Positions 1 to 64,000 of a stretch of 64,000 nt of DNA are shown one piece after another (position 1 is the first letter of the stretch; each line of letters opens with the position of its first letter). The stretch comes from Deltaproteobacteria bacterium (GTDB taxonomy: Bacteria > Myxococcota_A > UBA9042 > DTJE01). The notes under the pieces were generated by a model. The model saw only the letters and a program-made list of their open reading frames with translations. It searched no databases and had not been told where the DNA came from. Location: contig JAKPOP010000017.1 of the NCBI GenBank assembly GCA_029547805.1, positions 62,001 through 126,000 on the forward strand, written 5' to 3'. The position numbers were made by a program, and so were the translations under genes.

Positions 1-185
1 GCAAAGACCCGGAACTCCAGGGCCACGTCTCCGATGCCCCGGGCCAGCCGGGCTCCCTCCGGGTCCAGCCGGACCAGATGCGGCAGGCTCCCGAGCACCG
101 CGTGGAGGTGCATCGAGGCCCGCACCCGCTCCCGGACGGGCGGGTTCCCATCGAGCCCCACCTTCTCCAGAATCGGCAGTCCCAT
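1..185 (-). CDS. Hypothetical protein, 3' part truncated by window edge (MGLPILEKVGLDGNPPVRERVRASMHLHAVLGSLPHLVRLDPEGARLARGIGDVALEFRVFA...)
   Basis: Read by hand on the minus strand from ATG at 185; not in the ORF track because it runs off the edge; lies just downstream of the SCP2-like gene in the same orientation. Confidence 0.5.
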   Translation of the reverse strand, partial: MGLPILEKVGLDGNPPVRERVRASMHLHAVLGSLPHLVRLDPEGARLARGIGDVALEFRVF

Positions 186-194
186 CGCTCCCTC

Positions 195-968
195 CTATCC
201 CATCGTCAAGGCATCGAGGCGCTGCATGAACGCCCCGATGTCCTTGCTCCCCTCCATGGCCCCCTCGACCCGCAGGTACCCCCGCTTGACCGCCTCGACG
301 GTCCCGACCCGCTGGGTCAGCACCTCGAAGGCCCCGTCGATGTCCCGGAAGATCATGTGGACGTAGGGCCGCCGCCGGGCGTAGGTCCCCAGGCCCGCCT
401 TGCTCTTCCCGGCCTTCACCCGCAGGTAGCACGCCGGGCCGCCGTTCTCCACCGTGAACTGGAAGACCCGGTCGGGGCTCTTCTTCGCATACCCCGCCAG
501 CACCTCGTCCCCGCCCTTGACCAACTGCGAAAGCCCTGATGCCACCATCTGCAGCAGCATCCGGACCTTCAGGGCCTTCTCGGCCGGGTCGTCGGGCATC
601 GCCGTGGGCAGCAGGATCTTCAGTTTCAGCAGGAACGGCAGCAGCCGCAGCAGCAGCGGAATCCCCGGGAGGCCCCGGATCACCGGCAGCGCCAGGCCCC
701 CAGCAAAGAAGGCGTTCAGGTCCCGGAGGCTCCGGAACGCGATCACGAGGTCCGGCGCCTCGTGGCGGCCGGGCTTGACGTCGATCCCCTCCGGCGACAG
801 CAGCACGTGGGCCGCCTGGTCGCTGTCCCGGGCCTCGAACTGCACGACGCCCGATGCCCGGTAGAGGAGGTACCGATACCGGGGCCGCTCGGCCAGCACG
901 ACCTTGACCAGGGGCAAGGCCGACCGGAGGAACACGCGGGCCCGCAACTCCTGGGTCGCATCCGCCAT
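195..968 (-). CDS. SCP2 sterol-binding-like domain protein
   Basis: 257 aa ORF; VVQFEARDSDQAAHVLLSPEGIDVKPGRHEAPDLVIAFRSLRDLNAFFAGG resembles SCP2-type folds; abuts the transketolase gene. Confidence 0.5.
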   Translation of the reverse strand: MADATQELRARVFLRSALPLVKVVLAERPRYRYLLYRASGVVQFEARDSDQAAHVLLSPEGIDVKPGRHEAPDLVIAFRSLRDLNAFFAGGLALPVIRGLPGIPLLLRLLPFLLKLKILLPTAMPDDPAEKALKVRMLLQMVASGLSQLVKGGDEVLAGYAKKSPDRVFQFTVENGGPACYLRVKAGKSKAGLGTYARRRPYVHMIFRDIDGAFEVLTQRVGTVEAVKRGYLRVEGAMEGSKDIGAFMQRLDALTMG

Positions 969-1981
969 CAGATCTCGTCCTCCCAGTCCTCGTCCGCCTC
1001 GAACTCCGCCTTCAGGACCTGACCGATGGCATCGAGGATGCCGTCGGCGTCCAGGCCATAGTCATGGAGCAGGTCCTCGTAGTACCCCACCTTCGAGAAG
1101 GTGTCCTGGTAGCCGAGCTTCCGGAAGGCGCACCCCTTGCCGGTCCGGGCGATCACGTCGGCCACCGCGTCCCCGAGCCCCCCGATCACCGAGTGGTCCT
1201 CCACCGTGATGATGCGCCGGGTGTCCAGCAGGGCCTGACGCACGGCCTCCTCATCCAGGGGCTTCAGGGTGTGCATGTCCAGCACCCGGACCGAGACGCC
1301 GTTCTGAGCCGCCCGGTCCGCCGCCTCGACGGCATGCAGCACGCAGACCCCGGTGGCGATCACGGTGATGTCCCGGCCGTCCCGGAGGGGAATCGCCTTG
1401 CCAATCTCGAAGTCGAAGTCCATCGACCGGTGCAGCGGAGGCTCGAAACCACGACCGATGCGGATGTACACCGGCCCCGGCCAGTCGATGCAGGCCGACA
1501 CCGCCCGGGCGGTCTCATAGGCATCGGCCGGGGCGATCACGGTCATGCCGGCGAAGGACCGCATGATGGCCAGGTCCTCGGTGCAGTGGTGGGTGGTGCC
1601 CGCCTGCCCGAAGGAGGTCCCCGAGTGGGTCGCGATGATCTTGACCGGGCGCTTCTGGTAGCAGAGGTCCGTCCGGACGAACTCGGCAGCCCGCATCGAG
1701 GCGAAGGTCGCGAAGGTGCTCACGACGGGCACCAGGCCTGCCTCGGTCATCCCGGCGGCGATGGCGATCATGTTCGCCTCGGCGATGCCGACGTTGAAGA
1801 AACGCTCGGGGATCTTCTCCTCGAACTTTCCGATCTTGGTGGACTTCGCCAGGTCCGCGGTCAGGGCCACGACCCGCCGATCCTTGAGGCCGATCTGGGT
1901 CAGCACCTCCCCGTAGATCTCCGCCTGGGTCATGTGGTCCGCATCGAGCACCGTCCAGGTGAGGCCCTGTGCCTTGGCCAT
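968..1981 (-). CDS. Transketolase C-terminal (pyrimidine-binding) subunit
   Basis: FNVGIAEANMIAIAAGMTEAGLVPVVSTFATFASMRAAEFVRTDLCYQKRPVKIIATHSG; split transketolase with next gene. Confidence 0.92.
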   Translation of the reverse strand: MAKAQGLTWTVLDADHMTQAEIYGEVLTQIGLKDRRVVALTADLAKSTKIGKFEEKIPERFFNVGIAEANMIAIAAGMTEAGLVPVVSTFATFASMRAAEFVRTDLCYQKRPVKIIATHSGTSFGQAGTTHHCTEDLAIMRSFAGMTVIAPADAYETARAVSACIDWPGPVYIRIGRGFEPPLHRSMDFDFEIGKAIPLRDGRDITVIATGVCVLHAVEAADRAAQNGVSVRVLDMHTLKPLDEEAVRQALLDTRRIITVEDHSVIGGLGDAVADVIARTGKGCAFRKLGYQDTFSKVGYYEDLLHDYGLDADGILDAIGQVLKAEFEADEDWEDEI

Positions 1982-2032
1982 GTCTCCCTCCCATCAGGAC
2001 CGGACGGATGCCCCGCCCGTCCGCTGCACCCG

Positions 2033-2863
2033 TCACTTGGAACGCCGGATGGCCTGGATCGCCTTCTCCTTCATCTCCTCGTCCAGGCCGCCGTAGTGCC
2101 ACGCGATCTGGTTCTCCATGTAGTCCACGCCCTTGCCCTTGATCGTGTCGGCGATGACCACCACCGGGCGCTCCGTTTCGGCCTTCGAGGTCTCCACGGC
2201 CTCAAGAATCTGGTCGAAGTCGTGGCCGTCGATGCGCAGGGCCCGCCACCCGAAGGCCTCGAACTTCGCCTCCAGGGGCTCCAGGCGCATGATCTTCTCC
2301 GTCTCGCCGTCCAGCGAGAGCCTGTTCCGGTCCACGAAGGCCGTCAGGTTCGTCACGCGGAAGTTCCCGGCGGCCATCGCCGCCTCCCAGGTGGACCCCT
2401 CGGCGCACTCCCCGTCGGACAGCACGACGTAGGTCCGCCAGTCCTTGCCGGCGACCCGAGCGCCCAGGGCCGCACCGACCCCAAGGCCGAGGCCGTGGCC
2501 CAGGGACCCGGTGCTGAAGTCCACCCCGGGGACCTTCAGGCGGTCCAGATGCATGCCGAATGGGGACCCGGTCTTGTTGAAGTCCTTGAGCAGGGCCGGG
2601 TCGAAATAGCCCAGGTCGCCCAGGATCACCGCGTGGCCGATCCCCCCGTGCCCCTTCGACAGGATGAAGCGATCCCGGTCCTCCCAGTCGGGCCTCTTCG
2701 GGTCGATCCGGAGGACCTTGTAGTAGAGGGCCACCAGGATCTCGTGCTGGCTGAAGGCGCCGCCCACGTGGGCGCCTCCGCAGGCGAAGGTGACCTCGAC
2801 GATGCGCTCCCGGAGTTCCCGGGCCTTGTCCTTGAGGCGTTTCCGTTCCTTGGAATCGAGCAT
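2033..2863 (-). CDS. Transketolase N-terminal (TPP-binding) subunit
   Basis: HVGGAFSQHEILVALYYKVLRIDP...SKGHGGIGHAV...GDGECAEGS-type TPP motif (LSDGECAEGSTWEA); start at MLDSKERKRLKDKARELRERIVE preferred over the longer ORF. Confidence 0.92.
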   Translation of the reverse strand: MLDSKERKRLKDKARELRERIVEVTFACGGAHVGGAFSQHEILVALYYKVLRIDPKRPDWEDRDRFILSKGHGGIGHAVILGDLGYFDPALLKDFNKTGSPFGMHLDRLKVPGVDFSTGSLGHGLGLGVGAALGARVAGKDWRTYVVLSDGECAEGSTWEAAMAAGNFRVTNLTAFVDRNRLSLDGETEKIMRLEPLEAKFEAFGWRALRIDGHDFDQILEAVETSKAETERPVVVIADTIKGKGVDYMENQIAWHYGGLDEEMKEKAIQAIRRSK

Positions 2864-2909
2864 CGGCAACTCCCTGGAGAGAGCGTTCGCAGAAGAACCG
2901 TTCAGACGT

Positions 2910-2938
2910 GTTGTACCGTCGCAGCGCGTCAATGGCAA
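2910..2938 (-). promoter_or_regulatory. Candidate sigma70-type promoter for the transketolase genes (TTGCCA-17-TACAAC)
   Basis: Minus strand: ttgcca ttgacgcgctgcgacgg tacaac, upstream of the start at 2863. Confidence 0.45.
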
Positions 2939-2970
2939 CCATCCATCAGGACGATTGCCGGCTCCTGCAG

Positions 2971-3390
2971 TCACTCGCCAATGATCTTCACGAGCACTCG
3001 TTTCCTCCGCCGGCCATCGAATTCGCCGTAGAAGACCTGCTCCCAGGGCCCAAAGTCCAGGCGCCCTCCCGTCACCGCGATCACCACCTCGCGGCCCATC
3101 ACCTGGCGCTTGAGGTGGGCATCGCCGTTGTCCTCGCCGGTGCGGTTGTGGCGGTAGCGGCTCACCGGCTCGTGGGGAGCCAGGGCCTCGAGCCAGTCGT
3201 CATAGTCCTGGTGCAGGCCCGGTTCGTCGTCGTTGATGAAGACGCTGGCCGTGATGTGCATCGCGTTGACCAGGCACAGGCCCTCCCGGATGCCGCTCTG
3301 CTGCAGGGCCCGCTCCACCTGGGGCGTGATGTTCACGAAGGCCCGACGGCTCGGCACCTGGAACGTCAGTTCCTCGCGGTACGACTTCAT
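2971..3390 (-). CDS. YjbQ/UPF0047 family (secondary thiamine-phosphate synthase-like)
   Basis: [32 protein letters not shown]...[44 protein letters not shown]. Confidence 0.88.
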
Positions 3391-3417
3391 TCACGTCCCT
3401 CCGGTCGGTCGATGCGA

Positions 3418-3687
3418 TCAGTCGCAGGAGAGGTACTCGCAGGTCACCCGGTTGAAGTAGCAGATGTTGATCCCGTAGTCCATGCACTGCTCCCGACACT
3501 TCCTCGGGGCGCACTGGTCGGAGTAGCACACCAGGTCCCCCCCGCAGTCCTCGTCGGAGGAGCAGGAGTCGCCACACTTGGGCTCGCACCCTGCCCCCAG
3601 ATGACTCCCGGCCAGGATCACCAGGGCCGCCAGGACCAGTCGCCGGCGAACGGGATTCCCCTTTCTGTTCATCGTGGACTCCCCCAC
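3418..3687 (-). CDS. Small Cys-rich predicted lipoprotein
   Basis: Signal/lipobox LVILAGSHLGAGC followed by EPKCGDSCSSDEDCGGDLVCYSDQCAPRKCREQCMDYG; alternative start MNRKGN. Confidence 0.7.
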   Translation of the reverse strand: MGESTMNRKGNPVRRRLVLAALVILAGSHLGAGCEPKCGDSCSSDEDCGGDLVCYSDQCAPRKCREQCMDYGINICYFNRVTCEYLSCD

Positions 3688-3850
3688 AGTGGATGGACCC
3701 GATCCTGGAGGATGCCTCGGAGTTCCGTCAAGCCCCTGCCGGGGACCGGCATCGTGGGGTCTCGTCGTGGTCTTCGACGGCGTCGACGGCCTGACGCGGG
3801 ACGTTCACCGGGAAGGTGGGAGGGACGGGGCCCCGCAATCGGGGCCGGGA

Positions 3851-5167
3851 CTATTCCTTGTTCCGAGGCCAGGGGCGCTCCCAGCGGGGAATCCGGGTGT
3901 AGGCGGGAACCTCGGACCACTCGCTCTCCCCGTCGATGGGATTCTGGGTCGGCAGGCCATACTGTGCCGGCTGGCTTGCGACGCCGTTCACCACCTCCGG
4001 GGGCTCGGTCCCGGGCGTCCCGCGACGGGGGGCATGGCGGAGCATGCTGGGACGGGCCTCCCGGGGGGTCTCGACGGGGCCCCGGAGCGTCTGGCCGCTG
4101 CCCCGGGCTCCGGACCAGGACTCGGAACCGGTCCAGCCGGGATCCTCCTCCTGGGCGTCCTCGGCCTCCAGGGGCTCGATGTCCTCGATGCCCGAGGCGA
4201 TGACCGTGACCCGGATGCTGCCCGTCAGGGAGTCGTCCCGGGCGAGGCCCGCGTTGACCTGCCCCTCCCGGCCCAGGGCCTTCGCCAGGCGCTCCCCGAT
4301 CACCTTCTGCTCCAGCATCTTTCCGTCCTGCCCCTGGACCACCTGGACCAGCACCCGGTCCGCCCCCTCGATGGAGCAGTCCTGGAGCAGGGGGTTGTTC
4401 ACTGCCATCTCCAGTGCATGGACTGCCCGGTCGGGCCCCGTGGCGGTCCCGACACCGATCACGCATCGCCCGGCCTTGCTGAGGACCGCCTGGACGTCCC
4501 GGAAGTCCCGGTTGATGAATCCGGGGCGGGTGATCAGTTCCACCACCCCGCTCACCGTGTCGCAGAGAACCTGGTCGATCCGGGCGTAGGCCTCCCACGT
4601 CGAGACGTCCTCCCCGGCGACCGAGTAGATGCGGTCGTTGGGAATCAGGATGTAGGAGTCCACGTGCTGCCGCAGATCCGCCAGGGCGTCCTCGGCGACC
4701 TTCTTCTTGTGGGCGCACTCCCAGTCGAAGGGCATGCAGACGACGGCCAGGGACAGGACATTCCGGCGGGAGGCAATCTCGGCCAGCACCGGCGAGACCC
4801 CGGACCCGGTGCCGCCCCCGAAGCCCGTGGCGATCACGACCATGTCGTAGTCCGCGAGGATGGCCTCCAGTTGCGGCATCGCCTGGAGCGCCGCCTCCCT
4901 GCCCAGGACCGGGTCCCCGCCGGTCCCCAGGCCCTGCCGGCCCGAGGTCCGCAGCAGCATCCGTTTCCGGGCTCGGCTCTGCTGGAGGCTCTGGCGGTCG
5001 GTGTTGATGGGCAGGTAGTCCACGCCCGACACTTCCTTTTCCAGCATCGTGTTGAGGGCGTTGACCCCGGCGCTGCCGACCCCCACCACGAGGATTCTGG
5101 CCTCCTCCTGGACGTCGTCCACCAGGTCCTCGAAATCGTCCTGCACCAGCTCGAATCCCCCGGCCAT
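3851..5167 (-). CDS. ftsZ: Cell division protein FtsZ (divergent)
   Basis: ILVVGVGSAGVNALNTMLEKEVSGVDYLPINTD; ATGFGGGTGSGVSPVLAEIA; HVDSYILIPNDRIY; GVVELITRPGFINRDFRDVQAVLSKAG; downstream of ftsA in a dcw cluster. Confidence 0.95.
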   Translation of the reverse strand: MAGGFELVQDDFEDLVDDVQEEARILVVGVGSAGVNALNTMLEKEVSGVDYLPINTDRQSLQQSRARKRMLLRTSGRQGLGTGGDPVLGREAALQAMPQLEAILADYDMVVIATGFGGGTGSGVSPVLAEIASRRNVLSLAVVCMPFDWECAHKKKVAEDALADLRQHVDSYILIPNDRIYSVAGEDVSTWEAYARIDQVLCDTVSGVVELITRPGFINRDFRDVQAVLSKAGRCVIGVGTATGPDRAVHALEMAVNNPLLQDCSIEGADRVLVQVVQGQDGKMLEQKVIGERLAKALGREGQVNAGLARDDSLTGSIRVTVIASGIEDIEPLEAEDAQEEDPGWTGSESWSGARGSGQTLRGPVETPREARPSMLRHAPRRGTPGTEPPEVVNGVASQPAQYGLPTQNPIDGESEWSEVPAYTRIPRWERPWPRNKE

Positions 5168-5231
5168 CGCATACCTCCTCTGTTCTGCTTCCCGGAATGC
5201 CCCCGACCGGCCCCCCCGGTCGCCCGTCCCC

Positions 5232-6467
5232 TCACATGCCGAAGAACCGCATCACCCGGCCCCACCAGCCCGGCTGCCGCTCGGTCTCCGAGACCGGGCG
5301 CATCGAGTAGGGGATGTCCTCCCGCCAGGCCAGGCTCTTGAACAGGGCCAGGCCGTATGCCGTCGCGTAGATCGGCGACGCCAGCATCTCGCCCAGGCTC
5401 CCGGTGTCTCGGGCGGTCCCCTGCCGCACGGGCAGGTTCAGCACCTCCTGGGCGAACTCCACCACCCCTTCCAACTGGGATCCCCCGCCGGTCAGCACCA
5501 CGCCCGCGGCGAGCATGTCCTGGCCCTGGGCCTGCTGGATCTCCCGCTCGACGGCCTTCAGGATCTCGATCACCCGGGGCTCGATGATCTCCGTGAGGAC
5601 CCGTCGCCCCAGGTTCTGGCCTCCCCGGGGACCGTAGGCCGGCAGCGCGACCTGCTCCCCGGCCTGCACCAGTTCGGTCCAGGCGTTGCCGTGTCGCACC
5701 TTCAGGTCCTCGGCCATCGAGACCGGCAGCCGCAGTCCCAGGGCGATGTCCCGGGTCACCAGTTCCCCCCCGAGGCCGATGACCCGTGTGTGGACCAGGC
5801 GTCCCCCGCGCCAGATGGTCAACTGGGTGGTGCCGCCTCCCAGGTCCACCACCGCCGCCCCGAGTTCCCGCTCGTGGTCCTCCAGCACCGCCATGGCCGA
5901 CGCCACCGGGTTCGCCACGAACTGCCGGACCCGGAGCCCCGCCCGCTCGCAGCATCGCTTCAGGTTGTCCAGGGCCGAGGTCGAGGCGGTGACCAGGTGG
6001 ACCTCGGCATCGAGCCGGACTCCCACCATCCCCACCGGGTCCTGGATCCCGTCATGCTCGTTCACCACGTACTGCCGGGGCAGGATGTCCATCACCTTCC
6101 GATCGACCGGCAGGGCCAGTTTTCCCGCCAGCCGCAGCACCCGCTCCACGTCCTCCCGGGTGATCTCCCCCTTCGGTGAGACCATCGCCTGGTTGTTGAC
6201 CCCCGCGACATGGGTCCCGCCCACCCCCACGATCACCTCGGAGATCAGGCAGTCGGACATCTTCTCCGCGTCGGCCCGGGCCTTCCGCAGCGCATCCACC
6301 ACCTTCCCGATGGCGATCACCATGCCCATCCGGAGGCCTTCCTCGCACGGAGCGCTCCCGACGCCCAGCACCGTGAGGCGACCGTCCTTCTCCACCTGGG
6401 CCACCAGGATCACGACCTTGGTGGTGCCGAAATCGACGACCCCGATGACCTCCCCGGTTCCTTTCAT
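5232..6467 (-). CDS. ftsA: Cell division protein FtsA
   Basis: MKGTGEVIGVVDFGTTKVVILVAQ...VVDLGGGTTQLTIWRGG...GVVLTGGGSQLEG; C-terminal amphipathic tail GWWGRVMRFFGM; the 821-aa ORF start is artefactual. Confidence 0.95.
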   Translation of the reverse strand: MKGTGEVIGVVDFGTTKVVILVAQVEKDGRLTVLGVGSAPCEEGLRMGMVIAIGKVVDALRKARADAEKMSDCLISEVIVGVGGTHVAGVNNQAMVSPKGEITREDVERVLRLAGKLALPVDRKVMDILPRQYVVNEHDGIQDPVGMVGVRLDAEVHLVTASTSALDNLKRCCERAGLRVRQFVANPVASAMAVLEDHERELGAAVVDLGGGTTQLTIWRGGRLVHTRVIGLGGELVTRDIALGLRLPVSMAEDLKVRHGNAWTELVQAGEQVALPAYGPRGGQNLGRRVLTEIIEPRVIEILKAVEREIQQAQGQDMLAAGVVLTGGGSQLEGVVEFAQEVLNLPVRQGTARDTGSLGEMLASPIYATAYGLALFKSLAWREDIPYSMRPVSETERQPGWWGRVMRFFGM

Positions 6468-7336
6468 GGCATCCCCCTGGGTCCTTCGGGGTCCACCGCG
6501 TCGTTCCAGACCATCGCCCCGGCGAAGGACGGCCGGATCACCACCCGGTTGGGTCGAACCACCCCGTCGACCCGGATCTCCCCGATGGGAAGCCGGATGG
6601 AACGAGCCACGGACAGCGCCTGCTCCAGGCGCTCCATCTTGCGCCCGTAAGGTCCGAATCCCAGGTGCGCCCAGAATCCCCGGTGCCCCACCATCGCCCG
6701 GGCGCCCAGGCTGGGATCCCACTCGACCTTCCACAGGTCCCCGGCCGGGTCGATGCGACGATAGAGGCCTGCAAGCGTGGTCGCATGGGACAGCACCTCC
6801 CCGGACCAGGACCCGACCTCCCCGGAGGCCGGGACCAGCAGGGGAACCGATCCAGGCCCTTCCAGGGGGTCCCAGGGCGCAAACAACTCCCCCTCCCGAT
6901 TCATCCAGTGAATGCCCGAGGCAGTCGCCACGGCCAGCACCGGGGTCTCCCGCTGGATCGTCACCGTGACGACGTCGGGCAGGAGGGTCTCGACCCGAGC
7001 CCACCGGATCCGCAGGTCCCCCAGGCAGGTCCGTGCGACCTCCCGGGTGTCCAGGCCCAGGACCCGGGTTGTTCCCGGGGTGATCCCGCAAACCGCCAGC
7101 ACCTCCTCCCGGGACAGGTCCCCCTCCCCCACGATGCGCACCTCCCGGAGCAGGAACCGAGGGGACTCCCGGATCCGGACCCAGGCCTCGTGGCCGCCGA
7201 CCACGGCGCCAAAGCCGGTCAGGACCGCCAGGGCCGGCACCACCGACCTGCGGAGGAACCGCCCCAGGCCGGTCCCGAGGCCCCGGATGCGCGCCCTCCA
7301 CGTCGTCCGCCGCCGATTCCTCCGCCAACTGGCCAT
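6464..7336 (-). CDS. ftsQ: Cell division protein FtsQ (POTRA domain)
   Basis: Single N-terminal TM, FLLREVRIVGEGDLSREEVLAVCGITPGTTRVLGLDTREVARTCLGDLRIRWARVETLLPDVVTVTIQRETPVLAV; start MASWRR chosen. Confidence 0.85.
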   Translation of the reverse strand: MASWRRNRRRTTWRARIRGLGTGLGRFLRRSVVPALAVLTGFGAVVGGHEAWVRIRESPRFLLREVRIVGEGDLSREEVLAVCGITPGTTRVLGLDTREVARTCLGDLRIRWARVETLLPDVVTVTIQRETPVLAVATASGIHWMNREGELFAPWDPLEGPGSVPLLVPASGEVGSWSGEVLSHATTLAGLYRRIDPAGDLWKVEWDPSLGARAMVGHRGFWAHLGFGPYGRKMERLEQALSVARSIRLPIGEIRVDGVVRPNRVVIRPSFAGAMVWNDAVDPEGPRGMP

Positions 7337-7362
7337 CGTCCCCCTCCTGGCCCCCGGGGCCT

Positions 7363-8463
7363 TCAGGCGTCCTTCCGCTCCGTCCACTCCAGCACCTGGC
7401 GACCGATGACCTCGATCGCGTCCCGTCTTCCCCGGGACCGGCAGCAGCGTCCCATCTCCCGGAGCCTCTCGGGGTCCCGGAGGACCCCCGCCAGGGTCCC
7501 GGCGACCTGCTCCTCCTGGAACTCCTCCTCCCGGACCATGAAGGCGCCGCCGGCATCGACGATGGGCCGGGCATTGGCCGCCTGATGGTCGTCGGTGGCC
7601 GCCGCGAAGGGGACGAAGAGGGCCGGAATCCCCACCGCCGAGACCTCGGAGACGGTCCCGGCCCCGGCCCGGGCCACCACCAGGTCCGCCCAGGCATAGG
7701 CCTCCGAGACCCGAGGGAGATACTCCCGGACGTCGGCGTCGAGGCCCAGGTCCCGGTAGGTCCCGGCGACGTCCTCTCGACGCCCCTTGCCGGTCTGGTG
7801 GATCACCTGGAGTCCGGGAACCGCGGCGGCGACCCGGGCCAGCACCGGCGGAATACGGGCATTCAGGAACGCCGATCCCTGGGATCCCCCCAGCACCAGC
7901 ACCCGTCGGGGTTCCTCCCGGGGATCCCGGGGACGCACGGCCAGGATCTCAGGACGCACGGGCACGCCGGAGACCACCGCCCGGCGACAGGCCAGTCCCG
8001 TCGCAGCCAGTTCGGACGGGACGAATGCGACGTCCACGAACCGGGCCAGCAGGCGGTTGGTCATTCCCGGAACGGCGTTCTCCTCGCAGATGGCCGTCGG
8101 AACCCCCCCGAGGGCCGCTGCCAGCATCACGGGACCCGTCGTGTAGCCCCCGAACCCCACCGCGGCGGCAGGGCCGATGCGCCGTACCAGCGCTCGGGCC
8201 CGGAGCAGGGCCCCCGGGAGGCCGGCCAGGCCCTTGACGCGAGCCCGGAGGCCCATGCCCTTCCACTTCCCGACCCGGAGCACCTCGACGGGAACCGAGG
8301 CTCCCTCCAACACCTGTCGTTCCACCGCCTCCCCCGAGGTCACGAGGACCACCTCGATTCCCCGTTCCAGGAGGAAGCGCCCCAGGGCGATCGCGGGATA
8401 GAGGTGCCCGCCGGTCTGGGCGCCGGTCAGGAGGACCCGGGGGGCCACGTGGCGACCCGTCAT
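7363..8463 (-). CDS. murG: UDP-GlcNAc transferase MurG
   Basis: TGGHLYPAIALGRFLLERGIEVV; VGFGGYTTGPVMLAAALGGVPTAICEENAVPGMTNRLLARF; GGSQGS; ADLVVARAGAGTVSEVSAVGIPALFVPF. Confidence 0.93.
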   Translation of the reverse strand: MTGRHVAPRVLLTGAQTGGHLYPAIALGRFLLERGIEVVLVTSGEAVERQVLEGASVPVEVLRVGKWKGMGLRARVKGLAGLPGALLRARALVRRIGPAAAVGFGGYTTGPVMLAAALGGVPTAICEENAVPGMTNRLLARFVDVAFVPSELAATGLACRRAVVSGVPVRPEILAVRPRDPREEPRRVLVLGGSQGSAFLNARIPPVLARVAAAVPGLQVIHQTGKGRREDVAGTYRDLGLDADVREYLPRVSEAYAWADLVVARAGAGTVSEVSAVGIPALFVPFAAATDDHQAANARPIVDAGGAFMVREEEFQEEQVAGTLAGVLRDPERLREMGRCCRSRGRRDAIEVIGRQVLEWTERKDA

Positions 8464-9698
8464 CGCGCACCCTCCGGTGGGGGATTCGTGGCCAGATGCC
8501 AGTGCTCCACGGACGACTCCGCGGCGGTCGCCTCCAGGTGCAGCCGCTGGAGCAGGCCCGCGGCGGCCAGGCTGACCACCATCGAGGACCCGCCGAAACT
8601 CAGGAATGGACAGGCAATCCCCTTCGTGGGGACCATCCCCATGTTCACCATCATGTGGATCCAGGCCGGCAGGACCAGCAACAGGGTCAGGGCAAAGGCC
8701 GCGAAGCGCTGGAAGTCCTCCCGGCACCGGTGGACGAGCCGGATGCCCTGGATCGCCAGCACCGCGAAGAGCAGCACGATTCCGACGACCCCGACGAAGC
8801 CCAGTTCCTCGCCGGCGACGGAGAAGATGAAGTCCGAGGACGACTGCGTCAGGTAGCCCAGGGAGTGCCCGGGGCCCGCCCCGAGGCCGGTCCCGGTGGT
8901 CCCGCCGGCGGTGATGAAGCGCATGGCGTAATGGTTCTGGTGCCCGGCGCCCTGGTAGGACAGGTTCGGGAACAGCCAGCCCACCAGCCGGGCGAACCGG
9001 ACCGGGTCCTGGACGAACAGGACCAGGAGGCCCACCACTGCGGCCCCGAAGAGCATCGCGAGGTAGCGCAGGCGCGTCCCTGCCACGGCGACCATCAGGG
9101 TCGCCAGGAGGATCAGCAGAAAGATGGACCCCATGTCGGGCTCCAGGAACAGGGGAGCGACGACCAGGGCCAGGGCCACGGCCATCGGGACGAGCCCCTT
9201 CCGCCAGTCCTGGAGAACCGACCGGAACCCCGCCAGGTAGTTCGACAGGAACAGGCCCATGCCGAGTTTCGCCACCTCCGAGGGCTGGAACCGGAAGCCC
9301 CCCAGGTCCAGCCACCGGGTGGACCCGAACTCCTTTCGCCCGAGCCCCGGGACCAGCACGAGCCACAGCAGCACCAGGGAGAACCACACCAGGGATTTTG
9401 AGAGCCACCGGAGGGTCCGGGGCTTCAGGGTCAGGGCCCCCAGGAACGCCAGGGCGCCGGCCCCGACGGACGCCAGGTGGCGCACCAGGGGGCCCCAGGC
9501 CAGGCCCCCCTCGGCCCCGTCGCCGGTGCCGAGGGCCGTGGCGCTGAAGACCAGCAGGGTCCCGAGGCTCACGAGGGCCGTCACCGCCAGGAAGGACGCG
9601 TGATCGAAGCGCCCGCCGGCCGGGGGAAGTCCGAAGGGCCTCTGGCGGACCGCCCACCGGATCTCGGTCTTCCAGCGTTCCCACCTCGCCCCGATCAT
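8460..9698 (-). CDS. ftsW: Lipid II polymerase/flippase FtsW (SEDS family)
   Basis: Multi-TM; GSTRWLDLGGFRFQPSEVAKLGMGLFL; NHYAMRFITAGGTTGTGLGAGPGHSLGYLTQSSSDFIFSVAGEELGFVG; FLSFGGSSMVVSLAAAGLL. Confidence 0.93.
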   Translation of the reverse strand: MIGARWERWKTEIRWAVRQRPFGLPPAGGRFDHASFLAVTALVSLGTLLVFSATALGTGDGAEGGLAWGPLVRHLASVGAGALAFLGALTLKPRTLRWLSKSLVWFSLVLLWLVLVPGLGRKEFGSTRWLDLGGFRFQPSEVAKLGMGLFLSNYLAGFRSVLQDWRKGLVPMAVALALVVAPLFLEPDMGSIFLLILLATLMVAVAGTRLRYLAMLFGAAVVGLLVLFVQDPVRFARLVGWLFPNLSYQGAGHQNHYAMRFITAGGTTGTGLGAGPGHSLGYLTQSSSDFIFSVAGEELGFVGVVGIVLLFAVLAIQGIRLVHRCREDFQRFAAFALTLLLVLPAWIHMMVNMGMVPTKGIACPFLSFGGSSMVVSLAAAGLLQRLHLEATAAESSVEHWHLATNPPPEGAR

Positions 9699-9702
9699 TC
9701 CC

Positions 9703-10812
9703 TCACCTCACCTTGATGGAGGCCAGCGCGACCATGGCCAGTAGCAGCGATGCGATCCAGAAACGGACCACGATCTTGGGTTCCTTCCAGCCGATCTTTT
9801 CGAAGGAGTGGTGCAGCGGGGCCATCGGGAGGACCCTCTTGCCGGTCAGTTTGAAGGAGGTGGTCTGGAGGATCACGCTGATGGCCTCGAACAGGAAGAC
9901 CCCGAAGATGACCATCGAGAGGAGTTCGTTCTTGGTCAGGACCGCCATCGCCCCCAGCATCGCCCCGAGGCCCAGGGCCCCGGTGTCTCCCATGAAGATC
10001 TCGGCGGGGTAGGTGTTGTAGAACAGGAAGCCGATCGTCGCGCCCATGATGGCGCTGGCGACGATGGAGAGTTCCTGGGCCCCCACCACCTTGGGAATCA
10101 GCAGGTAGCGCGAGAGGTCCAGGCTCCCGAGTTTCGCGCCGGTCAGATAGGCCAGGATCAGGAAGACCGCCGATGCGGTGAGGATCGGTCCCGCCGCAAG
10201 GCCGTCGAGCCCGTCGGTCAGGTTCACCGCATTGGCCGTCCCGACGATCACCAGGAGTCCCAGCAGGAAGTACAGCCAGATCGGAAGGTTCCACCAGAAC
10301 CGCTCGGCCGAGACGAAGGGAAGATAGAGCCGCAGGTCGTAGGAATAGTCCTTCCCCCACCACGCCAGGAGGCCCCAGAGAAGGACCCCGGTGACGAGGA
10401 ACTCCAGCGCCAGACGGATCCGTCCCGGAAGGCCCCGGGAATGTCGCTCCCGGAGTTTCCGGGCGTCGTCGATGAAGCCCACCACGGCGAAGAAGAACCC
10501 GACGCCCAGGGTCAACAGCACGAGGCGGTTCGAGATCTGGCACCACAGGAGCGAGGAGATCTGGATCGACACCATCACCAGCAGGCCCCCGAGCGTCGGA
10601 ATGCCCGCCTTGGCATGATGGTTCGCGGGCATCTCCGCCCGGATGACCTGGCCCATCTGGAGGGACTTCAGGCGCTCGATGAGCCACGGAAAGAGGACCA
10701 GGCAGATCACCAGGCTCGTGACGAAGGCCGCCATCACCCGGAACGTGACGTAACGGGCGACATTCAGGAAGCCCAGGTACTCCCGCAGCCATTCCGACAG
10801 GTAGAACAGCAT
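9703..10812 (-). CDS. mraY: Phospho-N-acetylmuramoyl-pentapeptide transferase MraY
   Basis: KAGIPTLGGLLVMVSIQIS; GFIDDARKL; NAVNLTDGLDGLAAGP; NTYPAEIFMGDTGALGLGAMLGAMAVLTKNE; APLHHSFEKIGWKEPKIVVRFWI. Confidence 0.96.
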   Translation of the reverse strand: MLFYLSEWLREYLGFLNVARYVTFRVMAAFVTSLVICLVLFPWLIERLKSLQMGQVIRAEMPANHHAKAGIPTLGGLLVMVSIQISSLLWCQISNRLVLLTLGVGFFFAVVGFIDDARKLRERHSRGLPGRIRLALEFLVTGVLLWGLLAWWGKDYSYDLRLYLPFVSAERFWWNLPIWLYFLLGLLVIVGTANAVNLTDGLDGLAAGPILTASAVFLILAYLTGAKLGSLDLSRYLLIPKVVGAQELSIVASAIMGATIGFLFYNTYPAEIFMGDTGALGLGAMLGAMAVLTKNELLSMVIFGVFLFEAISVILQTTSFKLTGKRVLPMAPLHHSFEKIGWKEPKIVVRFWIASLLLAMVALASIKVR

Positions 10813-10834
10813 GACATCCCCCGGGCCAGCGGCC

Positions 10835-12280
10835 TCACTCCCCCTTCGAATTCCCGTCCGACTGGAAACGCCGGGCCAGCGCCTCGACGACCCGTTCGAG
10901 TCCCAGGGCCCGACTGGCCTTCACCAGCACCGTGTCCCGGGGCTGCACCATCACCAGGGCCAGGGTGGCCCCCGCGATGGCGTCCTCGGCCTCGAAGACC
11001 TGGGACGGGGCCATGCCGCCTGCCACGGCCCCTTCCCGGACCAGCCCCCGGAACTCCCCGATGGCGATCAGGACGTCGACCTTCTGCCGGGCGGCCTGAT
11101 GGCCCACCTGCCAGTGGGCCGTCGACGCGATGGCCCCCAGTTCCCGCATGTCCCCGATCACGGCCACCCGTCGCCCCGGGGCCACGGCGGCCAGGGTCTC
11201 CAGGGCCGCCTCCATGGAGAGGGGCGAGGCGTTGTAGCAGTCGTCGAGGATCCGGATCGTCCCCGCGACGACCTCCTGCATCCGGTGATGGCCCGGGCGC
11301 ACCGTCTCGAGGGCCGCGAGGGCCTCCTCGGGAGGAATCTCCATCGCCAGGCCTGCGGCCACCGCGGCGGCGGCGTTGATCCCGTGGTGGGCCCCCACGA
11401 GCCCCAGCCGCCCCCGGAGGTCACGCCCGTCCACCCGCAGCCGAACAGCCGGGAATCCCCCCGCCTCCAGGGTCACGTCGATCAGGCGGACCCTGGCATC
11501 ATCGGCCTTCCCGAAGAGCACCGTGGGCGCCCGGGTCGATGCCGCCATCGCCCGCACCCGGGGGTCGTCGGCGTTGAGCACCGCGCACCCGTCGATCGGC
11601 AGGGCCTCCACCATCTCGGCCTTCGCCTGGGCGATGCGGTCCAGGGACCCCAGCGTCTCCAGGTGCACCGGCGCCACGCAGGTGACCACGCCGATGGTCG
11701 GGGGGGCGATCCGGCAGAGGGCGGCGATCTCCCCGAGGGCGCTCATGCCCATCTCCACCACCATCACCTCGTGCCGTGGCAGGAGACCCAGGCACGTCAG
11801 GGAGGTCCCCAGGACGTTGTTCTGGTTCCCTCTGGTCGCGTGGGTCTGGAACCGGGTCGCGACGACCTGCTGCACCATGTCCTTCACGGTGGTCTTGCCC
11901 ACGGATCCCGTGATGGCCACGACCCGGGGCGAGAGCATCGAGACCCAGGCGGTCGCCGTCTCGATCAGCGCCGCCTGCGGGTCGTCGACCGCCACGACGA
12001 AGACGGAATCCCCACAAGCGGACGCCAGGGCCATGGCCTCGGCGGCCCGATCGCCCCGCACCACCAGCCCCGTGACGCCCTTCTCGAGGGTCTGGGCCAG
12101 GAAGTCGTGCCCGTCGAACCGGGGCCCCCGAATGGCGAAGAAGACCTGCGACGGCCGGGCGATGCGACTGTCGATGCAGGCCCCTTCGTCGGCCGACACC
12201 CCGGATCCCCGCACCAGCTCGCCGCGGCTCGCCACGGCGATCATCTCCCCCGTCAGTCGCAGCGCCGATGTCGGGCTCAT
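10835..12280 (-). CDS. murF: UDP-MurNAc-tripeptide:D-Ala-D-Ala ligase MurF
   Basis: MSPTSALRLTGEMI...VVAITGSVGKTTVKDMVQQVV; RGNQNNVLGTSLT; VVEMGMSALGEIAAL; ILDDCYNASPLSMEAAL; start overlaps murE stop by ATGA. Confidence 0.95.
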   Translation of the reverse strand: MSPTSALRLTGEMIAVASRGELVRGSGVSADEGACIDSRIARPSQVFFAIRGPRFDGHDFLAQTLEKGVTGLVVRGDRAAEAMALASACGDSVFVVAVDDPQAALIETATAWVSMLSPRVVAITGSVGKTTVKDMVQQVVATRFQTHATRGNQNNVLGTSLTCLGLLPRHEVMVVEMGMSALGEIAALCRIAPPTIGVVTCVAPVHLETLGSLDRIAQAKAEMVEALPIDGCAVLNADDPRVRAMAASTRAPTVLFGKADDARVRLIDVTLEAGGFPAVRLRVDGRDLRGRLGLVGAHHGINAAAAVAAGLAMEIPPEEALAALETVRPGHHRMQEVVAGTIRILDDCYNASPLSMEAALETLAAVAPGRRVAVIGDMRELGAIASTAHWQVGHQAARQKVDVLIAIGEFRGLVREGAVAGGMAPSQVFEAEDAIAGATLALVMVQPRDTVLVKASRALGLERVVEALARRFQSDGNSKGE

Positions 12281-13773
12281 CCCTGCAACGCCTCCATCGC
12301 CGTCTCCACGTCCGAGAAATGCACCTTCCGGGTCCCCACGGTCTGGGTATCCTCGTGGCCCTTGCCCGCGATGATCACGATGCCCCCGGCGGGGGCCAGC
12401 CGGATGGCCTCGAAGATCGCCTGACGCCGGTCGGGCTCGACGGTCACCAGGGCCCGGGCGACCCCCTCCCGTCGGGCCTCCTCGATGCCGTCGAGGATCG
12501 CCTCGATGATGGCCATGGGGTCCTCGGATCGCGGGTTGTCGCTGGTCACCACCACCCGGTCCGCCCCGATCACGCAGGCCCGTCCCATCAGGGGGCGCTT
12601 GCCCCGGTCCCGGTCCCCGCCGGCCCCCATCACCACCGTCAGGGACCTGCCGGGGTCCAGGGCCCGGACCGACCCGATCACCCCCTCCAGGGCCTTGGGG
12701 GTGTGGGCGTAGTCCACGACCACCAGCGGCGACCCCGGGGGCCCCGGGACCCGTTCCAGGCGCCCGGGAATCCGGGACAGGCCGCAGAGGCCCTCGACGA
12801 ACCGCGGCAGGTCCAGGTCCAGCAGGCCCGCGACGCCGATGGCCGCCATGAGGTTCGCCAGGTTGTGGCGCCCCAGCAGCGGGCTGTCCAGCCGGAAGGT
12901 CCCCCAGGGCGTTCGAACCCGGGCCCGACATCCCTGGAGGTCGAATCGGGCCTCCTCCGGGAACAGGTCCCCACCGCCGGGGATCAGACTGAAGGTGCGG
13001 ACCGGGAGGGGACACGCCGCGACAAGGTGCCGGCCGAAGGGGTCGTCCCCGTTCACGACGGCACCCCGGGCCCGGGGATTCGAGGGCAGCACCTCGGTGA
13101 ACAGGCGTTCCTTGGCAGCCCCGTAGGCCTCCAGGGTCCCGTGGTAGTCCAGGTGGTCCCGGGTCAGGCAGGTCAGCACCGCCACGTCGAAGAGGGTGCC
13201 GGCGACCCGCCGCTGGTCCAGGGCATGGGAGGAGACCTCCATCGCCGCCGCCCGGACCCCGGCCCGGACCATCTCCCGGAAGAGCCGCTGCAGTTCCAGG
13301 GCGTCGGGGGTGGTCAGGGGCGCCGGGATCCGGGTCTCGCCGTACCGGTACTCGATCGTGCCAATCAGCCCTGCCGGGAGCCCGCAGGCCTCGTACCCGG
13401 CGCAGATGGCCCAGACAGTGGAGGTCTTGCCGTCGGTTCCGGTGACCCCGGCCAGGGGGAAGGACCCCGAGGGCTCTTTGGCGATCCAGGACGCCAGCAG
13501 GCCCAGGGCCTCCCGGGTGTCCTCCACCTCGACCCACTCCCCCCGATCCGGGCGCCGGCCCTCCTGCACCACTGCCAATGCCGCGTCGGAGGCGGCCGCC
13601 AGGAAGTCGTGGCCATCGACCCGGCTCCCCCGGAGGGCCACGAAGGCGACTCCAGGACGGATCTGCCGGCTGTCGGCGACCACCGCCTCGATGGGAGTCC
13701 CCACCGCTCCGGGAGAGGCCGCCCGGGCCCGGAGGAGACGCAGGTGTTCGTGCCCCAGGACGAATCCGTTCAT
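12277..13773 (-). CDS. murE: UDP-MurNAc-dipeptide ligase MurE (meso-DAP type motif)
   Basis: VTGTDGKTSTVWAICAGYE; SSHALDQRRVAGTLFDVAVLTCLTRDHLDYHGTLEAYGAAKERLF; DYAHTPKALEG; TSDNPRSEDP motif associated with meso-DAP specificity. Confidence 0.95.
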   Translation of the reverse strand: MNGFVLGHEHLRLLRARAASPGAVGTPIEAVVADSRQIRPGVAFVALRGSRVDGHDFLAAASDAALAVVQEGRRPDRGEWVEVEDTREALGLLASWIAKEPSGSFPLAGVTGTDGKTSTVWAICAGYEACGLPAGLIGTIEYRYGETRIPAPLTTPDALELQRLFREMVRAGVRAAAMEVSSHALDQRRVAGTLFDVAVLTCLTRDHLDYHGTLEAYGAAKERLFTEVLPSNPRARGAVVNGDDPFGRHLVAACPLPVRTFSLIPGGGDLFPEEARFDLQGCRARVRTPWGTFRLDSPLLGRHNLANLMAAIGVAGLLDLDLPRFVEGLCGLSRIPGRLERVPGPPGSPLVVVDYAHTPKALEGVIGSVRALDPGRSLTVVMGAGGDRDRGKRPLMGRACVIGADRVVVTSDNPRSEDPMAIIEAILDGIEEARREGVARALVTVEPDRRQAIFEAIRLAPAGGIVIIAGKGHEDTQTVGTRKVHFSDVETAMEALQG

Positions 13774-15629
13774 CTGGCCACCACCACATGGGACTCGGGG
13801 GCCTCCTGCGGCGGCACCCCCAGGATCGGGAGGACCCGGTCCACGACCCGTCCGAAGACCGGCGCAATGGCGCCTGCCGCGGTCTTGTGCACCTTCGGGT
13901 TGGCCACCGTGACCGCGATGACCACCCGGGGAGACTCGGCCGGGGCGAATCCCAGGAAGGAGCAGAGATACGCCTCGTCGGAGTAGCCCTTCTTGGGGAC
14001 GAGCAGGCGCGCCGTCCCGGTCTTGCCTCCTGCGGTGTAGTGCTGCGGCCGGGCCTTCCGCCCCGTTCCGTCCGGTTCCATCACCACGAATCGCATCGCC
14101 TCCCGGACCACCCGGGAGGTCTCCTCGGAGAAGAGCCGGACGCCCTCGGGCCATGCCACCTCGGTGACCTCCCGGGAGTTCGGGGAACGCCAGGCTTTGG
14201 CCAGGTGCGGCGTCCGGCGCACGCCCCCGTTGACCAGCGTCGTGACGGCCGTCGCCAGTTCCATCAAGGTGGCCGTGTAGCCATACCCGTAGCCTGCGGT
14301 CCGGTACCCGGTCTTGCGCCAGTCCTCCGGGTCCTGGGAGCGGCTGATCACCTCGCCGGGGAGGTCGATGCCCGTCCCGCGGCCGATGCCCAGGCGGGTG
14401 AGGCCCCACAGGATCCGTTCGGGTCCCAGGCGCGTGGCGAGGTCCAGGTGGGCGCAGTTCGAGGAGTACTTGAAGGCCTGCCACAGGGGTACGCGGCCCA
14501 CCTTGTGGAGGTCCGTCACCTCGTGGCGTCCGATCATGCAGTGCCCCCCCTGGCCGTCCAGCACCGTGTCGAGGGTCGCGATGCCCGACTCCACGGCCGT
14601 GGCCACCGTGAAGATCTTTCCGACGGACCCCGGCTCGAAGGGATAGGAGAGGACCTTGTTGGCACAGGGATTCAGGAGCAGCGCCGGGACCGGCGCATCC
14701 TTCGGGAGCCAGTTCTCCTCCTGGCACGCCCCCTCGAACTGGTTGGGGTCCACGGCGGGCAGGCTCGAGATGGCCAGCACCTCGAAGGTCTCGGGGTCCA
14801 GGGCGACGCCCATGGCCGCGTCGGCCTGTTCCTGTTCCATCTGGGCCGCCAGTTCGGCGTCCAGGATGGCCTGGATCTGGGCATCGACGGAGATCTGCAG
14901 GTGCTGGCCGTCCAGGACCCACTCCTCCCCCAGGCGATCCTGGTAGTACCGGGTCTTCCCCCGCCCCTTCCAGAAGGACACCTGCCGGACCTCCCCCTGG
15001 AGCCCCTCGTCGTAGCGGGCCTCCAGGCCCATCCGACCCCGTTCCCGCAGGCCGGACCGCGCCTCCTCCGGATTTGCGATGCCCACGAAGCCCAGGGTCG
15101 GGCCCAGGGACGGCCCGTTGGGATAGAAGCGCCGATCCCGGGTCTCCAGGCGCACGTCCTTGAGTCCCAGGCGCCGGACCAGGGAGACCTCCTCCGGGGT
15201 CGGCCGGGACTTCACCCGGACGTAGTCCCGGCCCGAGAACATCTCCGAAATCAGCGGCTGCGGGGCAATCCCCAGGGCGTCGGCGAGGGCCCAGGACGTC
15301 TCCAGGCGATCGACCTCCCAGGAGGTCGGGACGAAGGCCACCTCCACCGTGGGGACCGTCAGGGCCAGGACCCGCCGTCCCGTGCGGTCCAGGATCTCCC
15401 CCCGGCGCCCGGCGATGGGCGTCTCCTTCCCCAGGGCCTCCATCGAACGGGCGGCCGCGACACTCTCCGGCTCCAACTGGAACCATGCCGCCTGGGAGAT
15501 GACCCATCCGAGTCCCGCCAGGGGGAAGAGGAGGGCCATGGTCATGCGAAACGTGACGCCCCCATCCCGACCCCCGAGGGGGCCGTGGAGGCGACGCAGC
15601 CATCGGTTCCAGATCCGGGTCGCAGCCAT
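13770..15629 (-). CDS. ftsI: Division transpeptidase (class B PBP), FtsI
   Basis: EPGSVGKIFTVATAVESG (SxxK), YSSNCAHLDLA (SxN), TAGGKTGTARLL (KTG); N-terminal TM; position in dcw cluster. Confidence 0.93.
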   Translation of the reverse strand: MAATRIWNRWLRRLHGPLGGRDGGVTFRMTMALLFPLAGLGWVISQAAWFQLEPESVAAARSMEALGKETPIAGRRGEILDRTGRRVLALTVPTVEVAFVPTSWEVDRLETSWALADALGIAPQPLISEMFSGRDYVRVKSRPTPEEVSLVRRLGLKDVRLETRDRRFYPNGPSLGPTLGFVGIANPEEARSGLRERGRMGLEARYDEGLQGEVRQVSFWKGRGKTRYYQDRLGEEWVLDGQHLQISVDAQIQAILDAELAAQMEQEQADAAMGVALDPETFEVLAISSLPAVDPNQFEGACQEENWLPKDAPVPALLLNPCANKVLSYPFEPGSVGKIFTVATAVESGIATLDTVLDGQGGHCMIGRHEVTDLHKVGRVPLWQAFKYSSNCAHLDLATRLGPERILWGLTRLGIGRGTGIDLPGEVISRSQDPEDWRKTGYRTAGYGYGYTATLMELATAVTTLVNGGVRRTPHLAKAWRSPNSREVTEVAWPEGVRLFSEETSRVVREAMRFVVMEPDGTGRKARPQHYTAGGKTGTARLLVPKKGYSDEAYLCSFLGFAPAESPRVVIAVTVANPKVHKTAAGAIAPVFGRVVDRVLPILGVPPQEAPESHVVVAR

Positions 15630-15656
15630 CGTTTCCCCGCCCCCGTCTTCCGAACG

Positions 15657-16454
15657 CTACTTCCGGGCCTCGCAACGCCTCGCCAGCGGTGTGTCCGGCG
15701 CCGCCTCGATGCACCTCCGGAAGGCCTCCTCGGCCCCGGGTCCGTCTCCCGCCGCCTGGCGCAGGATCCCCAGGTGATACCAGGGCTCACCGTAGTTCGG
15801 GCAGATCCGGACCGCCTTCTCGAAGGAGTCCCGGGCCTCGGCGGTGTTCCCGAGGTCCCGCTGGACGATGCCGAGGTTGTTGAAGGCCTTGCACATTCTT
15901 GGGGCAAGGAAGATGGCCATGGTCAGGTGTCGCTGAGCCTCCTGGAGGTTTCCGATCTGGTAGTACGCCCATCCCGCATTGGCATGGGCGAAGGCGGGGG
16001 TCGGGTAGAGGGGGTCCTCCAGGACCGGCTGGAGGGCATCGAGGGCCTCCTGGTAGCGCCCCAGTTCGATCAGGGCGCTGGCCATGTTGTTCCGGCACTC
16101 GCCGCAGTCAGGCTTCAGGCGAACCGCCTCCCGGAAATCGGCCAGGGCCCCGGGGGGGTCCTGGAGGCCCAGGCGCATGAAGCCCCGGAGATGCCAGGCC
16201 TCCCAGTTCCCGGGGTCGGCCTGGAGTGCCAGGTGCAATTCCCGCTGTGTCATCGCGATGTTGCGATCACCGTAGTAGCCCCGGGCCAGACGGTAGTGAT
16301 AGTCGGACTTCGACCGATCGTCCTGGGACACCCGATTCCCCGAACCGGAACAGGCGATTGCCAGCACCAGCACCCAGGCGATTCCCAGCGCCCGCACCCG
16401 GGCGATTTCCGGACTCCTCATCCCGAATGAGGGAATCTTCCAGGGTCGCCGCAT
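15657..16454 (-). CDS. TPR-repeat lipoprotein (PilW/Tgl-like) inserted in the dcw cluster
   Basis: Lipobox VLVLAIACSGSG; repeated TPR units (DYHYRLARGYYGDRNIAMTQRELHLALQADPGNWEAWHLRGFMRL...). Confidence 0.75.
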   Translation of the reverse strand: MRRPWKIPSFGMRSPEIARVRALGIAWVLVLAIACSGSGNRVSQDDRSKSDYHYRLARGYYGDRNIAMTQRELHLALQADPGNWEAWHLRGFMRLGLQDPPGALADFREAVRLKPDCGECRNNMASALIELGRYQEALDALQPVLEDPLYPTPAFAHANAGWAYYQIGNLQEAQRHLTMAIFLAPRMCKAFNNLGIVQRDLGNTAEARDSFEKAVRICPNYGEPWYHLGILRQAAGDGPGAEEAFRRCIEAAPDTPLARRCEARK

Positions 16455-16457
16455 CCC

Positions 16458-16763
16458 CTACTCCTCCGTCTGTCCCAGGTCCAGCACCTGGTTCCGGTCC
16501 ACGGGGCCCAGGCCCAGGACCTCGGCCTTGACCGTCGTCCGTGGAATCGCCAGCAGCTCCGTGATCTGCCGCCGGAGCCTGGCCCGTTCCTCCTCCAGGG
16601 CCCGAGACCGGCGAACCTCGTTCCAGATCTCCCGGCGAAGGGCCATCTCCCCTTTTGCCCGGGCCACGTGCAGGATCCCCATGCCCAGAGTCACGATGGC
16701 CACCAGCAGGATGCCCAGGACTCCCCAGTGTCCATGACGGCCCATCGCTCCCTGCCGGTTCAT
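16458..16763 (-). CDS. ftsL: FtsL-like small bitopic division protein
   Basis: 101 aa, one TM (GVLGILLVAIVTLGMGILHVARAK) followed by a coiled coil; lies between rsmH and ftsI. Confidence 0.7.
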   Translation of the reverse strand: MNRQGAMGRHGHWGVLGILLVAIVTLGMGILHVARAKGEMALRREIWNEVRRSRALEEERARLRRQITELLAIPRTTVKAEVLGLGPVDRNQVLDLGQTEE

Positions 16764-17659
16764 GGCTCCCCCCCTGCCCGTTCCAGCACGCGCCAGTGGG
16801 CCGACCGAGCCTGCCGGTTCCTCCGGACCTCTTCCGGGTCCGGGGAGACGGGCTTCCGATGGGGCAGCCGGAACGCCCCCGAGGCCGCGAGTCGCCGGAA
16901 GGCCTGCTTCACCCGCCGATCCTCGCCACTATGGAACGCCAGGACTCCGACCCGCCCCCCGGGCCGGATCACCTGGGGCAGGCGGTCCAGCAGGCGATCC
17001 AGTCGCCCCATCTCGTCGTTGACCAGGATTCGCAGGGCCTGGAGCGGCAGCAGGGCGCTGGGCATCGTTCGCACCCTGGGCCCCAACACCTCCCGGCAGA
17101 CCCCGATCAGGTCGTCGGTGGTCTCCATGCGCCCCCGACGGGCCTCCTCCTTGAGGCGCCTGGCCAGACGGGCAGCCGCCGGGACATCGCCATGGTCCCG
17201 CAGGGCAGCGGCGAGGACGGGTTCCGGGACTTCCCGGATCCGGTCCCGTGCCGGACGCCCCTCCCCGGGGTCGAACCGCAGGTCCAGGGGCTGCCCCGGG
17301 CGAACGGAGAAGCCCCTGTCCGAGGCCAGTTGGGCATTGGACAGGCCCAGGTCGAGGATCAGCCGAGGGACCGGGCCGATGCCCCGTTCCTCCAGCACCT
17401 CCGGCAGGTCCTCGTACCCTCGATGGACGGCCACAAACCGCGTCCCGAAGGCTTCCAGCCGGGCCCGCGCCACCGCAAGCGCCGAGGGGTCCCGATCCAT
17501 CCCCAGGACCCGGACGGCCTCCGGAGTCCGGCGCAGGATCTCCTCGGCGTGGCCTCCAAGCCCGACGGTCCCGTCCACGACCCATCCCTCCTCCAGGTCG
17601 GCGCACAGATCGCCCACCTGGCGAAGCATCACGGACACGTGCTGTACGAAATCGTTCAT
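16760..17659 (-). CDS. rsmH: 16S rRNA (cytosine-N4) methyltransferase RsmH (MraW)
   Basis: MNDFVQHVSVMLRQV..GWVVDGTVGLGGHAEEILRRTPEAVRVLGMDRDPSAL; LILDLGLSNAQLASDRGFSVRPGQPLDLRFD; GGRVGVLAFHSGEDRRVKQAF. Confidence 0.95.
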   Translation of the reverse strand: MNDFVQHVSVMLRQVGDLCADLEEGWVVDGTVGLGGHAEEILRRTPEAVRVLGMDRDPSALAVARARLEAFGTRFVAVHRGYEDLPEVLEERGIGPVPRLILDLGLSNAQLASDRGFSVRPGQPLDLRFDPGEGRPARDRIREVPEPVLAAALRDHGDVPAAARLARRLKEEARRGRMETTDDLIGVCREVLGPRVRTMPSALLPLQALRILVNDEMGRLDRLLDRLPQVIRPGGRVGVLAFHSGEDRRVKQAFRRLAASGAFRLPHRKPVSPDPEEVRRNRQARSAHWRVLERAGGEP

Positions 17660-18165
17660 CCCACCGGTCCCGACATCGCCTGGGCCTCTGCAGCCGGAGC
17701 GCATCGGTAGATCTCGGTGGCGTATTGCTCGTACGTTTCCTGGAGCCGCTTCTGGGCCTCTTCCTGGTTGCGTTCCCAGGACGCCAGGGGCCAGATCTGC
17801 AACTCGTCCCCGACCCCGACGATGACCACCTCGGGGCTTCCCTGCAGGAGTTCCCTGGCCTTCTTGGGAAGCACCACCCGGTAACTGCTGTCCACCTGGG
17901 TGAGGCCGAAGGACCCCAGATAGAGGGTCCTCAGGAAGAGGGCGTCCTCGGGGCCGAGGGTGTCGGCCTTCCGGCGGATCCGGTTCTGGAACTCCTCGAA
18001 GGAGTCCAGGAGCCGCAACTGGAGGTACCGCCTCCGGGGCTCGATTCCGACCCGGACCTGCTTGACCTTCAGAGACTCGAAGTCCGAGGAGAGGGCCAGT
18101 CGGCCCGTGTTCAAATCCACCCGACCTTCGTAGATCCCGAAGAGGTCGTGATGGTCGGCGGGCAT
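17656..18165 (-). CDS. mraZ: Transcriptional regulator MraZ
   Basis: GIYEGRVDLNTGRLALSSDF; RTLYLGSFGLTQVDSSYRVVLPKKARELLQGSPEVVIVGVGDELQIWPLASWE; first gene of dcw cluster. Confidence 0.88.
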   Translation of the reverse strand: MPADHHDLFGIYEGRVDLNTGRLALSSDFESLKVKQVRVGIEPRRRYLQLRLLDSFEEFQNRIRRKADTLGPEDALFLRTLYLGSFGLTQVDSSYRVVLPKKARELLQGSPEVVIVGVGDELQIWPLASWERNQEEAQKRLQETYEQYATEIYRCAPAAEAQAMSGPVG

Positions 18166-18192
18166 GATCCTGGCACCTCCCTCTTGAGGCCC

Positions 18193-18220
18193 AGTCTATG
18201 CCCAAAAACGATCAAATCAA
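18193..18220 (-). promoter_or_regulatory. Candidate promoter of the dcw cluster (TTGATT-16-TAGACT)
   Basis: Located 28 nt upstream of mraZ start; overlaps two TGGG motifs spaced 11 nt (possible MraZ operator). Confidence 0.45.
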
Positions 18221-18598
18221 GCCTTTTCCATCCCAGTCCCGGAAGAAATCCTCCATTCTCTGCCAAACGGCCCCAGAAGCGGGGATCCGGGGCCTCCCGC
18301 CTCCAGGACCGGACCCGACGGAAACTCCCCTTCGAGAAGCCCGGCGGACGGCCAATATTTCCACAGGTTTCGCGCAAGTGCAAGTTTCCGTTGCATTCTT
18401 TGAAATGACGGACACCTTCCGGGCCAATGAATTCGTGGAAAATGGCTTCTCCCCCGCATCGCCATTGGATTTCCCTGCTCTTCAAGCGACGCATCCTGCC
18501 ACCAAGAACAAGCCTCGGGGCGGCATGGGGAGGAGGAGAACGGGCAGGTCCTGGCAGCCTCTGGATCGACCCGGGGCGGGGCCCCGGCAAACCCGGTG

Positions 18599-20362
18599 TC
18601 AGGAAAGGACCGCCGCAGGGTCCATGCGGGCGGCTCGGGCCGCCGGCAACCAGGCCCCCACCAGGGCGAAGACCTCCGCGCAGGCGACTCCGGCCAGCAG
18701 CACTCCGGGGGAGAAGTCGAAGAGCCGGGAGACCCCCGCCAGCCCCGGGAGACCACCCATCCCCGGCAGCCGATTCACTCCCTGGGCCAGCAGCCAGGCG
18801 AGGCCGGTGCCCGCGCCCCCCCCGAAGACCCCCAGGAGGCCCGCCTCCAGGAACACCATCGCCCGGATGTCCGACAATCGCGCCCCCACGGCCCGGTAGA
18901 CCGCGATCTCCAGCCGCCTCTCCGTGAGCAGCATCAGGAACGTGTGGGTGATGTGGATGGACGAGATGACAAGCATCACGCCGCTGACCAGTCCGAAGAC
19001 CCAACTGAGGATCCGGAGGACCTGGGAGGCCTTCCGGGCCTCCTCGCTCCGAGGCGCCGGCACGAGTCCCAGCACCTTCGCATCCTCCACCGCCGCGGCC
19101 AGGTCCTCGTTCCGGGCGGTCTCCAGGATCACGCTGGTGGCCTCGGCGGCCCCCTCTCGCCCCCGCATCATCGCGTTCGCCCGAACCACCACCCCGAGCG
19201 GCACGGTGAAGCCGAAGTCCAGGGCCTTGTTGGAGAATCCCACCACGACGCACCGGCGCAGGACCCGCCGGTCCACCGGCGCATCCTCGATGAAGAAGGA
19301 CTCCCCGAAGACCATCGAGAAGGGCACCCCCAACAGGATCTCCAGCCCCGAGACCGGCTGCATGCCCATCGCCGATGCCACGACCCGGTTGTAGATCTCC
19401 AGCAGGCTCGGGGAGAGGATCACGGGAATGGGGGCCTCGCAGGTCCCCTCCACGGACCGGACCGACCCGGTGGCGCACCAGGTCCCCAGCGGACATCGCC
19501 GGGGCGACTCCCCCGCCGACGGGTTGGATGACACCACCCACCCCCGGATCACCTCCGGGTCCGACGAGAAGACCTGCTGGACGTTCTCGAGTCGGCACTC
19601 CAGGCGACGGCACGCCCGGCCCCCGGCCCCCGAGGAACAGGTCTCGCCGGGGAGGCAGTCCTCGTCGGAGCCGCAGGCCTTGCGGCATCGCCCCCGGTCA
19701 CAGACCCCTCCCTCGCCGCAGCCCTGGTCCCCGCAGGGGATGCCGCAACGACCGTCGATGCAGGCCTCCCCGGGTGGACACCCCCCGTCGTCGCGGCACA
19801 AGAGGTCCCCGCCGGGGTCCCGGAACCGGTCCCAGAAGGTCCGTCTGCCGCAGGTTCCCGCCCGGCAGGCGGCCCCGAGTCCGCAGTCCTGGTCGGTCTC
19901 GCATCGCCCCGAGAGGACCTCCGGTCCGTAGGCTTCCTGTTCCGCATGGCGGATCTCGTCCCGGACCAGGACGGGGTCGATGCCGTCGAAGAACGATTCG
20001 ACCCGGAAGTCGCGACCGAAGACCTCCCTGCCTCCCCAGAGGATCGCCTGGAACCGGCTCTTCTGCTTGGGCCAGACCCCCTGGACCCCCGGAAGCCCCC
20101 GGAGAGCCGACAGCACCGCCTCGTCGAGCCGGGAGGGGACCTCCAGTCCCAGTCCGAAGACCCGGACCATCTCCCGCTGCAGTTCGACCTGGTTCACGGG
20201 GTAGAGGCGGTTCAGGACCCGTTCCCGAATGCCCCCCGTCAAGGCCAGAAAGAAGACCAGGGAGGCGGACCCGACCACCAGTCCCACCGCGGCGAAGGCC
20301 AGGTGGGTCCGGCTGCGGGCCAGATGCCTCCCCACGATGCCCATCCGGGTCGCCAGCGTCAT
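18599..20362 (-). CDS. MacB/LolC/FtsX-like ABC transporter permease with large Cys-rich extracytoplasmic insertion
   Basis: N-terminal TM HLAFAAVGLVVGSASLVFFLAL, C-terminal FtsX-like TMs (ERRLEIAVYRAVGARLSDIRAMVFLEAGLLGVFGG); insertion with CETDQDCGLGAACRAGTCG...CRDDGGCPPGEACIDGRCG...CGEGGVCDRGRCRKACGSDEDCLPGETC. Confidence 0.88.
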   Translation of the reverse strand: MTLATRMGIVGRHLARSRTHLAFAAVGLVVGSASLVFFLALTGGIRERVLNRLYPVNQVELQREMVRVFGLGLEVPSRLDEAVLSALRGLPGVQGVWPKQKSRFQAILWGGREVFGRDFRVESFFDGIDPVLVRDEIRHAEQEAYGPEVLSGRCETDQDCGLGAACRAGTCGRRTFWDRFRDPGGDLLCRDDGGCPPGEACIDGRCGIPCGDQGCGEGGVCDRGRCRKACGSDEDCLPGETCSSGAGGRACRRLECRLENVQQVFSSDPEVIRGWVVSSNPSAGESPRRCPLGTWCATGSVRSVEGTCEAPIPVILSPSLLEIYNRVVASAMGMQPVSGLEILLGVPFSMVFGESFFIEDAPVDRRVLRRCVVVGFSNKALDFGFTVPLGVVVRANAMMRGREGAAEATSVILETARNEDLAAAVEDAKVLGLVPAPRSEEARKASQVLRILSWVFGLVSGVMLVISSIHITHTFLMLLTERRLEIAVYRAVGARLSDIRAMVFLEAGLLGVFGGGAGTGLAWLLAQGVNRLPGMGGLPGLAGVSRLFDFSPGVLLAGVACAEVFALVGAWLPAARAARMDPAAVLS

Positions 20363-21084
20363 GGCGCCTCCCGGCCCGCGGACCCGACGGGGTCTCGGGT
20401 CACGTCCCGAACCACCCGGCCCTCCCGGAGTTCCACGGTCCGTCCCAGGACCCGGCTGATGCGGTCCTCGTGGGTGGCGATGACCAGGGTGGTCCCCTCC
20501 CGATTGAGGTCCAGCAGGAGGTCCAGCACCACCAGGCCCGTCTCCGGGTCCAGGTTTCCGGTGGGCTCGTCGCACAGCAGCAGGGAGGGGCGGTTCAACA
20601 GGGCCCGGGCCACCGCCACCCGTTGCCGTTCACCCGCCGAGAGGCGCCCCGGCAGGTCCCCGGCCCGATCCCACAGTCCCACGCGTCTCAAGGCCGCCTC
20701 GGCCCGATCCGGCCCGTCCCGCAGCAGCGATCGATCCCCGAACCAGGAGGGCAGCAGCACGTTCTCCCGGACCGTCATGTGAGGCAGCAGGTGGAAGGCC
20801 TGGAAGACGAACCCCAGGTGGCGGTTCCGCAGGTCCGAGATCCCCTCGTCCCCGAGCCGTCCCAGGTCCCTTCCCTGGACCAGGACCTCCCCGGTCCAGT
20901 GCCGATCGAGCCCCCCCAGGACGTTCAGCAGGGTCGTCTTGCCGGACCCGGACCGGCCCACCACCGCGACGCCCTCCCCGGCCCGAATCACGAGGTCCAC
21001 CCCCTGGAGGGCCGGCGGCCTCTCCCCCCCCTGTCCCGGATGGACCCGGGTCAGGCCCCGGACCTGGACCACCACCTCGTTCAT
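20359..21084 (-). CDS. ABC transporter ATP-binding protein (MacB/LolD-like)
   Basis: Walker A GRSGSGKTTL; Q-loop FQAFHLLPHMTVRENV; signature LSAGERQRVAVARAL; Walker B LLLCDEPTGNLD. Confidence 0.95.
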   Translation of the reverse strand: MNEVVVQVRGLTRVHPGQGGERPPALQGVDLVIRAGEGVAVVGRSGSGKTTLLNVLGGLDRHWTGEVLVQGRDLGRLGDEGISDLRNRHLGFVFQAFHLLPHMTVRENVLLPSWFGDRSLLRDGPDRAEAALRRVGLWDRAGDLPGRLSAGERQRVAVARALLNRPSLLLCDEPTGNLDPETGLVVLDLLLDLNREGTTLVIATHEDRISRVLGRTVELREGRVVRDVTRDPVGSAGREAP

Positions 21085-22517
21085 CGTTCCGTTTCCTGCC
21101 ATCCGGTCAGTCCCATCTCGACCACGACCCTGGCCCCCTGCCGCAGGACCCGTGCCCGAACCTCCCGGATCATCGCCGCCAGGTGCCCCGGCAGACCCAG
21201 GGAGTCCCCTCGAAGCCCCCGGACCACCCGCTGCCAGTCCACCCGAAGCCACGCGACGAGCCCCCCCTCGAGGCCCAGGGGATCGTCCGGCTGGGCCTCG
21301 GCGTCCACGGGACCGGCAACCAGGCGAATCTCCCCACCCGTGCGGACGCCCCGGACCTCCCCCAGACCCGGCAGCACGAACCGGAGCAGGCTCTCGGGCG
21401 GCACCGCCCCGGCCACCCCGTCCCCGTCTCCCGCGGCGGGGGCCCCGAGGATCCCGCGTTCCTCGCCGGCCGCCTCCACGTGCCGGACCCCCAGCCGCAC
21501 CCCGACCGGGAATCGGTCCCCCCAGGAGACCGCTCCCGGCCGGGCCTCTCGAACCGACAGGCGAAGGCGCCCGTCCCAGTCCCGCCGGATCAGGTCTGCA
21601 ACCCACTGGAGCAGCCCCAGGTTCCCGGCGGCCGATCGCAGTGCCGGCATCCAGGGACCCAGGTCCAGGCCCAGGGTCGCGACCTCTCCGGAGGCGAGGG
21701 GCGGAACGCTCCCGGACGGTTCCACCGCCTCGCCGAAGGCCCCGACCAGCACCCGGATCACCGGTGCCGGGGCCCACTGGATCGCCCCCCGGACCTCCCC
21801 CACCGCCGCCCAGGCCACCTGCCCCGCGATCCCCGCAGGCCATCGGGAACGCCAGACTGCAGGAAGGAGGCGCTCCCGGGCGTCCCCGGCCATCAGGAAG
21901 ACCACCGCTGGCCTCTGGAGCCCCGTTTCCCGGGCCACCGCCTCGATCCGGGTCGGGACGGCTCCCGGGTCCCCTGCGACCGGCGGAGGCCCCTCGCAGC
22001 CCCCCTCCTCCGACAGGCAGACCCGGGCGACACCCCCTTCCACCGACGCCCAGGCCCGCCGTCGGGGGTCCTGGAGGTCCTGGTAGCCGACGCCGGACCC
22101 CGAGGCCCCTCGGGAGACCATCCCCAGGCGCGCGAGGCGCAGTCCGAGGCGTCGGCGGACCTTCCCCTCGGCCTCCACCGGCAGGGCGACCCACCACTCG
22201 CCCGCACGCCAGGCCACCCCGAAGGGGCGCTCCGGGTCCCAGCCCTCCTCTCGGGTCCGGTCCACCGATTGCAGATCAATGCCTCCCAGCGAGCGGATCC
22301 ACTCCAGCAACCCGGCCGCCTCGGGCACCCGGTCGAAGAAGGGTCCGGCCTCCTCGCGGGTCCGGACCACCGAGGGGAACGAGATCAAGACCTCGCCGTC
22401 CGCCGGCAGGAGGGTCCTGGGATCCCGGGAATCCCGCCCGCAGGCAAGGCCCGCAAGGCAGGCCAGCGCCCACCAGGGCCGAACGCGAATGCCGATGCTG
22501 GTCCCGATGCCCACCAT
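21081..22517 (-). CDS. Predicted lipoprotein, hypothetical, operonic with ABC transporter
   Basis: MVGIGTSIGIRVRPWWALACLAGLACGRDS lipobox; 4-nt overlap with the ABC ATPase gene. Confidence 0.7.
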   Translation of the reverse strand: MVGIGTSIGIRVRPWWALACLAGLACGRDSRDPRTLLPADGEVLISFPSVVRTREEAGPFFDRVPEAAGLLEWIRSLGGIDLQSVDRTREEGWDPERPFGVAWRAGEWWVALPVEAEGKVRRRLGLRLARLGMVSRGASGSGVGYQDLQDPRRRAWASVEGGVARVCLSEEGGCEGPPPVAGDPGAVPTRIEAVARETGLQRPAVVFLMAGDARERLLPAVWRSRWPAGIAGQVAWAAVGEVRGAIQWAPAPVIRVLVGAFGEAVEPSGSVPPLASGEVATLGLDLGPWMPALRSAAGNLGLLQWVADLIRRDWDGRLRLSVREARPGAVSWGDRFPVGVRLGVRHVEAAGEERGILGAPAAGDGDGVAGAVPPESLLRFVLPGLGEVRGVRTGGEIRLVAGPVDAEAQPDDPLGLEGGLVAWLRVDWQRVVRGLRGDSLGLPGHLAAMIREVRARVLRQGARVVVEMGLTGWQETER

Positions 22518-22630
22518 CCGGCCGAGGGTAGCACAGGACCTTCGTGGGGAGGTTGCCGTTCGGAATGAAACTCCCATCTTGGGGGTTGTCCGGTGGCTGG
22601 ATCCGGCTCCCTGCCGGAGAGGAGGAGACG

Positions 22631-24118
22631 ATGGTGACATGGAAGAAGGTGGCCCTGGGTTCGATGCTGGTGCTGCCGGCGGCGGTCCTCCTGTTCTGCG
22701 GGTCCGCCGGGTCCCCGGTGGCGGCGGAGAAGAACGGACGCATCTGGACCGAGGCGGGGGCGGCCCCGGCGGTGGTCCCGGCGGGCTTCTCGCCCACGGC
22801 GTCCTTCGCACCGCTGGTGAAGCGCCTGAAACCGGCCGTCGTGAACATCTCGACCACCACCGAGGTCCAGGGCCGTCGATTCCTCCGGCGGGGCCCTTCC
22901 GGGTCATCGCCCTTCGAACTGGGACCGGAGGACCTCTTCCGCCGATTCTTCGGCGACCGGTTCGAGATGTCGCCCCAGAGGCGCAGTTCCCTGGGGTCGG
23001 GCTTCATCATCAACGCCGACGGGTACATCCTGACCAACAACCACGTGGTGGACGGCGCGACCGAGATCCGGGTCCGGCTCACGGACCCCGAGCGGGAACT
23101 GACGGCCCGGGTGGTGGGAAAGGACGAGCGCTATGACCTGGCCCTGATCAAGGTGGACACGAAGGACCCCCTGCCGGTGGTGCCCCTGGGGGACTCGGAC
23201 GCCCTGGAGGTCGGGGACTGGGTCATCGCCATCGGCAGCCCCTTCGGGCTCTCCCACACGGTCACCGCGGGCATCGTCTCGGCGAAGGACCGGGTCATCG
23301 GAGCGGGGCCCTTCGACGACTTCATCCAGACCGATGCCAGCATCAACCCCGGCAACTCCGGGGGACCGCTCTTCGACTCGGCCGGCAACGTCGTGGGGAT
23401 CAACACGGCGATCCATGCCGCGGCCCAGGGCATCGGGTTCGCGGTCCCGGTGAACATGGCCAAGAAGTTCGTGCGGGACGTGCTGGAGAAGGGCCGGGTG
23501 GCCCGGGGCTGGCTTGGCGTGGGCATCCAGGAACTGACGCCCAACCTCGCCCGGAGCCTGGGCATCCCGGAGTCCCAAGGGGTCCTGGTCTCCCAGGTCT
23601 TTCCGGGAAGCCCCGCCGAGAAGGCCGGTCTCCAGCGGGGGGACGTGATCTTGTCGGTGGACGGCCGCCCGACCGACGACCCCACGACCCTCACGCGGAC
23701 CATCGGGCTGGCGGAACCCGGGCGGGAGATCACCCTCCAGGTCCGTCGGAACGGGAAGGACCGGACGCTCCGGGCGACGATCGCCGAGCGCAGCGAGGAT
23801 GGGTCGCCGTCGGAGAAGGGAGAGGGCCCGGAGGTCGGAAGCCTGGGCCTCGATCTGGCCCCCCTGACGGATCGGGAGGCGGCCCGGCTGGACCTCCCGA
23901 AGGGCCAGGGGCTCAAGGTCCGGGACGTGGACGAGGAGGGACCGGCGGCCGGCACCGGCATCCGCCCCGGGGACATCCTGCTGGAGATGAACCGCCAGCC
24001 CGTGGGCAGCCTCGAGGACGTGCAGCAGGTCCTCTCCCGGGCGTCCTCCGGTGACCAGGTGCTGCTGCTGGTCCTCCGGGGTCACAACTACTTCTACGTC
24101 GTCATCCAGAAGCCCTGA
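22631..24118 (+). CDS. degP: HtrA/DegP-family serine protease with two PDZ domains
   Basis: GSGFIINADGYILTNNHVVDGA; YDLALIKVD; TDASINPGNSGGPLFDSAGNVVGINTAI; two PDZ blocks; start MVTWKKVALGS. Confidence 0.95.
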   Translation: MVTWKKVALGSMLVLPAAVLLFCGSAGSPVAAEKNGRIWTEAGAAPAVVPAGFSPTASFAPLVKRLKPAVVNISTTTEVQGRRFLRRGPSGSSPFELGPEDLFRRFFGDRFEMSPQRRSSLGSGFIINADGYILTNNHVVDGATEIRVRLTDPERELTARVVGKDERYDLALIKVDTKDPLPVVPLGDSDALEVGDWVIAIGSPFGLSHTVTAGIVSAKDRVIGAGPFDDFIQTDASINPGNSGGPLFDSAGNVVGINTAIHAAAQGIGFAVPVNMAKKFVRDVLEKGRVARGWLGVGIQELTPNLARSLGIPESQGVLVSQVFPGSPAEKAGLQRGDVILSVDGRPTDDPTTLTRTIGLAEPGREITLQVRRNGKDRTLRATIAERSEDGSPSEKGEGPEVGSLGLDLAPLTDREAARLDLPKGQGLKVRDVDEEGPAAGTGIRPGDILLEMNRQPVGSLEDVQQVLSRASSGDQVLLLVLRGHNYFYVVIQKP

Positions 24119-24272
24119 GACGCCGGTCGGGGAGACCACAGGTCCCGGGGCGGGCGGACCGCCCGGGCCGGGCAGGAGATCGGGGCCCCGCATTGACCGG
24201 ACCCGGTTCCCATCCTAGGATCGGGCGGAACGATGCGAACCGAGGATTCGACCGGATCCGAAGGAGGATCGC

Positions 24273-25247
<975 letters not shown>

Positions 25248-25286
25248 ACGGCCCGCCGGGGTCCCGGGGGCGCCAGGACGGCGCGA

Positions 25287-26243
<957 letters not shown>

Positions 26244-26314
26244 TCCGTCCTCCCCGTCGCTGGTCGGACCCTGCCGGCCCGATTCCCTTCCTGCTCTCCG
26301 GAGCGAAACGGGCC

Positions 26315-26542
26315 CTAGCCCTTGCGAAAGGATCGTCCCATGCGGATGGGGGCCGCTTCCTCGGCCTCCTCGGAGACCCCGTATGACTGGTAGCGTTCCA
26401 GGATGAGGTCCACGCCCTGGCGGACCAGTTCCGCCATCGACAACCCGGTACGGCGCTGCGCCTCCTTGAGCCGGGCATCCTGATCCATTGTCAGGTAGAT
26501 CGTCGTCGCAACCTTCCTCACCGCCCCCCCTCGTCCGCTCAC
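26315..26542 (-). CDS. Ribbon-helix-helix domain protein
   Basis: [44 protein letters not shown]. Confidence 0.75.
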
Positions 26543-26608
26543 CAGCCGCGAGTCTGCCCCATCTGCCGCCTGGAAGTCAAACCCCGCGGCGAGGGCCCTT
26601 GCGGGGGA

Positions 26609-27955
26609 TCACTGCGCCAGGGACTCGATGTCCCTCCAGAGGCGTTGAACCCCGCGAATCGCCTGCAACAGCAGCGGATGGGACAGGGCCTGGGTCCAGT
26701 TCTCCACCCGCTCCTCGGGGGAGGCCTCGGGCCAGAGGGCGTCGGTCGCGACGACGATCGTCGAGAGGTCCGCCAGGGCCAGGACGCCTCGCAGCACCAG
26801 GGACCCGGGGACCCACCAGGGCAGGTCCCGGGCAATCCGCTCCCGGACCGCCAGGGCCAGCATCGGGAACCCCATCCGCCGGACCGCCAGGGCGACCCAC
26901 AACCGGTCCGGTCGCGGCCAGGGAACCGAGGGTCCGGAGCCGTCCTCCATTGCCCACGACACCATCCGGCAGGCCGTCTCCAGTTCCAGCAACCGACGGC
27001 GAACCTCCAGGGGGGCATCCACCGGGGCCTCCCGGGCCGAGCAGTCCAGCGCGTCCCCCGACTCCTCCGTGGATGGTCGCCCATCGGTTCCAGCCAGGGC
27101 CAGGACCCAGCCTTCCCCGAAGTCCCCCAGGACCCAGAAGTCCCACCCGAGCCCTCCGGGGCCGGTCCGGGCCCGCTCGAAGATCCCCAGGCCCGGGGAC
27201 CCGGGACGGACCTCCTCGAACCGGAAGTCCCCCCGGACCCGGGTGACCTCGTCGATGACCTGGTCCCACCAGAGGGCCAGGCCTTCAAAGGTGCCCATGA
27301 AGACTCCGCTGAGCAGTTCCCCCGAGGAGATCTCCCGCTCCGGCGCGAGTCCTTCGAAGGTCCACAGGTCCCGGGCCACGACCCTGCCAAAGGGTCCCAG
27401 GAACATCTCGTAGGTATAGAGGACATCCAGGACCCCGTCGCCGGTCACGTCCTGGAACGTCACGCCCCGGGGCGTCACCTCCCGGCCCAGGTACCAGCCG
27501 AAGGCCCCCTTCCGGGAGGCGGGGTCGGCTCCCTCCAACACCAGCACCCCGTGCATCGTGCCGCTGGACGGTGGGACGTACTCCGAGAACATCGAGACCT
27601 GGATGACGAGGTTCCGGGCCAGGTGCCCCGTGACCGGGGCGATGGCGGCCTCCCGGCGCACCCAGGCCTCGGACGGAATGAACTCGAGGTCCCCGCACCG
27701 CGTCGCCGAGATCCCCTCCAGGGGGCACCTCCGATGATCGGGATCCCGGAAGCCCTCGACGGAAACGTGGAAGAACTCGCCCTCGACCTGGACTTCGCCG
27801 CACGCCAGGCCGAAGTGCCTCCGAAGCAGATCCCGAGCCTGCCGGGGCGACAGTGCCACCGCCCGGGGCGCCGGCGCGGGAGGCAGTCGCTCGGCCACGG
27901 CCTGACCACCAGGAACGACCGCGATGACCCCCAGGAGCAGCAGGGCCGGTCTCAT
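26609..27955 (-). CDS. Hypothetical secreted protein
   Basis: Signal peptide MRPALLLLGVIAVVPGGQAVA; 4-nt-coupled with upstream gene; calcium-type FQDVTGDGVLDVLYTYE motif. Confidence 0.65.
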   Translation of the reverse strand: MRPALLLLGVIAVVPGGQAVAERLPPAPAPRAVALSPRQARDLLRRHFGLACGEVQVEGEFFHVSVEGFRDPDHRRCPLEGISATRCGDLEFIPSEAWVRREAAIAPVTGHLARNLVIQVSMFSEYVPPSSGTMHGVLVLEGADPASRKGAFGWYLGREVTPRGVTFQDVTGDGVLDVLYTYEMFLGPFGRVVARDLWTFEGLAPEREISSGELLSGVFMGTFEGLALWWDQVIDEVTRVRGDFRFEEVRPGSPGLGIFERARTGPGGLGWDFWVLGDFGEGWVLALAGTDGRPSTEESGDALDCSAREAPVDAPLEVRRRLLELETACRMVSWAMEDGSGPSVPWPRPDRLWVALAVRRMGFPMLALAVRERIARDLPWWVPGSLVLRGVLALADLSTIVVATDALWPEASPEERVENWTQALSHPLLLQAIRGVQRLWRDIESLAQ

Positions 27956-29949
27956 GGCGACTCCGTTCCCCAGGCCGGAAGGGTTCCCAGGGTCCCGTCG
28001 AGTCCCGCCAGCACCGCCCCGCCTGCCGGCAGGCCCACCAACGCACGAAACACCCTCCGGGTGCCGCTCTCCAGTACCTTCCAGGATCCGTCGGAACCCC
28101 GCCGGATCAGCGTCCCGGCCCAGCCGGCCGCAACCGGAATCCCGTCGTTCTCCCCCAGGGCGTACAGGAAGGTCCCGGGGTCCTCGAACACCCGCAGACA
28201 CCGGGACGGGTCGCACTCGATCACCAGGCCGAAGTCCCCCGCCGCGATCACCCGGTCCGGAGACAGCGGCCACAGGGCCCGGATCGTGGAGAAGGTGCCC
28301 GTGGGAACCACCCGGGCCCCCTCCCCCGCATCGACCTCCAGGCGCCCGTCCCCCCCCGCGACCCAGACCTGGCTGCCGACCTCGGCAACAGCCCACAGGG
28401 GCACCGGACGGGTTCCCCGCACCTCGGCCCCGGCCTCGGTCCAGCGCCAGAGGGTTCCTCCGTCGTCGGTGATCCAGGCCCCGGCATCCCCGGCTGCGAC
28501 TCCGGTCAGGTTCGCCTGCCCCACGCGCTCCAGGGCCTCCACCCGCCCTCCGTCGACCCGGATCAGGGCCCCCTGCTCCCCCACGGCCAGGGGCCAGGAC
28601 ACGGCCAGGAGGCTTCCGGGAACGGGGGCCCGCTGGGCCCAGGGCTGCTCCCCAAGCCGCCACCGCAACACCAGTCCCTGCTCCCCGACGGCGACCACCT
28701 CCCCGTCGGGTCCGGTCCCGGCACCGTAGAGCGATGTGGCAACCCCGAGGACCCGGTCCTTCCAGACCCCGTCCGTGCGATCCAGTCCCCGGGAGTCCAG
28801 ACCCGCTGCGGTCCAGGCCCAGGTGCCACCCTCCTGCCTCCGGGTCACCACCGCCCGGATCGCCAGGCGCACCCCGTCCGGCCCTGCCACCGTCTCCCGA
28901 CTCCAGCGCTTCCCGTCATAGTGGAACAGGGCCCCCCCGTCGCCGGCCGCCAGGATGTCGTCCGAGGCGGTTCCCCCGACTGCGTAGAGGTCCCGGGGCG
29001 GGTCCTCGGTCTCGTTGGTGAGGTCCAGTTTCCAGGAGACCCCATCGTGCCGGACCACCACTCCCCGGTCCCCCACCGCCACCATCCGCCCGTCTGCGGC
29101 CCGAAAGAGGGCCCGGAGCGTCACCGAGGACAGGCCGATGGTGGTCCGTTCCCAGGCGACGGTGCCCCGGGTCAGCAGCGTCCCGTAGCGGCCGACGGCC
29201 CGGACGCCCCCCTCCTGGGACGCCAGGACCCCGAAGAGGTCGTAGGTGATCCCGGTGGGGTCCTGTTGCACCTGCCCACCGGTTCCATGCAGCACCAGGC
29301 CGCCATTGCCCACTGCCCAGAACTCGTCCCCGGAGACCGCCGAGACGCCATTGAGCGGGATGCCGTCTCCCTCCCGCAGCAGGGACCAGCCCCCCCCGTC
29401 AGTCCAGCGATGAACGGCTCCCCGGGCGTCGACCGCAAAGACCGTTCCCTCCGAGACGGAGATCCCGGTCAAATCGCCGGCGCCGGGGGGGCCCGGAAAG
29501 GGCCAGAAGTCGTCACGATCGCTCCGGAATACCAGGCCGCCGCGACCGGCCAGCCAGGCCCGCCCGTCGGCGGCCGAGGCCCCCGCCAGGACCTCGCCCA
29601 GGCCGTCCAGGGCCACCAGACGCACCGCTCCCCCCGGGTCCTCGGGCAGGTCCCCGCCGACATCGGCCGGCGTCGGGTCGTCCGGGACCTCCCGGGGCCC
29701 GTCCCCGGGCCCGGAGTCCTCTCCAGCCGGATCCCCCGAGAGGCCGTCCGGAGGGGCCTCATCGGAGGTCTCCGGGACCTGGGAGTCCCGATCCCCGACG
29801 TCCTCCCGGACCCACACGTCCCCCCGGTCCCCGGCGTCCCGGACGTCCTCCGGGACCCCAGACCCGGTGCACGCGACTCCCAGGAACAGGCAGGCCGCCA
29901 GTGCCGGGAGGCCTCTGAAGGAGGGGAAGGGTTCCGCCCCTGCGGGCAC
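27952..29949 (-). CDS. Predicted lipoprotein with Asp/Pro-rich linker and beta-propeller-like repeats
   Basis: LAACLFLGVACTGSG lipobox; acidic linker EDVRDAGDRGDVWVREDVGDRD...; repeats of type WxxVGxGGxxxHxxG; start (GTG at 29949) uncertain, longer ORF start rejected. Confidence 0.7.
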   Translation of the reverse strand: MPAGAEPFPSFRGLPALAACLFLGVACTGSGVPEDVRDAGDRGDVWVREDVGDRDSQVPETSDEAPPDGLSGDPAGEDSGPGDGPREVPDDPTPADVGGDLPEDPGGAVRLVALDGLGEVLAGASAADGRAWLAGRGGLVFRSDRDDFWPFPGPPGAGDLTGISVSEGTVFAVDARGAVHRWTDGGGWSLLREGDGIPLNGVSAVSGDEFWAVGNGGLVLHGTGGQVQQDPTGITYDLFGVLASQEGGVRAVGRYGTLLTRGTVAWERTTIGLSSVTLRALFRAADGRMVAVGDRGVVVRHDGVSWKLDLTNETEDPPRDLYAVGGTASDDILAAGDGGALFHYDGKRWSRETVAGPDGVRLAIRAVVTRRQEGGTWAWTAAGLDSRGLDRTDGVWKDRVLGVATSLYGAGTGPDGEVVAVGEQGLVLRWRLGEQPWAQRAPVPGSLLAVSWPLAVGEQGALIRVDGGRVEALERVGQANLTGVAAGDAGAWITDDGGTLWRWTEAGAEVRGTRPVPLWAVAEVGSQVWVAGGDGRLEVDAGEGARVVPTGTFSTIRALWPLSPDRVIAAGDFGLVIECDPSRCLRVFEDPGTFLYALGENDGIPVAAGWAGTLIRRGSDGSWKVLESGTRRVFRALVGLPAGGAVLAGLDGTLGTLPAWGTESP

Positions 29950-30149
29950 GCGACGATTCGACCGTGGCGACGACGCCCCTTCCCCTCCCGGAACGGGACG
30001 TGCGCCATGGGGCACTCGTCCGATGCCGCTCCCCTCCCCCCTCACGGACCGGCCCTCCCTGGTGGGTCCGGACGATTGTAGGACCCGTTCTTCCCTCCGT
30101 CCATCGGACCGATCGTCATCAAGGTCAGGCGCCGGGAGACGCGAGGTTC

Positions 30150-30158
30150 TGCTACAAT
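30150..30158 (+). promoter_or_regulatory. Candidate extended -10 promoter element of greA (TGCTACAAT)
   Basis: TGC TACAAT 17-25 nt upstream of greA start; no good -35. Confidence 0.4.
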
Positions 30159-30174
30159 CGCGCGTCTCTGGGGG

Positions 30175-30666
30175 GTGACCATGAGCGAGATGGACCGCAT
30201 CCCATTGACTCCGGAAGGCTACGATCGCCTGACGGAGGAACTGAAGCGTTTCAAGGAGGAGCGTCCTCGGGTGATTCAGGCCATCGGGGAGGCCCGGGCG
30301 CACGGGGACCTGTCGGAAAACGCGGAGTACCACGCGGCCCGGGAGCGCCAGGGAATCGTGGAGGCCCACATCCGCAAACTGGAGGACATCCTCTCCAGGG
30401 CCCAGGTGATCGACTACCGGCAGACCCGGGACCCCCGGGTCCGTTTCGGGGCCCGGGTGACCCTCTACGACCAGGACCGGGACGAGACGACGGAATACCA
30501 GCTGGTCGGGGACCCCGAGGCCGACATCCGGGAGCGGCGCATCTCGATCCTGGCGCCCCTGGGCCGGGCGCTGCTGGGGAAGGAGGCGGGGGACGAGGTG
30601 GTCTTCCAGGCCCCCGGGGGCACCCGTCGCTACGAGGTGATGGAGGTGCGCTACGGGGACGAGTGA
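30175..30666 (+). CDS. greA: Transcription elongation factor GreA
   Basis: IPLTPEGYDRLTEELKRFKEERPRVIQAIGEARAHGDLSENAEYHAARERQGIVEAHIRKLEDIL...GKEAGDEVVFQAPGG; actual start probably at 30181 (MSEMDR) or 30175. Confidence 0.96.
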   Translation: MTMSEMDRIPLTPEGYDRLTEELKRFKEERPRVIQAIGEARAHGDLSENAEYHAARERQGIVEAHIRKLEDILSRAQVIDYRQTRDPRVRFGARVTLYDQDRDETTEYQLVGDPEADIRERRISILAPLGRALLGKEAGDEVVFQAPGGTRRYEVMEVRYGDE

Positions 30667-30763
30667 CGATTCCGCCAGGCGCCGGGTCCTCCGGACGAGG
30701 TCCGCGATCGAAACGGAAACCGCAGGGGCCGAACTGGCCACCCGCCTGCGGCCAGGGGACCTG

Positions 30764-31114
30764 GTGGGCATCGAGGGAGACCTGGGAAGCGGAAAGACGG
30801 TCTTCGCCCGGGGGGTTGTCCAGGGACTCGGCGGGGACCCGGGTCAGGTGCACTCCCCGACCTTCACGCTGGTGAACGTCTACCAGACGCCCTCGGGCCC
30901 GGTCCATCACATCGACCTCTACCGCCTCCGGGGGGTCTCGGACCTGGAGGGGATCGGGTTCTGGGAACTGGCCCGGGGCGACGGCATCACGCTGGTCGAG
31001 TGGATCGACCGCATCCCGGAGGCGTTCGAGGAGGAGACCTGGCACGTCGTGCTGGCCCTGGTCCCGGGCCAGGACGACCACCGCCGGGTCGAGTGGAGTT
31101 CCAGACTCCCCTGA
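30764..31114 (+). CDS. tsaE: tRNA threonylcarbamoyladenosine biosynthesis ATPase TsaE; N-terminus uncertain
   Basis: IEGDLGSGKTVFARGVVQGLGG...HSPTFTLVNVY...HIDLYRL...FWELARGDGITLVEWIDRI; in-frame homologous-looking N-terminus continues upstream to 30641 but lacks ATG/GTG/TTG. Confidence 0.88.
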   Translation: MGIEGDLGSGKTVFARGVVQGLGGDPGQVHSPTFTLVNVYQTPSGPVHHIDLYRLRGVSDLEGIGFWELARGDGITLVEWIDRIPEAFEEETWHVVLALVPGQDDHRRVEWSSRLP

Positions 31115-31123
31115 GGAGGCAGC

Positions 31124-31774
31124 ATGGGGTTCCTGCAGCGCACGGTGTCGTTCTTCACCTGGGAGGTCCTCGACGGTCCCCTGCCGGACCATCGCCAGGA
31201 CCTGCTGGATTCCCTGGTCCGGGGCCGCATCGGCCCCATCGACGTGGACCTGGGCCGGGACCAGGCGGCGGGGTTCGCCCGGTTCGAGGACCCCCTGGAC
31301 ACGGAGTTCACCGAGGCGACCGTCTTCTTCGACCCGCTGGTGGCCTTTTCCTTCCGGATGGACCGACTCTCGGTGCCCCCCTCCACCTATCGGCTCCATC
31401 TCCGCCGCCGCATCGCCGAGACCCTGGCCAGCGGGCAGAAGTCCCGGCTCCGCAAGGAGGAACGGGAGGAACTGGCGGAACGGGTCCGGATGGAACTCCT
31501 CCGGCGATGCCTGCCGGCCATCACGGCCCACGAGGTGGTCTGGGACGTCCCGAAACGGCGCATTCGACTCTTCACCACCGCGGCCAGGGTCCGAGAGGAA
31601 TTCGCGGACCGGGCCCGGAAGGACCTGGGGCTCACCATGCGGCCCCTGCACCTCCAGGGCGTGCTGGAGGGCGGCCTGACCCCCGAGGAATATGAACGGG
31701 TGTTGAGCCTGCTTCCATCGCGCTTCGGGGGGGCCCTCTGGTTCGAGCCCGCCAGCGAGGAGGAATCGCGATGA
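31124..31774 (+). CDS. RdgC-like recombination-associated protein
   Basis: Layout resembles RdgC: REELAERVRMELLRRCLPAITAHEVVWDVPKRRIRLFTTAARVREEFADRARKDLGLTMRPL. Confidence 0.55.
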   Translation: MGFLQRTVSFFTWEVLDGPLPDHRQDLLDSLVRGRIGPIDVDLGRDQAAGFARFEDPLDTEFTEATVFFDPLVAFSFRMDRLSVPPSTYRLHLRRRIAETLASGQKSRLRKEEREELAERVRMELLRRCLPAITAHEVVWDVPKRRIRLFTTAARVREEFADRARKDLGLTMRPLHLQGVLEGGLTPEEYERVLSLLPSRFGGALWFEPASEEESR

Positions 31775-32322
31775 CCGAGATCCATCGATCCGAGCACGCC
31801 CGGCGGACCGAGTTCCTGGGACGGGAGTTCCTGACCTGGATGATGGCGCGATCGGCCCGAGACCGGGAGTCCTTCACGCTTCCCTCGGGGGAGACCTTCG
31901 ACGTCGTCTTCGAGCGGGTCGTGACCCTGGACGGCCAGAATCCCGCGAAGGACCGGTCCGTGCTGAAGGTGGACGAGCCGACGGAGAGCGAGGAGGTCCG
32001 CCTGTCCCTGCGCCTGGGAAAACAGGTCAGCGTGGCCCGGGTCAACCTGATCCACGAGGGGCGGGAGTTCCACCTGACGATCCATGGTGCGGACCTGGGC
32101 CTCCGAGGAATCCGGCTTCCGGACACGGAGGGCGACGACCCCGATGCGGCGATGTCGTTCCGGATGGACCTCTGCGATCAGGTGGAGGCGCTGGTCCAGG
32201 GCCTGTTTCTGTCGTTCGTCCGGATCCGCCTGGACCCGGAGGCCTGGGAACGGGAACTGGCGTCCATCGGCCGCTGGGTGGACAACCTTCCCGAGACGGA
32301 CGCCGGGGACGAAGAGGCCTGA
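31771..32322 (+). CDS. Conserved hypothetical partner of RdgC-like protein
   Basis: 4-nt ATGA overlap with preceding gene; LGREFLTWMMARSARDRESFTLPSGETFDVVFERVVTLDG...SVLKVDEPTESEEVRLSLRLGKQVSVARVNLI. Confidence 0.65.
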   Translation: MTEIHRSEHARRTEFLGREFLTWMMARSARDRESFTLPSGETFDVVFERVVTLDGQNPAKDRSVLKVDEPTESEEVRLSLRLGKQVSVARVNLIHEGREFHLTIHGADLGLRGIRLPDTEGDDPDAAMSFRMDLCDQVEALVQGLFLSFVRIRLDPEAWERELASIGRWVDNLPETDAGDEEA

Positions 32323-32363
32323 CCGACTTCCCGGGGTCGAAGGGCATCGCCGGGAGGCCCGGC

Positions 32364-33368
32364 ATGGAGGGGACCGAGATGCGGCTGCCCCGAGGACAGT
32401 TGCCAGTGCCCTCGCTGCATCGCCTCGGCTGGCCCGACCGGCTTTCCGCTGCTCCCGAGGTGCTCCCGGGCCGCGTCGTCCTCCTCTTCCTCTGGGATTT
32501 CGCGCAGGTCGAATCCCTGCGCGTCCTGCCCTACCTCCGGGCCTGGCACGGACGTCATGCCTCCAATGGCCTGTCGGTCCTCGGGGTGCTGCTTCCACGC
32601 CTGGGCTTCGGGAGGGACCCCTTCTGGACCCGGAGGATCCTGGACCAGATGGGGCTGCCGTTCCCCGTCGCGGTGGACCGGGACCTGGACCTCTGGGAGG
32701 CCCTGGGAACGCCCCCGATCCCCTCGGCCTACCTGGTGGATCGCACGGGCTTCCTGGCAGACTGCCTGGTGGAGCGGGGCCCCTGGCCTCCCTTCGAGCA
32801 GTCCATCCAGGCCCTGTTGCGTGAAGGACACGGACCTCTGGTCTTCCCGCCGGTCATCGAGCCCCTGCGACCCGAGGACCAGACGGGATTCGTCCCCCAG
32901 GTGATCACCCCGCCGGTGCCATTCGGCTACCTCCAGGGACGCCTGGGCAACCCGGAGGGCTTCTCGCCGGATCAGGTGGTCCAGTACCCGGCCGGGGAAC
33001 CGGAACACCGGGGATCGGCGTGGATGGAGGGAGCCTTCCGGAACCTCCCGGACGCCCAGGAGCATGCCGAGGGAGAATCGGCCCTGGTCCGGATCGACTA
33101 CGAGGCGCGGGTCGTCTGGCTCGTGGCCTCCCCGGCCCGGGCGGGACGGGTCGGTCGGGTCCAGGTGCGACAGGACGGCGTCGCCCTGGCCCGGGAACTC
33201 CGGGGAGACGACCTCCCCACTTCCGGCGAGGAGGCCATCCTGGAAGTCCCTCTGCCGGGGGTCTTTCAGATCGTGCGCAACCCCGCAGTCGGTCCCCACC
33301 GGCTCGTGCTCCGGAGCCTGACCCCCGGGCTTCGCTTCCACCGGTTGGAGTTCACCGAACACCCGTAG
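32364..33368 (+). CDS. Thioredoxin-fold (TlpA/DipZ-like) protein lacking CxxC
   Basis: VVLLFLWDFAQVESLRVLPYLRAWHGRHASNGLSVLGVLLP...LPFPVAVDRDLDLWEALGTPPIPSAYLVDRTGFL; DipZ-like C-terminal region. Confidence 0.65.
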   Translation: MEGTEMRLPRGQLPVPSLHRLGWPDRLSAAPEVLPGRVVLLFLWDFAQVESLRVLPYLRAWHGRHASNGLSVLGVLLPRLGFGRDPFWTRRILDQMGLPFPVAVDRDLDLWEALGTPPIPSAYLVDRTGFLADCLVERGPWPPFEQSIQALLREGHGPLVFPPVIEPLRPEDQTGFVPQVITPPVPFGYLQGRLGNPEGFSPDQVVQYPAGEPEHRGSAWMEGAFRNLPDAQEHAEGESALVRIDYEARVVWLVASPARAGRVGRVQVRQDGVALARELRGDDLPTSGEEAILEVPLPGVFQIVRNPAVGPHRLVLRSLTPGLRFHRLEFTEHP

Positions 33369-33377
33369 GAACAGGGT

Positions 33378-34571
33378 TCAGGACTCGGGACGACGCAGGC
33401 GCTGCAGCGTGACCCAGGTCTGCAACGCGAAGCGCGCCAGATGGCCGGCCCGGAGAGGCCCCGGCCCCTGGGTGGCCATCAAGGCCGCGAAGGCCATCCG
33501 CGGGCGATCCGCCGGGAAGAATCCCACCATCCAGGTGTCGAAGAGTCCCGACCCGTCCCGGCTGGTGAGGGTCCCGGACTTCACCGCGACCGCCCCGCCC
33601 CCCGGCTGGGCCGCCAGCCCCGCAAAGAACCGCGCGCCGGTTCCCTCCGACGAGGTCGCCTTCATCATCCCCCGGAGTTCCCGGCAGAGGTCCTCCGGGA
33701 GGACCTGCCGATCCTCGACGGGCCTGCCGTTGCGCAGCACCCCGGAGGGCCAGCGCCCCCCCGAGGCGATCACCGCGGCCATCACCGCTCCGGCCAGCGG
33801 GGAGAGATTGCTCCGGACGAATCCCGCAGCCATCCGGGCCAGGTCCAGGCCCCCGGCCGGAAGGGACGCCGTCGGGCGGGTCTCCAGGCCCCCGACCCGC
33901 AGGACCTGGTTGAACCCCAGGGTCTCGGCCATCTCCAGGAGGTCCCGGGGCGCCAGGTGCCGCACCGCCAGTTTCCCGAAGACGGCATTGGTGCTGTGGG
34001 CGAAGGCTCCTCGCAGGGTCCGGCACGACCGGTCCCGACGGCTGTCCGTCAGGTGATCCGGGTCCAGGCGGGAGGACCCCCCGTGATAGCAGACCGAGGT
34101 GGATGACGAGACCTTCCCGGACCGGATCAGGGCGGCCGAGGTGACGATCTTGAAGACCGACGCGGCGGGGAAGTCCACGCGGACCGCCGGTCGGGGCTTC
34201 CCCGGCCCCCGGCCGGACCAGTCGCTCAGGGCGATCACCTCCCCCGTCTCGGGGTCCAGCGCCACGAAGGCCCCCGCCGCAGGTCGGACCTGCCGGAACC
34301 ACTGGTCCAGATGCCGGGTCCAGACGGCCTCGAGGGGCTGGGAGGGGTCGTCGGAAATCGTCACGACGGAGGACGGCGACCGACGAGGCGACGGCCGGGT
34401 GCCCGGTTTCGCCGACCGTCCCCCCGGGGAGGCGACCGGCCGCTTCCTGGCAACCCCCTGGGACCGCGTCCCCGCCGTGTTCCTCGGAGAAGGCGATGCC
34501 AGCCCCACCGGCTCCCCGACCACCAGCAGGGCCACGATTCCAGGCAACAGGCGGTTCACCCAGGGTGTCAT
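33378..34571 (-). CDS. Penicillin-binding protein transpeptidase domain protein
   Basis: PAASVFKIVTSAALI (SxxK), AFAHSTNAVFGKLA (SxN), VAVKSGTLT (KSGT). Confidence 0.87.
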   Translation of the reverse strand: MTPWVNRLLPGIVALLVVGEPVGLASPSPRNTAGTRSQGVARKRPVASPGGRSAKPGTRPSPRRSPSSVVTISDDPSQPLEAVWTRHLDQWFRQVRPAAGAFVALDPETGEVIALSDWSGRGPGKPRPAVRVDFPAASVFKIVTSAALIRSGKVSSSTSVCYHGGSSRLDPDHLTDSRRDRSCRTLRGAFAHSTNAVFGKLAVRHLAPRDLLEMAETLGFNQVLRVGGLETRPTASLPAGGLDLARMAAGFVRSNLSPLAGAVMAAVIASGGRWPSGVLRNGRPVEDRQVLPEDLCRELRGMMKATSSEGTGARFFAGLAAQPGGGAVAVKSGTLTSRDGSGLFDTWMVGFFPADRPRMAFAALMATQGPGPLRAGHLARFALQTWVTLQRLRRPES

Positions 34572-34777
34572 GTCTCGTCGTCCTCCCGGGGTCGAACCCC
34601 TCTCGGGGCCATTCTAGTCCGAGGTGCCGAGGGTTCCCAAGCCCAGGAAGCCAGGACCTCCGGCCCCGGGTCGTGTCCCGGACCTCCCGCACCCCGGCCG
34701 CCCGGATCCCCCCGCCGGGTCCAGCCTCCCGGAAAGACGGAGGGTTGCCCGGGGAAACCCGGGGGCGATCCTGGGGA

Positions 34778-37700
34778 TCACTGCACGGAGACGACGATGG
34801 TCTGGTAGGGGTCCCAGGGGGCGTCCCGGGGGTCCCCGAGCATCCCGTACTGGAACCGGTTCCCGCCGTCCACCGAGACCCGGAAGGCCACGAGATGGTT
34901 GCCCCTCTGGGACGGGGTGACCTGGGCCTGGTACTCGTACACCCCGAGCCGGGGACAGTCCTGGCAGTCGGGGTTGTAGGCCGCAGGCCACCAGGTCCAG
35001 CCGGGGTCCCGGAAGGGATCGGACTCCAGGAATCCCTTGGGCCCCAGTCCGATCTCGGCAACCAGGGACGCCGGGTCCGCCGGTTCGGCCCCGTTGGTCA
35101 CCCCCTCCGCCCAGACCCTCCCGTAGATCCGGGGTGTCGAGGCCCCGAGGGAGATCACGATGTCGCTGGTGGGCCGATCGATGCCGGCCAGGACCCCCGA
35201 GGCCAGGCCGATGACCCGGACCGCGTCCGGGAGGACGGCCTCCACGACCCCGTCCCAGGCCGAGACCGCCACGAATCCCACCACCGCCAAGGGGGGGGAG
35301 TCGAAGTCGATGCGCTGGCCATTGACGACCCGGAAGGCGCAGTCCACCCCGCCCATCCGGACCTTCCGAACCGTGTCGAAGGCATCTCCCACCAGCGCCA
35401 GGCTCCATCCCCCCGTGCCCGGGACCACCCCCGGAGAGACCTGGGTCACCGAGAAACGACACTGGAGATCCTGCCCATCGATGAAGCCGTCGCAGTCGTC
35501 ATCGATGCCGTTTGCGCAGCGGGCATCGCCTGCCGGTCCCTCCACGGCCTCGGGATTCCAGGGGTTCCGGCAGGCGTCGGCCTCCTCGTCGCAGAGGTCC
35601 AGCGTGCAGGCCGCGACGGGACCTGCATCCCGGCAGTCCCGAGGGGAAGAGGAGCCGCAACCCCCGGCCTGACACGTCTCCCCGACGGTGCAGAAGAGGC
35701 CGTCGTCGCAGGACCCGCCGTCGGGGATCGCCGCGATGCGGCAACGACGCAAGGTCGGGTCGCAGGACCGGACCTCGCAGGCCGTCAGGGTCTCCTCAGG
35801 CCAGCGACCGGCGCAATCGAGGTCCGTCGCACAGAGGGGAACGTCGGAGTTTGGCCCCCGGGGAGTCCCCAGATTCATTCGCTGCCTCGGGTCCCCGTCA
35901 AACCCGTCGGCCACCTGCGCCGACTGCCAGTCTCCGTCCTGAAGCCCCGTCCCCGGCGTCGATCGCCGCTCCATGGTCCGCTCAGGCTGCAGCAGCAAGG
36001 GATTGCCGTCCACGCCCGCCGTCCCGGTGAACCGGGCCTGATCGACCACGAGGCCCCCCGGGGCCACGAGTTGCCAGGTCTTCGGGGGCGTGTTGGGAAT
36101 CGACAGGCCCCGGAGAGGCGAGTCCCCGGGTACCACCGCGATGTCGGGATTCACGTCCAACGCCGATCGGCTCGCCTCGTACTGGGAGATCAGGAAGAAG
36201 CCCCCGGGCTCGATCACCGTGGACCGGATGACCTGGCCCACATCCCCCAGCACCAGGTCCCCCGAGGGATACCGGATCCCCGTGATCTTCCAGTCCCGCA
36301 TCTCGAACGGCGCCGGGGTCATGTTGCGCAGCTCGACCCACTCGTCGGTGATGTCGTCGCTGGACCCCATCCAGCAGACCTCGTTGATCACCACGGCGCC
36401 GACCCTCGGTACCCCCATCACGGTGAACGGCAGGGCTCCGGCGGGGTCATAGGTGCCCCGGTCCGGCACCGTGTCCCGGTAGATCCACGACTGGCCCCCG
36501 TCGAGGCTGAACCGCACGGCCAGGTCGAAATAGCCCCCCACCTGGGGAACCGTGTAGGACGAGAACCGCAGCGCCCCGTCCCCCGTCGGCGTCCCCTGGG
36601 CGGGGCCGAACCAGCGCCAGCCGGTGGAGGCCCAGGGCAGGCTCCCCCGGGGACCGTAACCGAACCGACCGATCACGATCGACGGGTCCGGGGAGGGGCC
36701 GTCGGTGACCCCGGGAATGCGCACCGTGGCCTCCAGCGTGGGGGTGCTCTCCCCCTCCCGGATGACGATGGGCTCCGTCGGAGCGGTGAGGGCCCCGACC
36801 ACCGAGGGGTCCTCGACCTTCGTCACGTATCGGAAGGCGTTTCGCAACGTGAAGGAAAACCTCGCCGACTGGATCGACACGTCCACCAGTCCGGGCCCAT
36901 GGGGCGGCATCGTGACCTGGAGGGCCATCGAGGACTTCACCAGGAACGGCACCGGCGTCCCATCCACCCGGGTACCGGTGACCTGGTCCAGGGACTGGCC
37001 GACCCAGGTGGTGTCGAACCCGCCCACGTCCGGGCCATCGGAGGGATCCACGGCGCTGAGCCCGAACCGGCAGTCGGGGTCCAGGAAGTCCTTGAGCCCG
37101 TCGCAGTCGTCGTCCAGGCCGTTGAGGCACCGGGGGTCGTCGGCGGGTCCCTCGCTGGCCTCGGGCCGCCAGGCATGGACGCAGCCTCCCGCCTGGGAGT
37201 CGCAGGAATCGGCGGTGCAGGCGTTGCCGTCGTTGCAGTCCGGGGCGCCCCCCGGAAGGCACCCCTCGTAGCGGTCACAGACCTCGACCCCGTTGCAGGG
37301 GTCCCCGTCGTCGCAGGGGGCCGGAGGTCCACCCCGACAGGTGCCCTGGTTGCACCGGTCTTCCACCGTGCAGGGGTCCCCGTCCTCGCAGGAGTCCTGG
37401 TTGTCCACATGGGTGCAGCCCAGGCCCGGGTCGCATCGATCCGTGGTGCAGAGATTGCCGTCCTCGCAGTCCCGGAGGTCCCTGGCCACGCACTCCCCCT
37501 GCGTGCACTCGGCCCGGGTCACGCAGGGGTCCGGCAGCGTGCAGGGCTGTCCCTCGGGCTCGGGAGTCATCACGCAGAGTCCCAGGCCCGGGTCGCAGCG
37601 GTTGACCCGACAGGCGGTGTCCTCGGCCGGGGAGCACCGGACGACCGACGCCAGGTCCAGCACGCAGACGAACGGAAATTGCCGTCGGTCGCAGACCAGC

Positions 37701-38179
37701 CGCCCGTTGCAGAGGTCATCGTCGTCCCGGGAACGGCAGTCCTCGTCCTTCGAGCACTGGCACAGGGCCTCCCCCGGGATGCACGCCCCATCCTGGCAGT
37801 GGTCGGGGTCGGTGCACGGATCGCCGTCATCGCAGGCCGACTGGTCCGGCCGGGAGACAACCTTGCAGGTCCCCCCCCGATCCCCGACGTCGCAGAGGCA
37901 CTGCTGGCAGGGCCCCAGGTCCCGGCAGGTCTGCTGACAATCGGTCCGAACGGTCGCCGGGGTGCACTCGGGCGGCGGCAGGTCCCCTGGCGGCGGCACG
38001 TCCTGCAGGTCCTGCCCGGGGTCCCTGCCCGGGTCCGGGGACGTCAGGCCAGGGTCCCCGGCGTCGTCCGGGTACTGGATGTCCATCCGGGCCGGGAGTT
38101 CCTGCCCCCCCCCGCCCCCGCAGGCCGCCAGCATCAGGCACCCGATCCACCACCTCGACGTGCAGGCATTCCGACGCAC
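34778..38179 (-). CDS. Large Cys-rich lipoprotein with MopE-like motifs, TIG-like domains and a lamin-tail domain
   Basis: Lipobox GCLMLAACGGGG; many CxDGxxC repeats; DDDCDG motifs; VINEVCWMGSSDDITDEWVELRNMTPAPFEMRDWKITG...GGFFLISQYEAS (LTD-like). Confidence 0.8.
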   Translation of the reverse strand: MRRNACTSRWWIGCLMLAACGGGGGQELPARMDIQYPDDAGDPGLTSPDPGRDPGQDLQDVPPPGDLPPPECTPATVRTDCQQTCRDLGPCQQCLCDVGDRGGTCKVVSRPDQSACDDGDPCTDPDHCQDGACIPGEALCQCSKDEDCRSRDDDDLCNGRLVCDRRQFPFVCVLDLASVVRCSPAEDTACRVNRCDPGLGLCVMTPEPEGQPCTLPDPCVTRAECTQGECVARDLRDCEDGNLCTTDRCDPGLGCTHVDNQDSCEDGDPCTVEDRCNQGTCRGGPPAPCDDGDPCNGVEVCDRYEGCLPGGAPDCNDGNACTADSCDSQAGGCVHAWRPEASEGPADDPRCLNGLDDDCDGLKDFLDPDCRFGLSAVDPSDGPDVGGFDTTWVGQSLDQVTGTRVDGTPVPFLVKSSMALQVTMPPHGPGLVDVSIQSARFSFTLRNAFRYVTKVEDPSVVGALTAPTEPIVIREGESTPTLEATVRIPGVTDGPSPDPSIVIGRFGYGPRGSLPWASTGWRWFGPAQGTPTGDGALRFSSYTVPQVGGYFDLAVRFSLDGGQSWIYRDTVPDRGTYDPAGALPFTVMGVPRVGAVVINEVCWMGSSDDITDEWVELRNMTPAPFEMRDWKITGIRYPSGDLVLGDVGQVIRSTVIEPGGFFLISQYEASRSALDVNPDIAVVPGDSPLRGLSIPNTPPKTWQLVAPGGLVVDQARFTGTAGVDGNPLLLQPERTMERRSTPGTGLQDGDWQSAQVADGFDGDPRQRMNLGTPRGPNSDVPLCATDLDCAGRWPEETLTACEVRSCDPTLRRCRIAAIPDGGSCDDGLFCTVGETCQAGGCGSSSPRDCRDAGPVAACTLDLCDEEADACRNPWNPEAVEGPAGDARCANGIDDDCDGFIDGQDLQCRFSVTQVSPGVVPGTGGWSLALVGDAFDTVRKVRMGGVDCAFRVVNGQRIDFDSPPLAVVGFVAVSAWDGVVEAVLPDAVRVIGLASGVLAGIDRPTSDIVISLGASTPRIYGRVWAEGVTNGAEPADPASLVAEIGLGPKGFLESDPFRDPGWTWWPAAYNPDCQDCPRLGVYEYQAQVTPSQRGNHLVAFRVSVDGGNRFQYGMLGDPRDAPWDPYQTIVVSVQ

Positions 38180-38311
38180 CGTGGTCCTCGTTCCAGGCGC
38201 CCAAGAGGATAGCCGAGCCGTTGGGACCTTTCCACTCCCACGCGGCCCGCCCCCCCCTGTCCGGGCCCGATTCCGACCGGCCAGGATTCGCCTTGCCGAT
38301 CCGGGGCATGG

Positions 38312-39070
38312 TCACCGGTAGAGCAGCAGCGTCAGGAAGTAGTCGCTGACCAGGATCAGGATCGACGACAGCACCACGCTCTGGGTGGTCGCCATGCCGA
38401 CTCCCCGCGCGCCCTGGGTCGCCCCGAGTCCCTTGTGGCACCCCACCAGGGCCAGGATGAGGCCGAAGACGGCCGCCTTGATGAGCCCGGAGATCACGTC
38501 CCAGGAGTCGGCGTAGAGCCGGATCTTGTCCAGGAACATTCCCCCGTCCACGCCCATCAGGTAGACGCTCACGTAGTAGGCCCCCCCGATGCCCACCAGG
38601 TCGCAGAAGGCCGTCAGCACCGGCAGCATCACCACGGCGGCCAGCAGGCGCGGCGTCACCAGGTACTGCACCGGGTGAACCGCCATCGCCGAGAGGGCGT
38701 CCACCTGCTCCGTGACCACCATCGTGCCGATCTCCGTCGCAATGGCCGACCCGACCCGCCCTGTCACCATCAGGGCCGTGAGTACCGGCGCCAGTTCCCG
38801 CATCAGGGCCAGGGAGACCACCGACCCCACCAGGGTCTCGGCATTGAAGAGCCGGAAGGTGTGGATGGTCTGGACCGCGAAGACCATGCCGGTGAAGACC
38901 CCCGTCAACAGCACGATGAAGAGGGACCCGGCACCGATGAACTCCATCTGCTGCAGCAGCAGGCGCCAGCGGTAGGGGGGACGGAAGGACAGGAAGAGCC
39001 CCTCCCAGAGGAGAATCAAGGCCCTCCCGAAGCCCTCGACCCCTGCCAGGAGTGCCGCCAGCAACCGCAT
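38312..39070 (-). CDS. MlaE-family ABC transporter permease
   Basis: MEFIGAGSLFIVLLTGVFTGMVFAVQ...LALMRELAPVLTALMVTGRVGSAIATEIGTMVVTEQVDALSAMAVHPVQYLVTPRLLA. Confidence 0.93.
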   Translation of the reverse strand: MRLLAALLAGVEGFGRALILLWEGLFLSFRPPYRWRLLLQQMEFIGAGSLFIVLLTGVFTGMVFAVQTIHTFRLFNAETLVGSVVSLALMRELAPVLTALMVTGRVGSAIATEIGTMVVTEQVDALSAMAVHPVQYLVTPRLLAAVVMLPVLTAFCDLVGIGGAYYVSVYLMGVDGGMFLDKIRLYADSWDVISGLIKAAVFGLILALVGCHKGLGATQGARGVGMATTQSVVLSSILILVSDYFLTLLLYR

Positions 39071-39090
39071 CGCCGCCCCCGGGACGCTGC

Positions 39091-39099
39091 ATTGTAGCA
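39091..39099 (-). promoter_or_regulatory. Candidate extended -10 element (TGCTACAAT) upstream of mlaE-like gene
   Basis: Minus strand TGCTACAAT, identical to the element upstream of greA. Confidence 0.4.
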
Positions 39100-39130
39100 G
39101 AGACGGGTCCGACCGGCGCGACGGATCCGG

Positions 39131-39159
39131 TTGACGAAATGCCCCGGAAGTCGTATAAG
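39131..39159 (+). promoter_or_regulatory. rpmB: Candidate sigma70 promoter for rpmB (TTGACG-17-TATAAG)
   Basis: ttgacg aaatgccccggaagtcg tataag, 28 nt before the rpmB start. Confidence 0.65.
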
Positions 39160-39186
39160 ACGCCGCCCTTGAGCCAGGAGGACCCG

Positions 39187-39426
39187 ATGGCCCGCTGCGC
39201 GATCACCGGAAAGCGACGGCTCTCCGCGATGAACATCTCCCACGCCCACAATCGGACCAAGCGGTGGCAGCATCCGAACGTCCAGAACAAGCGCATCTGG
39301 GTCCCGGAACTGGAGCGATACGTCCGCCTCTCGCTTTCCACGCGGGCCCTGCGTACAATCACGAAAGTCGGCCTGGTTGCCTACGCCCGCAAGAAGGGGC
39401 TGGACCTCTCCGCCCTGGTGGATTGA
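39187..39426 (+). CDS. rpmB: 50S ribosomal protein L28
   Basis: MARCAITGKRRLSAMNISHAHNRTKRWQHPNVQNKRIWVPELERYVRLSLSTRALRTITKVGL. Confidence 0.96.
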   Translation: MARCAITGKRRLSAMNISHAHNRTKRWQHPNVQNKRIWVPELERYVRLSLSTRALRTITKVGLVAYARKKGLDLSALVD

Positions 39427-39491
39427 GCGTCCCGGCGCCCTCGGTTCCACCGGGTGTCCAGGCCGGCCGGACGCTTGCTGGAGGTCAGGTC

Positions 39492-42050
39492 ATGGACATC
39501 CGCCACCGTCGTTCCCTGTGGCTGCCCGTCGTCTCGCTGGTCGTCGTCACGGTCGGTCTGGGCTGTGCCGACGAGAAGCGCAAGAAGCGGGTTGGGGACT
39601 CCTGTTCCGACGACACGGACTGCGAATCGGGCATTTGTTACGACAACCTCTGCCTGGACCCCGACGGGGACCTGGACGGGGACGGCCTCAAGAACGGCGT
39701 GGAAAAGAACCTGACCCGGACGGACCCGGGCAAGGCCGACACCGACGGGGACGGGGTCCCGGACGGCCTGGAGGTCGGGAACGACCCCCGGGCTTCCCTG
39801 GACCGGGACGAGGACGGGATCCCGGATGCCCTGGAGTCGCGGCTTCCCCAGGTGGACGGCGACGGGGACTGCATCCCCGACGAGTACGACCCCCACAACG
39901 ACGTGCCCGACGAGGACAACGCGGTGCTCGTGCAACTGGGGTGCCTGTCCGAAGGGGTCTGCGGCGCCGGGGCGGCGTCCGTCCTGGCCCGATGCGTCGA
40001 AGGGCGGATCGCCTGCGACTACTCGCAGGTGACCGGCTGGCAGGAAACGGAGACCTCCTGCGACGGCCTCGACAACGACTGCAATGGCCAGACCGACGAC
40101 GGAACGCTGGTGGATCCGACCCCCGACGCCTGCCCGACCGGAGGGGTCTGCGGTGGATCCGTGGCGCCCCAGCGACGATGCATCGATGGGGTCTTCGCCT
40201 GCGTCTTCGACGCCATCCCGGGCTGGCAGGCCTCCGAGACCCTCTGCGACGGCCTCGACAACGACTGCAACGGCCAGACCGACGAGGGGCTGCTGGGCAA
40301 CGCCTGCCAGGTGGAGAACGAGTTCGGAACATGCCCCGGAACCACCCGGTGCGCCGAAACGGGAGGGCAGGTGGTCTGCGAGGGCCCCGTTCCGGCTCCC
40401 GAGACCTGCAACGACCTCGATGACAACTGCGATGGCCAGACCGACGAGGGTCTTGCGGGAGAGGCCTGCACCATCACCAACGCGTTCGGGTCCTGCCCCG
40501 GCACGACGGCCTGCGACGGCGAGGGCGGAACGACCTGCGCGGGCCGGGTTCCGGCCGCCGAGGTCTGCAATCAGGTGGACGACAACTGCGACGGGCAGAC
40601 CGACGAGGACAACATCTGCTTCCGGACGGCTCACATCGCGGGGATCGTGATCCGGGCGCAGCCCCTGGCCGTGGTCCGGGGGCCGGTCCCCCTGGGAACC
40701 GGCGTCCGGGCCGCCACCACCGCCGAGGCACCCCTGAGCGGCGCCCGGGTCCGAGTCGGCGTCGGGGCCGCCTGCGAGGGCGACGTGCCGCCAGGGCCCT
40801 TCTACGAGACGGTCACGGGCCCCGAGGGCCTCTTCGACCTGGCCGTCGAGCCGGGCAACGCCTGCCTGCTGATCGACGCGGACCAGTTCCTGTCCATCCG
40901 ATCGGACCCCCTCCCGCTGACCGGAGGCGACGTCCTTCCCCTCCGGGTGGCGATGTATCCCCTGGAGACGCTGCCGGACCGGGGAACCATCTGCGGGCGG
41001 GTCCTCGGCAAGACCGCCAACGGAGAGGTTCCTCTGGGAGGCGCCCTGGTGCTGGCCACCGACGGCCAGGGGGCGGACCTGGGTCAGGTCGCCACCACGC
41101 AGCAGGGGCTGTTCTGCCTGACCGGACTGCCGCTGAACCCGCCCGACTCGGGGGGCGTCCTGCTGCAGTTCGTCCTGGCCGGCTGGTTCCGGGGCCGGGC
41201 GGTTCCGGTGGTCCTGCCGAACCAGGTGACCTTCCTGGAGCAGTTCCTGGAGCCCCTGCCCCAGGAACCGTCCCTCTGCTTCGCCGACACCTTTGAAGGA
41301 TCGCTGCCAGGAGGCGACACAGGACAGTCCCCGCCCCCCTGGGACATCGCCCCCCAGGACACCGACGTCCGGTGGAACTGGATCCAGTGGTCCCCCTCGA
41401 ACTCCTCCATCGGGGACTGCGTGCTGATGCCCGCCGAGGAGGTCTGCGAGACTGGCTCGGAATGTGTCCTCTGCCGGGAGGGCCAGACCCAGCAGTGCAT
41501 TCCCTCCCCGGGGGCGCTTCCGCTGCCCTACAGCGGGCAGGGGGCCTTCTGGTTCGGAAACCTGGAACTGGGCAACTACCTGCCCTTCGACCAGACCTGC
41601 GACCAGGCCGGCAAGCCCGTGGCCGGGACCCTCACATCCCCCTGGATCTTCGTCGGGGACGCCGTGGACCTGACCCTCTCGTTCGCCACGGCCTGGGAGG
41701 TCGAGTCCCGGGACCTGGACCGGGACCGGATGACGGTCGAGGCCCAGACTTCCATCCAGGCGGAACAGGACCTCTGGGTGCCGATCTGGGACATCAAGAA
41801 GGGAGCCGACAACCAGGGGGCCGTCTCGACGAAACAGGGGCTGTCCTCCGGCGGGCTGGGACGCTCCCCCGCCTGGGTCCTCCACTCGGTGGATCTCGCC
41901 TCCTGGCAACAGGCCGGCTGGATGCGGCTCCGGTTCGTGTTCGACTCGGTGGACGGAGTGGACAACGCCTTCCGAGGCCTCCTGATCGACGACGTGCAGG
42001 TCTGGGGCCGGGGATGTGGCGCGTCGGTGACGGGAGGATCGTTCCGCTGA
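39492..42050 (+). CDS. Lipoprotein with thrombospondin type 3-like and MopE-like metal-binding repeats
   Basis: VTVGLGCADEK lipobox; DPDGDLDGDGLKNGVEKNLTRTDPGKADTDGDGVPDGLEVG...; four CDGLDNDCNGQTDEG-type motifs. Confidence 0.85.
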   Translation: MDIRHRRSLWLPVVSLVVVTVGLGCADEKRKKRVGDSCSDDTDCESGICYDNLCLDPDGDLDGDGLKNGVEKNLTRTDPGKADTDGDGVPDGLEVGNDPRASLDRDEDGIPDALESRLPQVDGDGDCIPDEYDPHNDVPDEDNAVLVQLGCLSEGVCGAGAASVLARCVEGRIACDYSQVTGWQETETSCDGLDNDCNGQTDDGTLVDPTPDACPTGGVCGGSVAPQRRCIDGVFACVFDAIPGWQASETLCDGLDNDCNGQTDEGLLGNACQVENEFGTCPGTTRCAETGGQVVCEGPVPAPETCNDLDDNCDGQTDEGLAGEACTITNAFGSCPGTTACDGEGGTTCAGRVPAAEVCNQVDDNCDGQTDEDNICFRTAHIAGIVIRAQPLAVVRGPVPLGTGVRAATTAEAPLSGARVRVGVGAACEGDVPPGPFYETVTGPEGLFDLAVEPGNACLLIDADQFLSIRSDPLPLTGGDVLPLRVAMYPLETLPDRGTICGRVLGKTANGEVPLGGALVLATDGQGADLGQVATTQQGLFCLTGLPLNPPDSGGVLLQFVLAGWFRGRAVPVVLPNQVTFLEQFLEPLPQEPSLCFADTFEGSLPGGDTGQSPPPWDIAPQDTDVRWNWIQWSPSNSSIGDCVLMPAEEVCETGSECVLCREGQTQQCIPSPGALPLPYSGQGAFWFGNLELGNYLPFDQTCDQAGKPVAGTLTSPWIFVGDAVDLTLSFATAWEVESRDLDRDRMTVEAQTSIQAEQDLWVPIWDIKKGADNQGAVSTKQGLSSGGLGRSPAWVLHSVDLASWQQAGWMRLRFVFDSVDGVDNAFRGLLIDDVQVWGRGCGASVTGGSFR

Positions 42051-42150
42051 TGGAGCCCGAGACCCCCGGGCCCCTGGTATCGGCACGCCGGGAAAGGAGC
42101 GGCCCCTGATCCCTCGCAAGCCCCTCCCCTCCACCACGGAACGACCCGGA

Positions 42151-43203
42151 GTGGCCGATCGGCGGCGGGATTCCATGCTGGATCTCGGTGCCCTGCTGGC
42201 GACCCATCCCTTCGTGGCTGCGCCGCTGGACGGCTACTCGGACTGGCCCTTCCGCCTCCTGTGCCGGTCCCAGGGCGCCGCTCTCTGCTTCAGCGAGATG
42301 GTCCCGGCCATGGCCCTGGTCCGGGGGGCCGAGGATGCCCGAAGGCGGCTGGACATCCCCCCGGAGGATCACCCCCTGGTGGTGCAGGTGGAGGGCGCCG
42401 ACCCGGCAACGATGGCCGAGGCGGCGGTCCAGGCCCAGGAGGCCGGTGCCGACGCGGTGGACATCAACGCGGGCTGTCCCTCCCGGCGGGTCACGAACGG
42501 ACGCGCCGGTGCGGCCCTGCTGTCGGACCTGCCGCGCCTCGAGGCCATCGTGAAGTCGGTCCGGCAGGCCGTCCGGGTCCCGGTGACCCTCAAGATCCGG
42601 ACTGGCGCCGTTCCGGGCCACTCGGTGCTGGAGGAGGTCGCGGCGATGGCGGCGGATCACGGCCTGACGCTCGTGACGCTCCACGCCCGGACCCGGTCCC
42701 AGGGCTTCCGGGGCAACGCCGACTGGTCCCAGATCACCCGCCTCCGGGGGATCCTGCCCTGTCCCTTGATCGGGAACGGGGACATCCTCTCGGCTGAGGA
42801 CGGTCTTCGGATGCTCCGCCAGACCGGCTGCCACGGGGCAATGGTGGGTCGGGCCTCCATCGGAAACCCCTGGATCTTCCGGGAATTGCTGGCCCTCTGG
42901 CGGGGGCTCCCGGTGCCCCCTCGGCCGGACCGGCAGGAATGGCGGTCGGTGGTCACGCGGCACTTCGATCTCCTGTGCGAGGCCCACCAGGGGGACGATC
43001 GCATGGCGGCGCGCCTCTTCCGGAAGCACCTGAGCCGCTACAGCCGCGGCATGGCGGGCGCCGTGGCCCTCCGGCGCTTCCTGCCGCAGGTCCAGAGCCG
43101 CAGCAGCCTCCTGGGGGCCATCGAGACGCTGCTTCAGCAGGAGCAGGCGGGACCTCCGGGACCTGTTTCTCCGGAAGGGGACCTTCCCTGGGACACGCCA
43201 TGA
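42151..43203 (+). CDS. dus: tRNA dihydrouridine synthase
   Basis: FVAAPLDGYSDWPFRLLCRSQGAALCFSEMVPAMAL; DINAGCPSRRVTNGRAGAALL; VTLKIRTG; LVTLHARTRSQGFRGNADWSQI; IGNGDI; MVGRASIGNPWIF; start may be 42175. Confidence 0.93.
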   Translation: MADRRRDSMLDLGALLATHPFVAAPLDGYSDWPFRLLCRSQGAALCFSEMVPAMALVRGAEDARRRLDIPPEDHPLVVQVEGADPATMAEAAVQAQEAGADAVDINAGCPSRRVTNGRAGAALLSDLPRLEAIVKSVRQAVRVPVTLKIRTGAVPGHSVLEEVAAMAADHGLTLVTLHARTRSQGFRGNADWSQITRLRGILPCPLIGNGDILSAEDGLRMLRQTGCHGAMVGRASIGNPWIFRELLALWRGLPVPPRPDRQEWRSVVTRHFDLLCEAHQGDDRMAARLFRKHLSRYSRGMAGAVALRRFLPQVQSRSSLLGAIETLLQQEQAGPPGPVSPEGDLPWDTP

Positions 43204-43291
43204 TCCGGAACCGAGGCCCCCAGACGGCCCTCGTGGCCCGAGAGGATCCTCCGGATGGTCCCGGGGCTGCCTCCCCGGTCGAGGAAGGGCC

Positions 43292-44197
43292 ATGAATCCC
43301 GAGACGCCCCTGACCATCGGCGAGACGTTGCGCCTGGCCACCGGCTGGCTGGCCGGGAAGGGGATCCCCTCGGCTCGGCTGGACGCGGAGTTGCTGGCGG
43401 CCGAGGTCTGCGGCATCCGTCGACTGGACCTCTTCCTGTCTCCGGAACGGCCCCTGACCCCCGGGGAGCGGGCGCACCTGCGTGAACTCCTGCGGCGCCG
43501 GGCCCGAGGGGAGCCGGTGGCCTACCTCCTGGGACGGAAGGAATTCTACGGACTGGAAATCCGGGTGACCCCGGCGGTGTTGATCCCCAGGCCCGAAACG
43601 GAGTCGCTGGTGGATGCGGTGCTGGACCGGGTCGGTTCCGGGGCCGGGCCCCATCCCCGGATCGTGGACGTGGGCACCGGCAGCGGCGCCATCGCCTGCG
43701 CCCTCGCCTCCCGGATCCCCGAGGCGGAGATCCTGGGTGTGGACCTCTCGGAGGCGGCCCTGGAGATCGCTCGGGAGAATGGACGGCGCCTGGGGTTCGG
43801 GGACCGGGTCCGGTGGGCTCGGTCCGACCTCCTGGAGGCGGTGCCACCGGACCCGCCCTGGGACGTGGTCGTCAGCAATCCCCCCTACGTGGCCGAGACG
43901 GAGCGAGAGTCCCTGGACCCCGGCATCCGGGACTTCGAACCCCCGGAGGCCCTGTTCTCGGGACCCGAGGGGGTCGATCACCTGCGCCGCCTGCTACCCC
44001 AGGCCCTCCAGCGCCTCCGGCCGGGGGGATCCCTGGTGGTCGAGACCGGTTCCACGGTCCAGCGGCAACGGGCCCGGGCCCTGGTGTCCGCGTCGTTCCC
44101 TGCGGAGTCCGTCGTGGAGGTCCGGGACCCCTCGGGCCATCCCGTGGGTCTCGCGGCCCGCACGTCGATGCAGGAGGAGGTGGTCCATGGCCGATGA
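43292..44197 (+). CDS. prmC: Peptide chain release factor N5-glutamine methyltransferase
   Basis: RARGEPVAYLLGRKEFYGLEIRVTPAVLIPRPETE; VDVGTGSGAIACALA; VVSNPPYVAETE. Confidence 0.95.
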   Translation: MNPETPLTIGETLRLATGWLAGKGIPSARLDAELLAAEVCGIRRLDLFLSPERPLTPGERAHLRELLRRRARGEPVAYLLGRKEFYGLEIRVTPAVLIPRPETESLVDAVLDRVGSGAGPHPRIVDVGTGSGAIACALASRIPEAEILGVDLSEAALEIARENGRRLGFGDRVRWARSDLLEAVPPDPPWDVVVSNPPYVAETERESLDPGIRDFEPPEALFSGPEGVDHLRRLLPQALQRLRPGGSLVVETGSTVQRQRARALVSASFPAESVVEVRDPSGHPVGLAARTSMQEEVVHGR

Positions 44198-45089
44198 TCA
44201 TCGCTGCGGAGTGGTCGCCATCGCCGGTCGCCCCAACGTCGGCAAGTCCACGCTGTTGAACCAGGTGCTCGGGACCAAGATCGCCATCGTGACGCCCAAG
44301 CCCCAGACCACCCGGGACCGGATCCTGGGCATCCTGACGCTCCCGGATGCCCAGGTCCTCTTCCACGATACTCCGGGCATCCACGTGCCGTCCAAGGCCC
44401 TGAACCGGCGCATGGTCCGCCTGGCCGAGGAGGCCCTGGCCGACGCGGACCTGGTGCTGCTGGTCACCGATGCCCATGACCCGGCCACCTGCCTGGAAGA
44501 GGAGGCCCTGGTGCTGGACCGGGTCCGGGGGGCTGGACGGCCGACCCTCCTGGTGCTGAACAAGATCGACCTGCGACGGAAGGCGGACCTGCTCCCCTGC
44601 ATGGACCGCTGGCGGTCCGCGGGCTTCGAGGACCAGGTTCCCGTGAGCGCCCTGACCGGCGACGGCGTGGACCGCCTGATCGAGGAGGTCCGGAAGCGCC
44701 TGCCGGTGGGACCGCCCCTCTACCCCGAGGACGACCTCAGCGACCGCCCGGTGCGCTACCTCGCCTCGGAGGTCCTCCGGGAAAAGGTCTTCCTGTCCAC
44801 CCGCCAGGAGATCCCCTACTCCATTGCGGTCACCATCGATCAGTTCCAGGAGCCGGAGCCCCCCCGGGCGATCCAGATCGATGCTACCATCCACGTCGAA
44901 AAGGAATCCCAGAAGCCGATCGTGATCGGGCGGAACGGGGCGATGCTCAAGCGCATCGGCATGGCCGCCCGGCAGGAACTGGAGGCGATCCTGGGTCGGA
45001 GCGTGATGCTCCGGATCTTCGTCCGGGTGGACGAGGACTGGACGCGGTCGGACCGCCTGGTGCGGTCCCTGCTGGACGAGGGGACATGA
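44187..45089 (+). CDS. era: GTPase Era
   Basis: GRPNVGKSTLLNQVLGTKIAIVTPKPQTTRDRILGI; DTPGIH; NKIDL; C-terminal KH domain KESQKPIVIGRNGAMLKRIGMAARQELE. Confidence 0.96.
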   Translation: MADDHRCGVVAIAGRPNVGKSTLLNQVLGTKIAIVTPKPQTTRDRILGILTLPDAQVLFHDTPGIHVPSKALNRRMVRLAEEALADADLVLLVTDAHDPATCLEEEALVLDRVRGAGRPTLLVLNKIDLRRKADLLPCMDRWRSAGFEDQVPVSALTGDGVDRLIEEVRKRLPVGPPLYPEDDLSDRPVRYLASEVLREKVFLSTRQEIPYSIAVTIDQFQEPEPPRAIQIDATIHVEKESQKPIVIGRNGAMLKRIGMAARQELEAILGRSVMLRIFVRVDEDWTRSDRLVRSLLDEGT

Positions 45090-46354
45090 ACGACGGGCCT
45101 CCGTCCTCCCAGACCACCGTCACGCCGCGCCACTGGCACCGGGTGCGGGCCCTGCTGGGGGGCACCTGGGCCGCGACGACCCTGACGCTGGGTGTCCTGG
45201 GCCTCGGTCTGTGGCGCGTCTCCGGTCCCGGGGAGGGGCGATCCTGCCTTGGGCTGCTGGGGCTGACGGCCCTGGCCTTCCTGGTGGTCACCTGGGCCTG
45301 CCTCCGCCTGTGGGGCATCGTTTCGTCCCTGCTGGTCCAGGCCCGGGAACTCCGGGTGCTCGAGGAGGCCGGGAGAGCCGCCGCATCGACACTGGACCTG
45401 GAGGACATGGGCAGGCGGATTGGCCAGGTGCTGCTGGACGCCTTCCCGGACATCGTGGGCGTCGTGCTGACCGTGGTGGCCAGCGACGCGGGCCCCCATC
45501 GGGACCTGGTCCGGGTCCGGGATCGTTCCCTGAAGCCGTTGCTCATCGGGCAGGTGCACCGAACCCTGCGCCTGGATCCGACCGTTGCCAACGCCTCCTG
45601 GTTGCGGGACTCGCCACCCTCGGGCGCCCGGACCCCGGCACTTCGGGTCCTGCCGGCTCCCCTCTTCTCCCCCGCCCAGGGCACCGTGCTGGGGTTCATC
45701 TCTCTGGTCGTCCGAGATGCCCGGCGTCCCCCCCAGGAGGTCCAGCCCCTCCTGGAACCCCTGAGCCGCCACGTCTCCCTGGCCATCGAGAACTGGCGTC
45801 TCTACACCCTGGCGACGGAGGACGGCCTCACGGGACTCTACGTCCGGCGCTATCTCGACGCCCGCCTCCGGGAGGAGTTCGACCGGAGCGCCCGGTCCGG
45901 CAAGCACTTCTGCGTCGTGATGATCGACGTGGACAACCTGAAGACCGTCAACGACCGCTGGGGCCACGGGGCCGGCGACCGACTGCTCCGGGAGGTGGGC
46001 GAGGCCCTTCGCCAGAGCGTCCGGGCGATGGACGTTCCAGGCAGGATCGGGGGGGACGAGTTCCTGGTGCTGTTGCCGGACATGGACCTGGCCGAGGGGC
46101 TCCAGACGGCCCGGCGCATCCACGCCGAGGTCGCCCGGCGGTCCTTCCAGGAGCAGGGGACGACCATCCGTCCCGGGGTCAGCATCGGCGTCGCCTCCAC
46201 CGAATCCCCCGAGCCGCCCGCATCCGCGAAGGCCCTCCAGGCCCGAGCCGACGAGGCCCTCTACGTGGCCAAGCGAGGCGCCGAGAAGATCGTCCTGTGG
46301 ACACCCGGGATCGGTCAGGCGGCCCCTTCGGACCCGGTCAACTCCGGGCGATGA
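45086..46354 (+). CDS. Membrane-anchored GGDEF diguanylate cyclase
   Basis: N-terminal TMs, GAF-like middle, DGLTGLYVRRYLDARL...RAMDVPGRIGGDEFLVLLP with RxxD I-site. Confidence 0.93.
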   Translation: MNDGPPSSQTTVTPRHWHRVRALLGGTWAATTLTLGVLGLGLWRVSGPGEGRSCLGLLGLTALAFLVVTWACLRLWGIVSSLLVQARELRVLEEAGRAAASTLDLEDMGRRIGQVLLDAFPDIVGVVLTVVASDAGPHRDLVRVRDRSLKPLLIGQVHRTLRLDPTVANASWLRDSPPSGARTPALRVLPAPLFSPAQGTVLGFISLVVRDARRPPQEVQPLLEPLSRHVSLAIENWRLYTLATEDGLTGLYVRRYLDARLREEFDRSARSGKHFCVVMIDVDNLKTVNDRWGHGAGDRLLREVGEALRQSVRAMDVPGRIGGDEFLVLLPDMDLAEGLQTARRIHAEVARRSFQEQGTTIRPGVSIGVASTESPEPPASAKALQARADEALYVAKRGAEKIVLWTPGIGQAAPSDPVNSGR

Positions 46355-46520
46355 GGCTCCGTACCCGCTGTCCCTGCGTGCACTTGAAACAGGTGGACTC
46401 CTTGAAGGAGAAGGCGTTGGCCTCGACAAAGGAGTCCAGGCACTTCTGGATCGTCACCTCGATTCGTCGGGTCTTGCAGTAGAAGGGGGCGTCCAGGCGA
46501 ACCTGCACCTTCTGCGGCAT
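46338..46520 (-). CDS. 60-aa Cys-containing conserved-type small protein
   Basis: MPQKVQVRLDAPFYCKTRRIEVTIQKCLDSFVEANAFSFKESTCFKCTQGQRVRSLIARS; strong promoter directly upstream; the 418-aa ORF upstream portion is artefactual. Confidence 0.7.
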   Translation of the reverse strand: MPQKVQVRLDAPFYCKTRRIEVTIQKCLDSFVEANAFSFKESTCFKCTQGQRVRSLIARS

Positions 46521-46574
46521 GTCTCCCCCATCGGGACGGGAAAGAAAGACTGGGGCATTCGCCCAAGTGGTGGC

Positions 46575-46603
46575 ATTATTCTGAGCGGATCCCCCCCTGT
46601 CAA
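46575..46603 (-). promoter_or_regulatory. Strong candidate sigma70 promoter (TTGACA-17-AATAAT)
   Basis: Minus strand TTGACA, 17-nt spacer, AATAAT, 55 nt upstream of the 60-aa ORF. Confidence 0.65.
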
Positions 46604-46640
46604 GCAGAGGGACCCGCAGTTCGTTGCTGGAGGCCGACAA

Positions 46641-47678
46641 ATGGTGCTGGGCATCACGGGCAGGAACGCCGCGGGCAAGGGAGAGGTCGCGGCCTTCCTG
46701 AAGGGATCGGGGTTCGAGTTCTTCTCCCTCTCGGACGAGTTGCGGCGGGGACTGTCCGAACGGGGCATCGCCCCCTCCCGGGAGGCCCTGATCGACGAGG
46801 GGAGGCGCGTCCGGGAGGAGCAGGGGCGAGATGCCCTCGCCCGTCGCGCGATGGCCCGCTTCACCCAGGGACTGAACCAGGTGGTGGACTCGATCCGCAA
46901 CCCCGATGAGGTCCGGGCCCTCCGGGAGTTGCCGGACTTCTTCCTGATCGCGGTGGATGCCCCCATCGAACTGCGGTTCCAGCGGGCCCAGGCCCGGGCC
47001 AGGCCCGGGGACCCGGTGGACTTCGAGGCCTTTCGGGCGGCCGAGGCCCGGGAACTGGCCAGCGGGAATCCGGCGGCCCAGCAACTGAACGCGACGATCG
47101 CGCTGGCCGACTTCACGATCCAGAACGACCGGGACCTGGAACACCTTCACGATCAGGTGCGGGAGGTCTTCCGGCAGGCCGCGACTCGCATCCACCGCCC
47201 CTCCTGGGACGACTACTTCCTCCGGATCGCCGAGGTCGTCTCGACGCGTTCCACCTGTGTGAAGCGGCGCGTGGCGGCGGTCGTGGTGAAGGACCACCGG
47301 ATCGTCTCGACGGGCTACAACGGGACTCCCCGGGGCACAAGGAACTGCAACGACGGCGGATGTCCCCGGTGCCTCTCCCTGGCGCCATCGGGATCGGGCC
47401 TCACGGACTGTCTCTGCAGCCACGCCGAGGAGAACGCCATCGTCCAGGCGGCCTACCATGGCGTCAGCCTTGCGGGAGCCACCCTCTACTGCACCTTCCA
47501 GCCCTGCGTGTTGTGCAGCAAGATGATCATCAACGCCGGGATCCGGGAGGTCGTCTATCGCGACGCCTATCCCTTGCCCGAGGCGGCTCGCCACCTCTTC
47601 CTGGAAGCGGGGGTGGTGGCCCGCCAGGGCCGGCGGAACCCGGAAGGGGAACCGGCACCCGGGGACGCTACTCCGTGA
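46641..47678 (+). CDS. P-loop kinase-like domain fused to dCMP deaminase
   Basis: VLGITGRNAAGKGEVAAFL (Walker A); RPSWDDYFLRIAEVVSTRSTCVKRRVAAVVVKDHRIVSTGYNGTPRGTRNCNDGGCPRC; CSHAEENAIVQAA; QPCVLCSKMIINAGI. Confidence 0.9.
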   Translation: MVLGITGRNAAGKGEVAAFLKGSGFEFFSLSDELRRGLSERGIAPSREALIDEGRRVREEQGRDALARRAMARFTQGLNQVVDSIRNPDEVRALRELPDFFLIAVDAPIELRFQRAQARARPGDPVDFEAFRAAEARELASGNPAAQQLNATIALADFTIQNDRDLEHLHDQVREVFRQAATRIHRPSWDDYFLRIAEVVSTRSTCVKRRVAAVVVKDHRIVSTGYNGTPRGTRNCNDGGCPRCLSLAPSGSGLTDCLCSHAEENAIVQAAYHGVSLAGATLYCTFQPCVLCSKMIINAGIREVVYRDAYPLPEAARHLFLEAGVVARQGRRNPEGEPAPGDATP

Positions 47679-48255
47679 AGGCCGGATTCTCTTCGAAGAC
47701 CTCCGGCTTCCCGTCCCCGTCCCGATCCCATCCGACCCGGGCCAATCGGTTTCCCTGGAAGTACTGGAACTCGTCGAAATGCCCGTTTCGGGCCGTGTCC
47801 ACCTGCTTCACCACCAGCACCCCGTCCTCGTAGAACTTTCGGATGTCGATGCGGCCGTCGAAGCGGGAGGCCACATCCTCCCGTTCCAACTTCCCCTTCC
47901 GGTAGTGGCGCACGACGTCGGCCCGGCCATCGAAGTCCAGGTCCAGTTCCTCCCGCACCAGGTCCCCCTGGTCGTCGTAGACCATCTGGATGTCCACCCG
48001 ACCGTCCCGGTTCAGGTCCACCGCCTTGTGGACCATCACCCGGCGAACCTGGTCCTTGCCCGTCTTCTGTTCCCGGAAGGAGGTCCAGACATCGGGCTGG
48101 CCGTCCCCGTCCAGGTCCGTCGTCTGCTGCACGGTCCCGTCAGGCCCCTTCTGGGTCATCACCGGGGTGTTGAAGTCCTCCCGGGCCACCTGGGTCCCCC
48201 CACAGGCGACACCTGCCAGGACCAGCCATCCCATCCCCGTCCACCGACCGGCCAT
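47668..48255 (-). CDS. Lipoprotein with repeated DxDxDGxxD / VCBS-like units
   Basis: GWLVLAGVACGG lipobox; DLDGDGQPDVW, DLNRDGRVDIQ, DLDFDGRADVV, SRFDGRIDIR, DRDGDGKPEVF. Confidence 0.8.
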   Translation of the reverse strand: MAGRWTGMGWLVLAGVACGGTQVAREDFNTPVMTQKGPDGTVQQTTDLDGDGQPDVWTSFREQKTGKDQVRRVMVHKAVDLNRDGRVDIQMVYDDQGDLVREELDLDFDGRADVVRHYRKGKLEREDVASRFDGRIDIRKFYEDGVLVVKQVDTARNGHFDEFQYFQGNRLARVGWDRDGDGKPEVFEENPAFTE

Positions 48256-48279
48256 GATTCCCTCCTGCGCCACGAACCC

Positions 48280-48309
48280 AAGGTAGCGAAGGGCTTCGGG
48301 ACTTGTCAA
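48280..48309 (-). promoter_or_regulatory. Candidate promoter TTGACA-18-TACCTT
   Basis: Upstream of the 47668..48255 gene. Confidence 0.45.
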
Positions 48310-48329
48310 GAAACGCATCCCCCGCGGCG

Positions 48330-50648
48330 TCACCGGGAGGACCGACCCGTGCCGTCGGAGCGCGCCAGCAGGAGGTTCGGGTGCGTGTTGATCAGACGAG
48401 CCATCTGCAGGGCGTCCTCCTCGGCCCCCCGGACCAGGTAGAACACCCAGGTCACTCCGCCCTGCTGAGGCACCGTCTCGTCGATGAACTCGATCCGATC
48501 GGTGTCGCCGGTGGAGACCCGGGCGGCCAGATGCACGTCGCGGCAGGACTTCAGGAGCCAGAGGTCCGGACCCAGGCCAATGAGCCCGTTGGCCAGAGGC
48601 ACGTAGATCTGGTTCGCGAGCAGGTGAAAGTCCGCCAGGGGGATCGACACCACCTGGTCCTCCACGAGGGCCGGGGTGTAACGCAGCACCCCGTCGGCCA
48701 GCGGCATCCCGAGGGTCACGGTCCGTTTGGCCCGATCCTCGCCACCGGGGTCGTCGCTCGGACCGATCTCCAACTCGCCTCGAAAGACCCGGCCGTCGTC
48801 GGCCCAGGTCCAGTGGACGGTCCGCCCGGGGGCGGTCGTCTCGATGACCACGGGCAGGTCCTCGGGCCGGGTGGGTGCCAGCATGAACTGGGGCTCGAAG
48901 GTCCCGTCGGGCTTCTCCTCCCCGGAGTCCAGGTCGAGGATCACGTGGTCCCGGCTCCAGCGGGCCAGCAGACCGTCCACGGCCCGGGAGCAGGACTCTT
49001 CGGCGGACTCGTTGTAGCGGAGGCCGTAGACCCACTCCCCCAGCCAGGGGTTGATGCCAGTGGCGTCGGAGACCTCGGCTCGCACGAGATCCAGGTATCC
49101 CTCGTCGATGAAGGCGCGCTCGCCGGTGACGTCGTGGCCCTCCCGGGACACCAGGTCCGCCAGCAGCGACGCGCCGGCCAGGCAGAGGGATGCCTGGTAG
49201 TTCCCGGTCCGGATCCGGTTGTCGTTCTCGTGGAACGAGTACCCCAGGGTCCCCATGCGGCCCATCCAGCGGGAGATCCCCTCGGTGCTCGGGGGCTGCC
49301 AGGTGCAGTCGGCGATGGGCAGCAGGGGCCTCGGTTCAATGCCCAGCCGCTCGAGTCGGGCCACGTAGTCGGTGATGGTGGTGTGCAGGTAGCCCTGGTC
49401 CGCCAACCCCTGGAGGGATCGCTCGAATTCCCGCACCGCCTGCAAGTCCGGCTCTGGCTGGACCGGCGCCAGATAGGGATTCCCGGGCGTTGCGAGCGTT
49501 TCGCCATCGTCGAAGAAGGTCCATTTCACATCGACTCCCGCCGCCGGGTCCACCCCACCGCTGACCACCACGAGCACGTCCTCCGAGGCCCCGGGCCATC
49601 GGCTCCGATAGACCGGCCAGACCCCGTCATCGACGTCCTCCCGCTGGTGATACCGGTAGAGATTCCGGTGCATCACGTCGATCGTGTAGCCCGTTTCCGC
49701 CATCACCCGGTGCTTTCCGACCCCCGACTGTCCCTCCTGGTTGAAGACCACGCCGGACAGCGGCAGGCCCGCCTCCTCGAAGACCCGTCGGTTGTAGGCG
49801 ATGGACCATCGAAGGTCCCGGGACGGGAAGGCCAGGAACAACTGGTCGGACCAGTGGAAACTCACGATCTCGATCTGCCCGCTGTTCGCGACGCACTGCA
49901 GTTTCGCAAGGACGTCGGGGTGCCGTTGCTGCATCGCCTGGACCATCAGGCCCGGCATCTCGAAGGTGGCCCTCCAGTCCGGGTGGGCCAGATACAGATC
50001 CAGGATGGGCTGGAAGGAGACCCGGATGATCCAGTCGTTCAACGCGTCGTCGGTCCACCCGTCGCACAGTTCTGGGCTGCCGAACATCTCCTCGCAGATG
50101 CTGATGGGCTGGCCATTCCATTCCCCGACGAGGCCCCCGGCCACGTACTGGATGTTCCAGTGGAACATGGTCAGGCCAAACTTGCGCTGCCCATCATCCA
50201 CCGACGGCCAGGACCCGTAGGCGGGGCAGACGAACGGAGGACCCTGGTCCCCGCCTGGGTCCCCGGGAAGGTCCGCCGGGACCTCGGCCGGAACATCGGC
50301 CGGAACCAGTTCATCCCCGGCCGGGTCGACTCCGGGATCGCCTGGCAGTTCGCCGTTCCCGGGGTCATGGGGGAACTCGGCGGCCTCGTGGACATCCGCC
50401 AGGTCTGCTCCCATCCCGTCGTTCGAGTCCCCGGCCCCCCCCGAGGCCCCGCATCCGCCTCCCGCGCCGGCCAGCAGCAGCCCCATCGCCAGACAGATGG
50501 CCTGGACGCTGGAAGGGGATCCACCACTCCCCACGCGCCGCGCACCGGTCGCAGCGCATGCTCTTCCCCCCGCTTCGCTCGCGGCCTCCTGGCCGCCACG
50601 CTCCAGCGCCCTGCCCTTGCAAGCGAGCAACATCTCCCTGCTTCTCAT
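48330..50648 (-). CDS. Large lipoprotein with glycoside-hydrolase (GH57/GH38-like)-type catalytic region
   Basis: LLLAGAGGGCGASG lipobox, Asp/Pro linker, FGLTMFHWNIQYVAGG..., SGQIEIVSFHWSDQLFLAFPSRDLRWSIAYNRRVFEEAG; start uncertain. Confidence 0.6.
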   Translation of the reverse strand: MRSREMLLACKGRALERGGQEAASEAGGRACAATGARRVGSGGSPSSVQAICLAMGLLLAGAGGGCGASGGAGDSNDGMGADLADVHEAAEFPHDPGNGELPGDPGVDPAGDELVPADVPAEVPADLPGDPGGDQGPPFVCPAYGSWPSVDDGQRKFGLTMFHWNIQYVAGGLVGEWNGQPISICEEMFGSPELCDGWTDDALNDWIIRVSFQPILDLYLAHPDWRATFEMPGLMVQAMQQRHPDVLAKLQCVANSGQIEIVSFHWSDQLFLAFPSRDLRWSIAYNRRVFEEAGLPLSGVVFNQEGQSGVGKHRVMAETGYTIDVMHRNLYRYHQREDVDDGVWPVYRSRWPGASEDVLVVVSGGVDPAAGVDVKWTFFDDGETLATPGNPYLAPVQPEPDLQAVREFERSLQGLADQGYLHTTITDYVARLERLGIEPRPLLPIADCTWQPPSTEGISRWMGRMGTLGYSFHENDNRIRTGNYQASLCLAGASLLADLVSREGHDVTGERAFIDEGYLDLVRAEVSDATGINPWLGEWVYGLRYNESAEESCSRAVDGLLARWSRDHVILDLDSGEEKPDGTFEPQFMLAPTRPEDLPVVIETTAPGRTVHWTWADDGRVFRGELEIGPSDDPGGEDRAKRTVTLGMPLADGVLRYTPALVEDQVVSIPLADFHLLANQIYVPLANGLIGLGPDLWLLKSCRDVHLAARVSTGDTDRIEFIDETVPQQGGVTWVFYLVRGAEEDALQMARLINTHPNLLLARSDGTGRSSR

Positions 50649-50757
50649 GGTCCACCTCGCAGTCCGATCTCGCCGCCGATGATAGTCCAGGCAGAACCCC
50701 TCCGCACGGGCACCGTCGCCTCCTTCGGGGCTGCCCCGGGGGATTCCTGCGTTCCCG

Positions 50758-50786
50758 TTGACTTTGTTCGGGAGATTCCTCATCAT
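50758..50786 (+). promoter_or_regulatory. rpoZ: Candidate promoter of rpoZ (TTGACT-17-CATCAT)
   Basis: 21 nt upstream of the rpoZ start. Confidence 0.4.
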
Positions 50787-50806
50787 TCGCCCCCGGAGGT
50801 GAGACC

Positions 50807-51031
50807 ATGGCACGGGTGACCATCGAGGACTGCCTCGACGCGGTGGACAATCGCTTCGCCCTCTCCCTGCTGGCCGCCAAGCGGGCCAGGATGCTCCTGG
50901 ATGAACATCAGCCCCTGGTGGAGTCCGGCAACAAGGAGACGGTGACGGCCCTGCGGGAGATCGCCGCCGGAAAGGTCGGTTTCCGCCGGGATGTCCGGGA
51001 AATCCTGAAACTCCCGAAGAAGGGCGAATGA
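50807..51031 (+). CDS. rpoZ: DNA-directed RNA polymerase omega subunit
   Basis: [57 protein letters not shown]. Confidence 0.93.
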
Positions 51032-51816
51032 CCTCGTCCCGCCCGTTCCTGCGGGGGTTCCTCCTTCCCTGGGTGGTGGGTGGGGCCCTGGCGGCAGGAT
51101 GCGCCCCGACCCTCCATCCCGTTCCGAACGTGATCGAAACGGACCCCCAGGCGTTGCTTGCGAGGGCCGAGGCCCAGGTCGAGCAGCGACGGGCACTGGC
51201 GGCCGAGGCCCGGGTCGAGGGCCGGGTCCGGGGTTCCAGACTCTCGGGGCGGGCCACGTTGCTCGTCCAGAGGGAGGGACGCCTGCGCATCGACGCCTGG
51301 ACCGTCACCGACCTCTGGGTGGCCACGTTGCTGGCCGACTCGGCAGAGGTCCTCTGGAGGCAGCGGGGCGAACCCTGCCACGAGGGCCCCTCGTGTCCTC
51401 GGAACCTGGAGATGCTGATTCCCCCGGGCTGGGACCTCCGGTCCACCAGCGAGGCCCTCCTGGGAAGACCCCCGGTCCGTTCGCCGGAACAGCCCTGGGA
51501 CCTGACCTTCGATCGCCGGGTGGGCGCATGGCGCCTGGATGCGCGGCCAGGTCCCGAGGCCCCCCAGCGCGTCTGGATCGACGCCGAGGGCCGATTCCGG
51601 CGCTTCGAGACCCGTCGCCCCGGCGCCCGGCCCCTGGAATGGGAGGTCGAACCTTCGAAGGAGGGCCTCCAGTGGGTCCGGATCCAGTCGGGAGACGACT
51701 GGGTCCGCCTGCGACTCCGTGACGTAGAATGGAACCCCGAGTTCACCCCGGAGGACTTCCAGGTGGAGTGCCCGGGCGAAGTGGTCCCGATGCCGTGCAC
51801 GGAGGACCCGCAATGA
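51028..51816 (+). CDS. LolB/DUF4292-like lipoprotein
   Basis: [14 protein letters not shown] lipobox; [41 protein letters not shown]. Confidence 0.65.
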
Positions 51817-52457
51817 CACCGTCGCAGGGTCGGTTCCTGGTGCTGGAGGGGATCGACGGGGCAGGCACCACGACCCAGTTGCGGGCCCTCGCCGAGGGGA
51901 TCGCCCAGCAACGGCCCGACCTGCGTGTCCACCTCACCGCCGAACCCAGTTCGGGTCCCGTGGGGCAGTGCATCCGCCAGATCCTCCGGGGCCGCATCAC
52001 CGGCCAGGACGTCCTGGGCCGCCCGGGGTCCTTCGACCCGGCCTCCCTGGCCCTGCTCTTCGCCGCGGACCGGATGGACCACCTGGCGACCGAGGTCCTC
52101 CCCCTGGTCCGGGAGGGATGGGTGGTGATCTCGGACCGCTACCTCTGGTCCTCCCTGGCCTACCAGTCCCTCAAGACGCCCTGGTCGCTGATCCAGCAGG
52201 CCAATTCCCTGGCCCCGGACCCGGACCTGATGGTGATGATCCACGTCCCGCCGGAGGTGGCGATGTCCCGTCTCGAGGGCTCCCGGCCCGGTTTCGACGT
52301 CTTCGAGAACCTGGCGACCCTTCGGGAGGTCGAGCAGGCCTACCGACAGGCCCTGGAGGTCCGACCGCCCGGGCACCTGCTCGAGGTGGACGGGACGCTC
52401 CCGATCGGGGAGGTCGCCCGTCGGATCCTTGACGCGGTCCTGCCCCTGCTGGGCTGA
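51813..52457 (+). CDS. tmk: Thymidylate kinase
   Basis: GRFLVLEGIDGAGTTTQLRALAEGI; LTAEPSSGPVG; LLFAADRMDHL; VVISDRYLWSSLAYQS. Confidence 0.95.
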   Translation: MTPSQGRFLVLEGIDGAGTTTQLRALAEGIAQQRPDLRVHLTAEPSSGPVGQCIRQILRGRITGQDVLGRPGSFDPASLALLFAADRMDHLATEVLPLVREGWVVISDRYLWSSLAYQSLKTPWSLIQQANSLAPDPDLMVMIHVPPEVAMSRLEGSRPGFDVFENLATLREVEQAYRQALEVRPPGHLLEVDGTLPIGEVARRILDAVLPLLG

Positions 52458-52502
52458 CGGGCCGGATCAGACCAGCGTTGCCCGATGCCCGTCGGAACCT
52501 CT

Positions 52503-53339
52503 TCATGGCTCCAGGGGCGGCGAGACGCCCTCCACCGTCCCGACCTCCGGGTCCTGTGAGTCCCACTTCCCGAATCGCAGCCACCGGACCTCGCCCTGGA
52601 GGTAGCCGATGCAGCGCCCCCCGCCGGGCCCCGCCTCCATCACCACGCAGGCCCCGATCCCGTCGGTCTCCATCGGCCCGCACCGCCCCTCGCAGCGAAA
52701 GAAGAGGAGATGACCGGGAACCGCCCGGTCCACCTCGACCAGGGTCCCGGTCTCCCGGGCCCTCCGGAGGGACGTCCCGGCCTTCCAGTCCTGGCTCTGG
52801 GCCCCGGCGGGCAGCAGGTCGGTCACCCGCAGCAGGTGCCCCAGGAACGATCGCTCGTCGAAGGACCCTCGAATGCCCACCAGGCGCCCCGCCGAGGACC
52901 TCAGGGAGTCCGCCGCCGCCCCACCAGCCACCGACGTCGCCGCGAGGGCCGGAAGGGTCGAAGGGCCAGCGGCCGCCCCGGGTCTGCGGGGGGATCGGAT
53001 CCCGGAGGCCGCAGTGGCCCCGTTCCCGGAATCGGGCCCCGGCAGGTCCCCGAAGAGGGCCATTGCCCGGTCCTCCCGGGGAGAGGCCAGGGGATGCCCC
53101 AGGGCCGCCTCCCGCCGCATCGCCTCCCGGGGCGCCGCACAGGAACCAAGGGTCCCAAGGCACAGACACCCCAGCGCCAGACGACGGATTCCCCGGACGC
53201 GAGCAGGCCGCCCGGCGCCACTCCCGAGAGACGCTCCCCGAGGAGACGGGGCAGCGGTCCCGCAACCGGAATCCCCGCGCCGGGCCTGATGATTCCAGCC
53301 CGCTCCGGGGTGCCGCGGAACCGGGGACGCACAGGCCAC
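52503..53339 (-). CDS. Hypothetical lipoprotein; N-terminus uncertain
   Basis: LALGCLCLGTLGSCAAP lipobox; GHLLFFRCEGRCGPMETDGIGACVVMEAGPGGGRCIGYLQGEVRWLRFGKWDSQDPEVGTVEG; GTG start is only a guess. Confidence 0.55.
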   Translation of the reverse strand: MACASPVPRHPGAGWNHQARRGDSGCGTAAPSPRGASLGSGAGRPARVRGIRRLALGCLCLGTLGSCAAPREAMRREAALGHPLASPREDRAMALFGDLPGPDSGNGATAASGIRSPRRPGAAAGPSTLPALAATSVAGGAAADSLRSSAGRLVGIRGSFDERSFLGHLLRVTDLLPAGAQSQDWKAGTSLRRARETGTLVEVDRAVPGHLLFFRCEGRCGPMETDGIGACVVMEAGPGGGRCIGYLQGEVRWLRFGKWDSQDPEVGTVEGVSPPLEP

Positions 53340-53406
53340 GGCCGTCTCCCTCCCTGGTCCGGGACCACCACGAGGCCGCACCGCCGTCGCGCCTGATCCC
53401 GACGGA

Positions 53407-53412
53407 TATGAT
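53407..53412 (+). promoter_or_regulatory. rnpB: Candidate -10 element (TATGAT) of rnpB
   Basis: TATGAT 12 nt upstream of the predicted RNA 5' end. Confidence 0.45.
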
Positions 53413-53423
53413 ATCCTGTGCGC

Positions 53424-53807
53424 GCCGGTCAGGGCGGTCCTGGCGATCGCCGGGAACCATCCGTGGTTCCTGGAGGAAAGTCCGGGCTCCGCAGGGCAGG
53501 GTGCCGGGCCAATCCCGGCGGGGGCAACCCCAGGGACAGTGCCACAGAAACCAGACCGCCGGTCCCCTTCGGGGCGACCGGCAAGGGTGAAACCGTGGGG
53601 CAAGAGCCCACGGGCGTCCTCGGTGACGGGGATGCCGGCAAACCCCACCCGGAGCAAGGCCGAACAGGGGAAGGATGGCCCGTCCGAGACCCCGGGTAAG
53701 GCCGCTGGAGGCGAGGAGGGATCCTCGCCCGAGAGGAATGATCGCCGCGAGGTCCCCGGCGACGGGGCCCTCGGACAGAACCCGGCTTATGGGCCGCCCT
53801 GACCGGC
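53424..53807 (+). ncRNA. rnpB: RNase P RNA (bacterial type A)
   Basis: Conserved core ggaggaaagtccgggctcc, ccacagaaa, gggtaaggc, gagaggaatgatcgcc, acagaacccggcttat; terminal P1 pairing gccggtcagggcggtcc / gggccgccctgaccggc. Confidence 0.95.
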
Positions 53808-53825
53808 CCCCTGCGGGATGAGACG

Positions 53826-54485
53826 ATGGCGTCGACGATCCTCTGGACCCGAAACCGCGGCGTGCAGGCGATGACCCGGGTGATTCTGGCCCGGCGTGGG
53901 GAACGGCCGCTGGTGGTGGAGACCCTGGCCGCCCTTCGGACCTCGGCCGCCGAGCGACTCCCCGGGGTCCTGATCACCACCGACGAGGACCTCGAGACGA
54001 GCGGCCTGGACCCCGCGTCCCTGGACCGCCTGTTCCCGGGAGTCCCGACCCTGGTCGTCTGTTCCGGAAGACGTCCCCTCCCCTCCCCGGTCGGCCCCCG
54101 GATGCGGGTGATCCCCCTCCCCTTCTCCGCGGCGGACCTCCTGGACGCCCTTCCGGCTCCCGGGGGACCCCGATCCCCTGAACCGCCGGGCCCGGCCGCC
54201 CCCGAAGCGGCCTTCACCGGCACCCGTCCACCGCCGGAGTCCGCCTCGGTTCCCGCCGATCCGGTGCTGCGCGACCGGGACCTGCAGGCCCTCGTGCAAC
54301 AGGAGGTGCGGAAACTGCTGGAGGCCTCCCTGCGGGAGTGGGTCCAGCGAACGGTCCGAGAGGTCGTCCCCGAACTGGCGGAGAGCCTGATCCGGGAGGA
54401 ACTGGAACGCCTGCTTCGGGAGTCGGAGGAGGCGGCCCTGCAGGGTCCGGTCCCAGAGGACTCCGAGTCCCCTCCTAGGAAGTGA
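53826..54485 (+). CDS. Degenerate receiver-like protein with amphipathic C-terminal helices
   Basis: RVILARRGERPLVVETLAALRTSAAERLPGVLITTDEDL...PLPFSAADLLDALPAP; C-term LQALVQQEVRKLLEASLREWVQRTVREVVPELAESLIREELERLLRE. Confidence 0.55.
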   Translation: MASTILWTRNRGVQAMTRVILARRGERPLVVETLAALRTSAAERLPGVLITTDEDLETSGLDPASLDRLFPGVPTLVVCSGRRPLPSPVGPRMRVIPLPFSAADLLDALPAPGGPRSPEPPGPAAPEAAFTGTRPPPESASVPADPVLRDRDLQALVQQEVRKLLEASLREWVQRTVREVVPELAESLIREELERLLRESEEAALQGPVPEDSESPPRK

Positions 54486-55227
54486 TTCGCGACGTCAGCA
54501 TCGACCCGAGGCTGCCGCTGAGGACCAGAGACCCGCCCCAGGCGGCCAGGAAGGCGATCCCCTGCCAGAAGGAATGGGAGGTCGCCGCGTGGACCACGCC
54601 ACCGGCCACGAGGACCACCAGGACGGTGGCCGCCACCTGGGCCCCCGGGCTCCCCATCCAGGCCCAGTTCGCCGTCGCCATGCCCATGCCCATCGCGATC
54701 CCGAAGCCCAGGACCGTCAGCACCCCCGAGAAGATCACGGCCCCGAAGACCCCCAGGCGCTCCCCGGGAAGCAGCACCGATGCCAGGATCAGCAGGGCCG
54801 GGACCAGGACCAGGATTCCCAGCATCAAGGCCAGCATCGACTTCACCTGGGCCACGAAGGTCCCGATGGCCGTGGCCCGGACGATGTTGGCCTGGAACAC
54901 CTGGAAGATCCGGAAGAAGAGGTTGTAGCGAAAGAGGGCCGGAAAGCGATCCGCCGGGACGCCGTTCACGCGGGCGACGGCCTGGATCGGGATCCGCCGG
55001 GCCTCCACCTGGTGCCCCTGAGCCTGGAAGGCGAAGTCCCCCTTGCCTTTCCGGACCTCCTCGGGCTGGTCCTTGGACTTCTGCCAGAGGAAGATGAGGT
55101 CCTCCCCCTCCACCTGTTCCACGACCCCGGTCCACTGTTCCCCGCCGAGGGTCTCGAGCGTCGCCGCCCTCGCCGTCGGCCCGACCCAGGACGCCACCAG
55201 GAGCACCATCATGCCGGTCCACCGCAT
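54475..55227 (-). CDS. Hypothetical membrane protein with signal peptide
   Basis: MRWTGMMVLLVASWVGPTARA; ETLGGEQWTGVVEQVEGEDLIFLWQKS; at least three hydrophobic segments. Confidence 0.7.
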   Translation of the reverse strand: MRWTGMMVLLVASWVGPTARAATLETLGGEQWTGVVEQVEGEDLIFLWQKSKDQPEEVRKGKGDFAFQAQGHQVEARRIPIQAVARVNGVPADRFPALFRYNLFFRIFQVFQANIVRATAIGTFVAQVKSMLALMLGILVLVPALLILASVLLPGERLGVFGAVIFSGVLTVLGFGIAMGMGMATANWAWMGSPGAQVAATVLVVLVAGGVVHAATSHSFWQGIAFLAAWGGSLVLSGSLGSMLTSRITS

Positions 55228-55471
55228 CCGCCCGCTCCACGCACTGGAGAGGTCTACTGTTGCAGAAGCGGCGTTCCGATTCAAGCCCCGGCGCCGCCCC
55301 ATGTCCGGACCACAAACCTCGACCGCGGTGAGGTCCGTTGCGGCCCGAGGAGCCCCGGGTGTCCAGGAACCGGCCCATCAGGACAGGGGCGAAGGGGATG
55401 GTCGCACTCCGGGTCGCTGGATCGGCGGCCCCGGTCTTCCAGGGCCGCAAGGCGACGGCCCGTCCCTGGAA

Positions 55472-56242
55472 TCAGGTGGTCGGGGGGAAGCAGGCCTGGG
55501 CCTGGATCGGGCAGTTGTGGTTCTGTCCATAGGCCTCGCAGGTCCAGGTCGGCCAGCCGTTCGCGTTGATGTCCGTCTCGGCGCACTCGATGCCCAGGAT
55601 GCAGTCCTTGTAGGCGATCCAGGTCGCCTGGGCCTCGGCGGAGCCCAGGCCGAAGCACCGGGCCGGGCACGCGGCATCATCGGGGTCACAGTCCTTGCGG
55701 CACTTCCAGATGTCCCGGCACGTCCCTCCGGGGGTCGGCCCGCAGGCGGTCAGCAGTTCCCGGCAGGCATCGAGCACGCAGTCGGTGTACTGCTCGTCCT
55801 GGAAGATCGGGTCGCATGAGGCGTTGGCGATGCAGTCCCGCAGGGCCTCCCAGGCCCCCGTGGCCCCGGACACGGGCTGCACCGCGCAGGCGGCCTGGAA
55901 CGTGGGATCGGGACACTGGATCGCGCAGGCGGCGATCTCGTGACAGGTCGATCCCCCCACCGACTGGGGACAGGATGCGGTTCCGTCCGTGGTTCCGGGG
56001 TCCTGGGTCCCACCGGGGTCCTGGACGTCCACGCGGCCCGGGTCCGGAGTCCCTGGGTCCAAGGGAACCCCCGGATCCCTGCCAGAGTCCTGCGGAGCCC
56101 CCGGGTCGGTTCCCGGGTCGGCCAGGTCCGTCACCACCGGGACGTCCCGGCCGAGGTCCGTCCCCAGGTCCGTCACGTCGTTCCCCGAGTCGCAACCGGC
56201 CAGGAAGCCCACGATGCCCATCACCGCCAGGAACTGTCTCAT
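55472..56242 (-). CDS. Cys-rich lipoprotein with Asp/Pro/Gly repeat linker
   Basis: VGFLAGCDSGND lipobox; LADPGTDPGAPQDSGRDPGVPLDPGTPDPG linker; about 18 Cys in CxxxC-type spacing. Confidence 0.8.
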   Translation of the reverse strand: MRQFLAVMGIVGFLAGCDSGNDVTDLGTDLGRDVPVVTDLADPGTDPGAPQDSGRDPGVPLDPGTPDPGRVDVQDPGGTQDPGTTDGTASCPQSVGGSTCHEIAACAIQCPDPTFQAACAVQPVSGATGAWEALRDCIANASCDPIFQDEQYTDCVLDACRELLTACGPTPGGTCRDIWKCRKDCDPDDAACPARCFGLGSAEAQATWIAYKDCILGIECAETDINANGWPTWTCEAYGQNHNCPIQAQACFPPTT

Positions 56243-56333
56243 CGTTCCCCCCTGAAATGGCCGGGGGGACCGGCAGCCTCGCGAGGTCGCCGATCCCCCC
56301 GGGAAAGAACCGCTGGTTCCAGGGCCGTTGGGC

Positions 56334-57530
56334 CTACTGGGCCGCCTGATCGTTCATGCAGGCGTTGGCCTGGCTCTCACAGGCGCCGCCGGCATTGATC
56401 GCCGCGTTCAGGCAGTTGTTGCAGTCGGTCTCCTGCTGGGGCGTCGGGTTCTCCACGTTGCAGACCGTGCAGGTGTCGAACATGCACTGGATCATGGCGT
56501 TCCAGAGCTGCCCGGCGGTCTTCGTGCCCTCCCGCAGGCAGTTCTGCACGCAGGCGCTGTCCTGGCAGGTCTGGAAGACGCAGGTGAACATCTCGCCGCA
56601 CTTCTTGGTGCCGTAGGTCGCGCACTTCTCCCACTGGGACGCGCAGGCGCCGTCGGCCGCCTGGTTCCAGCAGTCGTCGCAATCCTGCTGCTGCTGCGGC
56701 GTGGGATTCTCGACCTCGCAGACCGGGCACTGGGCCGAGGTGCAGTCGATGGCGTACTGGAGGTCCAGCTGGGCATCAGGAGTCGCCTCGCCCCAGCAGT
56801 TGCCGATGCACTCGCTGCGCTCGTTCACGTCGGGGGTGGCCGGGTTGTCCTCCGGGCAGGAGGTCAGGCAGCCGATCAGGCTTCCGCAGTTCTGGTACTG
56901 GCAGCCCCAGAAGCAGTGGTAGTACTCGGAGATGCACTTCTGCTCCAGGCAGGCGTAGAACTCCTCGTCGGTCTGAGCATTCGCGCAGTTGCGCTGCAGG
57001 CACTGGATGAAGTTGTTGTAGTCCGTCAGGCCCCGGACCGACAGGTTCGACTGGCACTGCTGCCGGCAGGCGTTGCCGGTGGCGTCCTGGGGGCAGTCGG
57101 CAGCGCACTCGAAGTAGCCCTTGCAGGACCGGGCCCCCTCGTCCACGCAGGTCTGGGTGCCCGGGTCCGTGCCCTGGTCCACGCCGGTGTCGGTCGGCGG
57201 CGTCACGGTGTCGGTCCCGTTGTCGGTGGGGGGCGTCACCGTGTCGGTCCCGTTGTCCGTCGGCGGGTTCACCGTGTCGGTGCCGTTGTCGGTCGGCGGC
57301 GTCACCGTGTCCCGGCCCGTGTCGGTCCCATTGTCCGTCGGCGGCGTCACCGTGTCCCGGCCCGTGTCCGTCCCGTTGTCCGTCGGCGGATTGACGATGT
57401 CCCGACCCGTGTCGGCCCCCGTGTCCGTCGGCGGGATGATCACGTCCTGGCCATTGTCATTGCTGCTGTCGCAGGCCGTCATCCCGACGGTCAGCGCCAG
57501 CACCGCGAAGATCCCCAGACACTGCTTCAT
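56334..57530 (-). CDS. Cys-rich lipoprotein with TVTPPTDNGTD(TGRD) repeats
   Basis: LTVGMTACDSSND lipobox; seven PPTDxG units; more than 25 Cys in the C-terminal region. Confidence 0.85.
   Translation of the reverse strand: MKQCLGIFAVLALTVGMTACDSSNDNGQDVIIPPTDTGADTGRDIVNPPTDNGTDTGRDTVTPPTDNGTDTGRDTVTPPTDNGTDTVNPPTDNGTDTVTPPTDNGTDTVTPPTDTGVDQGTDPGTQTCVDEGARSCKGYFECAADCPQDATGNACRQQCQSNLSVRGLTDYNNFIQCLQRNCANAQTDEEFYACLEQKCISEYYHCFWGCQYQNCGSLIGCLTSCPEDNPATPDVNERSECIGNCWGEATPDAQLDLQYAIDCTSAQCPVCEVENPTPQQQQDCDDCWNQAADGACASQWEKCATYGTKKCGEMFTCVFQTCQDSACVQNCLREGTKTAGQLWNAMIQCMFDTCTVCNVENPTPQQETDCNNCLNAAINAGGACESQANACMNDQAAQ
57185..57440 (-). repeat. In-frame tandem repeat, 33-nt and 45-nt units encoding TVTPPTDNGTD and TVTPPTDNGTDTGRD
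   Basis: Repeated gtcggcggcgtcaccgtgtc(ccggcccgtgtc)ggtcccgttgtc blocks. Confidence 0.9.
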
Positions 57531-57594
57531 CTCGACCTCTCCTGGAAAGAAGTGCTTGCCCGCATCCCATCACCGCAGGCTTCGAAACATGCGG

Positions 57595-57623
57595 ATTGTC
57601 GCAGAATGTCCTCGCTCTGTCAA
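57595..57623 (-). promoter_or_regulatory. Strong candidate sigma70 promoter (TTGACA-17-GACAAT)
   Basis: Minus strand, 65 nt upstream of the 56334..57530 start. Confidence 0.6.
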
Positions 57624-57662
57624 CGGCCTTGTCGAAGAACTGGAGTCCGGTCCCCCAGGACG

Positions 57663-58898
57663 TCAGGAGACCGGGGCATTCGGTCGGGAGCCCGCCCCTG
57701 CGGGATCGGGCCAGAGGCGGACCTCGAACCGGGCGCCGCCCGACGGACGATTGACCGCCCCGATCTCGCCGTTGTGGGCCTCCACGATCAGCCGCGCCAT
57801 GTAGAGCCCCATCCCCAGTCCCCCCTCCCCCTTGGTGCTGACGAACGGCTCGAACAGCCGGTCCGCCGCCCCCTCGGGCAGCCCCGGGCCCTCATCCTCC
57901 ACGGCAAGCCGGATCTGGCCGCCCTGCAGGATCCCGGCGGAGACGGTGATGGCCTGGCCCTGGATGGTGGCTTGGACCGCATTTCGCAGCAGGTTCACCA
58001 GCACCTGGATCAGTTTTCCCCGGTCCCCCTGGATGGGAGGGAGGCCGTCCTCCACGAACGTCTGCACCCGCCGGCGTCGGAACTCCACGTCGCCCCGCAT
58101 CACCACCAGGGCGTCCCGGACCAGGTCGCCGACGTCCACGGTGGAGATGGCGGTCCCCAGGCGCCCGTCCCGGGAGAACTGGTGCAGCGACTCCAGCGTC
58201 CCCATCAGGGCGTGGAGCCCCGACAGCCCGACACGCACCGACTCCTTCATCTCCTCGGAAGCCCCCATCGACTCCAGGTCCGCCTCCAGGAAGGTGAGCC
58301 CCATCAGGGCGTTCCGGAGGTCGTGGACGACCCCCGTGGCCAGGCGGCCCATGCTGCTGAGCCGCTCCATGTGCAGCATCCGCTGCTGGGCCTCCCGGAG
58401 TTCCTGGAGCGTTCGCGTCAGGTCCTCGTTCCGAACCGCCAGGCGTTCCAGCAGTCCCGTCACCGCCCGGCGATAGAAGACCATCTCCTGGGCCTCCCGG
58501 ACGGTCCGGACCAGGTCCCCGATGTCAAAGGGCTTCGTGAGGAACCGGAAGACCTTCGCCTCGTTGATCGCCTGAAGAATCACCGGCGCGTCGGTATAGG
58601 CCGACAGCACGATTCCGACCACGTCGGGTCGCTCGGTGGTCAGGCGCGACAGCAGGTCCACCCCCGTCAGACCGGGCATCCGCTGGTCCGAAATCACCAG
58701 GTCCAGGGGCTCCGCGAGAGCGCTGGCGAGCCCCGAGGGACCGTCGGTGGCCCGGACCACCCGGAGGCCCTCGTCCTGCAGCACCGCCTCCAGGACGTCC
58801 AGGTTTTCGGGCTCGTCATCGACAATCAGGATCGCACGATGCAGCAGGTCCCCCATTCCCTGCTGTTCCACCAGTCGCTGGAGGGTCTCGATGCCCAT
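57663..58898 (-). CDS. Receiver-domain sensor histidine kinase
   Basis: AILIVDDEPENLDVLEAVLQDEGL...DLVISDQRMPGLTG...FLTKPFD; RLATGVVHDLRNALMGL (H-box); NLLRNAVQATIQG; VEDEGPGLPEG; GGLGMGLYMARLIVEAHNGEI. Confidence 0.93.
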   Translation of the reverse strand: MGIETLQRLVEQQGMGDLLHRAILIVDDEPENLDVLEAVLQDEGLRVVRATDGPSGLASALAEPLDLVISDQRMPGLTGVDLLSRLTTERPDVVGIVLSAYTDAPVILQAINEAKVFRFLTKPFDIGDLVRTVREAQEMVFYRRAVTGLLERLAVRNEDLTRTLQELREAQQRMLHMERLSSMGRLATGVVHDLRNALMGLTFLEADLESMGASEEMKESVRVGLSGLHALMGTLESLHQFSRDGRLGTAISTVDVGDLVRDALVVMRGDVEFRRRRVQTFVEDGLPPIQGDRGKLIQVLVNLLRNAVQATIQGQAITVSAGILQGGQIRLAVEDEGPGLPEGAADRLFEPFVSTKGEGGLGMGLYMARLIVEAHNGEIGAVNRPSGGARFEVRLWPDPAGAGSRPNAPVS

Positions 58899-58990
58899 CG
58901 CAAGGCGAGTATAGGGGCCACCGGTGCACACCGGCAAGTTTTCTTCCGCCCGTTCCCCCTCTATCATTCTCTCCTCGACAGGAGGCCCCG

Positions 58991-60298
58991 ATGGACCGTC
59001 GTTCCCTGGTGCTCCGCAACGTCCGACTCCCTGGAAGGCCGGGACATCCCGGGACGGACGTCCTGGTGGAAGGAGGTCTCTTCGAGCGGATCGGGGGGGC
59101 CGTGACGCCCCGGGAGCCGGCCGTCGAGATCGACGCCGGGGGAGCCTGGCTGGTCCCGGGAGCCGTGGACATGCACGTCCACCTGCGCGACCCGGGATGG
59201 ACCCACAAGGAGGACCTCCAGAGCGGGTCCCGGGCCGCCGTGGCCGGGGGCGTCACCACCGTCTGCGACATGCCCAACACGGTTCCCCCGACCCTGGGCC
59301 TCGAGGACCTCCGGGCCAAGGCGGCCCGGGCCCGGGAGGTGTCCCTTTGCGAGATGCGTTTCTTCCTGGCCCTGGCCCAGGACAACCTGGACCAGATCGC
59401 TCGTTGCCTGGAGGAGCCGGCCTTCGCCGGAGTCAAGGTGTTCCTGGGGGCGACCACCGGGGACCTCCTCTCGGGCGACCGGGCCCTGGAGCGGGCCGTG
59501 GACCGGTTTCCGTGCCTCTTCGCCTTCCACGCCGAGGACGAGACGGTCCTCCAGGAGGCCCGTCGCGGAGCAGGCCCGGACCCCACTGCGGCGGACCACC
59601 ACCGACTGCGCCCGCCCGAGGCGGTGGTCCGGGGGGCCCTCCGGGTGGCGGGCCTCTGGCGCCCCGGAAGGCGCCTGCACCTCTGTCATCTCTCCTCGGC
59701 CCGGGAACTGGAGGTCCTCCGGGACCACCCGGGACTCACCGCCGAGGTGACGCCGCACCACCTCTGGTTCACCGCCCAGGACACCGGCGCCCTGGGCAAC
59801 TGGCTCAAGGTGAATCCGCCGGTCCGACTGGCCGAGGATCGGGAGGCCCTCCGGAGGGCCCTGGCCGACGGCGCGATCGACGCCGTGGCCACGGACCACG
59901 CGCCCCATACCCTTGAGGAAAAGGCCCTGCCCTACCCCCAGGCCCCGTCGGGGGTGCCGGGACTGGAGACCTCCGTGCCGGCGGTCCTGCGCCTGGTCCA
60001 GGAGGGACTGCTGACCCTGGATCGGGCCGTCGAGGTCCTCTCGGCCACGCCGGCCCGCCTGCTGGGCCTTCGGGACCGGGGGGCGATTGCCGAGGGACTC
60101 CGGGCCGACTGCTTCCTGTGGGACCCCGATGGAACCTGGGTTCCCGAGGCCGGAGACCTGGTCAGCCGCTGCCGCTGGAGTCCCTTCTTCGGCCTGCCGC
60201 TGGCCCGGCGTCCCCTGGCCACCTGGGTGGCCGGGGTCCTGGTGCATGCCTCGTCCGAGTTCCGACACAGAACAGGGATCACTGCCCCTGCTGATTGA
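58991..60298 (+). CDS. pyrC: Dihydroorotase
   Basis: VDMHVHLRDPGWTHKEDLQSGSRAAVAGGVTTVCDMPNTVPP; HLCHLSSARELEVLRDHPGLTAEVTPHHLWFT; DAVATDHAPHTLEEK. Confidence 0.94.
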   Translation: MDRRSLVLRNVRLPGRPGHPGTDVLVEGGLFERIGGAVTPREPAVEIDAGGAWLVPGAVDMHVHLRDPGWTHKEDLQSGSRAAVAGGVTTVCDMPNTVPPTLGLEDLRAKAARAREVSLCEMRFFLALAQDNLDQIARCLEEPAFAGVKVFLGATTGDLLSGDRALERAVDRFPCLFAFHAEDETVLQEARRGAGPDPTAADHHRLRPPEAVVRGALRVAGLWRPGRRLHLCHLSSARELEVLRDHPGLTAEVTPHHLWFTAQDTGALGNWLKVNPPVRLAEDREALRRALADGAIDAVATDHAPHTLEEKALPYPQAPSGVPGLETSVPAVLRLVQEGLLTLDRAVEVLSATPARLLGLRDRGAIAEGLRADCFLWDPDGTWVPEAGDLVSRCRWSPFFGLPLARRPLATWVAGVLVHASSEFRHRTGITAPAD

Positions 60299-61145
60299 TG
60301 GCGACCTGCACGGTCTGGAGCACCAGTCGGGCCGGCTCGATCAGTTCCGTGGCCTGCCCGGTGACCTGGGCGGTGACGATGAACTTCTTGAGGTAGAACA
60401 TGGCCTCCCGGAAGCGGTTCTTCCGGATCAGGGCGTTGGCCAGGTTGAAGGCCCCGGCCAGATTCTCGGGGTCCAGTTCCAGGCTCCGGGTGAGGCTCTC
60501 GATCGCCCGGTCGACCTCCCCCATGCTCAACTGCATCAAGCCCAGGTTGTGGTGGCACTCGGCGTCGTCGGGATTCAGGCGGACACACTCCTGGAAGACC
60601 GCCAGGGCCTCCTGTTCCGCCCCCTGCTTCCGGTAGAGGCTGCCCAGGCCCGAAAAGGCCCGGGCATACCCGGGGTCCAGGTCAATGGCCTTCCGATAGA
60701 GGTCGTCCGCCTCCCCGATCCGCCCCTTCTGGGCCAGCACGTCGGCTGCCCAGAAGACGGCCCCCACGTGCCCCGGGTTCAGTTTCTGGGCCTCCTGGAA
60801 CCGGGCCAGCGCCCCGTCCAGGTCCTTCTTCGCGATGGCCAGGCGCCCCAGCTGGAAAATGGCCTCCGCATCCTTGGGCGCCAGCCTGGAGGCTTCCCGG
60901 AGCTCCCGCTCGGCCCCAATCAGGTCCTCTTTCTCATGGAGCAACAGCATGCCCAGTTGGAGGTGCGCCGCGGCGTTCTTGGGATACAGGTTGATGGCCG
61001 ACTCGAAGAGGGCCTTCGCCTCGGCCACGTCCTTCCGGTCCCAGGCCTTGATCCCCCGGTTGGTCAGGGCGATCGAGTCGTTCCGGGCCCGGCTGCACGA
61101 CGACAACAACAGCGCCACGACCACCAGGGAAAGGACCTTCTTCAT
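60279..61145 (-). CDS. TPR-repeat lipoprotein
   Basis: MKKVLSLVVVALLLSSCSRARN lipobox; at least six TPR units. Confidence 0.85.
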   Translation of the reverse strand: MKKVLSLVVVALLLSSCSRARNDSIALTNRGIKAWDRKDVAEAKALFESAINLYPKNAAAHLQLGMLLLHEKEDLIGAERELREASRLAPKDAEAIFQLGRLAIAKKDLDGALARFQEAQKLNPGHVGAVFWAADVLAQKGRIGEADDLYRKAIDLDPGYARAFSGLGSLYRKQGAEQEALAVFQECVRLNPDDAECHHNLGLMQLSMGEVDRAIESLTRSLELDPENLAGAFNLANALIRKNRFREAMFYLKKFIVTAQVTGQATELIEPARLVLQTVQVAINQQGQ

Positions 61146-61173
61146 GATCGACTCCTGCCGCAGGGCGAGGGAC

Positions 61174-62916
61174 TCACCGGGTCGTCGTGGCCCGGAAGAT
61201 GAACGGGTACACGACCCGCGCGATGCCGCCACTCTTCGGGGCCGGGAACTTCCAGGTCACGATGCGGGTCTTCAGGCACTGCTCCACCGCCGCACTGCCC
61301 AGGGATCCGCCGGTCGCCCGGACCTGGGCCACGCTCCCGTCGGCCAGGATCAACCACTCCATGTTCACGTCGCCCTGAAGGGACGGGTTCTTCTGGAGTT
61401 CCTGCTGGTAGCACCACTTGACCTGGTCCATCTTGGTCTGGATGTAGCGCCGAACCGTCTCCTTATCCAGTTCGCCGGTCACCGACGAGGGGCCGGAATA
61501 GACCACGGGCTCGCCGCCGCCCCGGAACCTCAGCCGCGACGCCGCGCCCTCCGCCTCGCTCCGGGACAGTCCCTGGATTCCCCGGAGGTCCGCCGGCCCG
61601 AACTCCGAACCGCCGCCCCAGCCCGTTCCCCGGAAACCACCGCCTCCGCCGCCGCCCAGGGTCCCGCCAAAGGCATCCAGTCCCATGGCCAGTTCGGCGT
61701 CCAGTCCCCGGTCCCCGATGACCCGGATCCCCATCATTCCGCCGCCGATCCCCGGCCCGACGGCATCCAGGACCTGATTCATGAGGTCCTGCTGGTCCCC
61801 CAGCACCCGGGTCAGTGCCGTGTCGGCCACCTGCCGGTCCTTCTGGACCTGGTCCTCGGTCACCAGGCGGCTCGTGGGCTTTTCGTCCACCGGACGCTGG
61901 CTCAACACGGTCCCGGGCTGCTGGACCTGCTGGGCCTGTTCCAGTTTCCGCCGCTCCTCCTCCCGCTCCTTCTTCTCCTCTTCGACCTTCCGCTCGAGCA
62001 TCGCCACCTGGATCCGCTTCAGGGCCTCGGTACGCCGCTCATAGGGGTCCCGGACGGCCCGCAGCTGCTCCTCGGGGACCAGGGTCACCAGCACCATGAA
62101 GGCCAGATGCAGCACCAAAGACACCAGGAGATAGAGGTGCTCCCGGAGGCTGAAGCGCCGGGTCCAGGACCCGACCGGGCGCCTGGACGGCAGCGGCGAC
62201 AACCCCATCACGAAGACGAAGGCCCCCAGTTGGAGTCGGGCCCGGGTCTTCCGGTTGATCCGCACGTAGCGCCCCTGCTCGACCAGTTCCCGGCGCCGCA
62301 TCTCGGGCAGGCGGACGATCCGGCCCTCGACCAGGAAGTCCCCCTCGGCACCGGGCAGGGACACGTCCAGCAGAAAGTCCTCCCCGTCGGGACGCGCCAG
62401 TTCCACGCTCGCCCCGCCGACCACCTCCTCCGGGAGGAAGACCCGGGCCTTGGGGTCCGTGCCGACGGTCAGGGTCTCTCCGGGTCGGAGGAGGTCCGTG
62501 TAGAGGGTCCGATCCCCCCACAGCATCGACACCTCGAGACCCAGGGGCCCGGCGGCATGGTCCAGGGCGCCGGTCCATGCCCCGTCGGCGATGGCCCCGG
62601 ACCGGGTCGCCTCGTAATCGAACACGAGAGTCGTGTCGCCGATCTTCACCTCGTCACCGGGATTCAGGGCGGCATGGCTGACCTTCTTCCCGTTCACGAA
62701 CGTCCCGGAGGCGCTCTCCAGGTCCGACAGCAGGACCTCCCCCGAGTCCTTCCACTCGATCATGCAGTGGAGGTTCGAGACCCCTTCCCCCTGGAGCCGG
62801 AGGTGGTTCTGGCCTCCCCTTCCGATCCGGATGGTCCTCTGGGTGAAGACCTCCTCCCGGACCAGACTGCCCCCTTCGTAGATACTGACCCGGATGGTGG
62901 GCGTCTGTTTGGACAT
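61174..62916 (-). CDS. FHA-domain protein with TM segment and AgmX/PglI-type C-terminal (TonB-like) domain
   Basis: TIRIGRGGQNHLRLQGEGVSNLHCMIEW...SASGTFVNGKKV (FHA); C-term IQTKMDQVKWCYQQELQKNPSLQGDVNMEWLILADGSVAQVRATGGSLGSAAVEQCLKTRIVTWKFPAPKSGGIARVVYPFIF. Confidence 0.9.
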   Translation of the reverse strand: MSKQTPTIRVSIYEGGSLVREEVFTQRTIRIGRGGQNHLRLQGEGVSNLHCMIEWKDSGEVLLSDLESASGTFVNGKKVSHAALNPGDEVKIGDTTLVFDYEATRSGAIADGAWTGALDHAAGPLGLEVSMLWGDRTLYTDLLRPGETLTVGTDPKARVFLPEEVVGGASVELARPDGEDFLLDVSLPGAEGDFLVEGRIVRLPEMRRRELVEQGRYVRINRKTRARLQLGAFVFVMGLSPLPSRRPVGSWTRRFSLREHLYLLVSLVLHLAFMVLVTLVPEEQLRAVRDPYERRTEALKRIQVAMLERKVEEEKKEREEERRKLEQAQQVQQPGTVLSQRPVDEKPTSRLVTEDQVQKDRQVADTALTRVLGDQQDLMNQVLDAVGPGIGGGMMGIRVIGDRGLDAELAMGLDAFGGTLGGGGGGGFRGTGWGGGSEFGPADLRGIQGLSRSEAEGAASRLRFRGGGEPVVYSGPSSVTGELDKETVRRYIQTKMDQVKWCYQQELQKNPSLQGDVNMEWLILADGSVAQVRATGGSLGSAAVEQCLKTRIVTWKFPAPKSGGIARVVYPFIFRATTTR

Positions 62917-62935
62917 GTTTCCCCCTCGTGGGACC

Positions 62936-63208
62936 TCAGAGGTCCTCGGCGCTCTTCAGGATCTCGTCCACGAAATCGGTCCTCACCCGGATCAGGCTGG
63001 GGCCCTCTTCCAGCACCACGGCCTCCGCGACCCCCTGGTTGGGCCGCAGGAAATCCGCCTCCAGGACCCCCGCCTCGTCGCTGAAGTCGAAGGTCTTCTG
63101 GGGGGAGTCGCCGGTTCCCTTCTTCGGAGGCTCCTTCTTCTGCTGCGCCCAGGCCGGCGCGGCGGCCAGCCCCAAAACGAGACCGATGGCGATCAGCAAC
63201 CGGTTCAT
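62936..63208 (-). CDS. Small secreted protein linked to FHA/AgmX gene
   Basis: Signal peptide MNRLLIAIGLVLGLAAAPAWA; TFDFSDEAGVLEADFLRPNQGVAEAVVLEEGPSLIRVRTDFVDEILKSAEDL. Confidence 0.75.
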   Translation of the reverse strand: MNRLLIAIGLVLGLAAAPAWAQQKKEPPKKGTGDSPQKTFDFSDEAGVLEADFLRPNQGVAEAVVLEEGPSLIRVRTDFVDEILKSAEDL

Positions 63209-63281
63209 GACCCACCTCCCTCCCGAATGCTACGTCGCTCCCTCCCTGCTGACAATCGATTCCCCGGGTGCATTCCCATCC

Positions 63282-63998
63282 TCAAGGCGTTCCCTCGGGA
63301 GCCGGAGCGGCGGGAGGCGCTTCCCGCAGCGCCTCGATCGTCGCCCGGATCGATTCCAGCCGGCGCGTCGCCTCCTTCCGCCGGGGATGTTGCGCGGGGG
63401 CGATTCGAAGGAACGACTCGCAGGCCCGAAGCGCCTCCTCGTTCTTCTGCAGGGTCATCTGGTAGAGCACGCACAGATTGAACTGGACGTCCGGATTCTG
63501 GCCGTCCCGGTCGATCTGCTGGTAGATCGCCAGGGCCTCGTTCCCCTGGTTCAGCCCCCGTAGGGCCACGGCCTTCCCGAGAGACGCCTCGTAACTGCCG
63601 GGGTTCAGTTTCAGCGCCTCGGAGAACTGGGCCAGCGCCGTCTCGAAGTCCTTGTAGGCCAGCGTCACCGCCCCGAAGTTCATCCGCCCGTGGAACAGGC
63701 GCGGGTCGTCCCGCACGGCCTTCTGGAACAGTTGCACCGCCTGCCGGACCTCGCCCTTCTTCAGGAAGATCAGGCCCAGCACGTTCTGCACCGGCCCGTC
63801 GTCGGGGCTCAGGGAGAGGGCGTTCCGCCCCACCAGGATGCCCACGTCCGGCAGGCCCATCTCCAGATAGGCCGCCTCCAGGACCTGGTACGCATCCATC
63901 GAGTCGGGGTCTGCGACCAGGGCCTTCCGAGCCAGGGAGATCGCCTCGGGGAACTTCCGCTCGCGCAGGGCCCGGGCAGCATAGAACGAGTTGGCCAC
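63282..63998 (-). CDS. TPR-repeat protein, possibly extending beyond window
   Basis: Multiple TPR units (NSFYAARALRERKFPEAISLARKALVADPDSMDAYQVLEAAYLEMG...). Confidence 0.8.
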   Translation of the reverse strand: MANSFYAARALRERKFPEAISLARKALVADPDSMDAYQVLEAAYLEMGLPDVGILVGRNALSLSPDDGPVQNVLGLIFLKKGEVRQAVQLFQKAVRDDPRLFHGRMNFGAVTLAYKDFETALAQFSEALKLNPGSYEASLGKAVALRGLNQGNEALAIYQQIDRDGQNPDVQFNLCVLYQMTLQKNEEALRACESFLRIAPAQHPRRKEATRRLESIRATIEALREAPPAAPAPEGTP

Positions 63999-64000
63999 GG

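Follow-up and report, generated by a model that had tools for sequence, protein, structure and literature searches.

The Myxococcota are known for predation, gliding and kin recognition. The kin-recognition receptor TraA of the Myxococcales is a surface protein with a PA14 domain, a MYXO-CTERM tag and tandem Cys-rich repeats (TIGR04201), the last of which have been proposed to form a stalk (PMC3325183). Gliding in Myxococcus xanthus involves CglB, a lipoprotein adhesin of the cell surface that the Glt complex holds (PMC12288465; PMC13104615). In this report we focused on two adjacent genes, A and B, in a 64,000-nucleotide stretch of DNA (hereafter the window) from an assembly of 4.08 Mb, whose closest named relative is a Myxococcota genome apparently from a sludge digester, a habitat guessed from the isolate name. 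Like TraA, A and B have tandem Cys-rich repeats, but neither matches TIGR04201 at E ≤ 1, nor do 30 units at E ≤ 0.1; they are lipoproteins with neither a PA14 domain nor a MYXO-CTERM tag, and their C-termini, which stop just past the last unit, lack a transmembrane tail. The parallel with CglB, a lipoprotein associated with a Glt-type machine, is one of context only, in that Glt-like genes are located close to A and B; there is no sequence match, and the von Willebrand A domain of CglB is found in neither A nor B by Pfam. The repeat unit described below is shared, in 2-3 copies, with secreted trypsin-like proteases of the Myxococcota with a MopE motif, which have an enzyme domain, whereas A and B have none. 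Dicty_CTDC repeat proteins (PF00526) are a last point of comparison, a long Cys-rich lipoprotein of this type being encoded near the pair in one relative, but A and B do not match PF00526. In that relative (G010, L043:10971-16187), two long lipoproteins are encoded downstream of the pair, the first with the Dicty_CTDC repeats and the second from the same sequence cluster.

The main finding of this study is that the Cys domain of A and B is a tandem array of a single type of unit, about 70-90 residues long, with ten near-invariant Cys in an alignment of A, B and their relatives. The spacing is C-x5-C-x3/4-C-...-C-x3-C-x~17-C-x4-C-...-C-...-C-x6-C, and among 30 diverse units nine of the Cys never vary and the tenth is conserved in at least 90%. 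In spacing, length and tandem arrangement, three stretches of A and two of B correspond to this ten-Cys helical repeat (Table 1). A model of the unit from which B sequences were left out still matches B at 2e-13. Shuffling the residues of the A domain 20,000 times produced a seven-Cys spacing pattern 0.003 times on average, whereas the real domain has it three times. A preliminary description of this DNA had reported a C-x5-C-x3-C spacing and two internal repeats of 22 residues. Both are real, the repeats being the middle parts of A units 2 and 3, but this picture was incomplete: there are three whole units in A and two in B, and it missed that the Cys domain consists of a single repeat unit that is common to B and spread through the phylum. 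For A unit 3, AlphaFold2, supplied with an alignment of ten units from the window and a congeneric genome (L039), predicts five helices and helices only (mean pLDDT 87). Because the model of the whole multi-unit domain is poor (pLDDT 67, pTM 0.36), it does not give the shape of the array or the stacking of its units.

Table 1. Features of the A-B locus and of neighbouring genes, in window coordinates
Feature	Position	Strand	Description	Evidence
Gene A	56334..57530	-	398-aa predicted lipoprotein; repetitive linker and three ten-Cys units	ORF; lipobox MTAC followed by DSSND; orthologues in relatives
Gene B	55472..56242	-	256-aa predicted lipoprotein; Asp/Pro/Gly linker and two ten-Cys units	ORF; unit-model match
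A linker, residues 21-127	57150..57470	-	Thr/Pro/Asp/Asn repeats TVTPPTDNGTD (33 nt) and TVTPPTDNGTDTGRD (45 nt)	TRF; copy list and codon differences
A unit 1, residues 136-209	56904..57125	-	10 Cys	Unit profile
A unit 2, residues 215-306	56613..56888	-	12 Cys; optional CxxC...CxxC pair present	Unit profile
A unit 3, residues 311-398	56337..56600	-	12 Cys; whole unit at residues 311-394	Unit profile; AlphaFold2 model
B unit 1, residues 100-170	55733..55945	-		Unit profile
B unit 2, residues 175-254	55481..55720	-		Unit profile
Sigma-70-like promoter	57595..57623	-	TTGACA-17-GACAAT, upstream of A	10/12 consensus matches
A-B intergenic stretch	56243..56333	-	Strong GC-rich hairpin	Fold z = -2.0 (window), -2.0 (L039, congeneric)
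Gene C	54475..55302	-	275-aa predicted membrane protein; adjoins A-B in several other loci	No family match
Response regulator and histidine kinase	57663..58967	-	Directly upstream of A	
TPR lipoprotein	60279-61232	-	Upstream, same strand as A-B	
GltG-like FHA and AgmX/PglI protein	61174-62916	-	Upstream, same strand as A-B	

This unit is an unnamed, widespread and probably disulfide-rich module, new as a family although of a generally known kind. The statement in the preliminary description that the Cys domain belongs to no recognised family held up against the databases, since no curated Pfam or NCBIfam threshold is exceeded and the PDB offers no match in sequence or fold. Searches of Pfam, NCBIfam and PDB sequences with the whole proteins and 30 units returned no match passing the cut-off, and Foldseek with the unit model found nothing significant, with best E-values of 4.4 (PDB) and 3.3 (viral models). 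Relaxing Pfam to E ≤ 10 for A and B yielded no domain, save a chance match of 10 residues. Weak matches to Hefutoxin, LRV_FeS, Nitrophorin, MAG3960, TraR and BigA were judged to reflect chance or low complexity; the autotransporter adhesin BigA (NF033178), for example, scores 37 bits over the low-complexity linker only, against a curated cut-off of 3400 bits. A literature search found no description of a ten-Cys repeat of this sort, and the copies attached to proteases likewise have no Pfam model.

The unit is nevertheless common. At E ≤ 1e-6 its profile has matches in 93 of the 379 Myxococcota genomes, none of the 52 sampled from the window's class lacks one, and the loci that we read contain 205 units in 76 ORFs, with 1-7 per ORF. 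Counting paralogues in the bacterium's own genome gave nine units in four proteins, namely A, B, a lipoprotein on contig C15 and a trypsin-like protein on contig C9. The partner domains include trypsin, accompanied by MopE motifs, and in one case (L112) a C-type lectin domain. Predicted secreted trypsin-like proteases with 2-3 units are encoded in the own genome (L056:8722-10779, on C9) and at L059, L108 and L112, mostly with the MopE motif; the L056 protein ends in a Cys, a transmembrane segment and Arg, a tail that is MYXO-CTERM-like by eye and has no NCBIfam match. Several units also occur in giant Cys-rich proteins of ~1,650-1,690 residues without a Pfam match (L101:2638-7713 and L107:2716-7683), and in L101 they are interspersed with repeats of the type CGxDGCGGxCG. 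A module found so commonly among the secreted proteins of an entire Myxococcota class has no Pfam or NCBIfam name, and we propose that it is a general extracellular module of this phylum. With the module defined, many hypothetical lipoproteins gain an annotation, as does part of several secreted proteases, and a short list of conserved surface proteins becomes available for testing.

A and B are both intact ORFs on the minus strand. As read from their sequences, each has a hydrophobic signal at its N-terminus, followed by a lipobox (MTAC before DSSND in A, LAGC before DSGND in B), so that both are predicted bacterial lipoproteins in the sense of having an N-terminal signal sequence with a lipobox Cys, and most orthologues have a comparable lipobox. 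A pair of lipoproteins with CDSSND and CDSGND at this site is what the preliminary description had claimed; only its gene order needs reversing, as the repeat-bearing gene, which it placed second, is the first in transcription order, with B 91 nt downstream. The +2 residue is Asp in A and B, and Gly, Ser or Asp in orthologues. Inner-membrane lipoproteins of M. xanthus have Lys at +2, with no rule for outer-membrane ones; Asp at +2 retains lipoproteins in the inner membrane of E. coli, which counts against a surface location, but in Klebsiella PulA it accompanies type II export to the surface (PMC3222651). We consider a surface location of A and B likely and, because the unit is present in many relatives and in some is fused to secreted proteases, regard the pair as a likely conserved component of the surface of these bacteria.

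The adjacency of the two genes is that of a true pair. A followed by B on one strand is conserved in 12 genomes. The window's family, with 13 genomes, contributes 11 of them, and a second family of the order the remaining one. In these 12 pairs B has two units in every case and A three to five, and the gaps between the genes range from -67 to 134 nt, with ORF starts assigned mechanically. The pair is kept where the flanks differ (G004, G007, G010 and G013), and two looser pairs of unit proteins are found in other families (L062 and L129). Near-universal in one family, it constitutes a clear genetic target. The promoter proposed upstream of A is indeed there and is the sole such site in a 3.35-kb stretch, for which shuffles give an expectation of 0.2. 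Between A and B, the hairpin has ~15 uninterrupted pairs and is predicted in the congeneric genome too, although its flanks differ. It is not followed by a T run and the stretch has no terminator-like site, which led us to reject a terminator, and a dispersed repeat is unlikely, with just short partial matches elsewhere in the genome; the hairpin is possibly an element of mRNA processing or stability. In several relatives, related kinases are found upstream of A, separated from it by a PilZ/methyltransferase-like gene and by a second kinase, a membrane hybrid.

On balance, we lean towards a reading in which A and B are co-transcribed, tethered surface lipoproteins whose disulfide-stapled helical arrays bind a ligand, a partner or a substratum. 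Both proteins would be exported and then lipidated at the lipobox Cys, an acidic disordered linker of ~70-150 residues would serve as a spacer, and the C-terminal disulfide-stapled helical array of ten-Cys units would present a binding face outside the cell. With its 3-5 units, A would form a stable pair with B, which always has two, the two being most likely partners in one complex that may bind a ligand, a surface or a neighbouring cell.

The Cys themselves allow a different chemistry, in which the units would bind or store metal (copper, zinc or an iron-sulfur centre) and form no disulfides. Cys density is indeed very high, with 35 Cys in the last 270 residues of A, the spacing of the optional CxxC...CxxC is similar to that of a four-Cys metal site, and the trypsin fusions bear putative metal-binding motifs of MopE. 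However, among 175 fully parsed units, the C7-C9 segment has one Cys in 139, three in 36 and two in none, which means that the optional pair is absent in the 139, complete in the 36 and never represented by one Cys alone; these counts are inflated by shared ancestry, but the pattern is nonetheless seen in many divergent proteins. Because the two optional Cys are gained and lost only jointly, we take them to be probably bonded to each other and rank a metal site lower, and this joint behaviour argues for disulfides. On the other side, only 53 of 76 unit arrays, whose ends were cut automatically, have an even total of Cys, which counts against the disulfide reading. The A domain is poor in His and Met, the proteins would be exported to an oxidising compartment, and no metal-site family is matched significantly (LRV_FeS, at E = 0.03, was hit by one member only and is below cut-off), all of which makes the metal explanation distinctly improbable. 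The linker invites yet another explanation, that A and B are length-variable surface antigens for which slippage of the linker repeats is the functional point. The preliminary description had proposed such slippage, and the repeats that it listed are present: TRF detects a 33-nt array at 57184-57327 (4.4 copies, 83% matches) and a 45-nt array at 57272-57435 (3.6 copies, 86% matches), which together form a series of 14-15-15-11-11-11-11 residues. Repeat motifs differ among orthologues, and the sole close relative, a congeneric genome with a domain 87% identical and an A gene truncated at the edge of its contig, repeats this series apart from one missing TGRD insert (4 residues, 12 nt); a search of genome contigs with the Cys domain as query matched one locus. 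The case for variation by slippage is nonetheless weak. Every repeat length is divisible by 3 nt, which keeps repeat changes in-frame and unable to switch the gene off, and the copies have diverged from one another. Orthologous linkers are acidic and rich in Pro, Gly and Thr, mostly 75-115 residues long, and share no common sequence; the distant ones have unrelated motifs of similar acidic composition. Most orthologous linkers are not tandem arrays. A role as variable antigens is thus very improbable, and we read the A linker as a spacer, not a switch.

Even with disulfides and a spacer, the arrays need not bind anything. The units might serve chiefly as a scaffold or spacer that resists proteases, with a structural role and no specific ligand, like the stalk proposed for TraA, as would suit tandem arrays of variable number and the fusion of units to varied catalytic or binding domains. 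Against this, A and B display no other folded domain at the end of the array, and B is fixed at two units in 12 of 12 pairs; we regard a purely structural role as possible, if fairly unlikely. The neighbouring genes raise the possibility that A and B supply the outer, adhesive component of a Glt-like trans-envelope machine, with a role like that of CglB. The TPR lipoprotein and GltG-like genes upstream on the A-B strand are followed, beyond the window end (L144:2780-11613), by genes for a GltC-like protein and a TPR protein of 1401 aa. The four make up a Glt-related trans-envelope cluster that is partly conserved in the family, and GltG-like and TPR genes adjoin the pair in six other genomes of the family. 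However, the cluster proteins score below the NCBIfam cut-offs (262 vs 650 for GltG and 286 vs 450 for GltC), PyrC and a kinase intervene between the pair and the cluster, and in the four genomes where the pair has different flanks no Glt gene was seen on the stretches examined, some of which are short. Together with the missing von Willebrand A domain, this leaves a CglB-like role unlikely, although a link of the pair to an envelope machine would be worth testing. It is more doubtful still that the unit represents a new disulfide-stapled helical fold and that A and B form a dedicated two-protein surface receptor or adhesin, which would work with the neighbouring kinases and the Glt-like machine in sensing or gripping surfaces or cells. 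Our preference stays with tethered surface lipoproteins that probably bind a ligand, partner or substratum.

Two further observations concern other genes of this genome. An unrelated lipoprotein encoded on contig C25 (L007:1354-2607) has a linker with the VTPPTDNG motif of A, with 75% DNA identity over 127 nt, a likeness that suggests exchange or convergence of linkers. Elsewhere in the window (46641-47678, plus strand), a single protein fuses an AAA_17 nucleotide-kinase-like domain to a dCMP deaminase domain.
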